Position numbers and translations under genes: made by a program
The notes under the pieces: model-generated
What the model was told of the DNA's origin: nothing
What the model saw: only the letters and a program-made list of their open reading frames with translations
The model's database searches: none
In this document: piece by piece, positions 1 to 64,000 of the stretch
Numbering within the stretch: the stretch's first letter is position 1
How the letters are laid out: the number at the start of each line of letters is the position of its first letter
Source: Pseudidiomarina aestuarii
GTDB lineage: Bacteria; Pseudomonadota; Gammaproteobacteria; Enterobacterales; Alteromonadaceae
Assembly: GCF_003987355.1 (NCBI RefSeq)
Contig: NZ_PIPR01000001.1
Span: 434,001-498,000, forward strand
Reading direction: 5' to 3'
Length of the DNA stretch: 64,000 nt

Positions 1-673
1 GCTCACCTTAGCCATGTTGGAACGCTTTGGCATTGAAATTCATCGCATCGCAAAACATGAATTTATAATTCCGGGTGGACAGCGATACCGCTCACCACAG
101 CAATATTGGGTTGAGGGAGATGCTAGCTCAGCTTCCTACTGGTTAGCGGCAGGGGTGCTCGGTGGAGGTCCGCTGCGGGTCCATGGCGTCGGCAGTGCAA
201 GTATTCAAGGTGATCTGGCCTTTGCCGAGCAACTACGAGCCATTGGTGGCAAGGTAACCGTCGCAGAAACCTATATTGATGTTGCCGGTGGCGATATTCA
301 TGGCTTCGATGCTGATTTGAATGCGATTCCGGATGCGGCTATGACCTTTGCGACAATGGCATTGTTTGCCGATGGACCAACAACAATTCGCAATATCGCT
401 AACTGGCGAATCAAAGAAACCGACCGCTTGGCGGCGATGGCGACTGAGCTGAGAAAAGTTGGTGCGACAGTCGAAGAGGGCAGTGACTACATTCAAATTA
501 CCCCGCCTGCCGTGATTTCTCATGGACACATTGACACTTACGATGATCATCGTATGGCCATGAGTTTTGCTTTGCTGGGCTTTAGCACCGCCGGCGTGAC
601 CATCCGTGATCCCAATTGCTGTCGTAAGACCTATCCCGATTTCTTCACGAAGTTTCAACAGTACTGTCATTAA
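1..673 (+). CDS. aroA: 3-phosphoshikimate 1-carboxyvinyltransferase (EPSP synthase), C-terminal part
   Basis: The reading frame is open from base 2, so the 5' part of the gene lies outside the window; about 223 C-terminal residues are present of a family near 430. EPSP synthase joins shikimate-3-phosphate and phosphoenolpyruvate in the cytoplasmic aromatic amino acid pathway. Visible family motifs are [13 protein letters not shown], the catalytic-site DDHRMAMSF and the closing [13 protein letters not shown]. The internal ATG at 14 is not a start, because the frame continues upstream with family-like sequence (LTLA before the ATG). The gene lies just upstream of cmk, as in many gammaproteobacteria. 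I see no terminator between it and cmk. Confidence 0.97.
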
Positions 674-732
674 CGGACGGTAGCCTTCACCTCCCAAACT
701 TCGATTAAACGTGCATTTTTTGTAAAAATCCG

Positions 733-738
733 TATAAT
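733..738 (+). promoter_or_regulatory. candidate -10 element upstream of cmk
   Basis: A perfect TATAAT hexamer lies about 30 bases before the cmk start. No convincing -35 hexamer sits 16-18 bases upstream (the sequence there reads roughly CGTGCA), so this is a weak prediction; cmk could also be read through from aroA. Confidence 0.3.
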
Positions 739-767
739 TGCGGCGCTTCAATTTTATAGAGGACAGC

Positions 768-1469
768 ATGGCGACAAACATACCGGTAATTACAATCGAT
801 GGCCCAGGCGGGGCCGGCAAAGGCACAGTAAGCCAAATATTGGCGGAAAAACTTGGCTGGCATTTACTCGACAGCGGTGCGATTTATCGGGTGTTAGCGT
901 TGGCTGCTATCCATCACCGGTTCGCTCCGGACGATGAAGAGAGTCTGGTGGCACTCGCCAGCAATCTTGATGTGAAGTTCGAAGTTGAGGCTGAGAAGGC
1001 GCTCACGCACATCATTCTTGAGGGCGAAGATGTCACCATGACGATTCGCACTCAGCAGGTCGCTGATATGGCTTCGAAGGTCGCTGCATTACCTCGCGTC
1101 CGTGAAGCGTTACTGCGTCGCCAACGCGCGTTCAAAGAGTTACCCGGTCTGGTTGCTGATGGTCGCGATATGGGGACTGTGGTATTTAAAGATGCTGCCG
1201 CGAAAGTTTATTTGACCGCCAGTGCTGAAGAACGAGCACGCCGCCGTCACCAGCAATTGCTGGAAAAGGGAATACCTGCTAAAATTGACCAATTAATCGC
1301 CGAAATCCAAGAGCGTGATGAACGCGATACGAACCGCTCGGTTGCCCCTTTGAAGGCCGCCGAGGGTTCTTTGTTTGTAGATTCAACGACTTTGACGATT
1401 GCAGAAGTCGTGGACCAAATTTTAGAGTTTGCTCATGGCAAGCTCTCACATTCTGAGAAAACAGCCTAA
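768..1469 (+). CDS. cmk: cytidylate kinase
   Basis: Phosphorylates CMP and dCMP to the diphosphates using ATP, in pyrimidine nucleotide recycling in the cytoplasm. The 233-residue product has a P-loop GPGGAGKGT at residues 12-20, the LDSGAIYR substrate segment, the [12 protein letters not shown] segment and the lid motif [10 protein letters not shown]; length is normal for the family. I chose the ATG at 768 because it follows a Shine-Dalgarno AGAGGA at 7-base spacing and gives the usual N-terminus; the longer in-frame start at 738 adds ten residues that do not look like the family. It is followed by rpsA, the classical cmk-rpsA-ihfB arrangement. Confidence 0.97.
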
Positions 1470-1489
1470 GACGCTGTTGGCTTAGCTGT

Positions 1490-1579
1490 CTGCCGTAAGG
1501 ATGCGAGCAGATTATTTTTCACAACCCCGCCTTTCAGGATTGCTTGGTGGACGTACTTAACTAAAAGTAGTTAACACAT
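1490..1579 (+). promoter_or_regulatory. rpsA leader without a Shine-Dalgarno sequence
   Basis: The 110 bases between cmk and rpsA contain no purine-rich ribosome site next to the ATG. Instead there is a small inverted repeat TTAACTA/TAGTTAA at 1557-1563 and 1568-1574, ending 5 bases before the start, and GGA triplets further up (near 1500, 1538 and 1550). In E. coli the rpsA leader also lacks a good Shine-Dalgarno and is folded into hairpins bound by S1 for autoregulation; the same role here is inferred. Confidence 0.4.
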
Positions 1580-3253
1580 ATGTCAGAAAATTTTGCACAA
1601 CTGTTTGAAGAGAGCCTGAAAACGGTCGAAACTCGCCCAGGTTCTATCGTAAAAGGTACTGTCGTAGCGATTAACCGCGATGTCGTGTTAGTTGACGCAG
1701 GCCTCAAGTCTGAAAGTGCTATCCCAGTTGAACAATTCCGCAATGCTGAAGGCCAAGTCGAAATCAAAGTCGGCGACGAAATTGATGTGGCGTTGGACGC
1801 AGTAGAAGACGGCTTCGGTGAGACTATCCTGTCTCGTGAAAAAGCGAAGCGTTATGAAGCGTGGTTGGTGCTTGAGAAAGCATACGAAGAGCAAGCAACT
1901 GTTACCGGTTTAATTAGCGGTAAAGTTAAAGGCGGCTTCACAGTTGATTTAGGTGGTGTACGCGCGTTCTTACCAGGTTCTTTGGTAGACGTACGTCCAG
2001 TTCGTGAAACGACCCACTTAGAAAATAAAGAACTCGAATTTAAAGTCATCAAGCTTGACCAGAAACGCAACAACGTTGTGGTTTCACGTCGTGCTGTGAT
2101 TGAGACTGAAAACAGCGCTGAGCGCGATGCACTGCTTGAGAACCTGCAAGAAGGTCAAGAAGTTCAAGGTATCGTTAAGAACTTGACTGATTACGGTGCG
2201 TTCGTTGACTTAGGCGGCGTTGACGGCCTGCTACACATCACTGATATGGCTTGGAAGCGCGTGAAGCACCCAAGCGAAGTCGTGAATGTTGGTGACGAGA
2301 TCACTGTCAAAGTATTGAAGTTCGACCGCGATCGTACCCGTGTATCTCTGGGTCTGAAGCAGTTGGGCGCTGATCCGTGGGCTGACATTGCTGCGCGTTA
2401 CCCAGAAGGGCATCGCCTGCAAGGTCGTGTCACTAACTTAACTGACTACGGTTGCTTCGTTGAAATCGAAGAAGGCGTGGAAGGTTTGGTACACGTATCT
2501 GAAATGGATTGGACCAACAAGAACGTACACCCATCTAAAGTTGTGAACTTAGATGACGTTGTTGAAGTGATGGTATTGGAAATTGACGAAGAGCGTCGCC
2601 GTATATCATTGGGTCTGAAACAATGTAAAGCTAACCCGTGGGAAGAGTTCGCGAAACACTTCAACAAGGGCGACAAAGTATCAGGCAAAATCAAGTCAAT
2701 CACTGACTTCGGTATCTTCATCGGCTTGGACGGTGGTATCGATGGTTTGGTTCACTTGTCAGACATCAGCTGGAATGCGACTGGCGAAGAAGCTGTTCGT
2801 GAATTCAAGAAAGGCGAAGAAGTCACTGCTGTGGTACTCCAAGTCGACGCAGAACGCGAGCGTATCTCGTTGGGCGTTAAGCAGTTGGAAGAAGATCCGT
2901 TCAACAATTATCTGGCAGTCAACAAAAAAGGTGCTATCGTTACTGGTAAGGTCATCGAAGTTGATGCCAAAGGCGCTAAAGTTGAGCTTGCAGATAGTGT
3001 TGAAGGCTACGTTCGCGTTGCTGACATTTCACGTGACCGTATCGAAGATGCGAGCACTGTATTGAAAGTTGGTGATGAAGTTGAAGCTCGTTTCATGGGC
3101 GTTGATCGTAAAAACCGTACGCTGAGCCTCTCTATTCGTGCAAAAGACGAAGTAGAAGAGAAAGAAGCGATGGAAACTGTCAACAAGCAGGAAGAAGACA
3201 ACTTCAGTAACGCAATGGCTGAAGCTTTCAAAGCTGCGAAAACTGACGATTAA
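1580..3253 (+). CDS. rpsA: 30S ribosomal protein S1
   Basis: S1 binds mRNA on the small ribosomal subunit and aids initiation, especially on structured or leader-poor messages. The 557-residue product has the normal gammaproteobacterial length and six consecutive S1 (OB-fold) repeats, at roughly residues 20-87, 105-171, 190-260, 277-347, 364-434 and 450-520. The middle repeats share the pattern [20 protein letters not shown]. The first two repeats are more divergent, as usual for the ribosome-docking end. The acidic, lysine-rich C-terminal tail is typical. Its start lacks a Shine-Dalgarno, as expected for an S1 gene that controls itself. It is followed by ihfB. Confidence 0.98.
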
Positions 3254-3305
3254 TAACCATTTGTGATGCGCTGTATAGGCATTGACGCTAATAGAGGAGT
3301 TTGTG

Positions 3306-3590
3306 ATGACAAAATCGGAACTGATTCAACAGTTATCGTCGCTGTATCCAGACCTATCGCCGCGTCAAGTTGAAGATGCTGTGAAGGAGTTGATTGAGCA
3401 AATGGCGCAACAGCTATCAAGCGGAGGTCGAATCGAGATCCGCGGCTTCGGCAGCTTTTCATTGCATTACCGCGCACCACGAGTGGGTCGAAATCCAAAA
3501 ACCGGAGCGAAAGTGGAACTAGATGGAAAGTATGTTCCACACTTCAAACCAGGCAAAGAGCTGCGTGAACGCGTAGATAATCTCGGCTAA
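3306..3590 (+). CDS. ihfB: integration host factor subunit beta
   Basis: Beta subunit of the DNA-bending heterodimer IHF, which shapes the nucleoid and promoters. The product is 94 residues, the normal length, with the HU/IHF fold, the glycine-rich [15 protein letters not shown] arm start and the conserved [11 protein letters not shown] segment carrying the intercalating proline. I use the ATG at 3306, which follows AGAGGAGT at good spacing and gives MTKSEL as in the family; an upstream in-frame start at 3282 adds eight unlikely residues. The gene closes the cmk-rpsA-ihfB run and is followed by a strong terminator. The partner ihfA is not in the window. Confidence 0.97.
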
Positions 3591-3619
3591 GGTTATTGGA
3601 ATTCGTCGTCGAGTTCATA

Positions 3620-3655
3620 AAAACGGCATGCTATAGTACAGCATGCCGTTTTTTT
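3620..3655 (+). terminator. rho-independent terminator after ihfB
   Basis: A perfect 10-base inverted repeat, AACGGCATGC at 3622-3631 and GCATGCCGTT at 3641-3650, encloses a 9-base loop and is followed by a T run. It ends the cmk/rpsA/ihfB transcript before lapA. Confidence 0.9.
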
Positions 3656-3689
3656 ATGACGATTTAGCCTCGTTAGAATAGGGAATATC

Positions 3690-3974
3690 ATGTTGCGTTT
3701 CGTCTTTGTCATTCTCCCCGTCGTGGTCCTCTTTTTGTTGGCCATTGCTTTCGGTGCGCTCAATAAGAATGTGGTTGCCGTTGATTTCATCATCGTCCAA
3801 ACAGAACTTCCACTCGCCGTCCTGACCGCACTATTCTTAGTGCTCGGCTTCCTCATTGGTGCAGCTGGATTAGTATCGCGGAACTGGTGGTTACGTCGTG
3901 AAAATCGCAAACTGAAAAAGCAACTAACCAAAGCCCAACCCAACACAACTTCAGCGGCGGCAGAGCGACCATAA
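3690..3974 (+). CDS. lapA: lipopolysaccharide assembly protein A (DUF1049)
   Basis: A 94-residue inner-membrane protein with two hydrophobic helices (about residues 3-22 and 39-63), followed by a basic cytoplasmic tail beginning WWLRRENRKLKKQL. This architecture, and the location three bases upstream of lapB, identify LapA. In E. coli LapA works with LapB in lipopolysaccharide assembly. Start at the ATG 3690, preceded by AGGGA. Coupled translation with lapB is likely from the spacing. Confidence 0.93.
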   Translation: MLRFVFVILPVVVLFLLAIAFGALNKNVVAVDFIIVQTELPLAVLTALFLVLGFLIGAAGLVSRNWWLRRENRKLKKQLTKAQPNTTSAAAERP

Positions 3975-3977
3975 ACG

Positions 3978-5135
3978 ATGCTTGAACTTCTGTTCTTATT
4001 GCTTCCAGTTGCAGCCGCCTATGGCTGGTTTATGGGTCGCAATAGTGTCCGTAATGAAGATCGGAAAGAACAAGAACAATTCTCGAAACAATATGTAACG
4101 GGTTTGAACCTATTACTATCGGATCAGCCTGACAAAGCGGTCGATTTGTTTATTGAGCTGCTTGATGTCGATTCCGACACGCTTGAGACTCACTGGGCGT
4201 TAGGTAAACTGTTTCGCCGCCGAGGTGAATTTGACCGCGCGATTAAAATCCATCAGAACCTAACATCGCGACCTGCTATCAGCGAGAGTGAACGACGCAC
4301 CGCTATGTTCGAGCTTGGTCTCGATTACTTAGCGGCTGGTCTTTATGACCGCGCAGAAGACATGTTGTTAGCATTGCAATCTGATCCACAATTTAAAGCT
4401 GCCTGCTTACGCCACCTATTAGAGCTTTATGAGTCTACACATGAGTGGGATAAAGCGATTAAGATTGCGCTTAAGTTAACCAAAATTGACAATAATGCCG
4501 AAAAAATCGTGGCGCAATTGTATTGTGAATTGGCAGACAAGCAAGACGATAGCGAACTGACTGAGAAGTTTTATAACAAAGCACGTAAACATGACGGTAG
4601 CTGTGTTCGCGCGGCGTTAGCCTTGGGGCGGTTATGGTATAACCAAGGTCACTTTCGTAAAGCACAATCGATCTTGTGCGGTATTTTGCATGAGGACAGT
4701 GACTTCATTGCTGAAGCACTGCCACTGATTAAAGCTTGCTACGAAGCATTGGATGATGAAGCCGGTCTAATCCACTTCCTCCATGAATGTGTGCGTGAGG
4801 GGCAGTCGACTACCGCCAGTATTCTGTTGTCCGAATTAATTGCGCGAGAAAATGGTATCGAAGCCGCTGAGCAATTCGTGCAGAGTAGCTTGATTAGAAA
4901 TCCAACCATGAAAGGCTTTCATCAGTTGATGGACTTTCATATCCGCGCCGCGGACGTTGGTAAAGCACGTGATAGTTTGAAAGTCCTGCAGCGATTGGTT
5001 CAACAACAAATGTCGCAACGGCCGCGTTATCGTTGCCGACACTGTGGATTTTCAGGGAGTACTTTGTATTGGCATTGTCCATCCTGTCGAAGCTGGGGAC
5101 AGTTAAAGCCAATTATTGGATTAGATGGAGATTAA
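3978..5135 (+). CDS. lapB: lipopolysaccharide assembly protein B
   Basis: LapB is a membrane-anchored cytoplasmic adaptor that, in E. coli, promotes FtsH degradation of LpxC and so limits lipid A synthesis. The 385-residue product has one N-terminal helix (residues 1-18), a long run of TPR helices (about 40-330) and a C-terminal rubredoxin-like zinc knuckle with two CxxC pairs, CRHC and CPSC, near residues 353-372. Length matches E. coli LapB (389). It sits between lapA and pyrF with no gap, so the three are probably one operon. The counter-regulator YejM/LapC is encoded at 55692-57224 in the same window. Confidence 0.96.
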   Translation: MLELLFLLLPVAAAYGWFMGRNSVRNEDRKEQEQFSKQYVTGLNLLLSDQPDKAVDLFIELLDVDSDTLETHWALGKLFRRRGEFDRAIKIHQNLTSRPAISESERRTAMFELGLDYLAAGLYDRAEDMLLALQSDPQFKAACLRHLLELYESTHEWDKAIKIALKLTKIDNNAEKIVAQLYCELADKQDDSELTEKFYNKARKHDGSCVRAALALGRLWYNQGHFRKAQSILCGILHEDSDFIAEALPLIKACYEALDDEAGLIHFLHECVREGQSTTASILLSELIARENGIEAAEQFVQSSLIRNPTMKGFHQLMDFHIRAADVGKARDSLKVLQRLVQQQMSQRPRYRCRHCGFSGSTLYWHCPSCRSWGQLKPIIGLDGD

Positions 5136-5843
5136 ATGACGACTCGTTCGCAACTTTTTGTGGCTTTAGATTATGCTGATGCGCAATCTGCACGGCAGTT
5201 GGTGAATCAATTAGATCCGAAATTGTGTGGTTTAAAAGTCGGTAAGGAGCTGTTTACCGCGGCTGGACCGGATTTTGTGCGCGAACTAGTGCAATCAGGC
5301 TTCAAGGTTTTTCTCGATCTAAAATTCCATGATATACCCAATACGGTCGCTAAAGCAGTAGCAGCCGCCGCCGACCTCGGTGTGTGGATGGTGAATGTCC
5401 ATGCGATGGGAGGTCGACGTATGCTAGTTGCGGCTCGAGACGCGTTAGCAGACCGCGAACACCGCCCATTATTGATTGCTGTTACCGTGCTGACCAGTAT
5501 GACCGCTGATGATTTACGCGAGCTCGGTATTGAAAGGACTCCAGAACAACATGTGCAGGCACTCGCACAACTTGCAGCTGACGCTGGTTTAGATGGTGTA
5601 GTCTGTTCTGCACATGAAGCCGAATCGCTGCAACAAGCACAAGGCCATGAATTTATCCTGGTAACTCCAGGCATTCGTCCACATGGAAGTGAACAAGGTG
5701 ATCAACGCCGTATCATGACGCCAGAGCAGGCCGCAGCGCTGGGCATACAGGTATTGGTGATTGGACGTCCGATAACGCAAGCAAAAGATCCGCTAGCAGC
5801 GCTACAAGCAATCCAAGAAAGTCTTACAGCAAGTTCCGCGTAA
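5136..5843 (+). CDS. pyrF: orotidine 5'-phosphate decarboxylase
   Basis: Catalyses the last step of UMP synthesis, decarboxylation of orotidine monophosphate. The 235-residue protein shows the N-terminal FVALDYAD, the catalytic [13 protein letters not shown], where the D-x-K-x-x-D triad is visible, and the C-terminal phosphate-binding LVTPGIRP and IGRPIT segments. The ATG abuts the lapB stop codon, with GGAG five bases upstream inside lapB, so translation is probably coupled. The lapA-lapB-pyrF order is conserved in gammaproteobacteria. Confidence 0.97.
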
Positions 5844-5918
5844 GCAATTCGTATCCATGATTCTCCTTGATTACACTAAATGGACTGCATTAAGCAGGTC
5901 TTTAACAAGGAGCATTAC

Positions 5919-6254
5919 ATGGAACGTCATAATCCCCGGCGGTCGTTTTTGGTCGCTCTCGCGGTTGTCATCGGTGGTGCCTCGGCAACGCTTTACGCAG
6001 AACCGTCTTATGCATCAATGAATCCAATGGTACAGAAAGCTGCTGCAGTCGCCGCCAATGAGCAAGTGAATCTCAACACTGCAACTGCAGAACAGTTAGC
6101 GATGAATCTCACCGGTGTGGGTTTAAAGCGCGCTCAAGCAATTATAGAGTTGCGTGAGAAGATCGGTGGTTTCAGTGATATCAATCAGCTTCTGCAGGTC
6201 AAAGGAATTGGCCCACGGATGCTGGAGATCAACAAAGATCGTTTGGTTATTTAG
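5919..6254 (+). CDS. ComEA-like exported helix-hairpin-helix protein
   Basis: A 111-residue protein with an N-terminal signal peptide (basic RHNPRR then a hydrophobic stretch, cleavage probably after YAEPSYA) and a C-terminal ComEA-type double helix-hairpin-helix. The domain begins VNLNTATAEQL and contains the two hairpins LTGVGLKRAQAI and VKGIGPRMLE. Family members bind double-stranded DNA in the periplasm during natural uptake; no other competence gene is visible here, so its role in this organism is inferred. The start at 5919 follows AAGGAG at 6-7 base spacing; the in-frame ATG at 5880 has no ribosome site. ComEA-like genes next to pyrF are common in Alteromonadales and Vibrio relatives. 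Confidence 0.88.
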   Translation: MERHNPRRSFLVALAVVIGGASATLYAEPSYASMNPMVQKAAAVAANEQVNLNTATAEQLAMNLTGVGLKRAQAIIELREKIGGFSDINQLLQVKGIGPRMLEINKDRLVI

Positions 6255-6263
6255 CGACATGAG

Positions 6264-6297
6264 TAAAACGGCGCATCAGTTCTCTGGTGCGCCTTTC
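6264..6297. terminator. bidirectional hairpin between comEA-like gene and rhombosortase
   Basis: A 10-base stem at 6270-6279 and 6284-6293 (one G-T pair) with a 4-base loop lies between convergent genes, with AAAA on one side and TTT on the other. The rhombosortase stop codon lies inside the hairpin. T-runs are short, so efficiency is uncertain. Confidence 0.6.
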
Positions 6298-6884
6298 ATT
6301 GCTAACTGCCGTAATGCTCTGCGATGCAAGTAAAAAGCCGGTAGAGCAGCAATGAGGCCTGCTGTGTGAACAATAGCCAGCTCTTTAGCAGGTGTTATTT
6401 CTAAAAATGTCCATCCTAGCCATTCACTCGCCACTTTCAGAAGCAGCAGAACCAAAGGAATGATGATTAAATAATCGCGCATGGACCACTCGGCGCGGCG
6501 CCATTCAATCAGTAACCCAAAGAGTAACCAACCATGAATAAGCACCGACCAGCCACCAAATGATTCCGGTTGACCGAAACCGTAGATGAATAGACTACTC
6601 AGAGTAGTGATAATGAGCACACCATTGATGTAAGTGCGAACGGTAAAGTGTTGTGCGAACAACAGAGTGACGAAGACTAATGCAACGGCATTCCAACCCA
6701 CATGTTGCCAGCTGAGATGCAGTGCATGAGTGGTTATGAGGCGCCAGATTTCTGAAAAAGCTAATTCGCGTTCAAACCAATAGGGTTCAATGAATGAGGG
6801 CTGTTCAACAGCCATGCCGTATAGCCAGAGGCTTATGATGGCAAGTAAAAGACTCGTGATAATGACCTGATTTCTATCCGACAT
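6276..6884 (-). CDS. rrtA: rhombosortase (rhomboid-family intramembrane serine protease)
   Basis: A 202-residue polytopic membrane protein with about six hydrophobic helices and rhomboid hallmarks: HALHLSWQHVGWNAVAL (His/Asn-containing second helix), a catalytic serine in GGWSVLIHG, and a histidine in the last helix (VHTAGLIAALPAF). The short length and the GWSxxxHG variant fit rhombosortase, the protease that processes proteins with a GlyGly-CTERM tail, rather than GlpG. I do not see a GlyGly-CTERM protein in the window, so its substrates must lie elsewhere. The gene is single, convergent with the ComEA-like gene and divergent from ggt. Confidence 0.82.
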   Translation of the reverse strand: MSDRNQVIITSLLLAIISLWLYGMAVEQPSFIEPYWFERELAFSEIWRLITTHALHLSWQHVGWNAVALVFVTLLFAQHFTVRTYINGVLIITTLSSLFIYGFGQPESFGGWSVLIHGWLLFGLLIEWRRAEWSMRDYLIIIPLVLLLLKVASEWLGWTFLEITPAKELAIVHTAGLIAALPAFYLHRRALRQLAMKGAPEN

Positions 6885-6951
6885 TAGTCGTGAAACTCCA
6901 TACCGGCATTGCGCTCCTGAATCATGCTGCCTATCATACCGAATCGAACGT

Positions 6952-6971
6952 TTATTTCGAATCAGAAATAA
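6952..6971. promoter_or_regulatory. inverted repeat between rrtA and ggt
   Basis: TTATTTC and GAAATAA are exact inverted halves separated by six bases, about 45 bases upstream of the ggt start and 70 from rrtA. It could be an operator for the divergent pair, but an AT-rich repeat of this size can arise by chance. Confidence 0.2.
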
Positions 6972-7013
6972 TCATAGTCATAGATTTTTGGATCCCGGAA
7001 CGAGGAGTAGTGA

Positions 7014-8804
7014 GTGTCGTATACATTCTGGTCTAAGGTCGGTTGGATATGTGCAGCAGGCATTTTAAGTTGCGCGTTAGTCGCTTGTCAGCCCAAGCCA
7101 TCAACTAACGATTCTGTTGTTGATCAATCTGTAGCAGCAGACCCAGAAGCGGCAACCGGTCGTGCCGTCAAAACGGGGCAAACCGCACAAAACTATATGG
7201 CCGCCGCAGCAACGCCCTTAGCAGCAGAGGCGGGTGCTCGAGTACTTGCGGAAGGCGGCACGGCGATAGATGCAGCTATAGCGGTACAGGCTATGTTGAC
7301 ATTGACGGAACCGCAATCGAGCGGCATTGGTGGCGGCGCGTTTATTCTCTATTGGAGTGCCGAAGAGCGGAAATTGTATACCGTTGACGCACGAGAACGA
7401 GCTCCGCTAAACGCCGGTCCCGAATTGTTTTTTGACGCCCAAGGAAAGCCGCCTCAAAGTTATTGGGATGCGGTAATTGGTGGGCGGTCGGTTGGCACTC
7501 CTGGTGTTCTGAGAGGACTCGAGCTAGCGCATCAAAAGTGGGGCGGTTTGGCGTGGTCCGAACTCTTTATCGACGCCATTCAAACTGCTCGAGAAGGCTT
7601 CCCAGTATCACCGCGGTTAGCGAAATTATTAGCGATTGAGATGAATCCTGGAATTAAGGAACTCCGTCCAGCTGCGGACTATTTTTATCCGAATGGTGAG
7701 CCACTGGCAGTAGGAACTGTTCTGAAGAATCCCGAGCTAGCCGAGAGTTTTCAGCTCATCGCTGAGCAAGGCGCGGATGCGTTCTACACTGGACCTATTG
7801 CTGCCCAAATTGTGCAAGCCGTTCAAAATAGTACGCAGTCACCTGGGCTCATGACACTGGATGACCTCGCGCAATACGAAGCGAAGCTCCGTGAGCCTGT
7901 TTGTTCGCTGTATCGTGTTCATACCATCTGTGGCATGGGACCACCGAGCTCGGGCGCAACGACAGTCCTACAAATTTTAGGGATTCTAGAGAACTTCCCG
8001 GTCAGTGAGTGGAGTCCAACGGGTGAAACGTTTGTGCATCATTTTGCGCAGGCGTCGCGGCTCGCATTTGCTGATCGGAATCGGTACTTAGCAGACAGTG
8101 ACTTTGTTGATGTGCCAGTATCAGCGATGCTGGATAAAGCCTACCTGCAAGAACGCTCTGCGTTGATTAGCAACGAGGATATGGGACGGGCACAGCCAGG
8201 TGTATTTGCTCAATACAGCTATGCGGATGACCAGTCACCTGAGTTCCCGAATACCAGCCATATCTCAATTGTAGACGCCCAAGGCAATGCAGTATCCATG
8301 ACCACGAGCATTGAAATGGGCTTTGGATCGGCAGTTATGGCGGGTGGCTTTTTGCTGAATAACCAGTTAACCGATTTTTCTATCATTCCGATGGCCGATG
8401 GTAAACTTGTTGCCAATCGTGTTCAGGGTGGCAAACGTCCGCGCAGTTCCATGTCGCCCACCATGATTTTCGATCAAGAGGGTGATGATTTGGTGCATGT
8501 GGTTGGTTCTCCCGGCGGTTCGCGCATCATCAATTATGTTGCTCAAACGGTTGTCGGTTTGACGGATTTTGAGATGGACATGCAAAGTGCCATCGACCAA
8601 GCACATATCACCAACTTGAACGGTTCGACTCAGCTCGAGGCTGGAACGGTGATGGCAGAGTTAGAACAAGCATTACAAGCCCGAGGGCACAAGGTTCAAG
8701 TGCAAGATTTGAACAGTGGCTTGCATGGCATTACGGTGTTGCCTGATGGAACCCTATTCGGTGGCGCTGATCCTAGGCGTGAGGGGATAGCCGCTGGCCA
8801 ATAA
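7014..8804 (+). CDS. ggt: gamma-glutamyltranspeptidase, predicted lipoprotein
   Basis: Cleaves and transfers the gamma-glutamyl group of glutathione and related peptides outside the cytoplasm. The 596-residue precursor should self-cleave before Thr414 (motif NTSHISIVD), leaving a small subunit of about 183 residues, normal for the family; the substrate-binding segments SSGIGGGAF, PPSSGATT and the oxyanion PGGSRI are present. The N-terminus has a hydrophobic stretch ending in the lipobox LVAC (residues 22-25), so the enzyme is probably lipid-anchored rather than freely periplasmic. Start is GTG 7014, preceded by GAGGAG. The gene is monocistronic, ended by the terminator at 8803. Confidence 0.95.
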   Translation: MSYTFWSKVGWICAAGILSCALVACQPKPSTNDSVVDQSVAADPEAATGRAVKTGQTAQNYMAAAATPLAAEAGARVLAEGGTAIDAAIAVQAMLTLTEPQSSGIGGGAFILYWSAEERKLYTVDARERAPLNAGPELFFDAQGKPPQSYWDAVIGGRSVGTPGVLRGLELAHQKWGGLAWSELFIDAIQTAREGFPVSPRLAKLLAIEMNPGIKELRPAADYFYPNGEPLAVGTVLKNPELAESFQLIAEQGADAFYTGPIAAQIVQAVQNSTQSPGLMTLDDLAQYEAKLREPVCSLYRVHTICGMGPPSSGATTVLQILGILENFPVSEWSPTGETFVHHFAQASRLAFADRNRYLADSDFVDVPVSAMLDKAYLQERSALISNEDMGRAQPGVFAQYSYADDQSPEFPNTSHISIVDAQGNAVSMTTSIEMGFGSAVMAGGFLLNNQLTDFSIIPMADGKLVANRVQGGKRPRSSMSPTMIFDQEGDDLVHVVGSPGGSRIINYVAQTVVGLTDFEMDMQSAIDQAHITNLNGSTQLEAGTVMAELEQALQARGHKVQVQDLNSGLHGITVLPDGTLFGGADPRREGIAAGQ

Positions 8805-8832
8805 AAAAGCGGGCCTCGACGGGCCCGTTTTT
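8803..8832. terminator. bidirectional terminator between ggt and msrAB
   Basis: Stem CGGGCC/GGCCCG (8810-8815 with 8822-8827), extended by an A run upstream and a T run downstream, so it can work for both converging genes. Confidence 0.85.
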
Positions 8833-8847
8833 ATTGAAGCGTGTAAA

Positions 8848-10041
8848 CTAGTCTGCAGTGACAGCAGAGACGTATTCGCCATAGCCGCGCTCAGCCATTT
8901 CAGCGAGTGGAATAAACTCGAGCGCCGCTGAATTCATGCAATAGCGCAGCCCCGTTGGCGCAGGACCGTCTTCAAATACGTGGCCTAGATGGGAATCAGC
9001 ATAGCGACTACGCGCTTCAATACGTGTCATAAACCACGACCGGTCGGTTTTGGTGACAATGTACTTGTCATCAATAGGCTGTGTAAAACTTGGCCATCCC
9101 GTACCGGACTCAAATTTATCACGTGATGAGAAGAGCGGCTCACCGCTGACAATATCGACGTAAATGCCGTCACGTTTCTCGTCCCACAATGGATTATCGA
9201 AAGCCCGTTCCGTTTTATCTTTTTGTGTCACGGAATACTGGATCGGAGTGAGCTTTGCTTTTAACTCTGCATCCGATGGCTTCACAAAGTTCTCGAAATT
9301 CATAGTTGTGGCTCCAGCGTTAACATCTGATTCAGCTGCTGATGAGGGCTGTGATTTATCTGTATCAGCAGGGACAATGGGGTCTTTGATTTGACTGTAG
9401 TCAATTTCATAGTCACTCCCCCAAGCCGCTTCGGTAAACTGAAACCGTCCGGAATTGAACGTGTAGATTTGATACCGAACCGGATTCTTCTGGTAATAAT
9501 TCTGATGATACGTTTCTGCCAGATAGAACTCTCGAACAGGTACTATCGGAATGACCACAGGCTCGTCGTATCGATTCTCTGCAATCAGTTTCGATTTTGC
9601 TAATTCAGCTAATTGTTGTTGACGCTCCGAATGATAGAAAATACCGGGTCGGTACTGTTGACCTCGGTCGACAAATTGCCCGTTAAGATCAGTCGGATCC
9701 ATCATCCGCCACAATGCTTCCAATAATGCAGTATAAGTGACCACCTCTGGGTCGTAATATACTCGGACCGCCTCAGTGTGGCCAGTTTGCCCACCAGCCA
9801 CTTCGCGATAAGTTGGATTGACCTCATCACCGCCAGTGTAGCCCGAAACAGCTTCAACCACCCCTGGCACTTCTTCAAAGGCCTTTTCTACACACCAAAA
9901 ACACCCACCCGCAAAGGTAGCTTGGGCATAATTGCTGTATTGCTCAGAATCGGTAGAGTTCTGGGCAAAAGAAGCGGGTGCCAGCGCGGTGAACACGATG
10001 GCTGCGGTTAAACGAACTAAACGGCGATAATAATGACTCAT
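8848..10041 (-). CDS. msrAB: exported bifunctional methionine sulfoxide reductase MsrA-MsrB
   Basis: One 397-residue chain carries a signal peptide (cleavage near ASFAQ, residue 27), an MsrA domain (about 40-200, nucleophile Cys47 in GCFWC, plus GYTGG and EAVRVYYDP) and an MsrB domain (about 245-380, with [20 protein letters not shown] and nucleophile Cys368 in RYCMN). MsrA and MsrB repair the S and R sulfoxides of methionine respectively; the signal peptide puts this repair in the envelope. The MsrB part lacks the CxxC zinc pairs of many MsrBs. No thioredoxin-like domain is fused, unlike neisserial PilB, so the reductant must come from another protein. Its start overlaps the stop of the upstream DUF1499 gene by ATGA, implying coupled translation. 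Confidence 0.95.
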
Positions 10042-10760
10042 AGGCGGCTATCTAACTCCTCAATAAAAGCGCGGATGCGGCGCGCATTGGCACCTACATC
10101 ACTCAAACCAACACGTGATTTACTACGAACATCAATAGCAGTGTTATCACCGGTTGCGACTAATCGAATCACAACGTCGTCTTTGAAACCGAACCAAGTG
10201 GTTGTTGCAGTTGCTTCAATCAGGCCTGCGGCAGGATCCGAAGCGACAATCTCCCAACCCATATCGGCGGCAACAAGAAGTGCAGTATCGAAAGCAGTTG
10301 CAGGGGAAACGGCCGTAAAGTAGGTGGTAATATCAGGGTACGCTTCACGTTGTTTCTCCGCAGTTTCAGCACCAGCGTACTCTACTGGGTTTGGCGCATC
10401 GGCTCGCAAAGGCGCAATAGCGACAAATGCTGGTGGATTCTCTAAGTCAGTACTGATGTCGTGAATGCGTGGCACACTCATAGCGGTTTGATACTGCTGA
10501 TAGGGCAGATAGAAACCAATAGCGCCGACCAGTATTAACGCAACCAGTAAACCTTGTTTCGCAGCCTGTGGACGACGAAAAATCATCAGTAGTAACGACA
10601 AAATCGCAACAACACCGACAGTTATCGCGCTGTAGCGAAGAATGAAAAACGCATCACCGAGCGTCAGCACATCAAAGCGGTAGAGTGGCCCAGAGAAAGC
10701 TAACGTAAGAATCGCTAGGATTCCGACGACGATGATGGCGAGAGTGATTTTGTTGAACAT
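10038..10760 (-). CDS. DUF1499 membrane protein
   Basis: A 240-residue protein with three or so hydrophobic helices in its first 100 residues (about 5-25, 40-62, 70-90), then a soluble DUF1499 domain. That domain contains [33 protein letters not shown] and the closing [20 protein letters not shown] block typical of the family. The function of DUF1499 is not known. It is translated just upstream of, and overlapping, msrAB, which suggests a link to envelope oxidative damage, but that is inference from position only. Confidence 0.85.
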
Positions 10761-10939
10761 GGCATTTAATCCTTATTGTTATCGTTGCCTACTGTAAGAT
10801 CAGTCTATAGCGTTAGGCAAAATTTACGTATTACTACACTAAATTGATCACATTTTTGCGCAAATAAAGCTGCGCAGATGAACAATTGAACGCGTATCCT
10901 AGTATTGGTAAATCATTGAGAATAATAAAGGAAATTCAT

Positions 10940-13339
10940 ATGTCGGTGAGTAAGTTTCGGATTTCGCTGGTCGCTCAAAGTTGCGTATTGGCATGTAGCA
11001 CGCTGAGTTTGCCCGTATCTTATGCAATGCAAGCTGCTGATTCTGTAGAGAATAGCGGCAGAGACGAGACCACTGAAGTGATCGAAATTAAAGGCACGAG
11101 AACAGACTCTGCAGCGCTATCACCACAAAGCGCTGGTATCGGTGATTTGTTTGGTGACACCCAAGCACTGGCTGAATTAGCTCGATCTGTCACACCCATT
11201 TCGGCAGAGCTCATTGAAGCGGCCGCTGTGAATGATTTGCACGATATCAACAAAATAGCACCGAATAGTTTTGCGGCTGCTGGATTTGGCGCTCCAAGCT
11301 TACCGACGTTACGTGGACAGCTGGGTGAGATTTTCCAACTGGGTATGCGACGCCAAGGTGGGAATAATGGCCTCGGTATTCCGCTGTCGTTTAATAGTGT
11401 CGGTCAAATTGACGTAGTTCGCGGTCTACCGCCAGTTATTCTTGGCAGCACACAACGTACGGGCGGCTTTGTCAATATCCAGCCAAAGCGTGCCAATTTA
11501 AGTCAAGATGTCGGTACTGCTCAAGTAGAAGTGGGTGAGTGGCAGAGTTACCGTAGTCAATTCGATTACAGTGCCTTGCTCGAAAAAGATAACGAGGCGC
11601 TCAGAGCCAGTGTCGAAGTGATTCGTGAGGACAGTTTCTATGATTACAGCGAGCATAAAAGCGACGATCTTTTTGTGAGCTATCGGTGGCGCCCTGATAG
11701 TCAGTCGGAATTAAATCTATTTGCCGAATGGTACGACGTCGAATGGACTGATAACGCGGGTTTCAATCGCCCGACTCAAGCCTTGATTGACGACGGTTTA
11801 TACGTGACGGGACAAGGTCGCCAGCCCAATGGATCTGAGGTACCTGGTGCATTTGCTTTGGTTTCGCCCGAGAGTTTGGTCGAATTACCGCGCTCACAAG
11901 TCTATACCGACCCGGATGATATCAATGGTGCGCAGACATTTTTGTTGCACGGCATCTATGAACGAGAACTGAATCGAGAGTGGGCATTTAGCCAGCGCTT
12001 CTATTATCAGCATCTCGACCGCGAGGAGATTGCACAGAATTCTTTCGTGGAAATTGTGGACGGCGCCCAGACCTTTGAGACCAGAGCTGAATTGCGCTAT
12101 GCCAAGTCTCCGAAGGCGATTACTTGGTTCGGTGTGAATCTGCGCGTTAACGACGTGTTGGCGTACAGTCAGTTCACCACAGAGGCCGATTTACCGGTCG
12201 ATTTAAGCGGTCCGCTGAGCAATCGGCGTATTCCTTTGACGCCTGAGCAACAAGCGCGTCTGGTAGAGTTGCGTCCCGGTGTATTTGTCTCACCGGGAAC
12301 CCAATATGATCTCGATGGCGACGGTGTAGGTGATTTTAACTTGTCGGATAGCACCGATTCGACCAGTCAGCAATGGGGCCTATTCGTTCAGCACGAGCGG
12401 CAATGGACCGATACTATCAAAGTGAATGGTGGTATCCGTGCTGACTACTATAATGTGACGGCAAGTGACCCGTTGCCGCCGGCAGGTGTAACTGAAATTC
12501 CAGAGGATACCTACACCGATTGGCTTTATGGCGCTCAATTGAGCATCCAATACCAGCCGAGCCAAGCGCATGTGTGGTATGCAAGTTTGAATCAACAAGA
12601 GGCGACGTCGAATAGTGTTGCTGGAGGGACCGTGTTGGGCGCTGATCAACGCATCAACCCGCTTAATTTTGCCGGTGAAACCGATGCATTCGAGGTAGGC
12701 TATAAATATGCCCCAGTCGCCGCAACTTGGTATGCTGATGTGGCGTGGTTTACGCAAACTCGAGGCCTACGTAACCGCGATGGCAGTAATACGGGTATTA
12801 AGACTCGCGGTATCGAAGCGCAGTGGTTTTATCAAGCGGATCAACTCTGGTTGACTGCCGGCTACAGCTATTTGGATGCCCGCTTCGATAATTCAGCAAG
12901 TTTCCAAGATTCTCGCACGGTTTACGACGCGTTTACTGATGAGCGGCCAGATTTGGTTGCTGGGACGGGCGTTGGCGCACCAAACTTTGCTGCGTTCGCG
13001 CCGTCAACCATGCGAGTTCAAGGTTTGCCTGATCATCAAGCGTCCGTCGCTCTTGGTTACGATGTCACGAGCCAGATTGCCGTTGGTGGCAATGCGACTT
13101 ATACCGGTGACTATAAGCTCGACTTTTTGGATACTGTGCGTATTCGAGACCAACATACGTTGAATCTTTTTGCGCAATGGCGGTCAGTAACTCAACGCCA
13201 TAAAGTACGCTTAGATATTTATAACGTAACCGATGAAGAGAACTGGTCGCCGGTGTTTGAAGGTGGGTATTTCGGGTCGACTTTGGTGTTCCCAGAGTTA
13301 CCCCGACACCTAGAGCTAACGTATACCTACAAATTCTAA
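10940..13339 (+). CDS. TonB-dependent outer-membrane receptor
   Basis: A 799-residue protein with a signal peptide (MSVSKFRISLVAQSC..., cleavage near SYAMQA), a possible TonB box around EVIEIKGTR, a plug domain (about residues 70-190, with NDLHDINKIAPN and VDVVRG-like IDVVRGLPP) and a long beta-barrel ending in aromatic LTYTYKF, the usual outer-membrane insertion signal. The substrate cannot be told from sequence. It stands alone, without an adjacent TonB system or obvious enzymes, and with no Fur box that I can identify in the 179 bases upstream. The start at 10940 follows AAAGGA; the upstream in-frame ATG at 10886 would disrupt the signal peptide. Confidence 0.93.
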   Translation: MSVSKFRISLVAQSCVLACSTLSLPVSYAMQAADSVENSGRDETTEVIEIKGTRTDSAALSPQSAGIGDLFGDTQALAELARSVTPISAELIEAAAVNDLHDINKIAPNSFAAAGFGAPSLPTLRGQLGEIFQLGMRRQGGNNGLGIPLSFNSVGQIDVVRGLPPVILGSTQRTGGFVNIQPKRANLSQDVGTAQVEVGEWQSYRSQFDYSALLEKDNEALRASVEVIREDSFYDYSEHKSDDLFVSYRWRPDSQSELNLFAEWYDVEWTDNAGFNRPTQALIDDGLYVTGQGRQPNGSEVPGAFALVSPESLVELPRSQVYTDPDDINGAQTFLLHGIYERELNREWAFSQRFYYQHLDREEIAQNSFVEIVDGAQTFETRAELRYAKSPKAITWFGVNLRVNDVLAYSQFTTEADLPVDLSGPLSNRRIPLTPEQQARLVELRPGVFVSPGTQYDLDGDGVGDFNLSDSTDSTSQQWGLFVQHERQWTDTIKVNGGIRADYYNVTASDPLPPAGVTEIPEDTYTDWLYGAQLSIQYQPSQAHVWYASLNQQEATSNSVAGGTVLGADQRINPLNFAGETDAFEVGYKYAPVAATWYADVAWFTQTRGLRNRDGSNTGIKTRGIEAQWFYQADQLWLTAGYSYLDARFDNSASFQDSRTVYDAFTDERPDLVAGTGVGAPNFAAFAPSTMRVQGLPDHQASVALGYDVTSQIAVGGNATYTGDYKLDFLDTVRIRDQHTLNLFAQWRSVTQRHKVRLDIYNVTDEENWSPVFEGGYFGSTLVFPELPRHLELTYTYKF

Positions 13340-13374
13340 TTGAAACCATTTAGCTAGAGGGAAGTGCTACTAAA

Positions 13375-15540
13375 GTGAGCCTCATTACCAGTTGGAAAAA
13401 GCTGCTGATTGCAGTACTCATTATTGCTGCAATTGCCGCAAGTATCTTTTTCGATGTCACGCAGTACTTAACCTTGGAACAGTTAAAGCAGCAGCAAAAT
13501 CAACTCGCCAGTTGGCGGGATGAGCACATGTTGGTGTTGTTTGCGGCGTACTTTGGGGTCTATGTGCTGGCAACGGCGTTGTCGATTCCCGGAGCGATTA
13601 TCCTTACACTTGGAGCTGGCGCTGTATTTGGGCTTGGCTTGGGTTTGTTACTCGCCTCATTCGCCTCGACCTTAGGCGCTACCTTAGCGTTTCTCAGTGC
13701 TCGGTATTTATTTCGAGACTCACTCGAACAACGCTTTTCCAAACGCTTAGAGTCGATGAATCAAGGTATTGAGCGTGATGGTGCTTGGTATCTGGCGACG
13801 CTTCGATTGGTGCCGTTATTCCCATTTTGGATGATTAACTTGCTGATGGGAGTGACCAGAATCCGACTATGGACCTACTACTGGGTGAGTCAAGTAGGTA
13901 TGTTGGCGGGCACCGCCGTTTACGTAAACGCGGGAACACAACTGGCACAGGTGGAGCAGGTCGGCGATATCGTCTCTTTTGAATTACTATTGAGTTTTAT
14001 ATTACTCGGCGTTTTCCCACTGATAGCGAAATGGTTGGTCGGTGTGCTCAAAGCTCGAAAAGTTTATCAAGGGTTCAAAAAGCCACGACGTTTTGACGAT
14101 AATCTCCTGGTCATTGGCGCTGGAAGTGGTGGACTGGTCAGTGCCTATATTGCAGCGGCGGTGAAGGCTAAGGTAACTCTGGTTGAGAAGCACAAAATGG
14201 GTGGGGATTGCCTGAATACGGGTTGTGTTCCTTCCAAAGCGTTATTGCATGTCGCGCATGGTCGGCATGCTGCGGCGCAGCTTGCGAAACAAGGCGCGCC
14301 AGTGGACCTTAAGCCGATTCAATTTACTAAAGTCATGGAATCGATTCACGATGTCATCCGCGCCATTGAACCGCATGATTCGCCAGAGCGCTATGAAAGC
14401 CTCGGTGTCAATGTTGTGCAAGGTCATGCACGACTCGTGTCGCCCTGGGAAGTTGAGATCACCGACGCAAACGGGACGACATCAACACGAACAGCGAAAT
14501 CGATTGTATTGGCAACTGGCGCGCGCCCCTTTGTGCCCCCGATTCCTGGTTTAGACAGTGCTGCCTACGTCACATCCGATAACTTGTGGGGCTTACGTGA
14601 ACAACCCCAACAACTCGTCGTGCTCGGCGGTGGTCCGATTGGCGCGGAATTAGCCCAAGCATTCGCACGCTTAGGAACGGCGGTAACCGTGGTGGAAATG
14701 CAAGAACAACTCTTACCGCGTGAAGATGCAGATGTGGCGGCTTTGGTAAAACAGCAATTCGAAGCGGATGGCATTCAATTGCGTTTGGGTTGGAAAGCGG
14801 TTGAGGTGCAAACTGTAGACACACAGACACTGGTCATTGAACGTGATGGTCAACGCGAGTCTATAGCATGTGATCTGATTCTGGTTGCAGTGGGACGCGC
14901 TGCTAATTTGACTGGCTATGGACTTGAAGAGCTCGGTATCGAGACTGAGAGAACGATAGTGACCAACGGCTTTTTACAAACTACCATGCCGAATATCTAT
15001 GCTGTCGGTGACGTAGCAGGCCCTTATCAGTTTACTCACACGGCGAGTCATCAGGCCTGGTATGCCGCTGTCAACGGATTGTTCTCTCCCTTTAAGAAAT
15101 TCAAAGCTGATTACAGTGTTATTCCTTGGGCAACATTCATCCAACCTGAAATTGCAACGGTAGGGCATACAGAGCGCTCTGCGCAAGCCGCAAGCATCGA
15201 CTATGAGTTGACAACCTACGGTATTGACGATCTTGACCGAGCTATTGCCGATGATGCAGCTTACGGTATGGTGAAAGTGCTCACGGTGCCGGGTAAAGAT
15301 AAAATCATCGGTGCAACCATTGTCGGTGCACACAGTGCAGATCTACTTGCGGAGTTTGTGTTGGCCATGAAACATGGGCTAGGATTGAAGAAAATTCTAG
15401 GCACGATTCATATTTACCCAACGATGGCCGAAGCCAATAAGTTTGCCGCCGGGAACTGGCAACGAGCGCATGCACCAGAACGAGTGTTGGCGTGGTTAGC
15501 CTCATTTCATCGCTGGCGCCGTGGCGGTAAGGACGATTGA
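13375..15540 (+). CDS. TVP38/TMEM64 membrane domain fused to mercuric-reductase-like flavoprotein
   Basis: A 721-residue two-part protein. Residues 1-230 are a SNARE-associated/TVP38 (DedA-like) membrane domain, with GVYVLATALSIPGAIILTLGAG, FLSARYLFRD and RLVPLFPFWMINLLMG. Residues 240-700 form a class I pyridine nucleotide-disulfide oxidoreductase: FAD-binding GAGSGG, redox pair Cys279 and Cys284 in GGDCLNTGCVPSK, NAD-binding GGGPIGAELAQ, the ATGARPFVPP and YAVGDVAG segments and a dimerisation domain ending IHIYPTMAEANK. It lacks the extra C-terminal cysteines of true MerA. Start is GTG 13375 after AGAGGGA. It heads the ynjBCDF cluster; E. coli has separate ydjX/ydjZ TVP38 genes beside ynjA-F. 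Activity and substrate are unknown. Confidence 0.92.
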   Translation: MSLITSWKKLLIAVLIIAAIAASIFFDVTQYLTLEQLKQQQNQLASWRDEHMLVLFAAYFGVYVLATALSIPGAIILTLGAGAVFGLGLGLLLASFASTLGATLAFLSARYLFRDSLEQRFSKRLESMNQGIERDGAWYLATLRLVPLFPFWMINLLMGVTRIRLWTYYWVSQVGMLAGTAVYVNAGTQLAQVEQVGDIVSFELLLSFILLGVFPLIAKWLVGVLKARKVYQGFKKPRRFDDNLLVIGAGSGGLVSAYIAAAVKAKVTLVEKHKMGGDCLNTGCVPSKALLHVAHGRHAAAQLAKQGAPVDLKPIQFTKVMESIHDVIRAIEPHDSPERYESLGVNVVQGHARLVSPWEVEITDANGTTSTRTAKSIVLATGARPFVPPIPGLDSAAYVTSDNLWGLREQPQQLVVLGGGPIGAELAQAFARLGTAVTVVEMQEQLLPREDADVAALVKQQFEADGIQLRLGWKAVEVQTVDTQTLVIERDGQRESIACDLILVAVGRAANLTGYGLEELGIETERTIVTNGFLQTTMPNIYAVGDVAGPYQFTHTASHQAWYAAVNGLFSPFKKFKADYSVIPWATFIQPEIATVGHTERSAQAASIDYELTTYGIDDLDRAIADDAAYGMVKVLTVPGKDKIIGATIVGAHSADLLAEFVLAMKHGLGLKKILGTIHIYPTMAEANKFAAGNWQRAHAPERVLAWLASFHRWRRGGKDD

Positions 15541-15548
15541 TTTTGACG

Positions 15549-16685
15549 ATGAGAGTAATCTGGCAATCTACGGTGCTGGCGCTGTTGCTGCTGAGTTCAT
15601 CTGCGGTTGCTGACTCGACGTGGAGTGAAACGGTATCCCAGGCGCGTGGGCAAACGGTCTATTTTTATGCGTGGGGTGGGTCGAGCGAGGTGAATAACTA
15701 TCTGCGCTGGGCATCAGAACAAATAGGCGAGCAGTACGGTATTGAACTGGTGCATGTCAAAGTGGCTGATATTGCTGAAGCCGTGTCGCGGATTTTGAAT
15801 GAAGATGATTCGCCCAGTGCTGTCGACTTGCTTTGGATCAATGGCGAGAATTTTCACCAATTGAAAGGTGCCGGACAATTACTCGGTAGTTTACCGACAC
15901 GAATTCCCGCTGCTCAAAATATTCGCAAGAACATTCCATGGCAATCGGATTTCGGCGTACCGGTCGATGGTTTTGAATTACCTTGGGGGATTGGACAGTT
16001 TCATCTGATTGCTCGAACGAGTGCCGTTCAGCGCTTCATTGAAGCTGGACGAATAGATCCTCAACAATTATTAGCGTTTGCGCGACAGAACCCAGGTCGA
16101 TTCAGTTATCCAAAACCGCCAGAGTTTCATGGCACCACATTTTTAAAGAGTTTGTTGTTAGCGTTGCACGACGACCCCGAGTTGTTTTTACAAGCACCTA
16201 TGGATTCGAGTGGCCAACCACTGCAACTCTTATGGGACTACCTCGATAGATTGCATCCATTGCTCTGGCGGTCAGGCCAAGATTTCCCGAGTGGAGCGTC
16301 CTTTCAGCAACAAATGCTTGCGAATGGACAGCTTGATCTTGCGGTGTCATTTAATCCGCAGGAGCTGACTGTCGCGAATATGCAGGGTCGACTGCCCAGT
16401 GGTTCAGAAAGAGTCGTTTTAGGTGATGGAGCTATAACGAATAGCCATTATTTAGCGATTCCAAAGCGGACTCGTGTGCCGCAGGCAGCACAGGTGGTCA
16501 TTGATTTCCTGCTGAGTCCAGCAGCCCAGCAGCGCAAACGAGATGTTTCAGGGTGGGGCGATCCAGCGGTTGTCAGCTTACCAGAGGACAGCCAGGCGTT
16601 GTCATTATTACCTGCTGTTGCTGAAATGCATATCGGCTGGGTTGAAAGAATTGAATCCGGTTGGTTAGAGCGCTATCAACAATGA
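15549..16685 (+). CDS. ynjB: YnjB-like ABC transporter substrate-binding protein
   Basis: A 378-residue exported protein with a signal peptide ending around SSSAVADS. It belongs to the family 1 (thiamine/iron/putrescine-like) binding proteins; segments such as YFYAWGGSSEVNNYLRW, DLLWINGENF and NSHYLAIPKRT match the YnjB branch. It should deliver an unidentified ligand to YnjC/YnjD in the periplasm. The start is uncertain: ATG 15549 is used here, but TTG 15543 has better spacing from the AAGGA at 15529-15533. The coding region follows the flavoprotein without a gap and its stop overlaps ynjC by ATGA. Confidence 0.85.
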   Translation: MRVIWQSTVLALLLLSSSAVADSTWSETVSQARGQTVYFYAWGGSSEVNNYLRWASEQIGEQYGIELVHVKVADIAEAVSRILNEDDSPSAVDLLWINGENFHQLKGAGQLLGSLPTRIPAAQNIRKNIPWQSDFGVPVDGFELPWGIGQFHLIARTSAVQRFIEAGRIDPQQLLAFARQNPGRFSYPKPPEFHGTTFLKSLLLALHDDPELFLQAPMDSSGQPLQLLWDYLDRLHPLLWRSGQDFPSGASFQQQMLANGQLDLAVSFNPQELTVANMQGRLPSGSERVVLGDGAITNSHYLAIPKRTRVPQAAQVVIDFLLSPAAQQRKRDVSGWGDPAVVSLPEDSQALSLLPAVAEMHIGWVERIESGWLERYQQ

Positions 16686-18313
16686 GATATCCGCATTTCC
16701 TGCTGCTGGTCGTGGCCATTGTGATTGGTCTGCCAATGCTTGTGATCATCCCGAGTTTATCGGAGTTGCTTTGGTCAGTGGATCTTAAGCAGGTGATCCG
16801 TGAGTTAATCCAATATCCAGGATTTTTCACGATGCTGTCACAGTCCTTACTGACAGCACTGATTTCCGTTGTTGTAGTGACAGGTCTCACTCTCATTAGT
16901 GCGCGTTATTTGGTGGCTTTGAAGCAGAGTGGCCAACCGACTAATACGCAGAATACTCAACACAGTTGGCTGGGTATTTTGAGCATGCCGCACCTTGCAT
17001 TCGCGGTTGCGCTGTTATGGCTGGCTGCGCCAACAGGTTGGTTATGGCGCTTGATACCGGTCGAAACACCTTGGATGCCTTGGTTTGATCGCCAATACTT
17101 AGTGAGCTTATGGATTATCTTAATCGCGAAAGAATTGCCCTTTATGTGGTTTATGGCGTTGCGAGCGTTGCAGCAATTACCTCTGGATCGCTGGCTGTTG
17201 ATTGGTCGCAGTCAGGGACATAGTGAAACTCGAACCTGGTGGCTCATTGTCATCCCCGCATTAGTACAACGATTACGCTTACCATTGTGTGTGGTTGCGG
17301 TATATAGCCTCACGGTCGTTGATTTGGCGCTTTTTGCGGCACCGCAAACGCCGGCACCATTAGCTGTCCAGGTTGTGCAATGGCAACTCGAGTTTAATCC
17401 TCTCAGTCAGCAGTTAGCGGCGGTGGGCAGCGTGGTATTAGCGCTGTTGGCTGGGCTGGTTTGTGGTTGGGTGCGCCTGCAGGAATGGGTCTTGTTTACT
17501 TGGGCGCAACGTCTTCTGTCACGTGCTATGACGAAAGGCGAGTGGATACTGTTAAACATCAGTCGAATAGGGCGAGTCTTGCCTTCAGTCTTCACTGGTT
17601 TAGCACTTGTGTTGTTGGTTGCACTGATAACCTTGGCGCATGGACGTGGCTGGTTTTATCCGGCTTTACTGCCGCAACAGTGGGATTTTACGCTATGGAT
17701 CAATGAATGGTTGTTTCTTGCAAACGGAGCCTGGCGTGCGTTTTGGATAGCCGTCGCGGTTGCGAGTATTAGTTTGGTTCTTTGCATATTGACTGCTGAG
17801 TGGCAGCGCGCGCGACGGCAGAAAATTCCGCGGGCTCTATTACTCCTGCCTTTGTTCATTCCGCAGGTGTTTTTAATTTTGGTGTGGATACCTTGGACTG
17901 ACACGAATCTTTTTTGGGTGGCTTGGGCGCATGTTCCATTTTCCTATGCCTATGCATTACTTGCTTATTTACCCGCCGAGGAACGTTTCGAACAACGCTA
18001 CCTGCAGCAGAGCCAAACCTTTGGTTACTCATTTTGGCGAGCTTGGTGGCTGGTCAAACGACCACTTCTCAAAGTGCCACTGTTAACCGCCTTCGCACTA
18101 GCAATGCTGGTGAGCATCGCTCAATATGTTCCAACATTGTTAATCGGTGGTGGGCGAGTGTCTACGTTGACGACTGACTTTGTTGCACTGAGCAGCGGTT
18201 CCAATAGTTCAATGCAGGCATTGTATGCTTTGACCATGTGGTTGTTGTGTGCAGTGGTGTTAGTGGTGCTCAAGCCGCGTGCATCCGCTGCTCGTGAAGG
18301 GGAGATACAATGA
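16682..18313 (+). CDS. ynjC: YnjC-like ABC transporter permease (double-length)
   Basis: A 543-residue inner-membrane protein with about twelve helices, made of two binding-protein-dependent permease halves. EAA-type loops are visible near GRSQGHSETRTWWLIVIPAL and again near QSQTFGYSFWRAWWLVKRPL. The double-length layout and the neighbours identify YnjC. The ATG at 16682 overlaps the ynjB stop; the earlier in-frame start at 16661 lies inside ynjB and is less likely. Expected to form the membrane channel for YnjB ligand, powered by YnjD. The substrate is not known in any organism that I can name with confidence. Confidence 0.88.
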   Translation: MRYPHFLLLVVAIVIGLPMLVIIPSLSELLWSVDLKQVIRELIQYPGFFTMLSQSLLTALISVVVVTGLTLISARYLVALKQSGQPTNTQNTQHSWLGILSMPHLAFAVALLWLAAPTGWLWRLIPVETPWMPWFDRQYLVSLWIILIAKELPFMWFMALRALQQLPLDRWLLIGRSQGHSETRTWWLIVIPALVQRLRLPLCVVAVYSLTVVDLALFAAPQTPAPLAVQVVQWQLEFNPLSQQLAAVGSVVLALLAGLVCGWVRLQEWVLFTWAQRLLSRAMTKGEWILLNISRIGRVLPSVFTGLALVLLVALITLAHGRGWFYPALLPQQWDFTLWINEWLFLANGAWRAFWIAVAVASISLVLCILTAEWQRARRQKIPRALLLLPLFIPQVFLILVWIPWTDTNLFWVAWAHVPFSYAYALLAYLPAEERFEQRYLQQSQTFGYSFWRAWWLVKRPLLKVPLLTAFALAMLVSIAQYVPTLLIGGGRVSTLTTDFVALSSGSNSSMQALYALTMWLLCAVVLVVLKPRASAAREGEIQ

Positions 18314-18978
18314 GCGAAACGGTAGTACTCAGTACCAGTCCAATTCACTTTCGTTGGCGCGATCATCAGGTTGAGTTACCGGCATTACAAGTCAATGCCG
18401 GTTGCACATTAGGTGTCATGGGCCCAAGTGGAAGCGGTAAGTCGACGTTGTTACGTTGGCTATTGGGCGACGCACCCAATTATGTAAAAGTACTCGGTAA
18501 GATTTATGTTGCGGGTGATCGAGTTGATGAACTCACTATTGCGGAACGTTCAATGGGGATTGTATTTCAAGATATCTTATTGTTTCCGCATCTATCCGTA
18601 ATCGATAACCTATTATTTGCGCTACCGCGCGCGCAACGGAAACTTTCTCGACAAGACCAAGTTGAGCATGTCCTTGCCGAGTTAGAACAAGTTCAATTAG
18701 CAAAGTTTGCGCAAGCGCTACCCACAGCGCTCAGTGGCGGGCAACGGGCCCGTGTGGGGCTACTACGAGCATTGTTGAATGAGCCGCGTGTGCTGTTGCT
18801 TGATGAGCCATTTGCGGCGCTCGATCAATCGCTTCGCGAACGTATTCGCGATTGGGCATTTCAACGCTGTCATGAACGCGGTATAGCCACGGTCATGGTA
18901 AGCCACCAAAGCGATGATTTCGCAACAGCTACCGACAATCAAGTGGCTGTTATGCAATGGCCGGAGTCGCAACTGTGA
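18310..18978 (+). CDS. ynjD: YnjD-like ABC transporter ATP-binding protein
   Basis: A 222-residue ATPase with Walker A GPSGSGKST at residues 38-46, a Q-loop in MGIVFQDILLFPHL, signature LSGGQRARVGLLRAL, Walker B VLLLDEPFAALD and H-loop VSHQ. It energises the YnjC permease. The ATG overlaps the ynjC stop by ATGA and its own stop overlaps the start of ynjF, so the cluster is translationally coupled throughout. Confidence 0.93.
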   Translation: MSETVVLSTSPIHFRWRDHQVELPALQVNAGCTLGVMGPSGSGKSTLLRWLLGDAPNYVKVLGKIYVAGDRVDELTIAERSMGIVFQDILLFPHLSVIDNLLFALPRAQRKLSRQDQVEHVLAELEQVQLAKFAQALPTALSGGQRARVGLLRALLNEPRVLLLDEPFAALDQSLRERIRDWAFQRCHERGIATVMVSHQSDDFATATDNQVAVMQWPESQL

Positions 18979-19580
18979 TCGACCCATTTCTCAACAAAAC
19001 GTTGCGTCCCATTCTAGCGAATTTGGCTCGCCCAATAGTGGCGCGTGGTATCCGTGCCGATCATGTCACCATTGCAGGATTCGGTCTGGGATTACTGGCG
19101 GTGCCTGCGTTGGCTCTACAATGGTATGGACTGGCACTGGTGTTAATCTTGGGCAATCGCGTTGCAGATGGTCTCGATGGAGCCGTTGCTCGTTTAACCA
19201 CGACCAGCGATGCCGGCGGTTATATCGATAGTGTCTTTGATTTTATTTTTTACTCGGCCATTCCATTCGGATTTCTGCTGGCGGATATCGAGCAGAATGC
19301 AGTAGCCGCAGCGTTTCTGATGCTGACCTTTATGGGAACTGGCGCAACCTTTTTAGCCTTTGCTGCGGTGGCGTCGAAGCGTGGTATCGATAATCCGAAT
19401 TATCCCAACAAGTCACTCCATTACATGGGTGGCATTACCGAGGGATTCGAGACGATTGTGGCTTTTATTGCTTTTTGTCTCTGGCCGCAGTGGTTTCCTA
19501 TATTGGCTCTGAGTTTCGCTGCTTTGTGTTGGCTGACGACGGCTATTCGCTTGTGGTCGGGCTATTGGACTTTACGTTAG
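18975..19580 (+). CDS. ynjF: YnjF-like CDP-alcohol phosphatidyltransferase family protein
   Basis: A 201-residue membrane protein with the CDP-alcohol phosphotransferase signature: DG-x2-A-R pattern in DGLDGAVARL, then the GG-x-x-D-x3-D part in AGGYIDSVFD. These enzymes move a phosphoalcohol from a CDP-linked donor. I chose GTG 18975 because it has GGAG eight bases upstream, overlaps the ynjD stop as GTGA, and gives MIDPFLNKTLRP, which aligns with the N-terminus of E. coli YnjF; an ATG at 18957 would add six residues. Its substrate is unknown. Its conserved link to ynjBCD suggests that the transporter ligand may be a phospholipid head group or related compound, which is inference. The 3' end overlaps the convergent desaturase gene by 38 bases. 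Confidence 0.9.
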   Translation: MIDPFLNKTLRPILANLARPIVARGIRADHVTIAGFGLGLLAVPALALQWYGLALVLILGNRVADGLDGAVARLTTTSDAGGYIDSVFDFIFYSAIPFGFLLADIEQNAVAAAFLMLTFMGTGATFLAFAAVASKRGIDNPNYPNKSLHYMGGITEGFETIVAFIAFCLWPQWFPILALSFAALCWLTTAIRLWSGYWTLR

Positions 19581-20382
19581 TACTCCGTGTCGGGGTGGGG
19601 CGAAAAGGGTTCGTAAGCAATGCCCAAAAGCCAGCAGATTCACCTTCATTCTCATATTCTTTTAGGCCGATGTTGATGCCGTCGGAGCCATCTTTCGATT
19701 GCGCGGTATAGGTTCCGAATAAACGATCCCACAACGAAAAGTTAAAGCTAAAATTGCTATCCGTTTCGACAGGACGTTGTGAATGGTGAATACGATGCAT
19801 TTCTTGCGTGACGATGAACATCCGCACAGGTTTCTCGAGCCAACGCGGTAATGCAACGTTGCCATGGTTGAAAAGAGAGGTCGCGTTCAGAACAACTTCA
19901 AAGATGAGAACGGCAATAGCAGGAATGCCAAAAGCAATAACGACCGCGATCTTAATGAGCATACTCAAGAGAATTTCGATGGGATGAAAGCGCAGGCCGG
20001 TACTGACGTCAAAGTCGAGGTCGGCATGATGGACGCGATGCAAGCGCCATAACCACGGCACTCGGTGAAACAGGCGGTGTTGCCAATAGATAGCGACATC
20101 AAGGAGCAGAAAGCCAATGACCATGGCCACGGCGGTGCTGACGTTTAGCGAATGTAATACACCAAAGCTATTGGTTTCAGCCCACAATGCGGCGCCGATA
20201 GCGCCTGCTGGGATGAGTAGCCGCAGGAGTACACTACTCACAACGACCATACTGAAATTAGTTCGCCAACGAAGCGCTTTAGCAATGCGATTGGACCGTT
20301 TCGGGCTCAGGTATTCCCAACCGGTCATCACGAGCAGGACCCCCAGAAAGCAACCCAAGCGAATCCACAATTCAGCACTCAT
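19543..20382 (-). CDS. sterol desaturase / fatty acid hydroxylase family protein
   Basis: A 279-residue membrane protein with several hydrophobic helices and the histidine clusters of the non-haem di-iron hydroxylase family: HRLFHR, HRVHH in LWRLHRVHHADLD, and HRIHHSQRP, with a further His in FNHGNVALP. Members insert hydroxyl groups or double bonds into lipids. The particular substrate is not predictable. The gene follows the HIT gene in the opposite direction of reading from ynjF and shares 38 bases at the 3' ends with it. Start at ATG 20382. Confidence 0.9.
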   Translation of the reverse strand: MSAELWIRLGCFLGVLLVMTGWEYLSPKRSNRIAKALRWRTNFSMVVVSSVLLRLLIPAGAIGAALWAETNSFGVLHSLNVSTAVAMVIGFLLLDVAIYWQHRLFHRVPWLWRLHRVHHADLDFDVSTGLRFHPIEILLSMLIKIAVVIAFGIPAIAVLIFEVVLNATSLFNHGNVALPRWLEKPVRMFIVTQEMHRIHHSQRPVETDSNFSFNFSLWDRLFGTYTAQSKDGSDGINIGLKEYENEGESAGFWALLTNPFRPTPTRSTNVKSNSPTTSE

Positions 20383-20400
20383 AATGTGCGGCTCAAGGTT

Positions 20401-20787
20401 TTAAACTTGTTTAGGCCGATGATTCGCGAACGGTGGCCAGCCCATAGTGACACCAGCAAGCAAGTGCAGGTGAATATGGTAGACAGACTGTCCACCATCC
20501 TCATTACAATTCATCACAACCCGATAGCCGGCTTTGGCAAAACCAAATTGAACAGCGAGTTTAGCGGCTACGACATAGAGGTGGCCCACTAATTCACGAT
20601 CATCCTCAGTAATATCGTTTATTGTCGCAATCGGCTTTTTCGGAATAATCAGCACATGCACAGGGGCTTGCGGATTAATGTCCCGAAATGCCAATGCATG
20701 CTCATCTTCATAGACAATATCTGCTGGAATCTCACGATTGATGATTTTCGTAAACAGTGTTGTATTTCCTGCTGTTTCATTCGTCAT
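20401..20787 (-). CDS. HIT-family nucleotide hydrolase (HINT-like)
   Basis: A 128-residue protein of the histidine triad family, with KIINREIPADIVYEDE at the N-terminus, the HVLIIPKKPI strand and the catalytic HIHLHLL. HINT proteins hydrolyse adenosine phosphoramidates; E. coli HinT is the close relative. Start at the ATG 20787 after CGGAG; a TTG six bases upstream is possible but unlikely. Transcribed toward the hydroxylase gene, 18 bases away, so the two may share a transcript. Confidence 0.93.
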   Translation of the reverse strand: MTNETAGNTTLFTKIINREIPADIVYEDEHALAFRDINPQAPVHVLIIPKKPIATINDITEDDRELVGHLYVVAAKLAVQFGFAKAGYRVVMNCNEDGGQSVYHIHLHLLAGVTMGWPPFANHRPKQV

Positions 20788-20870
20788 AGCCAAACTCCGT
20801 TTCCATTCTTACTCTAATAGTACCAAGTGTAGTCGAATAATGATCAGGCTTGCAGACTCGCGACTGATAA

Positions 20871-22055
20871 TCAACCGCGGAGGACGAGTCCTTTGAGGTA
20901 GAGGGATTCTGGAAAATTGGTGCGCACTGGATGATCGGCGCCTTGGAACAGGCGTTCGATGATATGCATTGGGCGCTTAGCGTCCAGAGCAGCATCAGCG
21001 ACGACTTTTTGGAATAATTCGCCTGACAGCAAGCCTGAGCATGAAAACGTGAACAGCGTGCCACCTGGCTTCAAGATCATGCATGCGAGCCGGTTGATGT
21101 CTTTATAACCGCGGCATGCGGACATTAGGTTGGCTTTGCTATCAACAAATTTGGGTGGATCCAGAACAATCACATCAAATCGTTCACCGGTGTGGTGGAA
21201 TTGACGCAATGCTTCAAAAACATCGATTTGCTGGTTGGTAGGGGCAGGCAGCTGATTGCGTTCATGATTCAAGGTTGCTTGAGCTAATGCGCTTTCAGAG
21301 ACATCCAGATTCACGACTTCACTCGCGCCAGCGTGGGCAGCAAACACTCCGAAACCACCGGTATAGCTGAACGCGTTTAATACCCGCTTGCCTTTGGCAT
21401 ATTTCATGATGGCTTGCCGACTATCGCGCTGGTCCAGGTAATAGCCAGTTTTATGGCCTTTCAACAGGTCAACACCGAGCTCGATACCATGCTCCTGTAT
21501 CCAGATGCTGTCATCGAAGGTTGCATTTGCTTGTTGATGCAAAACCTGAACGATGGGCTCTAAACCCTCTTTGCGCCGCACATCGACGTCTGAGCGTTCG
21601 AGAATACTGCATTCCGGAAAGCATTCGCGCAAGGCAGCGACAATCGCGTCGCGCCAGTATTCAGCGCCAGCGCTAAGCAATTGGCAAACCAGCCAGTTAT
21701 CATAGCGGTCGATGGTGATGCCGGGAAGTTCATCCGATTCCGCAGCGACAACACGGTAGGCATTGGAATTCAGCGATAGGCCGCTACGCAACTCTTGCGC
21801 CGCACGTATACGCGAGAGAAAGAATTCGGCATTAATGCTATCGCGTTGGCTAAAACTCCAGATCCGTGCCCGAATTTGTGATTGCGGTGACCAAGCAGCG
21901 TAGCCCAACCAATCACCTTCAGCACTATGCACCGACACGGTTTCACCAAGCTCCGGTTTACCTTTGACGCGATCGATAGCACCGCTAAATATCCACGGGT
22001 GCAGACGCCGCAGTGATTTGTCCTTGCCAGGACTGAGATGGACCGTTGCGACCAT
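20871..22055 (-). CDS. rlmI: 23S rRNA m5C methyltransferase RlmI-like
   Basis: A 394-residue protein with an N-terminal PUA-like RNA-binding domain (LHPWIFSGAID), a central EEHI-type domain (LDQRDSRQAI) and a Rossmann S-adenosylmethionine domain with VLNAFSYTGGFGVFAAHAGA and the catalytic-site segment VIVLDPPKFV. E. coli RlmI (396 residues) methylates cytosine 1962 of 23S rRNA; this is the best match by length and layout. The start codon overlaps the metG stop by one base (TAATG), so translation is coupled to metG. Confidence 0.92.
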   Translation of the reverse strand: MVATVHLSPGKDKSLRRLHPWIFSGAIDRVKGKPELGETVSVHSAEGDWLGYAAWSPQSQIRARIWSFSQRDSINAEFFLSRIRAAQELRSGLSLNSNAYRVVAAESDELPGITIDRYDNWLVCQLLSAGAEYWRDAIVAALRECFPECSILERSDVDVRRKEGLEPIVQVLHQQANATFDDSIWIQEHGIELGVDLLKGHKTGYYLDQRDSRQAIMKYAKGKRVLNAFSYTGGFGVFAAHAGASEVVNLDVSESALAQATLNHERNQLPAPTNQQIDVFEALRQFHHTGERFDVIVLDPPKFVDSKANLMSACRGYKDINRLACMILKPGGTLFTFSCSGLLSGELFQKVVADAALDAKRPMHIIERLFQGADHPVRTNFPESLYLKGLVLRG

Positions 22056-24079
22056 TATTTAACTCGCATTCCCGGTTTTGCACCGTCATGCGGATTCAGA
22101 ATCCATAGATCTTCACCACCCGGACCTGCAGCGAGGACCATGCCTTCGGACAGTCCGAAACGCATTTTCCGTGGTGCTAAATTTGCGACCATAACGGTAT
22201 GCTGACCAATCAATTTTTCTGGGGCATAAGCTGATTTGATACCGGCAAAGACTTGGCGTGTTTCACCGCCCAAGTCCAAGGTTAGTTTCAATAACTTGTC
22301 TGCGCCTTCAACATGTTCGGCATTCGCAATCAGCGCGATACGTAAATCGATTTTAGCGAAGTCGTCGAATTGAATTTCAGCACTGATGGGATCCTTTTCA
22401 AGTTCACCATTGGTCGTTACTGCTGATGTTGGTGCTTGCGTTTTGCTGTCTTCGATCATGGCTTCTATTTTTTCCATTTCAATGCGTTGTAGTAGTGCTT
22501 TAAAAGGCTCGATGGCGTGACCGAGTAATAATTCACGATGACTGTCCCAGTTGAAGGAATCGTTCAAGAAACCTTGCACACGTTCGGCTAACGCAGGAAC
22601 GACTGGCGTGAGATAGATCATGAGCAAACGGAACAAGTTGATGCCGATAGAGCAAATTTCGTGCACTTCATCGAGCTTCTCTGGATCTTTGGCAAGCTGC
22701 CATGGCTCTTTTTCGGCAATATAGAAATTCGCTTTGTCAGCTAATGCCATAATGTCCCGCATGGCACGTGAAAACTCGCGTTTTTCGTAGAGAGTAGCAA
22801 GCTCACTTCCGGCAGCTTGGAATTCATCAAGAAGACTGTGATCAGCGAGTTCTGATTTGAGCTTGCCGTCAAATTTCTTCTGAATAAAACCAGCACATCG
22901 ACTGGCAATGTTGACGACTTTACCGACTAAATCAGCATTTACACGCTGTGCAAAGTCGGTGAGGTTTAAATCTAAATCATCAATGCGACTGGTCAGTTTT
23001 GCAGCGAAATAATAGCGCAAATAATCGGGATCGAGATGATCGAGGTAGGTGCGCGCCATCACAAATGTCCCTTTAGATTTGGACATTTTGGTGCCGTTTA
23101 CGGTAATAAAGCCATGAGCCCAGACATTGGTCGGTTGACGGAAGTCGGCACCTTTGAGCATGGCTGGCCAAAATAGGCTGTGAAAGTAAATGATGTCCTT
23201 ACCAATGAAGTGATAGACCTCAGCCTCACTACCCACTTTCCAGAACGTATCAAAATCTGCAGCACCGGTGCGGTCACAGTAATTTTTGAACGAGCCCATG
23301 TAACCAATCGGCGCATCTAGCCAGACGTAAAAATATTTGCCCGGCGCGTCCGGAATTTCAAAGCCAAAGTAGGGTGCGTCACGGCTAATATCCCAACGTT
23401 GTAAGCCAGACTCAAACCACTCGTTCAGTTTATTGGCCATCTCGTCTTGTAATGACCCTGAGCGCGTCCAAGCTTTGAGCATGCCCTCAAACGCTGGGAG
23501 ATCGAAAAAATAATGTTCCGACTCACGCAGCACCGGAGTCGCACCCGATACTGCTGATTTAGGATTTTTTAGTTCAGTCGGTGCGTAGGTTGCACCGCAG
23601 ACGTCGCAGTTATCGCCGTATTGATCGGTCGCGCCGCATTTGGGACAGTCGCCTTTTACAAAGCGGTCGGGCAGAAACATTTTCTGTTCGGGATCAAATA
23701 GCTGCTCGATAGTTTTGGTTTTAATATAACCATGGTCACGCAAGCGGGTATAAATCAGTTCTGCTAATTCACGGTTTTCAGGACTGTGGGTTGAATGATA
23801 GTTGTCAAATGCCACGTGAAAATCAGCAAAATCGGCCTGATGAGCTTGGTTCATCTCCGCAATCATTTGCTCCGGCTCAATACCAAGTTGCTTCGCCTTC
23901 AGCATAATCGGTGTGCCATGAGCGTCATCGGCACAGACAAAATGACATTCGTTTCCACGCAACTTTTGGAAGCGCACCCAGATGTCCGCTTGGATATAAC
24001 CTAACATATGACCGATATGAATCGGACCATTGGCATACGGCAGGGCATTGGTGACCAAAATCTTACGCGGAGCTGTCAT
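22055..24079 (-). CDS. metG: methionyl-tRNA synthetase
   Basis: Charges tRNA-Met and initiator tRNA. The 674-residue protein has the class I HIGH motif at residues 21-24, a zinc-binding knuckle region with CPKCG and CDVCG, the KMSKS loop near residue 333 and an appended C-terminal tRNA-binding/dimerisation OB-fold domain (about 575-674, [20 protein letters not shown]). The length equals that of the E. coli type enzyme. The gene is divergent from apbC, a conserved gammaproteobacterial pair, and overlaps rlmI. Confidence 0.98.
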
Positions 24080-24230
24080 TCAGAGTCCTATTTTATCGCT
24101 GTGGAAAGACTGCAAAGTGTACCCGAATCAAGCGTGGCAATCCAGCTACACTAGCCGTATCATGAGCGGATTCGTGAGCGTTTGAACGAACTGAGAAGTG
24201 CTCGATTGTATTTCGCTAAAGGAGTGTGGT

Positions 24231-25301
24231 GTGTTCGATTGGATGAAGCAAAAAGCGCAAGCAAAGCCAGCCTCAGCAGACGAGTCGCAGTGGAGTCAAG
24301 ATGAAGTTGATGCATTAGGCCAAATCAGACTATCGAATTGGCCGGAAGCACCGCCATTAGAGTGGTTTCAGCGCACTGGTGCTCAGCAAGCGCGGCTAAC
24401 CCTACCTTTTGCGGCACCTGCAACGGTGTTAACACCGTTACTTGAGGATAGTTTATTGCGTCGCTACGACTGGTCGCTACGTTGCGATATTCGTAAGCTA
24501 CCCAATTCACAGCCTGATCTGCCGATGATTTACGGTAATGTGGTGTTGGTCGCCTCGGGCAAAGGGGGCGTTGGTAAATCATCGGTAACAGCACAATTGG
24601 CCGTAGCTTTAGCCCGTTTTGGTGCCAATGTAGGTGTTCTTGATGCAGATTTGTATGGCCCATCGATGCCCACTATGTTCGGGCAACCAGAACAGAAATT
24701 AGTTTTCAATGAACAACAAAAAATGATTCCCCATCACCGTGCTGGTGTCCATGTTAGTTCGTTAGGCTATTTAAGCGATGCGAAGGATGCTGCCATTTGG
24801 CGTGGGCCAATGGCCAGTGCCGCACTACAACAACTCATGCGTGATACCAAATGGCCATCGCTCGATTATTTATTGGTCGATTTGCCGCCGGGTACTGGTG
24901 ACATTCAATTAACGTTCGCTCAGAAACTTCCAATTACTGGTGCGGTCATTGTTACCACGCCACAAACAATTGCTCTTGCTGATGCATACAAGGGAATCAC
25001 TATGTTCCGTAAGGTCGGAGTTCCTATTACTGGGTTGATCGAGAATATGAGTGGTTATACCTGTCCACAATGCGGTCATCACGAGGACCTCTTTGGTCAC
25101 TCGGGCGGAGCCGAAGCAGCTGCCGCAGAAAACGTCCCGCTGCTTGGGCAATGGCCCTTAGATAGAGGCTTGCGTGAATGTCTGGATGCAGGCCAAGTCG
25201 ACGCCATATTGGCAAACTCGAGTGTCTTGAGTACTACGATTGAAAACTCTGCAGCTCGTTTATCTGCGCAGCTATACCTGCAAGCGCAGGATCGGGTATA
25301 G
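24231..25301 (+). CDS. apbC: Mrp/ApbC iron-sulfur cluster carrier ATPase
   Basis: A 356-residue P-loop protein that carries Fe-S clusters to apoproteins. The deviant Walker A ASGKGGVGKSSV is near residue 108, the VDLPPGTGD segment near 215 and the cluster-binding CxxC in YTCPQCGHHED near 280. The N-terminal MIP18/DUF59-like part is short and divergent. I chose GTG 24231, which has AAAGGAG six bases upstream; the ATG at 24198 has none. Divergent from metG and followed 24 bases later by dcd. Confidence 0.95.
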   Translation: MFDWMKQKAQAKPASADESQWSQDEVDALGQIRLSNWPEAPPLEWFQRTGAQQARLTLPFAAPATVLTPLLEDSLLRRYDWSLRCDIRKLPNSQPDLPMIYGNVVLVASGKGGVGKSSVTAQLAVALARFGANVGVLDADLYGPSMPTMFGQPEQKLVFNEQQKMIPHHRAGVHVSSLGYLSDAKDAAIWRGPMASAALQQLMRDTKWPSLDYLLVDLPPGTGDIQLTFAQKLPITGAVIVTTPQTIALADAYKGITMFRKVGVPITGLIENMSGYTCPQCGHHEDLFGHSGGAEAAAAENVPLLGQWPLDRGLRECLDAGQVDAILANSSVLSTTIENSAARLSAQLYLQAQDRV

Positions 25302-25325
25302 TCGGGCTTCAAGGAGAAAGAAACT

Positions 25326-25922
25326 ATGCGTTTGACCGATCGACAAATTGAAAGTTACCTAGATCAAGGCATTATCCATCTCGAGCCAAGACCTAAATCC
25401 GCCGATATTACTGGTGTGACGGTCGATATTCATCTCGGCAATGAATTTCGAGTGTTACAAGATCATGCCGCACCTTTTATCGATATCAGCGGACCTCGTG
25501 ATGATATCGAGCGGGCCATTGAACAAGTGATGAGTGATGCGATTATCTTAACCGAGGATCAGGCTTTCTTTATTCATCCGGGCGAGTTTGCTCTGGCAGT
25601 GACTCATGAATCGGTGACATTGCCCGATAATATGGTGGGTTGGTTAGACGGTCGCTCCTCATTAGCTCGACTCGGACTTATGGTGCATGTAACAGCGCAT
25701 CGAATAGATCCAGGTTGGTCAGGGCAGGTAGTCCTCGAGTTTTTTAATAGTGGGAAACTGCCGTTGGCTCTGCGCCCACTTATGAAAATTGGTGCATTAA
25801 GCTTTGAGTTGCTCGATGAGCCTTGTCTGCGTCCGTATAGTAAACGTAAGGACGCCAAATACAGAGATCAACGCGGAGCGGTGGCGTCGCGTATCAGTGC
25901 TGACGATACTAGTGACGATTAG
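25326..25922 (+). CDS. dcd: dCTP deaminase
   Basis: Converts dCTP to dUTP for thymidylate synthesis. The 198-residue product has the trimeric dUTPase-like fold, with [32 protein letters not shown] and the C-terminal [19 protein letters not shown], which carries the catalytic glutamate. AAGGAG lies nine bases before the ATG. The apbC-dcd order is conserved in gammaproteobacteria, and the pair probably shares a transcript that stops at the terminator at 25945. Confidence 0.97.
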
Positions 25923-25944
25923 ACGAAATCCTTTCGTACGACTA

Positions 25945-25986
25945 TAAAAAAAGCGTCGCCGTTATAACAACGGCAACGCTTTTTTA
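25945..25986. terminator. bidirectional terminator between dcd and the M14 peptidase gene
   Basis: AGCGT-C-GCCGTT at 25952-25963 pairs with AACGGC-A-ACGCT further on, with one internal mismatch and a five-base loop, flanked by seven A on the left and six T on the right; it can end both convergent genes. Confidence 0.88.
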
Positions 25987-25997
25987 TTATGCGACGC

Positions 25998-28658
25998 CTA
26001 ACGTAACGGTTGTGCGTGCGCCGAGCCGCCAAAAATAGCATTCATCAATAGCAAGTTCATGCCATCAAGATACGCACGATAAGTCGGTTCTTGAGTAAAG
26101 GAGATCAACATTCCCCGGCCGTGCGGCTGCCACATCAATACCGGCTTGTGTGCCAACTGTTGTTGATTTTCCGCCCACAGATAACCGCTAGCGACAACAC
26201 GGTCTGCAGCCGCATAGCTAACGATATTGCGACCATTATCGATGGTCAGTGGACGATAAATGTCATTCCCCACAGTAATACTGACCACCTCAGGCTTAAC
26301 GCCTGCCGCCAGCCAATGATCTTGGTCTACATCACCACGCGCGAGAATACCTGCGGTCCAATATGGATCAGACTCGTCAGCTTGAATGTAATGAGCAAGG
26401 TCTTTAGCGGTTTCAAGAAGCAATCCGTCCACTCGGTTATCATCGCCATGGCCGGGCTCTTTATCAGTGATGGCAGCTTCTCGTGCACTGGCGAGAAGAT
26501 CATTATCAACAGCCCAGCGCGTCGCAGTTCCTAGCGTAATGAGAACACCGCCTTTTTCGACCCAATCCTTCAAATTTGCTAATCCAGCTTCGCCCAGCGC
26601 ATGCGAGAAGTTCCCGGCCAGCGCAGGTAGAATCAATACTTGATAGTGACTCAGGTTGGAGCGCGCCAGTTGCTCGGTACGAATAGCCGTAACAGGATAA
26701 TTGAACTGCTGTTCGATGACGAAGCGGGTATGCCCAGCATTCAAGCTTGAGAATGGCTCATCCCAAGCCATAGCGATATTCGGTGCATGAATACGATTGA
26801 CGTTCATGGAGCCAAAGTTCGGTCCTTCGAGAACCCAGCTGCGGTCGACACCATCGACCTGTGCACCGCTTTCGCGAGCAAGTTCGAGCACCACTGATGC
26901 GAGATCCGTTTTATTCTCAGCATGCGTCAAAATCAAACTTCCAGCGGGGTAGGTCTTGCCGTTCACATGCTTGAACGCGAGATCACTTTGCTTCACATGT
27001 AACCCAGCGCGCAGGGCTGCAGTGAGGAATCGGCCCGCATTCATGTCGCCCCAAGCAACCACATAGCCAAGCTTTGCATCAGCGTTGGTGACGCTACCTG
27101 ACTCGATCAGACGGCCATCGACGGCAATTTTGTCGACGGATGGAACACTATTGCAGCCATCAATATCTACGTTAAACATGAGTGGCAATGACCAAGCAGT
27201 GACGTCGTAGATTTCGTCCGGTAAATTATTCGCACGTCGCTCTTCTTGGTCATCGATAAACGGCTGATCCATATCAATGCGTTCGTCAAGCAGGGTGCGC
27301 ACCATATATTGTGCAGGTTGTGCGCCATCGACGATATAGCTACCGGCTGGGTAATTATTGCCACATACTTTAAAGGATTCCGTCGCTTGGTTCACTTCGA
27401 CGCCGTGCTGTACGAGCAGACCCGCTAACTTGCGTGCAGCCGCGGCATCGTCGGTACCGGGAATGATGCGAACTCGATTGTCACTACCACGACCGTCACG
27501 AATAGCTTGGCTTCGGTAGTTCCAAAAATTCTGCAAGAGTTGCTGACGATTTTGAGAGGCGCTTTCAATAGTGGCGACAGACGCAACGAAGTGGCGCTTT
27601 ACACCATCACCGTAGGTCAGAATCGTGCCATCTTTCGTACGCCATTTGTGTCCGCGCGCAGAGGCCATTTCATAGGTCATCGCAAGTGAGCCATGATAAA
27701 GCGGCCAACTGGCACCGTAACCCGGATAAAAAGCATCGAAGATTTCGCGGGTAAAATACTGATAGCCACGTTCATCAAACCATTTGGCATTGTTCTCGCC
27801 GATTTGCCACAGCGCTTCGCGTTGTGTTTTGGTGATGAGCGGATTATATGGACGTGCTTCGGGAGTGAAGTAGTAGCTGGTGTCACCACCCATCTCGTGT
27901 AAATCGACAAAGATCAACGGGTAGTAATCGAGCAGAGCATCCACCTGTCCGGAGATTTCTGGCTGAGTGAGAGCAATCCAATCTCGGTTCATATCGAATA
28001 AATAATGATTGCTGCGACCACTTGGCCACGGTTCATTGTGCTCCGCTGAAATACGATCCGCGCTATGTTCCAATCCTGCCGTCATGTAGTACCGGCTCAC
28101 AAAACGACCGCGACCGTCAGGGTTCTGTAATGGGTCGATGAACACCATCGTGTTATTGAGCATAGCCTGCGTTGCTTGATCTTCAGCTGCCAACAGGTGA
28201 TAGGCAGTAAGTAGGGCTGCTTCTGGTGATGAGATTTCATTGCCATGAACACCGTAAGACAGCCAAATGCTCGCTGGCAAGCTTTGTATCAGCTGCTCGG
28301 CTTCTGCGGCATCAGTTTGCCGTGGGTCTGCAAGTTGTTGCATGCCCGCACTAAACGAATCCAGATTGGCTATATTATTTGCGCTGGAAATAATCGCAAA
28401 AAACAGGGGCCGGCCTTCCCATGTTCTTCCATAATATTTCAGTTTTACTTGGTCCGGATGCGCTTTTTCAAGCGCTTGAAAATAATCATGGATAGCTTCA
28501 GGGCTGCTGATTTTCTGCCCAGTGGGATATCCTAACGTCGCCTCAATGCTCGGCGTGTTTGCAGCATAAGGTACTTCTAAACCGAGTGTATCTGCGAATG
28601 TCGAAGTAACAAAACAAGAGGCGACTGCGAGCGCAGAAGCTAAAGCTGTTCGTTTCAT
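25998..28658 (-). CDS. exported M14-family zinc carboxypeptidase
   Basis: An 886-residue secreted protein with a signal peptide (cleavage near TSTFAD). The M14 catalytic domain spans about residues 40-370; the zinc ligands are the His and Glu of GVHGNEISSPEA and a later His, probably that of DLHEMGGDTSYYF, and GKMTYEM-like AMTYEMASARGHKW follows. The remaining 500 residues contain a region like glutamine-amidotransferase/ThuA folds (HYQVLILPALAGNF), as in other large bacterial M14 peptidases. It should trim peptides outside the cytoplasm. It lies 12 bases after the YvcK-like gene and probably shares its transcript. Confidence 0.9.
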   Translation of the reverse strand: MKRTALASALAVASCFVTSTFADTLGLEVPYAANTPSIEATLGYPTGQKISSPEAIHDYFQALEKAHPDQVKLKYYGRTWEGRPLFFAIISSANNIANLDSFSAGMQQLADPRQTDAAEAEQLIQSLPASIWLSYGVHGNEISSPEAALLTAYHLLAAEDQATQAMLNNTMVFIDPLQNPDGRGRFVSRYYMTAGLEHSADRISAEHNEPWPSGRSNHYLFDMNRDWIALTQPEISGQVDALLDYYPLIFVDLHEMGGDTSYYFTPEARPYNPLITKTQREALWQIGENNAKWFDERGYQYFTREIFDAFYPGYGASWPLYHGSLAMTYEMASARGHKWRTKDGTILTYGDGVKRHFVASVATIESASQNRQQLLQNFWNYRSQAIRDGRGSDNRVRIIPGTDDAAAARKLAGLLVQHGVEVNQATESFKVCGNNYPAGSYIVDGAQPAQYMVRTLLDERIDMDQPFIDDQEERRANNLPDEIYDVTAWSLPLMFNVDIDGCNSVPSVDKIAVDGRLIESGSVTNADAKLGYVVAWGDMNAGRFLTAALRAGLHVKQSDLAFKHVNGKTYPAGSLILTHAENKTDLASVVLELARESGAQVDGVDRSWVLEGPNFGSMNVNRIHAPNIAMAWDEPFSSLNAGHTRFVIEQQFNYPVTAIRTEQLARSNLSHYQVLILPALAGNFSHALGEAGLANLKDWVEKGGVLITLGTATRWAVDNDLLASAREAAITDKEPGHGDDNRVDGLLLETAKDLAHYIQADESDPYWTAGILARGDVDQDHWLAAGVKPEVVSITVGNDIYRPLTIDNGRNIVSYAAADRVVASGYLWAENQQQLAHKPVLMWQPHGRGMLISFTQEPTYRAYLDGMNLLLMNAIFGGSAHAQPLR

Positions 28659-28670
28659 GCCAATTCCTTC

Positions 28671-29633
28671 TTAGACTTGTTTGATGTTGGCGCGTTTAGG
28701 TAATTTATGAGCCAGCATGGTTAGCGATTCCTCCAGCGCTCGACATAAGCCGGATGCACAATGACGGTGTGGTTCTTCTGATTGCTGCTGATGCAACTGA
28801 ACCCACGGCTTGTCGATATCTGGCTGCGGACTTGAGCTGATAATAAGATCGACTACATCGATGCCTAATTGCTCTGCCATCCATTGCAGTCGCTCAGCTA
28901 GGCTCACTTTCCCCGCTGGGCTTTGTTCCGGTATGAGATTATCAATAAAAACTACGGGAGCCTGACTATCTGCGACAGTCTGCGCGAATTCCTCTACTAA
29001 CAGCGGCGGCATTACGGACGTCAACAAACTTCCCGGGCCAAGAATAATCAAATCGCTGCGGCGGAGGTGGCGGAGCGCTTCAGGTGTCGCTGGTACCGAT
29101 TTGGACAGATGAAGTGATGCAGGCATATGCAGCAATCCATCAACATGAAGTTCGCCGAAACAATGTAGCCCTTCTTTGGTGCTTGCGACCAAATCGACGG
29201 GGCTTTCAGACATCGGTAGGAGTCTGATATCGACATTTAACAGTCGTGATAGCAGTTGAATCCCGTCCACGGGACGTGCACTTAATTGCTCGAGTGTATA
29301 TAAGAGTAGGTTACCGAAATTGTGCCCCACCAGGTGATGATCTTCGTTGAAGCGGTAGTTCAAGACTTCACGAGCAAGAGGTTGGGTGGTTAATTGTGAG
29401 AGACAATTTCGGATATCGCCCCACGCAATACATTCGGTATTGCGTCGCAACAAGCCACTAGCACCGCCATCATCGGTAGTCGCCACAATACCGATCAAGC
29501 GGCGATTCAGGAACGATAACGCTGAGAGCACACGGCCCAAGCCATGACCACCGCCAATGGCAGTCACGCAACGTAGTTCAGTCAACCGCAATGGAGCAGA
29601 GGTGCCGGTTACATTAGCAGCAGTATCATTCAT
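28671..29633 (-). CDS. YvcK/CofD-like protein (gluconeogenesis factor family)
   Basis: A 320-residue protein of the CofD-like superfamily, with the N-terminal AIGGGHGLGRVLSALSF nucleotide-binding loop, VATTDDGGASGLLRR, WGDIRNCLSQL and GHNFGNLLLYTLEQL. B. subtilis YvcK binds UDP-sugars and influences carbon metabolism and cell wall synthesis; the Gram-negative role is less clear. The Cys-x-Thr-Ala-Ile start and the length fit the family. It is the first gene of a likely two-gene transcript with the M14 peptidase. Confidence 0.85.
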   Translation of the reverse strand: MNDTAANVTGTSAPLRLTELRCVTAIGGGHGLGRVLSALSFLNRRLIGIVATTDDGGASGLLRRNTECIAWGDIRNCLSQLTTQPLAREVLNYRFNEDHHLVGHNFGNLLLYTLEQLSARPVDGIQLLSRLLNVDIRLLPMSESPVDLVASTKEGLHCFGELHVDGLLHMPASLHLSKSVPATPEALRHLRRSDLIILGPGSLLTSVMPPLLVEEFAQTVADSQAPVVFIDNLIPEQSPAGKVSLAERLQWMAEQLGIDVVDLIISSSPQPDIDKPWVQLHQQQSEEPHRHCASGLCRALEESLTMLAHKLPKRANIKQV

Positions 29634-29817
29634 GTTAGGTGATTGTTGTGAGCTGTCATAAAAGCTACTTTATGCCGTTACGAAGCGACAATCAATTCTT
29701 ATAACGTATTGTATAAGTATCTACCCAACTTCATTCCCTCTCATTACAACCATTGCTCCAGTGTAAAGCTCGTGTAAAACGACTCGACCGCATGGAGAAA
29801 GGGACTAGACTAATCAT

Positions 29818-29830
29818 CACTATGATAGTG
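29818..29830. promoter_or_regulatory. palindrome before the DUF4382 lipoprotein gene
   Basis: CACTAT and ATAGTG form an exact inverted repeat around one G, 23 bases before the start codon. It could be an operator or a small 5' hairpin; nothing else supports a function. Confidence 0.2.
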
Positions 29831-29853
29831 CGCATATTAACAAGGAGTTATTT

Positions 29854-30840
29854 ATGTTAAAAAGCAACAAAATAAACTATATTGCTGTAGCAGTACTCAT
29901 GTCACTCGGCCTCACCGCCTGTGGTGGCTCAGATTCAGAACCTACAACCAGTGACCGCGCTCGCTTGAATCTCGCAGTCAGCGATGCCCCTGTAAACAAT
30001 GCGGATAGTGTGTGGGTGTGTTTCTCCGCGATTGAGCTGGTTGGTAATGGTGAGGGTACACAAGTATTCGAAATCGGTACGGACACCAACACTATTGAAG
30101 AAAATGATGTATGTAAGGACGAGTCCGGCGAAGTTATCGCAAATACACGTGGCATAAACTTACTCGAGTTCACTGGTTCCGAATCTGAATCGTTGCTCAC
30201 CGGTGTTGATGTCAAAGCGGGCAGTTATGGTCAACTCCGCTTAGTCATGGCTGAAGGTTCTTATGTTGAAGATGGAGACACCTCAATAGGTCTTCGTGTG
30301 CCATCGAATGAATTAAAATTTGATGGTCTTACGCTCGCCGCTGATAGCACGGCAAGCTACACCGTCGAGTTTGATTTGCGGATGGCCCTCGTGAATCCAG
30401 TGGGGCAGGATGGTTATTTACTCAAGCCACGTGGAGTGCGCCTCGTTGATAATCAGGAAATTGGACATATCGAAGGCACGATTGCTGAAGCGTTATTGAT
30501 TGCACAGGAATGCACGGTTGCTCCTGCGGATCTGAGCGAACCAGTTGCTACTGTATATCTTTACCCGGGTCATGATTTAGATGTAACAACGCTAGCCGAT
30601 AATGGCGGTAGCGAAGGATTGGAAGCCTATGCTTCAACCAGCGTCAACTTTGACGGTGCAACAGACTACAATTTTGAAATTGGATTTGTTGCGGCTGGAG
30701 AATACACCGCAGTTTGGACTTGTGACACGAATGATGCACCAGAAGTTGATGATGACATCCGTCTAATTACCGATGACTTACAAGAAATTCAGGTAGCTGC
30801 AGAAGGCGAGGTCACTGCCATCACCTTTGGGGCAGAATAG
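29854..30840 (+). CDS. DUF4382 lipoprotein
   Basis: A 328-residue predicted lipoprotein, with lipobox LTAC at residues 20-23 followed by GG. Residues 35-200 form a DUF4382 domain (LNLAVSDAPVNNADSVWVCFSAIEL, then the later LEFTGSESESLLTGVDVKAG and LKPRGVRLV). The C-terminal part looks like a carboxypeptidase-regulatory-like beta fold. Function of the family is unknown. Strong ribosome site AAGGAG. The gene stands alone with its own terminator. Confidence 0.85.
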   Translation: MLKSNKINYIAVAVLMSLGLTACGGSDSEPTTSDRARLNLAVSDAPVNNADSVWVCFSAIELVGNGEGTQVFEIGTDTNTIEENDVCKDESGEVIANTRGINLLEFTGSESESLLTGVDVKAGSYGQLRLVMAEGSYVEDGDTSIGLRVPSNELKFDGLTLAADSTASYTVEFDLRMALVNPVGQDGYLLKPRGVRLVDNQEIGHIEGTIAEALLIAQECTVAPADLSEPVATVYLYPGHDLDVTTLADNGGSEGLEAYASTSVNFDGATDYNFEIGFVAAGEYTAVWTCDTNDAPEVDDDIRLITDDLQEIQVAAEGEVTAITFGAE

Positions 30841-30885
30841 TTCGAATTTGGTTTTTTAAGCCTGAGATAGAAATATCTCTCCCGT

Positions 30886-30917
30886 TCGGGGCTCCTCATT
30901 CGGAGCCCCTTTTTTTA
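30886..30917 (+). terminator. rho-independent terminator after the DUF4382 gene
   Basis: Exact GGGGCTCC (30888-30895) and GGAGCCCC (30902-30909) with a six-base loop and a T7 tract. Confidence 0.92.
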
Positions 30918-30979
30918 CCTTTCGTTCAACGGTCATTCGCGCGATACTAAGGTAGAAATGCTTCTGTAGGAATATACTT

Positions 30980-31477
30980 ATGCGTCATAGATGTTATCCA
31001 GCGATTCTCAAAAGCTGTGCTATTGTCGGCCTTTTTGCGTATTCGAGTCTCGGGATGTCACAAACCACTTTGAATACAAACCTTCAAACTACTCAGCTTT
31101 GCATTGCCGGACATGAACCCACGTTGACCGTTGAAATTGCCGATACATTCGAAAGTCGAGCCCGTGGTCTCATGGCGCGCGAGTCATTGGCTGAACATGC
31201 GGGTATGTGGTTCGTGTATGAGACGGAACGACCCGGGAGTGCCGGTTTTTGGATGTTTAACACCTATATCCCGCTGGATATTGCTTACCTCGATGAGCAC
31301 GGCAAGATTTTAACCATCATTCCAATGGAACCTTGCCCCAGTATTGATGCACAACGCTGCCCAGCCTATGATCCGGGTGTGAGCTATTTCAGTGCGCTGG
31401 AAATGAATATGGGCTACTTCGATAAGTACGATATTCAAGTCGGTGCGACCATTCGCGAATGCAACGAAGGAGAATAA
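30980..31477 (+). CDS. exported DUF192 protein
   Basis: A 165-residue protein with a signal peptide (hydrophobic SCAIVGLFAYSSLGMS) and a DUF192 domain: ADTFESRARGLMARESL, MWFVYETERPGSAGFWMFNTYIPLDIAYLD, and the final GYFDKYDIQVGATI. The family is small and its biochemical role is unknown. It ends three bases before the M28 peptidase gene and is almost certainly in the same transcript. Confidence 0.88.
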   Translation: MRHRCYPAILKSCAIVGLFAYSSLGMSQTTLNTNLQTTQLCIAGHEPTLTVEIADTFESRARGLMARESLAEHAGMWFVYETERPGSAGFWMFNTYIPLDIAYLDEHGKILTIIPMEPCPSIDAQRCPAYDPGVSYFSALEMNMGYFDKYDIQVGATIRECNEGE

Positions 31478-31480
31478 TAA

Positions 31481-33154
31481 ATGCAAAAAAAGTTGATATT
31501 AATTGCGGGAGGCTTGTTGTTAAGCGCCTGCACCCCAGTGGCTGATGAGCCTCAGGTCAGCCAAGCGGAACCTGCGGTACAAGTTGACCCTTACAATTTT
31601 AACGAAAACTACCGTGGTTATTTAGAAACGTTGAGTTCAGACGAATTCGCGGGTCGTGCGCCGGCAAGTGTTGGAGAAGAAAAAACCGTCGCCTTTGTGG
31701 AAGGCAAGTTCCGTGAGTGGGGACTCAAACCCTACAACGCTGACGGCAACAATTACCAGCAGCAGGTGCCTTTGGTCAAAATGATGCCCTACAAAGTATC
31801 GGATATGACTTTTAGTAGCGATGATTTAGAGCCTCTGGCGTATCGTACACAAATGATGGCTTGGTCGCCGCGCGTTATGGAAGAAGTTGCTATTGAGGAC
31901 AGTGAATTAGTATTCGCTGGATATGGCATCGTAGCGCCGGAATATGGCTGGAACGACTATGAGGGCTTGGATGTCGCAGGCAAAACCGTAGTCGTTTTGG
32001 TGAACGATCCAGGCTATGACACGCAAGATCCAGAAGTCTTTAACGGTAAAGCGATGACGTATTACGGTCGCTGGACTTATAAGTTTGAAGAGGCGGCTCG
32101 GCAGGGTGCTGAGGGCGTGATTGTGATTCATGAAACGGGTCCGGCTGGTTACGGTTGGGGAGTCATTGCAGGCGGCTCGCCGTTGCGCTTTGATTTGGCC
32201 AGAGACAATAACAACATGGACCGCACTGCCATCGAAGGCTGGATTACTGATGAAGGTGCCGACCAGTTATTTGCTCGAATCGGTTCCTCCTACGCGGAAA
32301 TGCGTGAAGCTGCGCAGCAACCTGACTTTGAGCCGGTCTCTCTAGAAACTGGACTATCGGTTTCTGTCAGCACCAAATTCGAATATCTCAATTCACCGAA
32401 TCTTATCGGTTATATCGAGGGTAAGTCACGGCCTGAAGAGCATGTTATTTACATGGCGCATTGGGACCACATGGGCGTTGACCCGATTAATCCTGATGAT
32501 GGAATTTTCAACGGTGCGCAAGACAACGCGAGCGGAACGGCAGGCGTCATGGCTCTGGCAGAGTTTTGGGCAAGCCAGCCGCAACCAGAGCGTTCTATCG
32601 TGTTTGTTCTTGTTACCGCCGAGGAAAGAGGTCTATTAGGTTCCAATTGGTATGCGAATAACCCGATGTTGCCGGTCGGCAAAGCGGTTGCAGGCATCAA
32701 CATGGATGTTTTAAACGTCTATGGTCCGATGAATGACATGGTCGTGGTTGGATACGGTAACTCTGAAGTTGAAGAGGTACTCACGAAATATGTTGAGCAG
32801 CAGGGCCGTTATGTTGCGCCTGAACCCAACCCTGAGGTTGGCTCATTTTATCGTTCAGATCATTTCAATCTAGCCAAGGTTGGTGTACCGATGCTGTATG
32901 CAAAAGGTGGCATTGACCACTTTGAGCTAGGTAAAGAGTATGGTGCTCAGAAACGCGCTGAATACGTGCAAGTAGCCTATCACAAACCGGCTGACGAGTA
33001 TGATCCTGAATGGGATTTACGTGGTGCTCAACAAGATTTGTGGTTGTATTATTGGGTCGGTGAAGAGTTAGCGAATAGCCAAGCGTGGCCGAATTGGTAC
33101 GCGGGCAATGAATTTCGCGCTGTACGCGACGAATCGGCTGCGTCACGTCAGTAA
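31481..33154 (+). CDS. M28-family metallopeptidase, lipoprotein
   Basis: A 557-residue lipoprotein (lipobox LSAC, Cys17). A PA-like insert is visible around residues 130-250. The M28 catalytic part has the zinc-binding His-x-Asp in MAHWDHMGVD, the bridging Asp in NGAQDNASGTAG, the catalytic Glu-Glu in VTAEERGLLGS, the Asp in INMDVLNVYG and the final His in GGIDHFELG. Family members are aminopeptidases or carboxypeptidases acting in the envelope. Follows the DUF192 gene after three bases. Confidence 0.92.
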   Translation: MQKKLILIAGGLLLSACTPVADEPQVSQAEPAVQVDPYNFNENYRGYLETLSSDEFAGRAPASVGEEKTVAFVEGKFREWGLKPYNADGNNYQQQVPLVKMMPYKVSDMTFSSDDLEPLAYRTQMMAWSPRVMEEVAIEDSELVFAGYGIVAPEYGWNDYEGLDVAGKTVVVLVNDPGYDTQDPEVFNGKAMTYYGRWTYKFEEAARQGAEGVIVIHETGPAGYGWGVIAGGSPLRFDLARDNNNMDRTAIEGWITDEGADQLFARIGSSYAEMREAAQQPDFEPVSLETGLSVSVSTKFEYLNSPNLIGYIEGKSRPEEHVIYMAHWDHMGVDPINPDDGIFNGAQDNASGTAGVMALAEFWASQPQPERSIVFVLVTAEERGLLGSNWYANNPMLPVGKAVAGINMDVLNVYGPMNDMVVVGYGNSEVEEVLTKYVEQQGRYVAPEPNPEVGSFYRSDHFNLAKVGVPMLYAKGGIDHFELGKEYGAQKRAEYVQVAYHKPADEYDPEWDLRGAQQDLWLYYWVGEELANSQAWPNWYAGNEFRAVRDESAASRQ

Positions 33155-33185
33155 AATCGGGTACAATAGAACTCTGTATTGAGTC

Positions 33186-33221
33186 AAGCGGCAACCGCTT
33201 CGCCGGTTTGCCGCTTTTTTT
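33186..33221 (+). terminator. rho-independent terminator after the M28 gene
   Basis: AGCGGCAA (33187-33194) pairs with TTGCCGCT (33208-33215), continued by CCG/CGG after one bulged T, followed by seven T. Confidence 0.85.
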
Positions 33222-33236
33222 ATGGAGTAACGAGTC

Positions 33237-33737
33237 GTGACTTTTACGCCCGCCGAATACGTTGGCATGCTGGCCTTAGTGTTGAACTTCATTGCCTATC
33301 GTCAACCGACCGCGAACCGGTATCGTATTATATCGGCGCTAGCACTCGGCTCATTATCTATTCATTTTGCTTTGATTGATGCGACCGCAGGTGCTGTGGT
33401 TACCGGCTTAGCCTTCTTTCGAAATTTTATTGCGCTGCGTTGGCAAGGACCGCTTGTGCTGTGGTTTTTTATTGCCGCGAACCTGGTGTTATGGATTTTT
33501 GAGGCCGTTAGTGGCGCTCCCCAGTTACCGTTGGTGTTTGCTTACGTATCTTCTTTGATATTCAGTATTGGTTCTATTCGCTTAAACGATCCTGTGCTGA
33601 TTCGGCGCTGGTTTGTTCTCGCTGAACTTCTTGGTTTGGGTTATGCGTTCATGGTCGGTAGTGTTGAGGGAATGGTGTTCAATTTGGTTAATCTCAGCAG
33701 CATTATTCTCAAAATGTTACAAGATAGACGGGTTTAA
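33237..33737 (+). CDS. YgjV-like inner-membrane protein
   Basis: A 166-residue protein with about six hydrophobic helices, matching the Imp-YgjV family (EYVGMLALVLNFIAYRQPTANRYRIISAL, then HFALIDATAGAVVTGLAFFRNFIALR). Function unknown. Start GTG 33237 has GGAG nine bases upstream. It begins right after the terminator of the previous gene, so it should have its own promoter close by or use readthrough. Confidence 0.8.
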   Translation: MTFTPAEYVGMLALVLNFIAYRQPTANRYRIISALALGSLSIHFALIDATAGAVVTGLAFFRNFIALRWQGPLVLWFFIAANLVLWIFEAVSGAPQLPLVFAYVSSLIFSIGSIRLNDPVLIRRWFVLAELLGLGYAFMVGSVEGMVFNLVNLSSIILKMLQDRRV

Positions 33738-33799
33738 AAGGTTGTAACACATCCATTCGCCCATATAGTACAAGTAAGTTTGATAAAGAAGCGAGCGCT

Positions 33800-34129
33800 A
33801 TGCGTATTTACATCCGTCAATTACAACAAAAAGTTGGGCCACGTCCGGGAGCAAATCCCCTGATGATGATAGTGAGTTGGCTAGTCATGGGACTCTTGCT
33901 GATCGTTGGGTTGTTTCTAGGCTTAGTTTTCTTGTTGGTCGGCTGGATTTTATTGTTACCTCTGATGTGGAAGCGGCGCCGTGAATTGAAATCGATGTGG
34001 CAATTTGGGCGTGCTGCAAAGCAAGCTCAGCAGCGTGCTAGACAGCAACATGATGCAGCACAGCAACAGCAGCGTAATCGTCAAGACTCAAGTGTTATCG
34101 ACGGCGAATACCGGGTGAAGGACGACTAG
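33800..34129 (+). CDS. small membrane protein with glutamine-rich tail
   Basis: A 109-residue protein I do not assign to a named family. Residues 20-58 form one or two hydrophobic helices; residues 60-95 are a charged, Gln/Arg-rich coiled-coil-like stretch, then VIDGEYRVKDD. The start ATG 33800 has a weak ribosome site (AAGAAGCGAG). The last 35 bases overlap the convergent DUF2937 gene. Confidence 0.7.
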   Translation: MRIYIRQLQQKVGPRPGANPLMMIVSWLVMGLLLIVGLFLGLVFLLVGWILLLPLMWKRRRELKSMWQFGRAAKQAQQRARQQHDAAQQQQRNRQDSSVIDGEYRVKDD

Positions 34130-34622
34130 CTCGGCGGCGCCGCCACCAGTATCGACAGCCACTGCAGCAGCCATCGACTAGCACAACAATGGCAAACATA
34201 ACAATAATGCCAAGTATGAGAGCATCCTGTGTCAGCGGAACGGTAAAACTATAATTCCGCCAAGTTCCGTCCAATAATTCTTCATCAGCAGAATGCGCCA
34301 GAAACCACAACTTACCCCAGATATTGGTATTCAGTTCGCGCAATTGATATTCAAACGTGCGCACACGCTCCAATAACGTTCCTAGCGGCACAGATTCAGC
34401 TCGAAATACTTCATCATCACTTTGCTCATGATGCTGAAGTAGGGCATTCATGTCTCCCTCGAAATATTGATCCGCAATGGCTTGATACTGGTCGTAGTAG
34501 ACCTTCGCCTCAGTCCATTGAGCATCAAGGCGTTGCTCGTACTGCGTCACAAAATTAGGAAGTTGAACACCAGTCATGATGGCCGCGCAGGCGAGGATAA
34601 TAAGAAAGTAACGATACAACAT
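34095..34622 (-). CDS. DUF2937 membrane protein
   Basis: A 175-residue protein with an N-terminal helix (residues 4-22), a periplasmic helical part (QLPNFVTQYEQRLDAQW ...) and a second membrane helix (about 130-150), as in the DUF2937 family. The C-terminal tail is very basic (WWRRRRASRP... ending RRR) and is encoded on the strand opposite the last codons of the convergent gene. Function unknown. Confidence 0.75.
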   Translation of the reverse strand: MLYRYFLIILACAAIMTGVQLPNFVTQYEQRLDAQWTEAKVYYDQYQAIADQYFEGDMNALLQHHEQSDDEVFRAESVPLGTLLERVRTFEYQLRELNTNIWGKLWFLAHSADEELLDGTWRNYSFTVPLTQDALILGIIVMFAIVVLVDGCCSGCRYWWRRRRASRPSPGIRRR

Positions 34623-34649
34623 TTCGATCGGATCCTATCAGCGAGACAA

Positions 34650-34684
34650 AGAAAAAGGTTGAGCCAGTTACCTAACTCAACCTT
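34650..34684 (-). terminator. rho-independent terminator after acrB
   Basis: On the minus strand AAGGTTGAG and CTCAACCTT form a nine-base stem with a twelve-base loop, followed by TTTTTC-type T tract. It lies about 40 bases beyond the acrB stop. Confidence 0.75.
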
Positions 34685-34722
34685 AGCATGAAAGTTGCGT
34701 TTACGCTCTCCAGTCCATGGAG

Positions 34723-37700
34723 CTAATCGTCCTCGCGCACCTTAGGTGGGAAGCGCTTGCGCACCACATAGAACAGCAGCGGCACAAAGAATATCGCTAA
34801 AATAGTTCCACCGAGCATACCACCAATGACACCCGTACCAATCGCTTGCCGACTGACGGCACCCGCGCCGGTGGAGATAGCTAACGGTAAAACCCCAAAG
34901 GTAAACGCCAGTGACGTCATGAGAATAGGTCGTAACCGCAATCTCACAGCTTCAAGCGTCGCTTCGAGGAGTTCTTTACCCTGCGCTTGTAGGTCTTTTG
35001 CGAACTCGACAATCAGAATCGCATTTCGAGCGGATACACCCACCGTGGTGAGCAAGCCTACCTGGAAGAACACATCGTTCTCGAGGCCTCGACCTAGCGC
35101 TGCAATCACGGCGCCAAGAATACCTAGCGGTACCACCAACATAACTGCAAAAGGTATCGACCAGCTTTCATACAGTGCTGCAAGACATAGAAATACGATC
35201 AGGAGTGATAATGCATACAGCATAGGTGCTTGGTTACCGGAGGTTTTTTCTTCCAGCGAAATACCCGTCCACTCGAAGCCCACACCTGCGGGTAGCTGAC
35301 CGATTAACTCTTCCATTTTATTCATCGCATCGCCGGAGGAGAAACCCGGTGCAGCTTCACCTTGCAGATTTATTGCTGGAACGCCGTTGTAACGCTCGAG
35401 ACGTTGCGGACCAAAATCCCAACTGCTCGTCGAAAATGCAGAAAATGGAACCATTTCGCCCGCATTATTGCGCACGTACCATTTATTAATATCTTCAGGC
35501 ACCATACGGGCTTGCGCTTGACCACCTAAATAAACTTTTTTGACCCGACCACGATCAATAAAGTCATTCACATAAACGGTACCGAACGCTGACCCCAAAG
35601 TGTTATTGATATCTGCAATTTCCAAACCCATCGATTTCGCTTTGTTAAAATCAACATCGACACGGAACTGCGGTGTATCTTCTAAACCATTCGGGCGCAC
35701 ACCCACGAGGGATGGTTCCTGCGCGGCCATTCCGAGCAGCTGATTGCGCGCTTGCAACAATGCTTCGTGGCCCAGTCCCGCACGGTCTTGTAGATACAAG
35801 TTAAAGCCACTTGCTGTCCCTAGCTCCGGAATCGACGGCAGGTTGAATGCAAAAATATTGGCTTCACGAATTTGGCTAAAGAAACCCATAGCACGACCAA
35901 TAATAGCGTCCACTTGGAGTTCTGGTGTGGTGCGCTCATCCCATTCATCCATGCGCACAAACGCCATCCCAGCATTCTGGCCTTGACCGGCAAAACTAAA
36001 GCCAACCACCGAGAATACGGAGCGAATTCCAGGTGCATCATCCAAGAAATAGTCTTCAACCTTCTGAATCGTCTCAAATGATTGCTCTTGAGTCGCACCT
36101 GCAGGTAATTGCATCATGGCGAGGAAAACCCCGCGATCTTCAGTAGGAATGAAGGAACTCGGCATCCGCGTGAACAAAAATGCCATGACGGCAATCAAGC
36201 CCAAGTAGATGACAATAAAGCGTCCGGTTCGTTTGATGATGGACTGAACGCTATTGGTATATTTTTGCGTTGCACTTTCAAGCTTACGGTTGAACCAACC
36301 TAGTGGACCTTTCTTCGGCTTACTGTGGTCGATAGGCTTCAGAATGGTCGCACAGAGTGCAGGCGAAAAGATGATCGCAACCAGCACCGAGAGTGCCATG
36401 GCAGAAATAATCGTAATCGAGAACTGTCTATAGACTGCACCGGTTGAGCCACCGAAAAAGGCCATTGGAACAAATACTGCTGCCATCACCAGACCAATGG
36501 CAACCAATGCCCCCGTAATTTGTTGCATGGATTTGATCGTTGCCTGCCGCGGCGATAGCTTCTCTTCAGACATCAACCGCTCGACGTTCTCTACGACCAC
36601 GATAGCGTCGTCGACCAAGAGGCCGATTGCGAGTACTAGACCGAACATGGTTAAGGTGTTGATTGAGAAGCCGAGCACCGACATGATGCCGAACGTACCC
36701 AACAAGACGACGGGTATAGCGAAAGCAGGAATGATCGTCGCGCGCAGGTTTTGTAAAAACAAAAACATGAGCAAAAATACTAGGACCACAGCCTCAAAGA
36801 GTATCTTCACGACTTCCGTAATCGATATCTCTACGAACGGAGTGGTGTCATAAGGAATCACCAGTTCTACGCCTTCGGGAAAGAAGGGTTCAAGTTCGGC
36901 GATGGTTGCTTTCACACGTTCAGCGGTTTCGAGGGCATTGGCACCGGTTGCTAGGTTGACCGCCAGACCGGTAGCGGCTTGCCGATTGTAGCGCGCGATG
37001 GTTGCATAGTTTTCGCCACCCATCTCAACCTTCGCAACGTCCTCTAATCGTACTTGTGAACCGTCACTATCGACCCGCAATAGAATGTTTTTGAACTCAT
37101 CAACGCTGGATAGACGGGTCTGCGCGATAATTGATGAGGTCAGACGCTGTCCTTCGACAGCTGGTGTACCACCCAGTTGCCCGGCAGCGATTTGATTGTT
37201 CTGTTCACGGATAGCGAGAACGACGTCTTGTGGCGTCATCCCATAACTATTCAGTTGTGCTGGATCCAACCAAATTCGCATGGCATAGGGCGAGCCGAAT
37301 ATCTGCACACTCCCGACACCAGTGGTTCGACTGACCGGATCTTGAAGGTTGCTGGCAACATAGTCACTCAAGTCAACTTGAGTAAACTCTGGGTTGTCTG
37401 AAACAAGCGCCAGTACCATCAAGAACGAGTTGTTTGATTTGACCACCGACAACCCTTGTTGCTGAACTTCTTGCGGCAACAGCGGCAGAGCCAGTTGTAA
37501 CTTATTTTGGACTTGTACTTGCGCTATGTCCGCATCCGTACCAGCACTAAAGGTCAGCGTAATACTGGCATTGCCCGCAGAATCAGAACTTGAGGAAAAG
37601 TACTCAAGATTATCGATACCGTTCAGATTCTGTTCAATAACCTGAGTAACGGTTTCTGAGAGTGTATCGGCATTGGCACCAGGATAGGTCGCATTGATCT

Positions 37701-37830
37701 GAATAGAGGGTGGTGCAATTTGCGGATACTGCTCAACAGGCAATTGCGTGACCGCCAAGCCACCGCCGAGCATGATCATAATTGCAATAACCCATGCAAA
37801 AATGGGGCGGTTAATAAAAAACTTAGCCAT
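34723..37830 (-). CDS. acrB: RND multidrug efflux permease (AcrB/MexB type)
   Basis: A 1035-residue inner-membrane proton antiporter that exports drugs, dyes and detergents as a trimer. The N-terminus [17 protein letters not shown], the periplasmic [16 protein letters not shown], the proton-relay aspartates in [15 protein letters not shown] (near 407-408) and the C-terminal permease half ([17 protein letters not shown]) are classical HAE1 features at normal length. It starts one base after the acrA stop, so the two are co-translated. No TolC-type outer-membrane factor is encoded nearby. Confidence 0.97.
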
Positions 37831-37831
37831 A

Positions 37832-38980
37832 TTATAAATCCACTTTTACCGTAGAGACCTGAGCACCAGGTTGAATTTTTTGTAGTCCATCAACAATGAC
37901 CTGATCGCCAGCGACAAGACCATCGGTTACCAGCCAGTTACTACCGATAGTGCGACTCACCTCAATGTAACGAGTTTCAGCTTTACCTTCCGCATTCACG
38001 ATCATGACCGTAGCGCGGCCGCGCGGATCACGAGTCACACCTTGTTGTGGCGCGAGAATCGCATCACGAAGTTCGCCACTGCTAACATTTGCTGTCACAA
38101 ACATGCCTGGTAACAGGAGGTGATCTGGGTTTTCAAACCGCGCACGTAGAGTAATTGAACTTGTTTGTGGGTCTACGGTGGCTTCATTAAACAACAACTC
38201 ACCTGTTATCGGTTGGTCTGTCATACCCGCCAGCGTGACACTCACCTCGGCGCGGTTATTTTCGTCGACAGCAATAGCACCACTACGAATTTGTTGCTGC
38301 AGTGCCATATATTCGTCGCTGCTTTGCGCAATATCGACATAAATGGGATCTAACTGATGGATATAGGTCAGCGGTTGCGCTTGACCTGTTTGAACCAATG
38401 CGCCAGGGGTGATTAATGAACGTCCAATGCGGCCGTTGATGGGGGCTTTGACTTCGGTGTAGTCCAAATCCAATTGTGCTCGAGTGACATTGGCTTCGGC
38501 AACTTTCAAGTTTGCTTGTGCTTGCAAGAATGCAGCTTGCGCCTCGTCAAAGTCTTGTTGGCTAATCGATTTGTCTTCAATCAGTTCACGAACGCGTTCA
38601 AAGCGAGCTTTGGAATTCGTGACTTCAGCTTGTGCGCGAGCGAGCGCAGCTTCCGCACTTTGGAGTTGAGCCCGAAATAGTGCCGGGTCGATTTGATAGA
38701 GCGATTGGCCGGCAGTCACGTTCGTACCGCCTTCAAATTGTTGTGTCTGCAAAATGCCGCTGACCTGAGGTCTTACTTCAGCTACACGAAAGGCTGTGAC
38801 GCGACCAGGTAATGCATTTGATACCGCTACGTTTTGCCGCTCAATTGTCACAATACCCACTTCTTGCGGTGCTTGTTGTTGTGACGATTGAGTTGCATCA
38901 CCGTTGTCACTGCAAGCAGTCAGTGAAAGGGATGCCGCTATCGCAAGTGCGATCAGCGAAGCAGGAGTGCGTAGTTGCAT
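37832..38980 (-). CDS. acrA: RND efflux periplasmic adaptor lipoprotein (AcrA/MexA type)
   Basis: A 382-residue membrane fusion protein linking AcrB to an outer-membrane channel. It has lipobox LTAC (Cys23), a biotinyl-lipoyl-like segment ([20 protein letters not shown]), an alpha-hairpin rich in Ala/Gln/Glu (about 100-165) and the [16 protein letters not shown] half motif. First gene of the acrAB operon, transcribed from the promoter at about 39064-39092, where an AcrR-type operator overlaps the -35 and -10 elements. Confidence 0.96.
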
Positions 38981-39063
38981 GTAGTTACCTCTTCATGTTC
39001 AATGGAAGACTGTTCGTGAGCCGCATCTAAACAGCGTTTTCAACAGTCTCAGTACAGCCTCTA

Positions 39064-39092
39064 ATTATACATACATACATGAATGTTTGTAA
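39064..39092 (-). promoter_or_regulatory. acrAB promoter with AcrR-type operator
   Basis: A 24-base imperfect palindrome occupies 39068-39091: TACATACATACA followed by TGAATGTTTGTA, 10 of 12 positions matching as inverted halves. It agrees at 20 of 24 positions with the AcrR operator of E. coli acrAB as I recall it. On the minus strand a perfect -10 TATAAT is at 39064-39069 and a weak -35 TTACAA at 39087-39092, 17 bases apart, so a bound repressor would cover the promoter. acrA starts about 85 bases downstream. The regulator gene is not in the window. Confidence 0.75.
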
Positions 39093-39154
39093 GAGAGATC
39101 ACAACTTTTTCTGGTTGTGAGCGCGACCTAGCAACGATTGGGGAATGGATTTCA

Positions 39155-39607
39155 ATGTCAGTTCAGTTATTTTCAAAAAAATTAATCATTACAATCGTCT
39201 CCGTTATCGTTTGTGGCGTATTCCTAGCTCTGTTGGTTGACGAGTGGTTGGCTGAAAGTAGTGCGAGAAATCGTAACGAGTTGTATCAGAATTTGCTGGA
39301 GCGCTCCGGGCAGCTCAATCGGGACTTACCCAAGTTATTGGACCGACAGACGCGTTTTGAGCGCGCAGAAGTAGTCAACTATGGCATGCGCTTTGTTTAC
39401 AGCCTAATTAACATCGACAAATTTCAGTACGAAGAGGATGAACTAAAAGAACAAATAGAACCGCAGATGTTGCGGTTCTATTGTTCAGACCCTGGTTTAG
39501 AGTATTTCCGTCAGTATGCTGACCACGTTGAAATTCGCTACCAAGATAGAAAAGAACGGCATTTGTTTACGCTCCGCTATGAACCACAACAATGTCAGTC
39601 TGGATAG
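39155..39607 (+). CDS. uncharacterised single-helix membrane protein
   Basis: A 150-residue protein I cannot place in a family. One N-terminal helix (residues 9-29, KKLIITIVSVIVCGVFLALLV) is followed by a charged region with AESSARNRNELYQNLLERSGQL, then a compact C-terminal part with two cysteines and aromatic strands (YADHVEIRYQDRKERHLFTLRY). Topology suggests an anchored periplasmic domain. The start ATG 39155 follows GGGGAA; the longer frame from 39083 would start inside the acrAB operator. It is divergent from acrAB and convergent, with a 13-base overlap, with the oxidoreductase gene. Confidence 0.7.
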   Translation: MSVQLFSKKLIITIVSVIVCGVFLALLVDEWLAESSARNRNELYQNLLERSGQLNRDLPKLLDRQTRFERAEVVNYGMRFVYSLINIDKFQYEEDELKEQIEPQMLRFYCSDPGLEYFRQYADHVEIRYQDRKERHLFTLRYEPQQCQSG

Positions 39608-40608
39608 CCATCAACCACCAATTTACCAATAGCCTGATGTGCTTCCAGAGTTCCGTGCGCCTGACGAAGTGTCTCAGCGCTGATCGTGCCAAGGTGTTGG
39701 AAGCGGGTCGTTTGAATCGCTCCCGTATCCACTAAATTCGCTACTTGAGCCAAAATTTCGCCTTGTTTAGAAATATCCTTAGTTGTAAACAACGAACGCG
39801 TGAACATAAATTCCCAGTGTAACGATAAGCTCTTTTGTTTCATTAAACCGATTGGGAGTGGATCTTTCGGGTCATCAATCAAAGCCAATCGACCTTGCGG
39901 TTCGAGTAACTCCACTAATTGCTCAAAATGTTGTTCAGTGTGCGTCAAGCTTGCGACATGAGTGACATCATTGATGTCGTACTCTTTTAGTTGGGGAGCC
40001 AGCGTTTGATGGTGATTAATAATAATGTCAGCACCTAACTGTTTAACCCACTGTTTTGTTTCAGCGCGTGATGCGGTCGCAATCACAGTGGTGCGAGTCA
40101 GTGCTTTGGTGAGTTGGATGAGTGCTGAGCCGACGCCGCCCGCGGCGCCAGTAATTAACAGCACATTTGGCGCGTCCTTATCGAGTTGGAGTCGATCAAA
40201 AAGTAACTCCCATGCAGTAAGAAAGGTAAGGGGCATAGCAGCCGCATCAGCAGCGCTGAGTGTCGTTGGACGCGCGCTAATGAGACGTGAATCGACGCTT
40301 TGATACTCGGCATTACAGCCATCTCGATTGACTGCACCTGCGTACCAAACCTCATCACCAACCTTGAAATTAGTCACTTGTGAGCCGCAGTCGACAATCG
40401 TGCCTGCCGCGTCCCACCCCAACACAACATATTCACCTGCAGCAGCTTCCTTGCGCTGCCGAATTTTGGTGTCCACTGGATTCAAACCGATCCCGCGAAC
40501 TCGCACAAGAACGTCATGATCACCACAAATTGGCCGAGAGATCTCGATATCTTGCAAGGCCAACTTATCGGTGTAGGGTAATGATTGTTGATAACCAACT
40601 GCTCGCAT
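39595..40608 (-). CDS. zinc-type alcohol dehydrogenase / quinone oxidoreductase family protein
   Basis: A 337-residue medium-chain dehydrogenase/reductase. It has the GroES-like N-terminus (GIGLNPVDTKIR, GWDAAGTIVDCGSQV) and a nucleotide-binding LLITGAAGGVGSALIQL; catalytic-zinc cysteines are absent, so it is probably an NADPH-dependent quinone or enone reductase of the zinc-binding alcohol dehydrogenase-like subfamily. I chose ATG 40608, which follows GAGGAGAG; the frame is open upstream for 36 more residues but these do not look like the family. Stands alone. Confidence 0.9.
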   Translation of the reverse strand: MRAVGYQQSLPYTDKLALQDIEISRPICGDHDVLVRVRGIGLNPVDTKIRQRKEAAAGEYVVLGWDAAGTIVDCGSQVTNFKVGDEVWYAGAVNRDGCNAEYQSVDSRLISARPTTLSAADAAAMPLTFLTAWELLFDRLQLDKDAPNVLLITGAAGGVGSALIQLTKALTRTTVIATASRAETKQWVKQLGADIIINHHQTLAPQLKEYDINDVTHVASLTHTEQHFEQLVELLEPQGRLALIDDPKDPLPIGLMKQKSLSLHWEFMFTRSLFTTKDISKQGEILAQVANLVDTGAIQTTRFQHLGTISAETLRQAHGTLEAHQAIGKLVVDGYPD

Positions 40609-40758
40609 GGTTCTCTCCTCGTTGAAATAAAGCACTTCAGCGCTTAATTTTGATCCAAATGGTTGCTTCACTCTATAGTACTTCAGTCGCACCCATTTAG
40701 ATGCTGAAATGAACAAATGAACTCATCATTTTGGTACCAATATAAGAGAACAATACCT

Positions 40759-42132
40759 ATGAACCGAATCAAACAATTAGGCCTGTTGAGTGTAGTTGCA
40801 ACGCTCTCAGTCAGTGCACTCGCCGATGTTGAATACCGTGACCAACAAGCACTGCACGCCATAGCGGGGTCGGTATCCGCTGAGCGTATTGAACAAGATA
40901 TTGAGACGTTGGTGAGTTTTGGTACACGTCACACGTTATCGGAAACCGAGTCAGAGACGCGAGGTATTGGTGCAGCACGGCGATGGATTAAAGCTGAGTT
41001 CGATAAGATTTCAGCCGCTTGTGGTGGCTGTCTTGAAGTATATTACCAATCACGGGTGATTGAGGGCGAAGCGCGAATCCCTGAGCCAGTAGAGGTTGTT
41101 AGTGTGATTGCCGTTCAACGAGGAACGGTTGATCCAGATCGCTACGTCATTATGTCAGGCGATATAGATTCGCGTGTCTCTGACGTGATGAACTACACCG
41201 ATGATGCGCCGGGAGCCAACGACAACGCCAGTGGTGTAGCCGGAACGCTTGAGGCCGCTCGGGTCCTGAGCCAATATGAATTTGCTGGAAGCATTGTTTA
41301 TGCTGCTCTAGCTGGCGAAGAACAGGGATTATTTGGCGGTCGTATCATGGCAGAACAAGCGCAAGCCGACGGCTGGCGAATTAAGGCCGTTCTCAATAAC
41401 GATATGATCGGAAATATTGAGGGAATCAATGGCGTCATCAATAACACCACAGCACGTATTTTCGCTGAGGGAACACGCCAAGACGAGACCGCAGATGATG
41501 TACGCCGTCGTCGTTTTACCGGTGGTGAGGTTGATTCGCCAAGCCGCAATCTGGCGCGCTACATTGATTGGATGGCCGACCGGTATATTCCAAATCTGGA
41601 TACTATGGTGATTTATCGGCTAGACCGGTTTGCTCGCGGTGGACATCATCGCCCGTTTAACGACTTAGGGTATCCGGGTGTTCGTATCATGGAAACGTAC
41701 GAGAACTATAATCGCCAACATCAAGATCTTCGAGTGGAAGACGGAATTGCCTATGGTGATACCATCGACGGTGTTGATTTTGATTATGCAGCGAAACTGA
41801 CCGCCTTGAATGCAGTATCACTCGCTAGCATGGCTTGGGCACCGAGTCCCCCCGCAGAGGTATCGATTTCAGGTGCTGTGACTGCGAATACCACCTTAAA
41901 GTGGCGCACCGCGACCGCTGCTGAGCAAGACCACATTGCGGGTTACCGAGTCTACTGGCGCCATACCGATGCGCCTAACTGGGAATTCAGTCGTGACGTC
42001 GGTGATGTGAACGAATACACTCTCGAAAATATCGTTATTGATAACTACTTTTTCGGTGTTGCGAGCGTGAGTAAAGACGGTTTTGAGAGTCCCGTCGTCT
42101 TCCCCGGACCGGCGGGCGCCTTCGGCGAGTAA
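40759..42132 (+). CDS. exported M28-family peptidase with C-terminal fibronectin-like domain
   Basis: A 457-residue exported protein with a signal peptide ending VSALAD. The M28 domain (about 90-370) shows the zinc ligands in SGDIDSRV (where Asp replaces the usual His-x-Asp first histidine), the bridging Asp in GANDNASGVAG, the catalytic Glu-Glu in LAGEEQGLFGG and NNDMIGN. The last 90 residues look like a fibronectin type III fold (TLKWRTATAAEQDHIAGYRVYWR). The unusual first ligand merits a check of activity. The start ATG 40759 gives a clean signal peptide; the longer start at 40717 does not. Confidence 0.88.
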   Translation: MNRIKQLGLLSVVATLSVSALADVEYRDQQALHAIAGSVSAERIEQDIETLVSFGTRHTLSETESETRGIGAARRWIKAEFDKISAACGGCLEVYYQSRVIEGEARIPEPVEVVSVIAVQRGTVDPDRYVIMSGDIDSRVSDVMNYTDDAPGANDNASGVAGTLEAARVLSQYEFAGSIVYAALAGEEQGLFGGRIMAEQAQADGWRIKAVLNNDMIGNIEGINGVINNTTARIFAEGTRQDETADDVRRRRFTGGEVDSPSRNLARYIDWMADRYIPNLDTMVIYRLDRFARGGHHRPFNDLGYPGVRIMETYENYNRQHQDLRVEDGIAYGDTIDGVDFDYAAKLTALNAVSLASMAWAPSPPAEVSISGAVTANTTLKWRTATAAEQDHIAGYRVYWRHTDAPNWEFSRDVGDVNEYTLENIVIDNYFFGVASVSKDGFESPVVFPGPAGAFGE

Positions 42133-42147
42133 ACAATAGGTTGAAAC

Positions 42148-42741
42148 GTGCAACAAACCCATGACAAGCGGGCTAATCGTTGGTTGGCCCGCTTAGCGGA
42201 ATCAAATCATGTTTTGTGGCTGATCTTCGTATTGTCGTTATTGGAATCTATCATTGTTCCAATTCCGCTCGAGTTGATCCTGATCCCTTTGTTACTGAGT
42301 CAGCAACATCGTTTGTGGGCTATTAGTACGGCCACTTTAGCGGGCTGCCTAGTCGGCGCCACCATTGGTTATTTTGTCGGTTTTTGGTTTTTTGATGACG
42401 TTGGTCAATGGTTGCTACACGTATTGGGTTATGAAGACGCGTTTGCGAGCTTTTCAGAGCGCTTTCAGGAGCAAGGCTTTGGATTGCTGTTGTTGGTAGG
42501 AATCACTCCTATTCCTTTTCAGGTAGGTATGCTCAGTGCCGGGAGTACGGGCTACCCGTATTGGCTATTTATCATTGCAGCCATTATTGCGCGAGGTATT
42601 CGTTACTATGGTTTAGCGCTGCTCGTGTATTGGTTTGGAGACAAAATCTTGGAATTGTGGCAACGCTATAGTCAACGGGCTGGCTGGGTACTTGCCATAA
42701 TTGGGTTAAGCGCGCTGACATGGATTTGGATGGGGAGTTAA
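42148..42741 (+). CDS. YqaA-like DedA-superfamily membrane protein
   Basis: A 197-residue polytopic protein of the SNARE-associated/DedA superfamily, YqaA branch: LESIIVPIPLELILIPLLL, GATIGYFVGFWFFDDVG and LLVGITPIPFQVGMLSAGSTGY are diagnostic. Members are thought to move lipids or use the proton gradient in envelope homeostasis. Start GTG 42148, 15 bases after the M28 gene, probably in the same transcript. It ends four bases from the convergent ArsA gene. Confidence 0.82.
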   Translation: MQQTHDKRANRWLARLAESNHVLWLIFVLSLLESIIVPIPLELILIPLLLSQQHRLWAISTATLAGCLVGATIGYFVGFWFFDDVGQWLLHVLGYEDAFASFSERFQEQGFGLLLLVGITPIPFQVGMLSAGSTGYPYWLFIIAAIIARGIRYYGLALLVYWFGDKILELWQRYSQRAGWVLAIIGLSALTWIWMGS

Positions 42742-42745
42742 CTCT

Positions 42746-43735
42746 TCACCACGGCAGGTGTGGAATAACTCGATTCAGTCCGTCAAAACCGTTGATGTCA
42801 GTCGGCAACAAGGGAATGTAATAGCGACTCAACGTACGGAACTGAGCTTCAATTTCTTCTCTATAAATAGCTTCTTGTTGTCGTCTTTGCGCCAAAAAAT
42901 CCCCATCGGCGTGAGCGGGAAGGTTACGATTAATAAATAAGCCTTGAATCGGCAAGTGTTCTTTTTGTAACGCAGCAACTGCGCGTCCGGTCTCTAGAAT
43001 CGGTAACTTTTCTGGGGTTAACACAAAAAATAACGCGGTCTGTTGAGCATCGGTCAGAATGTGGCGAGTACGGTGAAATAGTCGCTGCCGCGACAGTAAC
43101 GTTGCAGTGATGTCAGCGGTGCGCTGGTCAACATTCGAAACACTGTGTTTGCGCGCATCGCTAAAGGGGTTACTGATATCTTTTCCCGCTTTTGGACTGA
43201 GATGATCCAAAACACCTTGCAGTTGCTGTGACTGAGAATCATGCCGTAATAGTCCTTGCGTCCATGCCGCCATAGCTTCCGGTAGCGTGAGCAGTCGCAG
43301 AGTATGCCCAGTGGGAGCTGTATCGAATATCATACGGTCATAGTGTTGCGGCGCTTCGTCCACTAAGGTTGCGATACGCTCGAGGAGAGCAGCTTCTTGA
43401 GCTCCTGGCGATTGTTGAGTTAAGCGCATTTGCCGTTCAATCTCTGCAAACATATCTGGACGCGCGAAACGCTTCATCGATTTCGTTACCCGCTCAACAT
43501 GGGCAATGACCTCATGGTCAGGATTAATTTCTAATGCATCTAAGCCCGGTATTAGCGTCTTAATTTCGTCACCGATTGGCTGCGCGAACGCATCGGCTAG
43601 GCTATGTGCAGGATCAGTAGAGATGATCAGTACACGCTCGCCACGTTGCTGACATCGTAAAGCTAGTGCCGATGACAGGGTCGTTTTACCAACGCCTCCC
43701 TTACCACCGATAAAAACTACTTTTTGTTTGAACAT
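42746..43735 (-). CDS. ArsA/Get3-family ATPase
   Basis: A 329-residue P-loop ATPase with the deviant Walker A GGKGGVGKTT at residues 10-19, the STDPAHSLADAF switch I segment, FDTAPTGHTLRLL and the later FFVLTPEKLPILETGRAVAAL. The family includes the arsenite pump ATPase and Get3, which targets tail-anchored proteins. No arsenic genes are nearby; it is instead the third gene of an operon with cstA and a small Cys-Cys-ended protein. The start is ATG 43735; a GTG at 43741 is also possible. Which client it serves is unknown. Confidence 0.88.
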   Translation of the reverse strand: MFKQKVVFIGGKGGVGKTTLSSALALRCQQRGERVLIISTDPAHSLADAFAQPIGDEIKTLIPGLDALEINPDHEVIAHVERVTKSMKRFARPDMFAEIERQMRLTQQSPGAQEAALLERIATLVDEAPQHYDRMIFDTAPTGHTLRLLTLPEAMAAWTQGLLRHDSQSQQLQGVLDHLSPKAGKDISNPFSDARKHSVSNVDQRTADITATLLSRQRLFHRTRHILTDAQQTALFFVLTPEKLPILETGRAVAALQKEHLPIQGLFINRNLPAHADGDFLAQRRQQEAIYREEIEAQFRTLSRYYIPLLPTDINGFDGLNRVIPHLPW

Positions 43736-43763
43736 GAGCACTCAATAATGACAACTTGGATAG

Positions 43764-44036
43764 CTAGCAACAACGAAAGTGATCAAGTGGCGAGTGTTCC
43801 ATGCCCATTCGTTGATGCCATTCATGAAAGCGCTCCAGCAATAACGGCTGGAGCTCTAATGTGTAGTAAGAAGCAGGATTCGGTACGCCCATGAGTTCAG
43901 AAAATACTAACATCATGAACAAATCGTCCTCATCCCGCTTTGCGCGCGCTATCGCAGCACGGTAAGGCGCATTGTACACCTCCGTCGCATAAGCATTGGC
44001 TTGTGCAAACCAACTGCGGATAGCTTTTATTTTCAT
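43764..44036 (-). CDS. small protein with C-terminal Cys-Cys, CstA-associated
   Basis: A 90-residue protein, MKIKAIRSWFAQANAY... ending DHFRCC at the stop codon. It resembles the small family that I remember being labelled cory-CC-star in public annotations; I cannot verify this here. It is not a clear YbdD/YjiX (DUF466) homologue, but that CstA-linked family also ends in Cys-Cys. Hydrophobicity in the middle (LFMMLVFSELMGVPNP) is not long enough for a sure membrane helix. Its ATG overlaps the cstA stop as ATGA, so it is translated with cstA. Confidence 0.75.
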   Translation of the reverse strand: MKIKAIRSWFAQANAYATEVYNAPYRAAIARAKRDEDDLFMMLVFSELMGVPNPASYYTLELQPLLLERFHEWHQRMGMEHSPLDHFRCC

Positions 44037-45703
44037 GCTTGATTTCGCTCCCGACGCAACTTAGTTAAGGTTGCGGCTGATTCTAACGCAATCCAAATCG
44101 CAGCGATCAGTACGACTAAATCGAGACCGAAAAGGAACCAATCTGATTTTTGGTAGAAGCCCATCAATTGAATAAGTAACGCGTAAATGGTCATCACCAA
44201 TAAGAACAACAGTGGAATCAGCGTAAAGTACATCGGCCGTCCGAGTTTGACCAAAATAGTCGTGATTACCAGTAGCGTTAAGCCAGCGAGTAATTGGTTA
44301 GTGGTACCAAATAATGGCCAAATAAGTAGGCCACCGGCACCATCAGCACCACCCGCACCAAAGGCCAGCAATAAGCATGAACCGACGGCGAGGAGGGTAG
44401 CTGGAGCTGCTTTCTCCATCCACTTGATGTTATAGATATGGCCCCACTCTTGGAAGATATAGCGTTGTAGACGTAGACCGGTGTCCATAGTGGTACCTGC
44501 GAATAACACGGCCATTACCGTGAGTAGCGTTTGTGCAATATCAACATTCAGGCCAATCCCGTTTTGGAGGATATTAGCGCCGCCTTGCACAAACGCAGCG
44601 ACACCACCTTGACCAAAGCTATGATAAACAGCCTGCCAGTCAGCCAGCGTGGCGAAACCAGCGGTTGCCGCAATAATGGTTGCTAAGGATAGAGAGCCCT
44701 CACCAATAGCACCGAAATAGCCCACAAAACGCAGGTCTGTTTCTTTATCTAACTGCTTAGATGTCGTGCCTGATGCAACCAGGCCGTGAAAGCCAGAAAT
44801 AGCGCCACAGGCAATCGTCACAAACAGCAGTGGCACCATGGAGGGCGTCCCCTCCGGAGTATTGTTATTGAACGCTGGAGCAACGAGTTCCGGGCCACTG
44901 ATGAGAACGGCGGAGTAGACCAAAATCAAGCCAATGAACAGTTGCAGTCCATTGATGTAGTCACGTGGTTGCAGTAGCACCCAGACCGGAAGCAACGAGG
45001 CAATCGCTGCGTAAAAGAACAGCACTAAGATCCACTGTGCATTGTCAGATACGCCAAGGAAACTCTGAGGGAGTTCAATAGGTACTGATGGTCCCGCCCA
45101 AATCAGCGCGTACAAGGCAATAACACCAATGATTGAAACGGTGCCCAAATTCATCCATTTGCGGAAAATGAACTGACCGATTATGAGCGCAACGAAAATC
45201 GCCCCCCACACGGGCACCACAGAACTTGGGAAGTTAATTAGTAGCCCAGAGATGGCAGTAGCGAAAACAGCATTCACCATCAATAGCACGAGGAAAATAA
45301 CGATCATAAACAGCGTTTGTGACCGTTTACCGACGATATCACCGGTCAATGCACCGATTGAGCGTGCTTTGTTACGGTTACTCGCCCAAATAGCGCCTGC
45401 ATCGTGAACACCAGCAAAGAAGATAGTACCGAATACCACCCATAAAAAGGCAGGTACCCACCCCCAAATAACGGCAATAGCGGGGCCGATGATAGGCGCA
45501 GCGCCAGCAACAGAGGTAAAGTGATGTCCCCAGAGGACGTACTTATTGGTTGGGACAAAATCTACACCGTCATTAAATTCATGCGCCGGTGTGCGGAAAT
45601 TTGGATCCAGTTTAAATATTTTTTCGGCTATGAATTTTGAGTAAAACACATAACCAAGAAACATGGCACCGAGTCCGAGTAACATCAGCAAAATAGCATT
45701 CAT
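44033..45703 (-). CDS. cstA: CstA-family carbon starvation transporter (short form)
   Basis: A 556-residue polytopic protein of the CstA family, which imports peptides or pyruvate under carbon limitation. Diagnostic segments are KYVLWGHHFTSVAGAAPIIGPAIAVIWGW, FAGVHDAGAIWASNRNKARSIG and FVTIACGAISGFHGLVASGTTSKQL. It is shorter than E. coli CstA or BtsT (about 700) and fits the short branch seen in Alteromonadales and Gram-positives. First gene of the operon with the Cys-Cys protein and the ArsA-like ATPase. Confidence 0.93.
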   Translation of the reverse strand: MNAILLMLLGLGAMFLGYVFYSKFIAEKIFKLDPNFRTPAHEFNDGVDFVPTNKYVLWGHHFTSVAGAAPIIGPAIAVIWGWVPAFLWVVFGTIFFAGVHDAGAIWASNRNKARSIGALTGDIVGKRSQTLFMIVIFLVLLMVNAVFATAISGLLINFPSSVVPVWGAIFVALIIGQFIFRKWMNLGTVSIIGVIALYALIWAGPSVPIELPQSFLGVSDNAQWILVLFFYAAIASLLPVWVLLQPRDYINGLQLFIGLILVYSAVLISGPELVAPAFNNNTPEGTPSMVPLLFVTIACGAISGFHGLVASGTTSKQLDKETDLRFVGYFGAIGEGSLSLATIIAATAGFATLADWQAVYHSFGQGGVAAFVQGGANILQNGIGLNVDIAQTLLTVMAVLFAGTTMDTGLRLQRYIFQEWGHIYNIKWMEKAAPATLLAVGSCLLLAFGAGGADGAGGLLIWPLFGTTNQLLAGLTLLVITTILVKLGRPMYFTLIPLLFLLVMTIYALLIQLMGFYQKSDWFLFGLDLVVLIAAIWIALESAATLTKLRRERNQA

Positions 45704-45878
45704 GGATGGTATCCTTTTGTGCTGCTACAAGCGTTATAGAAGAAAAGTTTTAGCCTCCGTATACTACTGGAGAACAGCGTGAAGCCCCATTCGACTAAAG
45801 TCTAGATCATCAATAGGTGTTGTGCGCCGTTTTCTTTATACTAAGCCTCTGGTCACGTTTCACTTTACTGGAATCTCT

Positions 45879-47720
45879 ATGTTCAAAAGGTTGTACCGCT
45901 GGTTCGAGCAACGTCTTGATCCGTTCCCACCCGTGTCACTCGAACAACCGCCTCGTGGTTTGGTGTCGTTTTGTTTGCATTACACCCGCGGAGCCTGGCC
46001 ATACATTATCTGTGCAGGCCTGCTGATGGTGTTGATTGCCATCACAGAGGTTTGGTTATTCAGCTTTATCGGAAATATTGTTGATTGGTTATCGGTGCAA
46101 TCGCGCGAGACGTTTGTTGCGGACCAAAAGTGGGCTTTAATCGGCATGGCGGCACTAATCCTTATTGCATTGCCATTATTCGTCATTCTGCATTCATTAG
46201 TGACATCACAAACGTTGCTGGGAAACTACCCGATGCGTATTCGTTGGTTGGTCCATAACTATCTTCTCAACCAATCGATCAGCTTTTACCAAGATGAATT
46301 TGCTGGTCGTATCGCTACCAAGCTCATGCAAACCGCATTGGCGGTTCGTGAAGTCGTAATTAAATTGGTCGATGTACTGAATTATGTCAGCGTGTACTTT
46401 ATCGGTACCGTCTTGATTGTTGCTTCGGCCGATTGGCGTCTGGCAGTGCCGCTATTGGTGTGGTTGGCATTCTATATCTCATTACTAAGATATTTTGTTC
46501 CAAGGTTGGGGAAGGTGGCGGAAGCGCAAGCTGATGCTCGTTCATTGATGACCGGTCGAATTGTCGATAGCTATACCAATATTCAAACCGTTAAGCTTTT
46601 CTCACATGCGCAACGCGAGAGCTCATATGCACAAGAGGGGATGAGTCATTTTTTAACGACCGTGCATAAACAAATGCGGCTAGTTACAAAGTTATATGTT
46701 CTGCTTTACCTATTAAATTCTTTCTTATTATTTTCAGTAGGATACTTAGCGATACAACTGTGGTTAGAAAACGCGATCAGTGTGGGTGCTATCGCGGTCG
46801 CTTTGAGCTTAGTCTTGCGTCTGTGGGGCATGAGCCAATGGATTATGTGGGAAGTTTCGGCGTTATTCGAAAACATTGGAACGGTGCAAGATGGGATGCA
46901 AACCGTATCGGTGCCGCGGCTGATTGAAGATAAACCGAATGCGAAAGATCTGAGTGTGACCGCTGGAGCGGTTCATTTTGATAACGTGAACTTCTTTTAC
47001 TCAGCCGATAAGCCAGTTTTGAAGAACTTCAATTTAACCATCAAAGCCGGTGAAAAAATCGGTTTGGTGGGACGTTCTGGCGCCGGCAAGTCGACGCTCG
47101 TGAATATATTGCTGAGGTTCTATGATTTACAAAGTGGTAAAATTCTTATCGACGGCCAAGATATCGCAATGATTTCGCAGGAAAGTCTGCGCCGTAATAT
47201 TGGTATGGTGACTCAAGATACATCACTCTTGCATCGCTCGGTGCGAGGTAACATTGCTTATGGCAGACCTGACGCAACCGATGCGATGATTGAAGAGGCC
47301 GCACAGCGTGCTGAAGCAGACATTTTTATACCCGAACTCACTGATGCAAAAGGACGGCAGGGCTATGACGCGCATGTCGGTGAGCGCGGTGTGAAACTTT
47401 CTGGTGGGCAACGACAGCGTATTGCCATTGCCCGCGTGATGTTGAAAGATGCACCAATTTTGATTTTGGATGAAGCTACTTCCGCCTTGGACTCTGAAGT
47501 TGAAGCGGCGATTCAAGAGAACTTGTATCGACTGATGGAAGGGAAAACGGTTATAGCCATCGCCCATCGCTTGTCGACGATTGCAGCCATGGATCGACTC
47601 ATTGTGCTAGATGAAGGACAGATAGTTGAACAGGGTACACACGCAGAATTATTGGAGCAAAACGGCATCTATGCTCAGCTTTGGCAACATCAGTCGGGTG
47701 GATTTTTGACCGACGACTAA
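45879..47720 (+). CDS. ABC exporter (fused permease-ATPase)
   Basis: A 613-residue half transporter that should work as a homodimer in the inner membrane. Six helices (about residues 40-330) precede an ATPase with Walker A GRSGAGKST, Q-loop in GMVTQDTSLLH, signature KLSGGQRQRIAIARV, Walker B LILDEATSALDSE and H-loop IAHRLST. Lipid A or drug exporters have this layout; the substrate is not predictable. The N-terminus MFKRLYRWFEQRLDPFPP supports ATG 45879 over the upstream GTG at 45822. Single gene, divergent from cstA. Confidence 0.92.
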   Translation: MFKRLYRWFEQRLDPFPPVSLEQPPRGLVSFCLHYTRGAWPYIICAGLLMVLIAITEVWLFSFIGNIVDWLSVQSRETFVADQKWALIGMAALILIALPLFVILHSLVTSQTLLGNYPMRIRWLVHNYLLNQSISFYQDEFAGRIATKLMQTALAVREVVIKLVDVLNYVSVYFIGTVLIVASADWRLAVPLLVWLAFYISLLRYFVPRLGKVAEAQADARSLMTGRIVDSYTNIQTVKLFSHAQRESSYAQEGMSHFLTTVHKQMRLVTKLYVLLYLLNSFLLFSVGYLAIQLWLENAISVGAIAVALSLVLRLWGMSQWIMWEVSALFENIGTVQDGMQTVSVPRLIEDKPNAKDLSVTAGAVHFDNVNFFYSADKPVLKNFNLTIKAGEKIGLVGRSGAGKSTLVNILLRFYDLQSGKILIDGQDIAMISQESLRRNIGMVTQDTSLLHRSVRGNIAYGRPDATDAMIEEAAQRAEADIFIPELTDAKGRQGYDAHVGERGVKLSGGQRQRIAIARVMLKDAPILILDEATSALDSEVEAAIQENLYRLMEGKTVIAIAHRLSTIAAMDRLIVLDEGQIVEQGTHAELLEQNGIYAQLWQHQSGGFLTDD

Positions 47721-47732
47721 ATTTTTCTGGAA

Positions 47733-47762
47733 AATTGGAATAAATTCCAATTCTCACTCGTC
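47733..47762 (+). promoter_or_regulatory. hairpin and candidate ECF-type promoter before the sigma gene
   Basis: AATTGGAA and TTCCAATT form a perfect eight-base stem (47733-47740, 47745-47752) that may end the exporter transcript, although no T run follows. Within it GGAAT (47737-47741) and, after 17 bases, CGTC (47759-47762) resemble the -35 and -10 of ECF sigma promoters, which are often autoregulated. The sigma gene starts 50 bases later. Confidence 0.3.
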
Positions 47763-47812
47763 TCTCTATTGAGCACGAATGAATGTCCACCTAGGCAACG
47801 GAGAAGAACGAT

Positions 47813-48316
47813 ATGATTCATCAGCGTCATTCTGATTTGTTGCCTTTTCTTCCTGCAGCGCTGAGTTATGCCCGTCATCTACTCAAAGATAGCGCGGCTG
47901 CTGAAGATGTACTGCAGGAAGTGACCATTCATGCTTTGCAAACGAACCATTTCCCGGCAGTGAGCGATTCGCTGAAACCTTGGTTGTTGCGGGTCGTTCG
48001 GAATCGTTGTATTGACCGTATTCGAGGTTCTCATTCTGAAGTTGATGAACAAATTCTTGATCAGGTCGCGGCACCACGAGCGACCGATCCTGAACGTTGT
48101 TTAGAACAAACGCAATTGCGGGCATCGGTACTCAGTGCTCTTGCCGAATTACCATCTGAGCAGCGAGAACTGCTGGTGTTGCGTGAACTGAATGAGTGCA
48201 GTTATGGGGATATTGCAGCGATTCTCAACATACCGGCGGGTACCGTAATGTCGAGTTTGCATCGTGCTCGATTGGCATTAAAAGCCGTCATCGTAAGTCG
48301 AATGGGAGAATCGTAA
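47813..48316 (+). CDS. ECF-family RNA polymerase sigma factor
   Basis: A 167-residue sigma-70 family protein with region 2 (LPAALSYARHLLKDSAAAEDVLQEV, KPWLLRVVRNRCIDRIR) and region 4 (ALAELPSEQRELLVLRELNECSYGDIAAIL-type helix-turn-helix). Length is normal for ECF factors. The stop overlaps the next start by one base, and the downstream gene encodes a zinc-type anti-sigma factor, so the pair forms a standard ECF switch. The inducing signal is unknown. Confidence 0.93.
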   Translation: MIHQRHSDLLPFLPAALSYARHLLKDSAAAEDVLQEVTIHALQTNHFPAVSDSLKPWLLRVVRNRCIDRIRGSHSEVDEQILDQVAAPRATDPERCLEQTQLRASVLSALAELPSEQRELLVLRELNECSYGDIAAILNIPAGTVMSSLHRARLALKAVIVSRMGES

Positions 48317-48768
48317 TGAGTCAGCAGTTACCGTATTCATGCGGGGCTATAGAGCCACTCTTATCAGGTTACCTTGATGAAGAACTTACCCAGCAGGAAA
48401 GTCAGCAAGTTCGCATTCATTTGGCGAGTTGCCCGTCATGTCAGCAGCAGTTGACCGACCTCACTGCTATTCAAGGTGCGTTGCGCAGTGAACTGCCGCA
48501 AATCACCGATAAGGAGCGCGTTATGGCTATAGTCAATGATAAACCCAGTCTATGGATGCAACGTTTCGGTTGGTTGCTATTACTCATCACCATTTTGCCA
48601 CTGAGTGCCTATGGAGCTTATGTTTTTTGGCTCGATACCGGCGTACCTGTCTGGGTTAAATGGGTAGTCAGTGGGTTTTGGTTGGGTTTGATTGTTCTTT
48701 TTCTCAGTGTCGCGCGGCAACGTTTGATTGCAGCGAAAACTGACCGATATAAGCGAGTACAGCTATGA
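48316..48768 (+). CDS. zinc-containing anti-sigma factor
   Basis: A 150-residue protein. The N-terminal ZAS-type domain has His35-x3-Cys39-x2-Cys42 (IHLASCPSCQQQL), with Cys9 a possible fourth ligand, and the usual LSGYLDEELTQQE start. Two hydrophobic helices follow (about residues 83-102 and 113-132). It should hold the ECF sigma factor at the membrane and release it on a redox or envelope signal. The frame is open further upstream inside the sigma gene, but ATG 48316 is favoured by the AGAATCG spacing and family length. Confidence 0.88.
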   Translation: MSQQLPYSCGAIEPLLSGYLDEELTQQESQQVRIHLASCPSCQQQLTDLTAIQGALRSELPQITDKERVMAIVNDKPSLWMQRFGWLLLLITILPLSAYGAYVFWLDTGVPVWVKWVVSGFWLGLIVLFLSVARQRLIAAKTDRYKRVQL

Positions 48769-49091
48769 GTTCGATAATACTAGTTACGACAGAACAAGTC
48801 GCAGGGAAAGTCATTCAAGAACATTTGGGCTTGGTGCGAGGAAATACGATACGAGCTCGTCACATTGGGCGCGATATTTTAGCAGTTTTTCGTAATATTG
48901 TTGGCGGCGAGATACATGACTACACCAAGTTATTAGGGGAGAGCCGTGAACAAGCTTTAGACAGAATGGCAGCGGAAGCTCGTGAGCTCGGAGCGGATGC
49001 GGTTATCGGAGTGCGTTTTTCAACCTCGATGCTCGCACATGGGGCAGCAGAACTGTTGGCCTACGGAACTGCAGTAAAGTTTGAAAAGTAG
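48765..49091 (+). CDS. YbjQ/DUF74 pentameric protein
   Basis: A 108-residue protein of the YbjQ family: ILVTTEQVAGKVIQEHLGLVRGNTIRAR, GGEIHDYTKLLGESREQALDRM and GADAVIGVRFSTS. Structures of relatives are pentamers sometimes described as heavy-metal binding, but function is not established. Its ATG overlaps the anti-sigma stop as ATGA, so it is the third gene of the sigma operon. Confidence 0.93.
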   Translation: MSSIILVTTEQVAGKVIQEHLGLVRGNTIRARHIGRDILAVFRNIVGGEIHDYTKLLGESREQALDRMAAEARELGADAVIGVRFSTSMLAHGAAELLAYGTAVKFEK

Positions 49092-49191
49092 TGCTTGCAG
49101 GAAGCTAAGCGGTCAATAATTTACAATATCTTTACTTGTATATTGATATAAACGGCATACAATCTTTTTGATTCCAAGAGGGCTTGTATGC

Positions 49192-49482
49192 ATGATTCGT
49201 AAGTTAGTATTGACCGCTATTCTTCTGGGTGCTGCCTATAAATATGCGCATACGCAGCACGGTTGGTCGTGGGAGTCGCCGCCCGCGTTGGAGGAAATTG
49301 CAGCAAAACTAGTGGCTCAGAAGAAGCCACAGCCTGACGATCGCTTTGAATGTGATGGCCGTCGGTATTGTAGTCAGATGAATTCTCGTGATGAAGCGGA
49401 ATATTTTCATCATTTTTGCCCCGATACCCGAATGGACGGAAATCAAAATGGTGTTCCATGTGAGGATGACACGCGCTTTTGA
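49192..49482 (+). CDS. excalibur calcium-binding domain protein
   Basis: A 96-residue protein with an N-terminal hydrophobic segment (LVLTAILLGAAY) that is a signal or anchor, and a C-terminal excalibur domain: CDGRRYCSQMNSRDEAEYF, then the DMDG-like DGNQNGVPCE loop with paired cysteines. Calcium binding by DxDxDG-type loops is known for the family; an extracytoplasmic role is inferred. Start ATG 49192 follows AGAGGG; an overlapping ATG at 49188 is out of frame. Single gene. Confidence 0.85.
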   Translation: MIRKLVLTAILLGAAYKYAHTQHGWSWESPPALEEIAAKLVAQKKPQPDDRFECDGRRYCSQMNSRDEAEYFHHFCPDTRMDGNQNGVPCEDDTRF

Positions 49483-49576
49483 TTGTCCGCTCTCCGCAGT
49501 GCTACCAGTTTGATCCCCACTGATACTGCTGTCGTAGGTAATAGCAGTTGCGACTGAAATAGCACAAGGATAAACG

Positions 49577-49837
49577 ATGGCAATGCCAACATTCTCTGCC
49601 GAGGACACCTCCCGAATTATTGAAATGGCGTGGGAGGACAGAACCCCCTTTGAAGCTATTGAATCCTTATACGGATTGGGTGAACCCGATGTAATTCGGT
49701 TCATGCGAGCGCATTTAAAACCGAGCTCATTCAAGTTATGGCGAGCCCGCGTAACCGGACGCGCGACCAAACATCAAAAACTCCGTTCTCCAGCTGTTGA
49801 CCGAGGTTACTGCTCGACGCAATATAAACATCGCTGA
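49577..49837 (+). CDS. DUF2805 / TIGR03643-type small protein
   Basis: An 86-residue basic protein. The segment IIEMAWEDRTPFEAIESLYGLGEPDVIRFMRAHLKPSSFKLWRARV-like core (residues 14-60) is the DUF2805 signature and looks like a helix-turn-helix. Function is unknown. The ATG at 49577 follows AAGGA at six bases. It lies 55 bases before the FAN1-like gene and could share its transcript. Confidence 0.85.
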   Translation: MAMPTFSAEDTSRIIEMAWEDRTPFEAIESLYGLGEPDVIRFMRAHLKPSSFKLWRARVTGRATKHQKLRSPAVDRGYCSTQYKHR

Positions 49838-49892
49838 TAGTGAATAGTGTATTGTGAAAAGAGAACAGTGAACCGTTAAGTGAAGTGGTTAC

Positions 49893-52070
49893 ATGCGCGC
49901 GAACCTGCCAGACTTCTACTATTTGACTCATTTCCATGAGTTTTTATCACATTTAAAGACGAAATCTGCGGACCTACTGAGGGAAACCGACCGGACGTTC
50001 TTGAATGCTTTTCAAGCATTAGCCAAAGAACAGCAGGCTCTAGTGGTAAGACTCGTGAATCGGAGCCAACCTTGGGTTCGTCGCGCATCGCTTAATTATT
50101 CTGAACTGACAAACTGGAAAGGTGCTTTATCAGTACTTGAGCAACAGCAGTGGGTGGTGACAGCCTCAGCAACACTCACAAGCAGTAAGTTGCAGAGCTT
50201 TTTGCACACCCTGACCAAAGCTGAACTGCAACGGATCTATGTTGAAGTCTCATCATCAAATTCACGCAATCTTCCCTTCAGTGCAGCAAAAGCGCATTGG
50301 ATAGCCGCTTGTCAGGCGCTCACTCTGAACCAATTACAGAGTGCAGCAATCACATCAGAATTTGTCGCTTTAGCCGACCCAGTAGCCGCTCGGATACGCT
50401 ATCTTCTCTTCATATATTTTGGTCGCACTGAGACCGATTTTAAGCAATTTTCATTGCGTGATTTAGGGATCCGTCCGACCCATGAAGAAGCGCATGTGAA
50501 TTCCGAGAGCTTACTGCGTTTTGAAACCATCGAAGCTGCCGAATCAGCGCTCTATTACAGTGAATTGCGCCAGCAGCTGGCTGACTCCACTTTGGCACTT
50601 GCTGCTTTTGATGACATTGATACCTGGCCAACACCAATCGGGCCGCGTGCGGAGCGTCTGGCACTCAGTTGTCGATTTCGGTGGGGCGAGGCTATCAAAG
50701 ATAGTGATCCGGCGCTTGCGTGTGACGTGTGGGAAGCGACTGCACATCCCAAAGCTCAGGAACAAGCAGTTCGGCTATTGTATCAATGCGGAGAACAAGA
50801 GCGCGCTATTGCGCTGGCTGAGGCGATTATTCGTGATCCGCTTGATGACAGCCTGGCATTGTTCGCGGAAGATTTCGTCGCCCGCAAAGTGGGTGGTAAA
50901 CGCACCAGTATTTTGACAGATTTGCTGCGCGACGCCTTACCAGAAATACCCGTAGACGAAGCTTATCGAGGGAATGTGGAACAGGGGGTCGTAGCATGGC
51001 ACGAGCGGCATGGCGCACACTGCTTTCACGGCGAAAATAATGTTTGGCGAGCTCTGTTCGCTTTATATTTCTGGTCGGAGTTGATGGAGTCGCCACAAGG
51101 CGGATTTGTGAGCGAATTCGACCGTACCCCGCGCTTACTCCAAACGGGGGAATTTTATGCCGTCATGCAAACCGAAATTGAGCAACAATTACAGTACTTT
51201 TCGCAATCCCAACAGGCTTTTCGGCACATCCAAAAACAATTTACTGTGCACTACGGGCGGGTGACCAATTTATTTCATTGGCACTCTGATTTACTGCGAC
51301 AGTTGACAGTATTGATGCAAGCACCGGCGCCCGCGCTAGAAAATCACCTCAGAGCCATGTGCAAAGACTATTTTGCTTTTACCGATGGCTACCCAGATTT
51401 GCTCGGTAAAAGAGCTAACGGCTTCTTTCTCGAGGAGGTTAAAGCACCAGGCGATCAATTGCGACGCAATCAAGCACGAATGATTCAGCATCTGCGTGCA
51501 ATTGGCTTCACCGTGGGCATTCGGCCCATTCTTTGGCAAATCGATAGCGAGCAACCTTATGTTGTGATTGACGTCGAAACTACCGGTGGCGGACGTGATT
51601 ATCATCGAATCACTGAGGTGGCAGTGGTGCGGATAGAGCAGGGCGAAATTGTTGCACAGTGGAGTCAACTGATTAATCCAGAGCGACGCATCCCCCATGC
51701 CATCACTCAACTCACCGGTATTTCAAATGAGATGGTTGCCGATGCACCCTTGTTCGCGGAACAAGTTGACACCTTTTTAGCATTATGTGAGGGAGCGATT
51801 TTTGTCGCGCATAATGTGAATTTTGATTATGGTTTTATTCGACGTGAGTTTGAGCGCTTGGGAAGAACCTTTCGTATGCCAAAGCTTTGCACGGTCCAAC
51901 TGGCACGCAAACATCTAGCGAAGCTAAGTTCCTATCGACTGAGCGCTCTGTGTGAGGCCTATGACATTGATTTGACCAATCATCACCGAGCGCTAGCGGA
52001 TGCGCGTGCAACAGCTGAATTGTTTCTGCTTATTCAATCGCATCGACTGGGATCTCAAACTGCTCCGTAA
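49893..52070 (+). CDS. FAN1-like VRR-NUC nuclease fused to a DEDDh exonuclease
   Basis: A 725-residue protein in two blocks. Residues 1-540 follow the bacterial FAN1 layout: YYLTHFHEFL, ALVVRLVNRSQPWVRRASLNYSEL near the N-terminus, a helical repeat-like middle, and a C-terminal VRR-NUC domain with Asp502 in GYPDLLG and Glu515-Val-Lys517 in LEEVKAPGDQL. Residues 555-720 form a DnaQ-like 3'-5' exonuclease with DxE (Asp560, Glu562), the HNVNFDYGFI motif and His698/Asp703. FAN1 cleaves flap and crosslink-containing DNA; the added exonuclease could trim products. Start ATG 49893 has only a weak ribosome site. The 3' end overlaps the convergent nuclease by 41 bases. Confidence 0.9.
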   Translation: MRANLPDFYYLTHFHEFLSHLKTKSADLLRETDRTFLNAFQALAKEQQALVVRLVNRSQPWVRRASLNYSELTNWKGALSVLEQQQWVVTASATLTSSKLQSFLHTLTKAELQRIYVEVSSSNSRNLPFSAAKAHWIAACQALTLNQLQSAAITSEFVALADPVAARIRYLLFIYFGRTETDFKQFSLRDLGIRPTHEEAHVNSESLLRFETIEAAESALYYSELRQQLADSTLALAAFDDIDTWPTPIGPRAERLALSCRFRWGEAIKDSDPALACDVWEATAHPKAQEQAVRLLYQCGEQERAIALAEAIIRDPLDDSLALFAEDFVARKVGGKRTSILTDLLRDALPEIPVDEAYRGNVEQGVVAWHERHGAHCFHGENNVWRALFALYFWSELMESPQGGFVSEFDRTPRLLQTGEFYAVMQTEIEQQLQYFSQSQQAFRHIQKQFTVHYGRVTNLFHWHSDLLRQLTVLMQAPAPALENHLRAMCKDYFAFTDGYPDLLGKRANGFFLEEVKAPGDQLRRNQARMIQHLRAIGFTVGIRPILWQIDSEQPYVVIDVETTGGGRDYHRITEVAVVRIEQGEIVAQWSQLINPERRIPHAITQLTGISNEMVADAPLFAEQVDTFLALCEGAIFVAHNVNFDYGFIRREFERLGRTFRMPKLCTVQLARKHLAKLSSYRLSALCEAYDIDLTNHHRALADARATAELFLLIQSHRLGSQTAP

Positions 52071-53376
52071 TTTTTTGCGCTAATATTTTTTGCACAGCAG
52101 GATCACCGTGTGTCAGACGAACTCGTTTGACCCGACCTTCAGCACTCCCAACAAAGTCGAGTAATTCTTGCTGATCGGCGTGAGCGGAGTAGCCTCCTAA
52201 GGTGTGAATCTGTGCATTCACGATAACGCGCTCACCATTCAGTTCAACATAACCTCCTAACGGACCGAACATCTGTATCTGATATCCTGGCGTACCGTAG
52301 GCTTGGTAACCGACAAACACAACATCAGTGCGAGCGTCGGGTAGCAATGCTTCTAGATAGTTGACGATCCGTCCACCGGTGCACATTCCAGCACCAGCAA
52401 TAATGATGACTGGTTCACCTGTGGTGCGGAGCCGATTGATTAAACGTTCATGATCAGCATGACTCGTAATGGTCACCAGCTGCGAGAAGTCTAATGGGTG
52501 TCGACCTTTCGCAATACGCTCCTTTGCTTCTTCATCCCAGAGCGCCTTTAATTTGGCATAACGCTCAGTTACGGCTGCTGCCAACGGCGAATCCAGTACG
52601 ACAACTGGGAATTCATATTTCTCATTGGGTTGCCGTTGAAGTTCATCAATGATCTGTTCGATGTCATAGAGCAACTCTTGCGTGCGCCCAATACTAAATG
52701 CTGGTATTAATACCGCGCCTTTGTTCTCGACGCTGCGCTGAATAACTTGGCTCAAACGACTCGTTCGATCACGTCTTGGTTCATGTAAACGATTTCCATA
52801 GGTACTTTCTAGAAATAACCAATCGGCCTTCTCTAACGGGGTGGGGTCGGGTAAAAGTGGTGTGTTCTTACAGCCGATATCGCCAGAAAAAACAATTCGC
52901 TCGCCACCGACTTCGCATTCAACATAAGCAGAACCAAGAATGTGTCCTGCTTGTCGAAACCGAATCATTAAGTCATCACTGATACTGAGCCACTGATCGT
53001 ATTTCAAGGGGCGAATCAATTCTTGCAATAGATCCAGCAGACCCTCAATAACGCGCCGATCACGTGTGATGCCAATTTTGATGGCATCGCTCAATATGAG
53101 TGGCAGCAGTTCGGCAGTTGCCGTGGTACAGAAAATAGGTTTACGGAAGCCTGCAGCCAGTAGCCATGGAATCCGACCAACATGGTCTAAATGAGAATGG
53201 GTAACGACAAGTGCTTCGATATCATCAATCGCAAAGTCGATACTTTGCGCCTCATCGGAAGAATCACCTTCCTGCAAGAGGCCACAGTCAATAAGGACAG
53301 CACGACCACGTGCGTAACGGAACTCGTGACAAGAACCAGTGACTGTGCGTTGGCCTCCGTGATGTATTACTTCCAT
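52030..53376 (-). CDS. metallo-beta-lactamase / beta-CASP family nuclease
   Basis: A 448-residue protein with the metal-binding THSHLDHVGR motif, further ligands in GHILGSAYVE and GDIG, the beta-CASP domain (IPAFSIGRTQELLYDI; GAGMCTGGR) and the C-terminal His in GYSAHADQQE. This is the RNA-processing metallo-hydrolase type related to CPSF73 and archaeal homologues; exact substrate (RNA or DNA) is unknown. Single gene convergent with the FAN1 fusion. Confidence 0.93.
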   Translation of the reverse strand: MEVIHHGGQRTVTGSCHEFRYARGRAVLIDCGLLQEGDSSDEAQSIDFAIDDIEALVVTHSHLDHVGRIPWLLAAGFRKPIFCTTATAELLPLILSDAIKIGITRDRRVIEGLLDLLQELIRPLKYDQWLSISDDLMIRFRQAGHILGSAYVECEVGGERIVFSGDIGCKNTPLLPDPTPLEKADWLFLESTYGNRLHEPRRDRTSRLSQVIQRSVENKGAVLIPAFSIGRTQELLYDIEQIIDELQRQPNEKYEFPVVVLDSPLAAAVTERYAKLKALWDEEAKERIAKGRHPLDFSQLVTITSHADHERLINRLRTTGEPVIIIAGAGMCTGGRIVNYLEALLPDARTDVVFVGYQAYGTPGYQIQMFGPLGGYVELNGERVIVNAQIHTLGGYSAHADQQELLDFVGSAEGRVKRVRLTHGDPAVQKILAQKITEQFEIPVDAIE

Positions 53377-53544
53377 GACAACCCTTTATTCCGCAATGAT
53401 GTGCATAGACTACGATGAAATTGTCTTGTACGCGAGTGTCTTTGCAATGGGTTCAAACCAATCCAAATAGAAATTGTTACTTGATTGTGAAGTGCTTATC
53501 TTTAAAAATGTTTCAATTCTCAAGACCAAAAGACGATACCAACT

Positions 53545-55509
53545 ATGAAAACAATGATCGCCACTTTAACTCTGGTTATATTCAGTTTGCCTAGCCAAGC
53601 TAATGAGATCAAAACCGCTGTGCTCGAGAACTATGCGAAACCAGCACAGTTTATGAACATCAAGATTTCGCCAGATGGCAGTTATCTTGCCGCAACAGCG
53701 CGCGACAATGAGGGCTCAGTTCAACTAAGTGTGCTCGACATCAAGAACTTCGATATTTTGTCCGTCACCCAATCAGCCGACGGTGAATCTGTGAGTTCGT
53801 TTGAGTGGGTCAATGATGATCGTTTAGTCATCACCATGGCACGAGAGGTGGGTGCGCTAGAGATTCCAGCGCCAACCGGTGAGTTATTCGCCATGAATGC
53901 CGACGGCTCGCGCAAGACTGTATTGACTGGACCACGTTCGCGCGATGGCGAATATGTCCGAGCCAATGTTGTGGATTGGTTACCGAAACAAGATGACCGA
54001 ATCATGATTTATACGGCTTCAATGTTTGAAGCTGATCAATTTCTGACGCTGTGGGAAGTAAACGTCGATTCGGGCGCTAAGCGGCGTGCGGGTCGCATAC
54101 CCATTCGCGCTGGTAACGGAACGTCATCACAGGTGATTATCGATCAATCGGGTACCGCACGGGTCGCGACTGGGGTTGCGCCAGAGGATAATAACGCGAT
54201 AGTCATTATGGCGCGTGATGGTGCGAACGAAGATTGGTATGAGATTATGCGCTATGACGAGGATAAAGGTGGATTTATGCCGATCACCGTATTACCGAAT
54301 GGTTACGAAGTGATGGGCTTAAGCAACTCAGAAACGGACACACGTTCGATCTCTATCTATAACCTAAAAACTCGTGAGGAAGAAATTTTAGCCACGCATC
54401 CACAGGTCGATTTAATGCCGTTAATGAGCATTCGTGATGGCTATCCCAATGATTTGATTGGCGCATCGTTTGAGTATGACAAAATTGATGCGGTCTTTTT
54501 TCAAGGCTCGGAAGATGATGATTTTGCGCAAGTGGTGCAAAGTTTGATGGCAACCTTTCCGCAGCGCCAAGTAGGTGTTAACTCTGCAACACGAGATACG
54601 AATCAAGTTATTCTCAGGGTTGCCTCAGCAAACGATCCAGCTACGTTTTACTTGTTTGACCGCAAAGCACGTAAGTTAACGCCAATAGCTCAGGCCCAGC
54701 CTTGGTTGAAAAAGGAACAGATCCCAACCACTGAGACTATTGTGTACAGTGCTGAAGATGGCACCGAGCTGACAGCGCTGTTAACCCTGCCACGCACCGA
54801 AAAAGCAGAAAATTTACCACTCATTTTACTCCCGCATGGTGGTCCGCATGGCATTCGCGAATCCGTCGGTTCTATGGACACAGATGCAAAAGTTTTAGCC
54901 GAGCACGGTTACGCGGTCCTGCAACCGAATTTCCGTGGTTCAGGTGGCTTTGGTCTAGAGTTTCAGAGTGCGGGCTATCGTAAGTGGGGCACTTTGATGA
55001 TCGACGATATGACTGCAGGTGTTGATTACCTGATCGAGCAAGGTATCGCTGACCCTGAGCGCATGTGTGTATACGGTGCATCTTATGGTGGTTATGCGGC
55101 ACTGATGAGCGTGATACGCGAACCAGAGAAATACCAGTGTGCGATCGGCTTTGTCGGTGTGTATGACATGGACCTCATGTTTGAGGAAGGTGACACCACA
55201 GAAGTTGAAGCCGGACAAAATTTCCTTGCGAAGATTTTTCATCCTGATGCGGCGGAGCGCCACAAACAATCGCCAGTCCATCGCGCAGACGAAGTGAAAG
55301 TGCCGGTTTTCTTGATTCATGGCGAGCGTGATAGACGCGCGCCATTCACACATGCGAAGCGATTACGCGAGAAGTTTGATGAACTGAAGCATGACTACGA
55401 GTGGATGACTAAAGCTGAAGAAGGCCATGGTTTTTACAAACCGGAGAATAATGTCGAGCGTTGGACACGAATGCTGGAATTTCTAGACAAACATATTGGG
55501 GCTGAGTAG
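53545..55509 (+). CDS. exported S9-family prolyl oligopeptidase-like peptidase
   Basis: A 654-residue protein with a signal peptide (cleavage near LPSQANE). Residues 30-370 look like a beta-propeller; the C-terminal alpha/beta-hydrolase has the nucleophile in YGASYGGYA, the Asp in GERDRRAPF and the His in EEGHGF. It should cleave short peptides in the periplasm, probably as dipeptidyl or acylaminoacyl peptidase. Preceded by 168 bases with nothing else recognised, followed by a tRNA gene on the other strand. Confidence 0.94.
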   Translation: MKTMIATLTLVIFSLPSQANEIKTAVLENYAKPAQFMNIKISPDGSYLAATARDNEGSVQLSVLDIKNFDILSVTQSADGESVSSFEWVNDDRLVITMAREVGALEIPAPTGELFAMNADGSRKTVLTGPRSRDGEYVRANVVDWLPKQDDRIMIYTASMFEADQFLTLWEVNVDSGAKRRAGRIPIRAGNGTSSQVIIDQSGTARVATGVAPEDNNAIVIMARDGANEDWYEIMRYDEDKGGFMPITVLPNGYEVMGLSNSETDTRSISIYNLKTREEEILATHPQVDLMPLMSIRDGYPNDLIGASFEYDKIDAVFFQGSEDDDFAQVVQSLMATFPQRQVGVNSATRDTNQVILRVASANDPATFYLFDRKARKLTPIAQAQPWLKKEQIPTTETIVYSAEDGTELTALLTLPRTEKAENLPLILLPHGGPHGIRESVGSMDTDAKVLAEHGYAVLQPNFRGSGGFGLEFQSAGYRKWGTLMIDDMTAGVDYLIEQGIADPERMCVYGASYGGYAALMSVIREPEKYQCAIGFVGVYDMDLMFEEGDTTEVEAGQNFLAKIFHPDAAERHKQSPVHRADEVKVPVFLIHGERDRRAPFTHAKRLREKFDELKHDYEWMTKAEEGHGFYKPENNVERWTRMLEFLDKHIGAE

Positions 55510-55519
55510 GAAAGGAAAT

Positions 55520-55596
55520 TGGTCGGCGTGACTGGATTTGAACCAGCGACCCCTGACACCCCATGACAGTGCGCTACCAAGCTGCGCTACACGCCG
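55520..55596 (-). tRNA. tRNA-Pro (anticodon GGG)
   Basis: The minus strand reads as a 77-base tRNA including an encoded CCA. The acceptor CGGCGTG pairs with CACGCCG, the D-arm is GCGC...GCGC, the anticodon loop is ATGGGGT, giving GGG after U33, and the T-arm contains GGTTCAAATCC. The anticodon stem CTGTC/GTCAG has one T-T mismatch in the same position as in E. coli proL, which it closely resembles. Reads CCC and CCU codons. Confidence 0.96.
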
Positions 55597-55691
55597 ACCG
55601 AGGTGGCTATATTACTTAAATCTCCTCAATAGGCAAGGGGGCTGCAGGGGAAATTCCGGGAAAGTCAGAGGAATTCAATGCAACCGGCGAA

Positions 55692-57224
55692 TTATTCGCC
55701 AGTTGCACTGAATCGTTTTACGTCGCGAAGTGCATTAATCAAAATTGGTGTGAGTGGAACCGCATTGGGCATTTCTTCAGCGCCCTGAAACATGCGAGTC
55801 GTTGCATCCTGATCGATGACGATTCTCTCGGCTTCGGTATAGATAACTAATTGGCTACCATAGCTTGCAATCATTGGCCATTCTGTTTCATGCTTCGCCA
55901 AATCTTGGCCAAGTGACCACGTTTTTGTACCTTCTGCACAATTCATATAATGACCCACTACCGTCGGCATAATATCGACGAGTTGAGCCAACTGCTGAGG
56001 CTGAAGCTCTACATTAGCGACATACAGAGGGACTCGCATTGAGTCTTCAGAGAACCCCTGGGCGGGAGCGTTCTGATTGGTTAAACCGAGTACAAACACT
56101 CGCATGCCTGTTGCTATGGCTGCTTCGATAGCGCGCGCATCAGTTTCGGTGAGATGTTCCAACTGTGCCCACCAAATCGTCTTAGTATCACTGTCAATTG
56201 CAGCGGGTAATGATGGCACCACGCGGATATCGTAATCGTGCAAGCGTTCGATGTAAGCCGGCTCTTGCCGAGCTTTTGCCATCGCGGCCATATATAAATC
56301 TGGCAAGCCATAGCGCAACTCGAAGGCGCCACTGGTAGCGTCCAGTTGGCCCAGAATTGGCCAGGGAACGGTTGTTAGACTACTCATCTGTTCGACACGG
56401 TCAGAATCGAGAACATCCATGGTTACGATCAGTGTGTCGACCACATCTGCTTGTTTGGCGCACAGCAGTGCAGCGGATGGATAGGTCAATTCAAGCGTAT
56501 CGATTTCCCGCAACAACCGATCGGTGGTAACAGCCTGCTGGTCGTCCAACAACCCGTGTTTGTTCATCAACGTTTTTGCTGTGGTTGGATACGACAACGG
56601 GAACAAATCGTCTTGCTTGGTAATAGGCGTGTAGAACACTGCGTCGGCCCAGATATGGATGGTATGGCTGGTTAGAAAGCAGAGCACGAAAACAGCACTA
56701 ACGGAGATTCCCCAATGCTTGGTTTGCAACCGGTCTAAGCGTTTGTATGCCAAATTTGCAAGACCGAGCTCAAATACCAGCACCACAATGAATGTCAGCA
56801 GCATACCCAGCAAGATCAGAAAGCTAGCGCCGGTAAAGGCTGTCTCCGCATCCAGTGCGAGTTGACTCAAGGAATACGTATTGAGGTGAAAACCATATTG
56901 TCGGTAAAACAACATGTCAGCAATGAGTGCGAGCAAGCCAATAGATGCCACCAATGACGCTATACCACGCAAAATTCGCGGATAGGGTACTAACATGCAA
57001 AACGGGAATATTAGGATAATAAAGAAGACAAAAGGCAGAAACGCAAAATGACCGAGCCAGCTGACCAGTAGATAAATAACCCCAAGTGCTGAGCCTGGCG
57101 TTTCAGCGGCGTCCACATAAAACAGACCAATAACTAGCGCGACAAGTATGTTGAAAAACGTAAACCAGTGCCCCCAACTAATGAGGCGCGCGATCTTATC
57201 TCGCCGTTGCTTTCGTTGTCTCAT
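55692..57224 (-). CDS. yejM: YejM/PbgA (LapC)-like protein with shortened periplasmic domain
   Basis: A 510-residue inner-membrane protein. The first 190 residues hold five helices that match YejM closely (RLISWGHWFTFFN, LPFVFFIILIFPFCMLVPYPR, YRQYGFHLNTYSLSQL). In E. coli this part binds LapB and protects LpxC. The periplasmic sulfatase-like domain is about 75 residues shorter than E. coli's, and the segment corresponding to GNSTRAGIFGLFYGLP reads SGAFELRYGLPDLY, so the metal-site Ser/Thr region is lost. I use ATG 57224; the frame is open upstream. Downstream of yejL, as in E. coli. Confidence 0.88.
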   Translation of the reverse strand: MRQRKQRRDKIARLISWGHWFTFFNILVALVIGLFYVDAAETPGSALGVIYLLVSWLGHFAFLPFVFFIILIFPFCMLVPYPRILRGIASLVASIGLLALIADMLFYRQYGFHLNTYSLSQLALDAETAFTGASFLILLGMLLTFIVVLVFELGLANLAYKRLDRLQTKHWGISVSAVFVLCFLTSHTIHIWADAVFYTPITKQDDLFPLSYPTTAKTLMNKHGLLDDQQAVTTDRLLREIDTLELTYPSAALLCAKQADVVDTLIVTMDVLDSDRVEQMSSLTTVPWPILGQLDATSGAFELRYGLPDLYMAAMAKARQEPAYIERLHDYDIRVVPSLPAAIDSDTKTIWWAQLEHLTETDARAIEAAIATGMRVFVLGLTNQNAPAQGFSEDSMRVPLYVANVELQPQQLAQLVDIMPTVVGHYMNCAEGTKTWSLGQDLAKHETEWPMIASYGSQLVIYTEAERIVIDQDATTRMFQGAEEMPNAVPLTPILINALRDVKRFSATGE

Positions 57225-57270
57225 TGTGAACTCGTCGTTGTTATGATTGGTTGGTTCGACAATACGCGAA

Positions 57271-57486
57271 CTAAGCGCGTTTCTGCATCGATTGTAGCAG
57301 TACTTTACCGAATTGTTCAGCAATCTGTGCTGCTTGTGCTGACGAATAATGCTGATCGATAACATTACTCACAGCATTACCTAAAGTCATCAAGGCAAGA
57401 TCAGCTGGGGTGTTGGCGAGCGTGGCAAGCACATTTTCGAGCAATTGTTGTTGGGTTTCGGCGGAATATTTCGACACAATCGGCAT
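57271..57486 (-). CDS. yejL: YejL (DUF1414) family protein
   Basis: A 71-residue protein, MPIVSKYSAETQQQLLENVL with DLALMTLGNAVSNVI, that matches E. coli YejL along its length. Function unknown; YejL is always near YejK/YejM. The ATG 57486 gives the family N-terminus, whereas the frame continues five residues further to 57501. Divergent from yejK and 46 bases before yejM. Confidence 0.92.
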   Translation of the reverse strand: MPIVSKYSAETQQQLLENVLATLANTPADLALMTLGNAVSNVIDQHYSSAQAAQIAEQFGKVLLQSMQKRA

Positions 57487-57557
57487 GGCATTTTTTCTCA
57501 ACGTGGTAGAATGCCGGCCATCTTAACACAGCAGTAATGGAAGGACAGCGACTCGCT

Positions 57558-58598
57558 ATGCTAGCCGAAATACATGACAGCATTATTCATCAATTTTACA
57601 GTAACGATGGTCAAATAGGCCTCCGCCTCGCGCCGCATACCCTAGCGATTGATAGCGAAGTTCAAGATCTACTGAATGAACTGACCGATGTATTTCAAGC
57701 GAAACCAAGTAAAGGTTACGCGCGTTTTTTAACGGCCGCGGATGAAGTCGCTCCGGAACAACAGAGTGATTTCCCTAACCAATTGGCAGAATGGCAACAG
57801 CAACAGGTCAGTTTTATCGACTTTTCTCACGTTGCCGCAAAAATCCTTCTGCAACAATTTCAACATTACGGCATTGTCGAACCGGGTTTTCTCCTTGTCT
57901 CTAACTACCAACAACAGGGACAAACCTATGTTGTAGTCGCTTATCTGCCGAGTATCGATGGTGTCACTATTGCCGCCGATTTATCGGTTGATCGCTCGTC
58001 TCAGCTTGATCTCAGCAAGGTTCAGCTGGCTGCGGTTATTAATGTGACAGAATGGCGAGAAGATTCCGATTCAACCACCTATATCAGTTTTATAAAAGGT
58101 CGGGTAGGCCGCAAGGTTGCTGATTTTTTCCTTGATTTCTTGGGTTGCGCAGAGGGTCTCAACGCCAAAAAGCAATCTCAACAATTGATTGAGTCGGTGC
58201 AAGCTTTCGCGCAGAGCGAAGCGATGCCAGCGGAACAAACGCGACAACTGCGGCAAGCGGTTTACGATGTCTGCGATGAACAATGGCAGCAAGGTGAGCC
58301 TGTTCGTGTCAAAGATCTATCTGAGCAATTGCAAGCAAGTGTTCCGAGTAGCCGCAGTTTTGCAGATTTTAAGCAAGAGGTGGGCAGTGAACTTGCTGAT
58401 GAATTTCCGACGGATCGCTCGACATTGCGAAAGCTGGTCAAGTTTCAAGGACAAGGGGGTGGCTTGAGTATTGGCTTTGACCAAAACTTATTAGGTGAAC
58501 GCGTCGTCTATGACACAGCGACTGACACAATCACTATTCATGGCACACCACCAAATTTACGTGATCAATTACGCCGTTATTTCGGTATTGATAGTTGA
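57558..58598 (+). CDS. yejK: nucleoid-associated protein YejK (NdpA)
   Basis: A 346-residue protein of the 37-kDa nucleoid-associated family, with HQFYSNDG, a conserved GYARFL (from KGYARFLTAADEV), FIKGRVGRKVADFFLDFLGCAEG and the C-terminal LVKFQGQGGGLSIGF. It is DNA-associated in the cytoplasm. Start is probably ATG 57558 after AAGGAC; the in-frame ATG 57537 is an alternative. Divergent from yejL, as in E. coli. Confidence 0.9.
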   Translation: MLAEIHDSIIHQFYSNDGQIGLRLAPHTLAIDSEVQDLLNELTDVFQAKPSKGYARFLTAADEVAPEQQSDFPNQLAEWQQQQVSFIDFSHVAAKILLQQFQHYGIVEPGFLLVSNYQQQGQTYVVVAYLPSIDGVTIAADLSVDRSSQLDLSKVQLAAVINVTEWREDSDSTTYISFIKGRVGRKVADFFLDFLGCAEGLNAKKQSQQLIESVQAFAQSEAMPAEQTRQLRQAVYDVCDEQWQQGEPVRVKDLSEQLQASVPSSRSFADFKQEVGSELADEFPTDRSTLRKLVKFQGQGGGLSIGFDQNLLGERVVYDTATDTITIHGTPPNLRDQLRRYFGIDS

Positions 58599-58602
58599 AG
58601 AG

Positions 58603-58629
58603 AAAACGCCGGCACAAGGCCGGCGTTTT
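58603..58629. terminator. bidirectional terminator between yejK and cspD
   Basis: A perfect 11-base stem, AAAACGCCGGC and GCCGGCGTTTT, around a five-base loop, lies between the convergent genes. Confidence 0.85.
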
Positions 58630-58671
58630 AAAGAGGATTGAACACGGAAAGAAATAAGTGTTCAGGGTGCG

Positions 58672-58881
58672 CTATTTTTGCACCGGAGTAATATTGGTAG
58701 CATGTAAGCCTTTGGGGCCCTCTTCGAGCTGAAACTCGACGTCTTGACCCGCTTTCAAGGTGCGATAGCCGTCCATTTCAATGGTTGAGTAATGTGCAAA
58801 GATATCGCCATCGCGATCTTCTGCCTCAATGAAGCCGAAGCCTTTTGAATTATTGAACCATTTGACTTTACCGGTTGCCAT
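58672..58881 (-). CDS. cspD: cold-shock-domain protein, CspD type
   Basis: A 69-residue single cold-shock domain, MATGKVKWFNNSKGFGFIEA with the RNP1 motif KGFGFI and RNP2-like DIFAHYS (Phe-Ala-His), that binds single-stranded nucleic acid. The position upstream of clpS-clpA on the other strand is the conserved place of cspD, which in E. coli inhibits replication in stationary phase. ATG 58881 follows AAAGGA. A 245-base leader region separates it from clpS. Confidence 0.9.
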   Translation of the reverse strand: MATGKVKWFNNSKGFGFIEAEDRDGDIFAHYSTIEMDGYRTLKAGQDVEFQLEEGPKGLHATNITPVQK

Positions 58882-59126
58882 ACTTCTACATCCTTTATTC
58901 TGCATATTAAATTTAGTTATTGTTAGATAGCGAAAAGTGATTTGCTTGGCTTGAAAAAAGCAAATGTTAACGCCATGTTTTACTCTAGGTGAGAAATGCG
59001 TGGTGTCAAGGCAAAAGTTGCTGCTTTTATGAACATTTGGTGGCGTGCAAGATTGTCTTACAGACAGAATGTAAATTATTCAGCGTTTTTTTCTGACAAC
59101 GTCTATAACTAAGAGAAAGAGTCATT

Positions 59127-59462
59127 GTGAGTGTCGTAAATCAACAGCGGACAAACGGTTCACCGGCAGATGATAATGTCGTCAAAAGTGTCGAGCGGAC
59201 GCACGCTAAACCGCCACCTCAGTACAAAGTGATACTGACCAACGACGATTACACGCCAATGGACTTTGTCATTGAAGTACTGATTAAGTTTTTTCGAATG
59301 GATCAGGAGCGAGCGACGGATACGATGCTGACGATTCATTATAAAGGACGCGCAATTTGTGGCGTCTATTCTGCTGAAATTGCAGAAACGAAAGTAGTGC
59401 AAGTAAACCAGTATGCGCGTAGCCATGACCATCCGTTAATGGCCACAATGGAACGCGAATGA
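59127..59462 (+). CDS. clpS: ATP-dependent Clp protease adaptor ClpS
   Basis: A 111-residue N-recognin that delivers N-degron substrates to ClpAP. The core [24 protein letters not shown] contains the NDDYTPM substrate-pocket loop, and later [22 protein letters not shown] is typical. Start is GTG 59127 with a weak site (AAGAGAAAGAG); no other in-frame start before the conserved core fits better. Followed 27 bases later by clpA. Confidence 0.95.
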
Positions 59463-59489
59463 GTGGTCTGGTGACCGATAGGAGTAGTC

Positions 59490-61763
59490 ATGTTAAATAA
59501 AGCTCTGGAAGTTTCGCTGAATGACGCGTTTAAATTAGCGCGTGATCGTCGTCATGAACTTATGACGGTGGAGCATTTACTCCTCGCACTCTTAGAGAAT
59601 CCAGAAGCCGCGCAGGCGTTGCGAGCGTGCGGCTTAGTGTTTGACCAGTTAAAACAAGAATTAGTCGGCTATATTGAGCGCAGTACCCCCAGTTTTGATA
59701 CCGAAAGTGTCGATACCGAAACGCAGCCGACCCTTGGCTTTCAGCGAGTGTTACAGCGCGCTGTGTTCCATGTGCAGTCGTCTGGCAATAGCGAAGTTAC
59801 GGGTGCCAATGTCCTGGTGGCCATTTTCTCCGAACAAGAATCACACGCGGTGTATCTCCTGAACAAGCACGATATAACGCGCCTCGATATTGTGCACTTT
59901 TTGTCGCACGGCTTAACCAAACTTGATGACGAGCAAGGTCGCCCTGAACAGCAAGACAGTGAAACAGGTGAGTCGCAACCCGATGAGCAACAGAGTCACT
60001 TGAAACGATTTTGTACGAATTTGAATGCTCGTGCTCGTGAAGGCAAGATTGATCCTTTAATCGGTCGTGATAGTGAGCTTGAGCGTTGCATTCAAGTGCT
60101 TTGCCGTCGGCGCAAGAACAATCCACTGTTAGTGGGTGAGGCTGGTGTAGGTAAAACAGCGATCGCCGAAGGTCTAGCTTATCGCATTGAACAAGATGAT
60201 GTGCCTGAAATCATGCAAGATGCTGTGATTTATTCGCTAGATATGGGTGGATTGCTGGCAGGAACCAAATATCGCGGTGATTTTGAAAAGCGCTTCAAGC
60301 AGTTGTTGAAAGAAGTGACCGAACACGAACATGCCATTCTGTTTATCGATGAAATTCACTCGATTATCGGTGCTGGAGCAGCCAGTGGTGGCGTGTTAGA
60401 CGCTTCAAACCTACTCAAGCCTATGTTGTCCAGTGGCGAGTTAAAATGTATCGGTTCAACAACCTACAACGAGTTTAAGAACATCTTTGAAAAGGACCGG
60501 GCGCTGGTGCGTCGTTTCCAAAAGGTCGACGTGAACGAGCCTTCGGTTGATGACACCACACGTATTCTGCAAGGCTTGAAAGAGCGTTATGAGGCGCATC
60601 ACGGTATTCGTTATACCCAACCAGCCATTCGCGCTGCTGCGGAATTGTCGGCACGTTACATCAATGAACGGCATTTACCCGACAAAGCAATCGATGTTCT
60701 AGATGAGGCTGGAGCGAGCCAACGTTTGTTGCCGCCCTCGAAACGCAAGAAAACGATAGGTGTCGCAGATATTGAAGCGATTATTGCGAAGATAGCGCGG
60801 ATCCCCGAGCAATCGGTGTCTCGAACTGACCAACAATTGCTCCAGCAATTGGATCGCAACTTAAAGTTAGTGGTGTTTGGTCAAGATCAAGCCATCGACC
60901 AACTGACCGCAGCCATTCGGTTATCACGCTCGGGGCTAGGCAATGAACAGAAACCTATTGGTTCGTTCCTATTTGCGGGACCTACTGGTGTCGGTAAAAC
61001 GGAAATTACGCAACAGCTTGCGAAGGCTCTGGGTATCGAGTTCCAGCGTTTTGATATGTCTGAGTATATGGAGCGACACGCGGTGAGCCGACTCATTGGT
61101 GCACCTCCCGGTTATGTCGGGTACGACCAAGGCGGGCTTTTGACCGACGGTGTCATCAAGCATCCGCACTCGGTTGTCCTACTGGATGAAATTGAAAAAG
61201 CGCATCCTGATATTTTCAATATTCTGCTGCAAGTTATGGACCATGGTAGCTTGACCGATAATAACGGTCGCAAGGCAGATTTCCGGAACGTGATTTTAGT
61301 GTTAACCACCAACGCTGGTGTTCAGGAAACCGTTCGCCAGTCGATTGGTTTTAAACAACAAGACCATGCGCCTGACGCGATGTTGGAAATTAATCGGTTG
61401 TTCTCACCAGAATTCCGCAATCGACTCGATAACATTGTCTGGTTCAATCACTTATCACCGGAAGTGATAGAGCAGGTGGTTGATAAGTTTATCTGTGAAC
61501 TGCAAGCACAGTTAGACCGCAAACATGTATCTTTAGAATTAGATGCAGATGCCTATAAATGGTTAGCCGATAAAGGTTACGACAAAGCAATGGGTGCTCG
61601 TCCGATGGCGCGCGTTATTCAGGAACACTTGAAGAAACCAATGGCAAACGAGATTCTCTTCGGAAAGCTTGCAAATGGCGGCTCGGTACAAGTGAGTGTC
61701 GTAAACGATGAGCTTAAATTAGAAATTTCGGAACGCGAAACACGCAGCTCAACAACGAGTTGA
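59490..61763 (+). CDS. clpA: ATP-dependent Clp protease ATPase subunit ClpA
   Basis: A 757-residue AAA+ unfoldase with the N-domain (MLNKALEVSLNDAFKLAR), two ATPase modules (Walker A GEAGVGKT and GPTGVGKTE; Walker B LFIDEIH and LLDEIEKAHPD), and the ClpP-docking IGF in VRQSIGFKQQ. It feeds substrates, including those brought by ClpS, to ClpP, which is not in this window. SD AGGAG, 27 bases after clpS. The stop codon lies in a 13-base hairpin stem. Confidence 0.97.
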   Translation: MLNKALEVSLNDAFKLARDRRHELMTVEHLLLALLENPEAAQALRACGLVFDQLKQELVGYIERSTPSFDTESVDTETQPTLGFQRVLQRAVFHVQSSGNSEVTGANVLVAIFSEQESHAVYLLNKHDITRLDIVHFLSHGLTKLDDEQGRPEQQDSETGESQPDEQQSHLKRFCTNLNARAREGKIDPLIGRDSELERCIQVLCRRRKNNPLLVGEAGVGKTAIAEGLAYRIEQDDVPEIMQDAVIYSLDMGGLLAGTKYRGDFEKRFKQLLKEVTEHEHAILFIDEIHSIIGAGAASGGVLDASNLLKPMLSSGELKCIGSTTYNEFKNIFEKDRALVRRFQKVDVNEPSVDDTTRILQGLKERYEAHHGIRYTQPAIRAAAELSARYINERHLPDKAIDVLDEAGASQRLLPPSKRKKTIGVADIEAIIAKIARIPEQSVSRTDQQLLQQLDRNLKLVVFGQDQAIDQLTAAIRLSRSGLGNEQKPIGSFLFAGPTGVGKTEITQQLAKALGIEFQRFDMSEYMERHAVSRLIGAPPGYVGYDQGGLLTDGVIKHPHSVVLLDEIEKAHPDIFNILLQVMDHGSLTDNNGRKADFRNVILVLTTNAGVQETVRQSIGFKQQDHAPDAMLEINRLFSPEFRNRLDNIVWFNHLSPEVIEQVVDKFICELQAQLDRKHVSLELDADAYKWLADKGYDKAMGARPMARVIQEHLKKPMANEILFGKLANGGSVQVSVVNDELKLEISERETRSSTTS

Positions 61764-61771
61764 GCTGCGTG
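61741..61771. terminator. hairpin spanning the clpA stop codon
   Basis: CACGCAGCTCAAC and GTTGAGCTGCGTG (61741-61753, 61759-61771) form a perfect 13-base stem around a five-base loop, including the last clpA codons and its TGA. No T run follows on either side, so it is a terminator-like or transcript-stabilising structure between convergent clpA and infA. Confidence 0.5.
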
Positions 61772-61806
61772 CTCTTGCTACAGCAATTTAATCAAACAAT
61801 GAGAGA

Positions 61807-62025
<219 letters not shown>

Positions 62026-62120
62026 TCAATTCCTCGGTTTTCTTTTGTTGGGTGCGTCGATAACGCAGGCTCGAATCCAAGCCTTCTAAAAAGTGGTCAG
62101 AATTCTAGCGGTTTTCGTGG

Positions 62121-62816
62121 CTAAAAGCCAATCTTTAACTGGCGCCGCTGGTAGAAATCTCGTAATCCATTCGATACAGGCGCATTCAGTTGTTCTATGA
62201 ATTCACTTCGGGGAAGGTTGATCGCGCCTAAACTCAGGAGGTGAGGGTTTTCTATCTGAGCATCGAGACATTGGCCGCCAGAACTAAAAAAAACATGAGC
62301 AAAAGTGAGTAAAGCCAGCTTCGAGGCGTTAGGCCGCAGGTGAAACATACTTTCTGCCGTGAAAACGGAATTGATACTGAGTCCGTACAGGCCTCCCACT
62401 AACTGTTCTTGCTCCCACACCTCGACGGAATGTGCCTGACCGCGGTGATGAAGTCGGGTGTAAGCATCAATAAATTCGTCGTGGATCCAAACGCCACTCG
62501 CCTGATGTGCCTGACGGCAGCCTTTAATGACTGCTACGAAGTCTTGATTGAGCGTTACATGAAAGTTGGTGGTACGGCTGAAACGACGCATTGAACGACT
62601 ATAATGCAGTGAGTCTGGCGTGAATACGGCGCGTGGGTCAGGACTCCACCAAAGTATGGGGTCATCCTGACCGTACCACGGGAAAATACCACTTTGATAA
62701 GCACTCAGGAGACGCTCAGCAGATAAGTCCCCACCAACCGCTAGCAAGCCATTGGGATCTTGCAAAGCATGATGAACTGGCGGGAAACTCGTCGTCTCGT
62801 CGAGAAAGCGTAACAT
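62121..62816 (-). CDS. aat: leucyl/phenylalanyl-tRNA-protein transferase
   Basis: Adds leucine or phenylalanine to proteins with N-terminal Arg or Lys, making them ClpS/ClpAP substrates. The 231-residue protein has DPNGLLAVGGDLSAERLLSAYQSGIFPWY, WWSPDPRAV, and the later GVWIHDEFIDAYTRLHHRGQAHSVEVW and GGLYGLSINSVFTAESMF. Proximity to clpS and clpA makes the whole N-degron route local to this block. Starts 12 bases after trxB. Confidence 0.97.
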   Translation of the reverse strand: MLRFLDETTSFPPVHHALQDPNGLLAVGGDLSAERLLSAYQSGIFPWYGQDDPILWWSPDPRAVFTPDSLHYSRSMRRFSRTTNFHVTLNQDFVAVIKGCRQAHQASGVWIHDEFIDAYTRLHHRGQAHSVEVWEQEQLVGGLYGLSINSVFTAESMFHLRPNASKLALLTFAHVFFSSGGQCLDAQIENPHLLSLGAINLPRSEFIEQLNAPVSNGLRDFYQRRQLKIGF

Positions 62817-62828
62817 GGCTTGTTGCCG

Positions 62829-63818
<990 letters not shown>

Positions 63819-63875
63819 TCAGTAGATAATGAAATTAGTGGGGTCGATTGTAGGAATTACCAACCCCTGAAACAA

Positions 63876-63905
63876 GAGACCCGCAGCATTAAATCTACGG
63901 GTCTC
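63876..63905 (-). terminator. hairpin between the probable ald and trxB
   Basis: GAGACCCG and CGGGTCTC (63876-63883, 63898-63905) form an eight-base stem, with two further pairs inside. Reading on the minus strand it follows the ald stop and is followed by TTGTTT. Terminator function is probable but the T run is poor. Confidence 0.55.
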
Positions 63906-63932
63906 GTGCCAGCCAGCCTTTACAGTCAATGA

Positions 63933-64000
63933 TTAGCTTTTAATTGCTTCATTTGGATCGAGATAGGCTAAACCTAATTGCTCACCAAGGTCATCGTGTA
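63933..64000 (-). CDS. ald: probable alanine dehydrogenase, C-terminal end
   Basis: Only the last 21 codons are in the window, HDDLGEQLGLAYLDPNEAIKS before a TAA. The text resembles the end of alanine dehydrogenases, and the ald-trxB neighbourhood (then lrp, ftsK) is common in this group, but so little sequence is present that identity rests mainly on synteny. Confidence 0.4.
   Translation of the reverse strand, partial: HDDLGEQLGLAYLDPNEAIKS

Follow-up and report, generated by a model that had tools for sequence, protein, structure and literature searches.

A cstA–cstX–arsA-type operon in Pseudidiomarina aestuarii and a possible adaptor role for its Cys-Cys-ended small protein

In the arsenite pump, the ATPase ArsA, whose arsenite site is formed by conserved As-binding cysteines, turns ArsB, a carrier unrelated to CstA, from proton-driven to ATP-assisted transport (dual mode), and the related eukaryotic-type Get3 possesses a zinc-binding CxxC motif. 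A small protein is needed by CstA in Escherichia coli, where CstA-dependent pyruvate uptake requires YbdD (PMC5847655), and a pyruvate-specific phenotype was described for cstA of Desulfovibrio (PMC10102598). The family of YbdD, DUF466 (PF04328; KCU-star, NF033934), is treated in PMC9312934 and PMC13188914, and YbdD is not mentioned in the accessible text of PMC7730263 and PMC12632267. A closer precedent is the cstA-cstX-arsA operon described by Castillo and Saier in 2010 (PMC2963123), who reported 26 CstA-ArsA associations, 24 of them with CstX, that were largely co-evolving and lacked ars genes. The cysteines of ArsA were missing in the single-domain homologs, and CstX was proposed to couple ATP hydrolysis by ArsA to CstA. 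Within the literature searched, as far as its accessible text goes, this paper alone treats the trio, and no experiment on it, whether an interaction, transport, or ATPase measurement, was found.

The window analyzed here is a 64,000-nucleotide stretch of Pseudidiomarina aestuarii DNA (contig NZ_PIPR01000001.1, positions 434,001 to 498,000), in which the open reading frames and their translations give the minus-strand gene order cstA, small gene, and ArsA-like gene (Table 1). The stop codon of cstA (TGA) and the start codon of the small gene (ATG) overlap within an ATGA, and 28 bases separate the stop of the small gene from the ATG of the ATPase gene, in agreement with the preliminary description; an in-frame GTG at 43741 would, as an alternative start, shorten this gap to 22 bases. 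Because the operon is flanked by a convergent VTT-domain gene and a divergent ABC transporter gene, the trio is a unit of its own. A promoter consensus scan of positions 42600-45900 returned one site, on the plus strand inside cstA, with 4.1 expected.

Table 1. Positions of the operon and of its flanking genes in the window.
Feature	Positions	Strand	Description
cstA	44033..45703	-	556 aa, short type; PF02554 458.5 bits
Small gene (CstX / cory-CC-star)	43764..44036	-	90 aa; NF041419.1 139.5 bits, cut-off 80
Terminal Cys-Cys codons and stop of the small gene	43764..43772	-	read from the sequence; Cys-Cys in 89 of 89 aligned homologs
ArsA/Get3/TRC40-type ATPase gene	42746..43735	-	single-domain, 329 aa; TIGR00345 244.8 bits, PF02374 231.1 bits
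VTT-domain (DedA-type) gene	42148-42741	+	convergent with the operon end
ABC transporter gene	45822-47720	+	divergent from the operon start

The gene content equals that of the operons in PMC2963123, namely adjacent and co-directional cstA, a gene for a CstX of about 90 aa, and a gene for a single-domain ArsA of about 330 aa, without ars genes. Judged from the sequence, the three genes are one operon of the CstA-CstX-ArsA type and a confirmed instance of the published arrangement, with a small-protein family that had already been named. The preliminary description had taken the locus as a hint of an assembly or regulation module for CstA without a known mechanism; a conserved three-gene module it is, and assembly or regulation is one of several candidate roles, but the operon type, together with a proposal for its mechanism, dates from 2010 (PMC2963123). 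The observation that no arsenic genes lie around the operon holds even for the whole genome of 2.64 Mb (completeness given as 99.5%), which yielded no match to ArsB, Acr3, or ArsD (PF06953). This genome contains three ArsA_ATPase matches, of which only the operon copy is long and the other two are short stretches (29.5 and 23 bits); one CstA match was found in the protein search and none for YbdD/DUF466.

The small protein matches NF041419.1 (CC_star_Cory) over nearly its full length (profile positions 2-80 of 80) and, with a C-terminus of ...HFRCC placed right before the stop codon as the family name implies, shows no difference from the cory-CC-star family; it is called Cory below. The name "cory-CC-star" was not found in the literature searched, and Cory is equated with CstX by size and position, not by sequence comparison. 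A Pfam search with E up to 1 gave no family. Among 89 aligned Cory sequences, 19 positions are invariant, including H71, W73, H74, R76, G78, P83, C89, and C90. The highest 19-residue Kyte-Doolittle mean of the window protein is 1.02, and none of the 89 homologs reaches 1.6, which rules out a tail-anchored or single-span Cory by hydropathy; in contrast, one transmembrane segment is reported for CstX (archaeal cluster) in the accessible text of PMC2963123. The predicted Cory model (mean pLDDT 71.4, pTM 0.39) is too weak to support a docking claim, and a PDB sequence search returned two chance-level matches only (E 0.82 and 1).

The ATPase exceeds the cut-off of 135 bits of TIGR00345 (GET3_arsA_TRC40) and scores 145.1 bits with the arsenite-pump model TIGR04291, below the cut-off of 650. 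The window protein possesses a P-loop and a DTAP motif, and an ORF with both (P-loop of the GKGG type) is present at 87 of 88 loci, the exception being a broken gene. As these two motifs served as the selection rule, the conservation of at least 98% in their columns follows in part from the way the sequences were chosen; a motif outside the rule, STDPAH, is likewise conserved to at least 98% in the 88 aligned ATPases (the window protein and 87 others). The operon ATPase is, from these motifs, very probably an active enzyme. The window ATPase contains one cysteine, no Cys column is conserved at 30% or more among the 88 sequences, and 47 of them have no cysteine at all; neither the ArsA arsenite site nor the Get3 zinc site is therefore present in the operon ATPase. 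An intact nucleotide site without conserved cysteines in this alignment is an addition to the 2010 description. An assignment to arsenite-pump ArsA was rejected on the single domain, the length, the TIGR04291 score, and the missing Cys column, and an assignment to eukaryotic-type Get3 on the absence of the zinc CxxC and of any conserved Cys column.

The AlphaFold2 model of the ATPase (mean pLDDT 78.5, pTM 0.77) has its closest PDB folds in archaeal TRC40/Get3, namely 3zq6 (E 1.8e-26) and 3ug6, which are also among the best PDB sequence matches after algal ArsA1 and bacterial ArsA. Residues 157-202, which presumably correspond roughly to the region where Get3 holds its clients, fall below a pLDDT of 50 in the model. 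Together with the single domain, as in Get3, these features are consistent with a role in biogenesis, in which a Get3-like ATPase would escort or insert CstA (or Cory), Cory would serve as a co-chaperone, and ATP would be spent on assembly, not on transport. We regard this role as a live but rather unlikely alternative, since no hydrophobic stretch of Cory reaches the length of a tail anchor, no tail-anchored client is evident, and the cysteines of the Get3 zinc site are missing; a further objection comes from CstA proteins without an ATPase, described below.

How widely the trio is conserved was examined by scanning a genome collection with six Cory sequences, which gave at least 591 stretches, at least 571 of them encoding a relative. 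The 80 nearest of these at least 571 loci were analyzed, an uneven sample made up mostly of Idiomarinaceae and Halomonas relatives. In this set, all 80 Cory genes encode a Cys-Cys directly before the stop codon; the immediate upstream neighbor, on the same strand, is cstA in 79/79 testable loci (L081 is cut), and arsA follows in the same orientation no more than about 290 bases further downstream in 80/80, with a broken reading frame in one (L017). The possibility, raised in the preliminary description, that the three genes are rarely neighbors elsewhere is contradicted by these counts, and together with the genome draws below they show that the linkage is no accident. In a draw of 299 genomes from the phylum, Cory was found in six, that of the window among them, and cstA and arsA adjoin it in all six. 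A draw of 369 genomes from the class gave nine Cory matches, eight over the cut-off, and six of these were new; cstA lies upstream in all six and arsA downstream in five. The exception, G511, encodes CstA and Cory and has no over-cut-off ArsA anywhere in its genome, where a 68-aa frame scores 24.3 bits for ArsA. The match below the cut-off, in G648, is a degenerate Cory fragment; the 5.5-kb contig that carries it contains neither neighbor, and no ArsA in that genome exceeds the cut-off. Cory also occurs in six plasmid records, and the three inspected, from Paracoccus, Pseudochrobactrum, and Cytobacillus spongiae (Bacillota), all contain the trio, which is present also in Alphaproteobacteria and Bacillota. 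The pairwise identities of CstA, Cory, and ArsA correlate at 0.89-0.90 over 83 loci, a value that shared ancestry alone could produce.

From the linkage, the ATPase site, and the invariant tail, a possible mechanism is put forward, which takes up the coupling idea of PMC2963123 and to which we give a probability of roughly 0.45: Cory would dock an ArsA homodimer on CstA, and ATP turnover would activate or energize uptake. Cory may act as a cytosolic adaptor that sits on CstA from the cytoplasmic side and holds the ArsA-type homodimer there. Binding and hydrolysis of ATP could then activate or energize uptake by CstA of pyruvate or peptides, the substrates suggested by analogy with E. coli CstA, in a way comparable to the effect of ArsA on ArsB. 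The Cys-Cys tail, probably a metal-binding or redox switch, may control the docking. This coupling model is favored because the gene order is conserved, the nucleotide site is intact, and the Cys-Cys tail is invariant. If the coupling is real, the operon would join ArsA/ArsB as another natural example in which an ATPase energizes or controls a secondary carrier, here one for pyruvate or peptide uptake during starvation. The dependence of E. coli pyruvate uptake on CstA together with YbdD (PMC5847655) counts for a model with a small Cys-Cys-ended partner.

Other observations count against the coupling model. Relatives of CstA carry proton symporter names (NCBIfam; accessible text of PMC7730263), and driving by ATP is thus not required by the chemistry. 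Three genomes of the same family retain a CstA about 60% identical to that of the window without Cory and without an over-cut-off ArsA, an observation added here to the 2010 description. The partners are therefore not generally needed, which counts against coupling and equally against the biogenesis role. G511, with cstA and Cory and without an over-cut-off ArsA, also counts against coupling and indicates that the two partners can part. In a midpoint-rooted tree of 68 CstA sequences, the three partnerless proteins fall inside the Cory-type group, and the Cory-type CstA of Cytobacillus lies outside them; this placement fits a joint loss of Cory and ArsA, and a separate gain of the partners by transfer could also account for it. 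On present genome data, Cory and ArsA are optional for the CstA family and usually travel together. The occurrence of close CstA proteins with and without partners in one family offers a clean comparison for testing the role of the partners. It is highly improbable that the genes are only co-transcribed, with the ATPase serving another client and having no direct function on CstA: the CstA relatives without Cory and ArsA in other genomes would fit such an arrangement, but the linkage is kept in all examined Cory genomes except G511 and the G648 fragment, and the sole long ArsA of the P. aestuarii genome sits in the operon.

A phmmer search at E 0.001 found no CstA relative in the PDB. CstA is 554-579 aa long in 22 Cory-type proteins, in contrast to 657-696 aa in a group labeled YbdD-type, which includes at least one protein (L117) from a genome whose YbdD adjoins a different CstA. 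The phylum draw gave a CstA match in 156/299 genomes, some of them weak and perhaps paralogs, and YbdD/DUF466 in 50/299; YbdD was present in none of the six Cory genomes, and no genome had both. A small Cys-Cys-ended protein encoded after a CstA-family gene is common to the Cory operons and to E. coli CstA-YbdD. In 50/53 places, YbdD follows a listed CstA match of the same strand at a distance of at most 1200 bases, and one of the three remaining is at a contig start; no ArsA was found beside YbdD at the single locus checked (L167). The C-terminus of YbdD is CC at 30/31 loci and CPC at one, and the earlier remark that Cory resembles YbdD in this ending and differs in the rest agrees with the profile comparisons. 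Using hhalign, Cory and YbdD aligned over 11 columns (GVPNPxxYY vs GvPDYdnY; probability 1.3%, E 0.04) and over two columns in global mode, and, with the Cys-Cys removed, 99, 126, and 122 of 150 shuffles reached the score of the profile alignment under three gap settings. Homology of Cory to YbdD was rejected on these results and on the lack of a PF04328 match.

An ArsA-type ATPase, a small and often Cys-Cys-ended partner, and a carrier are likewise common to the operon and to the ArsA-ArsD-ArsB pump, whereas ArsA of the pump is a two-domain protein with As-binding cysteines and the operon ATPase is neither. Eleven ArsD places were found; after one below the cut-off was dropped, the remaining 10, two of them from one genome, end in CC (seven), SC (two), or QG (one). 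With an hhalign probability of 0.2% and no PF06953 match, homology of Cory to ArsD was rejected as well, and the shared ending is treated as an analogy. The absence of YbdD from the Cory genomes and the lack of detectable homology of Cory to YbdD or ArsD are, on this sequence evidence, further additions to the 2010 account. The analogy with ArsD, a metallochaperone for ArsA, and the invariance of the Cys-Cys in all aligned Cory raise an alternative that we regard as unlikely, in which this pair, perhaps with H71/H74, would bind a soft metal or form a disulfide, the ATPase would load or read it, and CstA would be gated by the metal or redox state. The last Cys of DUF466 is selenocysteine in some Campylobacterales, from which redox activity was inferred by the authors (PMC4607533), and this is in line with such a chemistry; no Sec-ended Cory was seen among the 80 nearest loci. 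The alternative is further weakened by the ATPase, in which no conserved cysteine is available as a metal acceptor, and by ArsD itself, whose chaperone activity needs C12/C13/C18 and not its C-terminal Cys pairs (PMC4562236).

A more elaborate combination, which appears improbable, joins ATP assistance of CstA, a secondary transporter of the LeuT type, to a metal or redox latch formed by the Cys-Cys; the latch would have arisen independently in Cory, YbdD/DUF466, and ArsD and would be loaded or reset in some lineages by an ArsD- or thioredoxin-like fourth protein. In that case, carriers and ArsA-type ATPases would share the "CC-stop" as a switch that evolved by convergence. A fourth ORF, found post hoc, lies between cstA and cory in two distant lineages, a further point added to the 2010 description; it is treated as a lead and is too weak to shift the odds of the mechanisms. 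In Cytobacillus, this position is occupied by a 95-aa gene, and in G511 and G615, which belong to one genus, by an ORF of roughly 130-150 aa with an HSGSGCCGRLG stretch and a VVDPRN motif. The Gly-Cys-Cys-Gly motif of this stretch would suit metal or redox chemistry, but the possible Cytobacillus counterpart has no Cys-Cys. The three proteins (L183, L184, and L149) had no over-cut-off Pfam or NCBIfam match, searches of the PDB (E up to 10) and of plasmids found nothing either, and BLASTP of L184 against L149 gave nothing. The C-terminal stretch of the G615 protein is weakly ArsD-like (hhalign E 0.0027, probability 11%), and the same protein matches Thioredoxin_3 below the cut-off (E 0.29). Alignment of L183 and L184 together against L149 by hhalign gave a weak common region ending in DPRN (E 0.00046, probability 33%), and in local alignments of L183 and L184 to L149, a test chosen after DPRN had been seen, 0 of 1000 shuffles reached either score.

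In two distant lineages, cstA and the small Cys-Cys-ended gene cory are separated by an extra small ORF, the fourth of the operon (table). The fourth ORFs of L184 and L183, loci from one genus, possess a Gly-Cys-Cys-Gly motif, and a DPRN motif is common to all three, including that of the Cytobacillus spongiae locus L149. The fourth ORF also has an end faintly resembling ArsD/thioredoxin. ArsD itself, the small partner of ArsA in the arsenite pump, terminates in Cys-Cys in seven of ten loci (L186-L194 and L196).

Fourth ORF in homologous loci (coordinates of each locus)
Locus	Coordinates	Strand	Position
L184	3273-3722	-	between cstA and cory
L183	about 2325-2720	-	between cstA and cory
L149	3690-3977	+	between cstA and cory

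In Idiomarina sp. ATCH4 (L017, 6322-7273), the arsA frame is disrupted near codon 47, which could be a sequencing error; unlike arsA, cstA and cory align over their full length. Genome G511, which carries L183 and is rated 100% complete, contains cstA and cory and no ArsA over the cut-off, and an over-cut-off ArsA is present in G615 of the same genus. Three loci of the window's bacterial family (L160, L161, and L162) encode a CstA approximately 60% identical to that of the window without Cory or ArsA, both of which were apparently lost.

Elsewhere in the window, a single ORF (49893-52070, plus strand) combines FAN1_HTH and VRR_NUC with a C-terminal RNase_T exonuclease domain.
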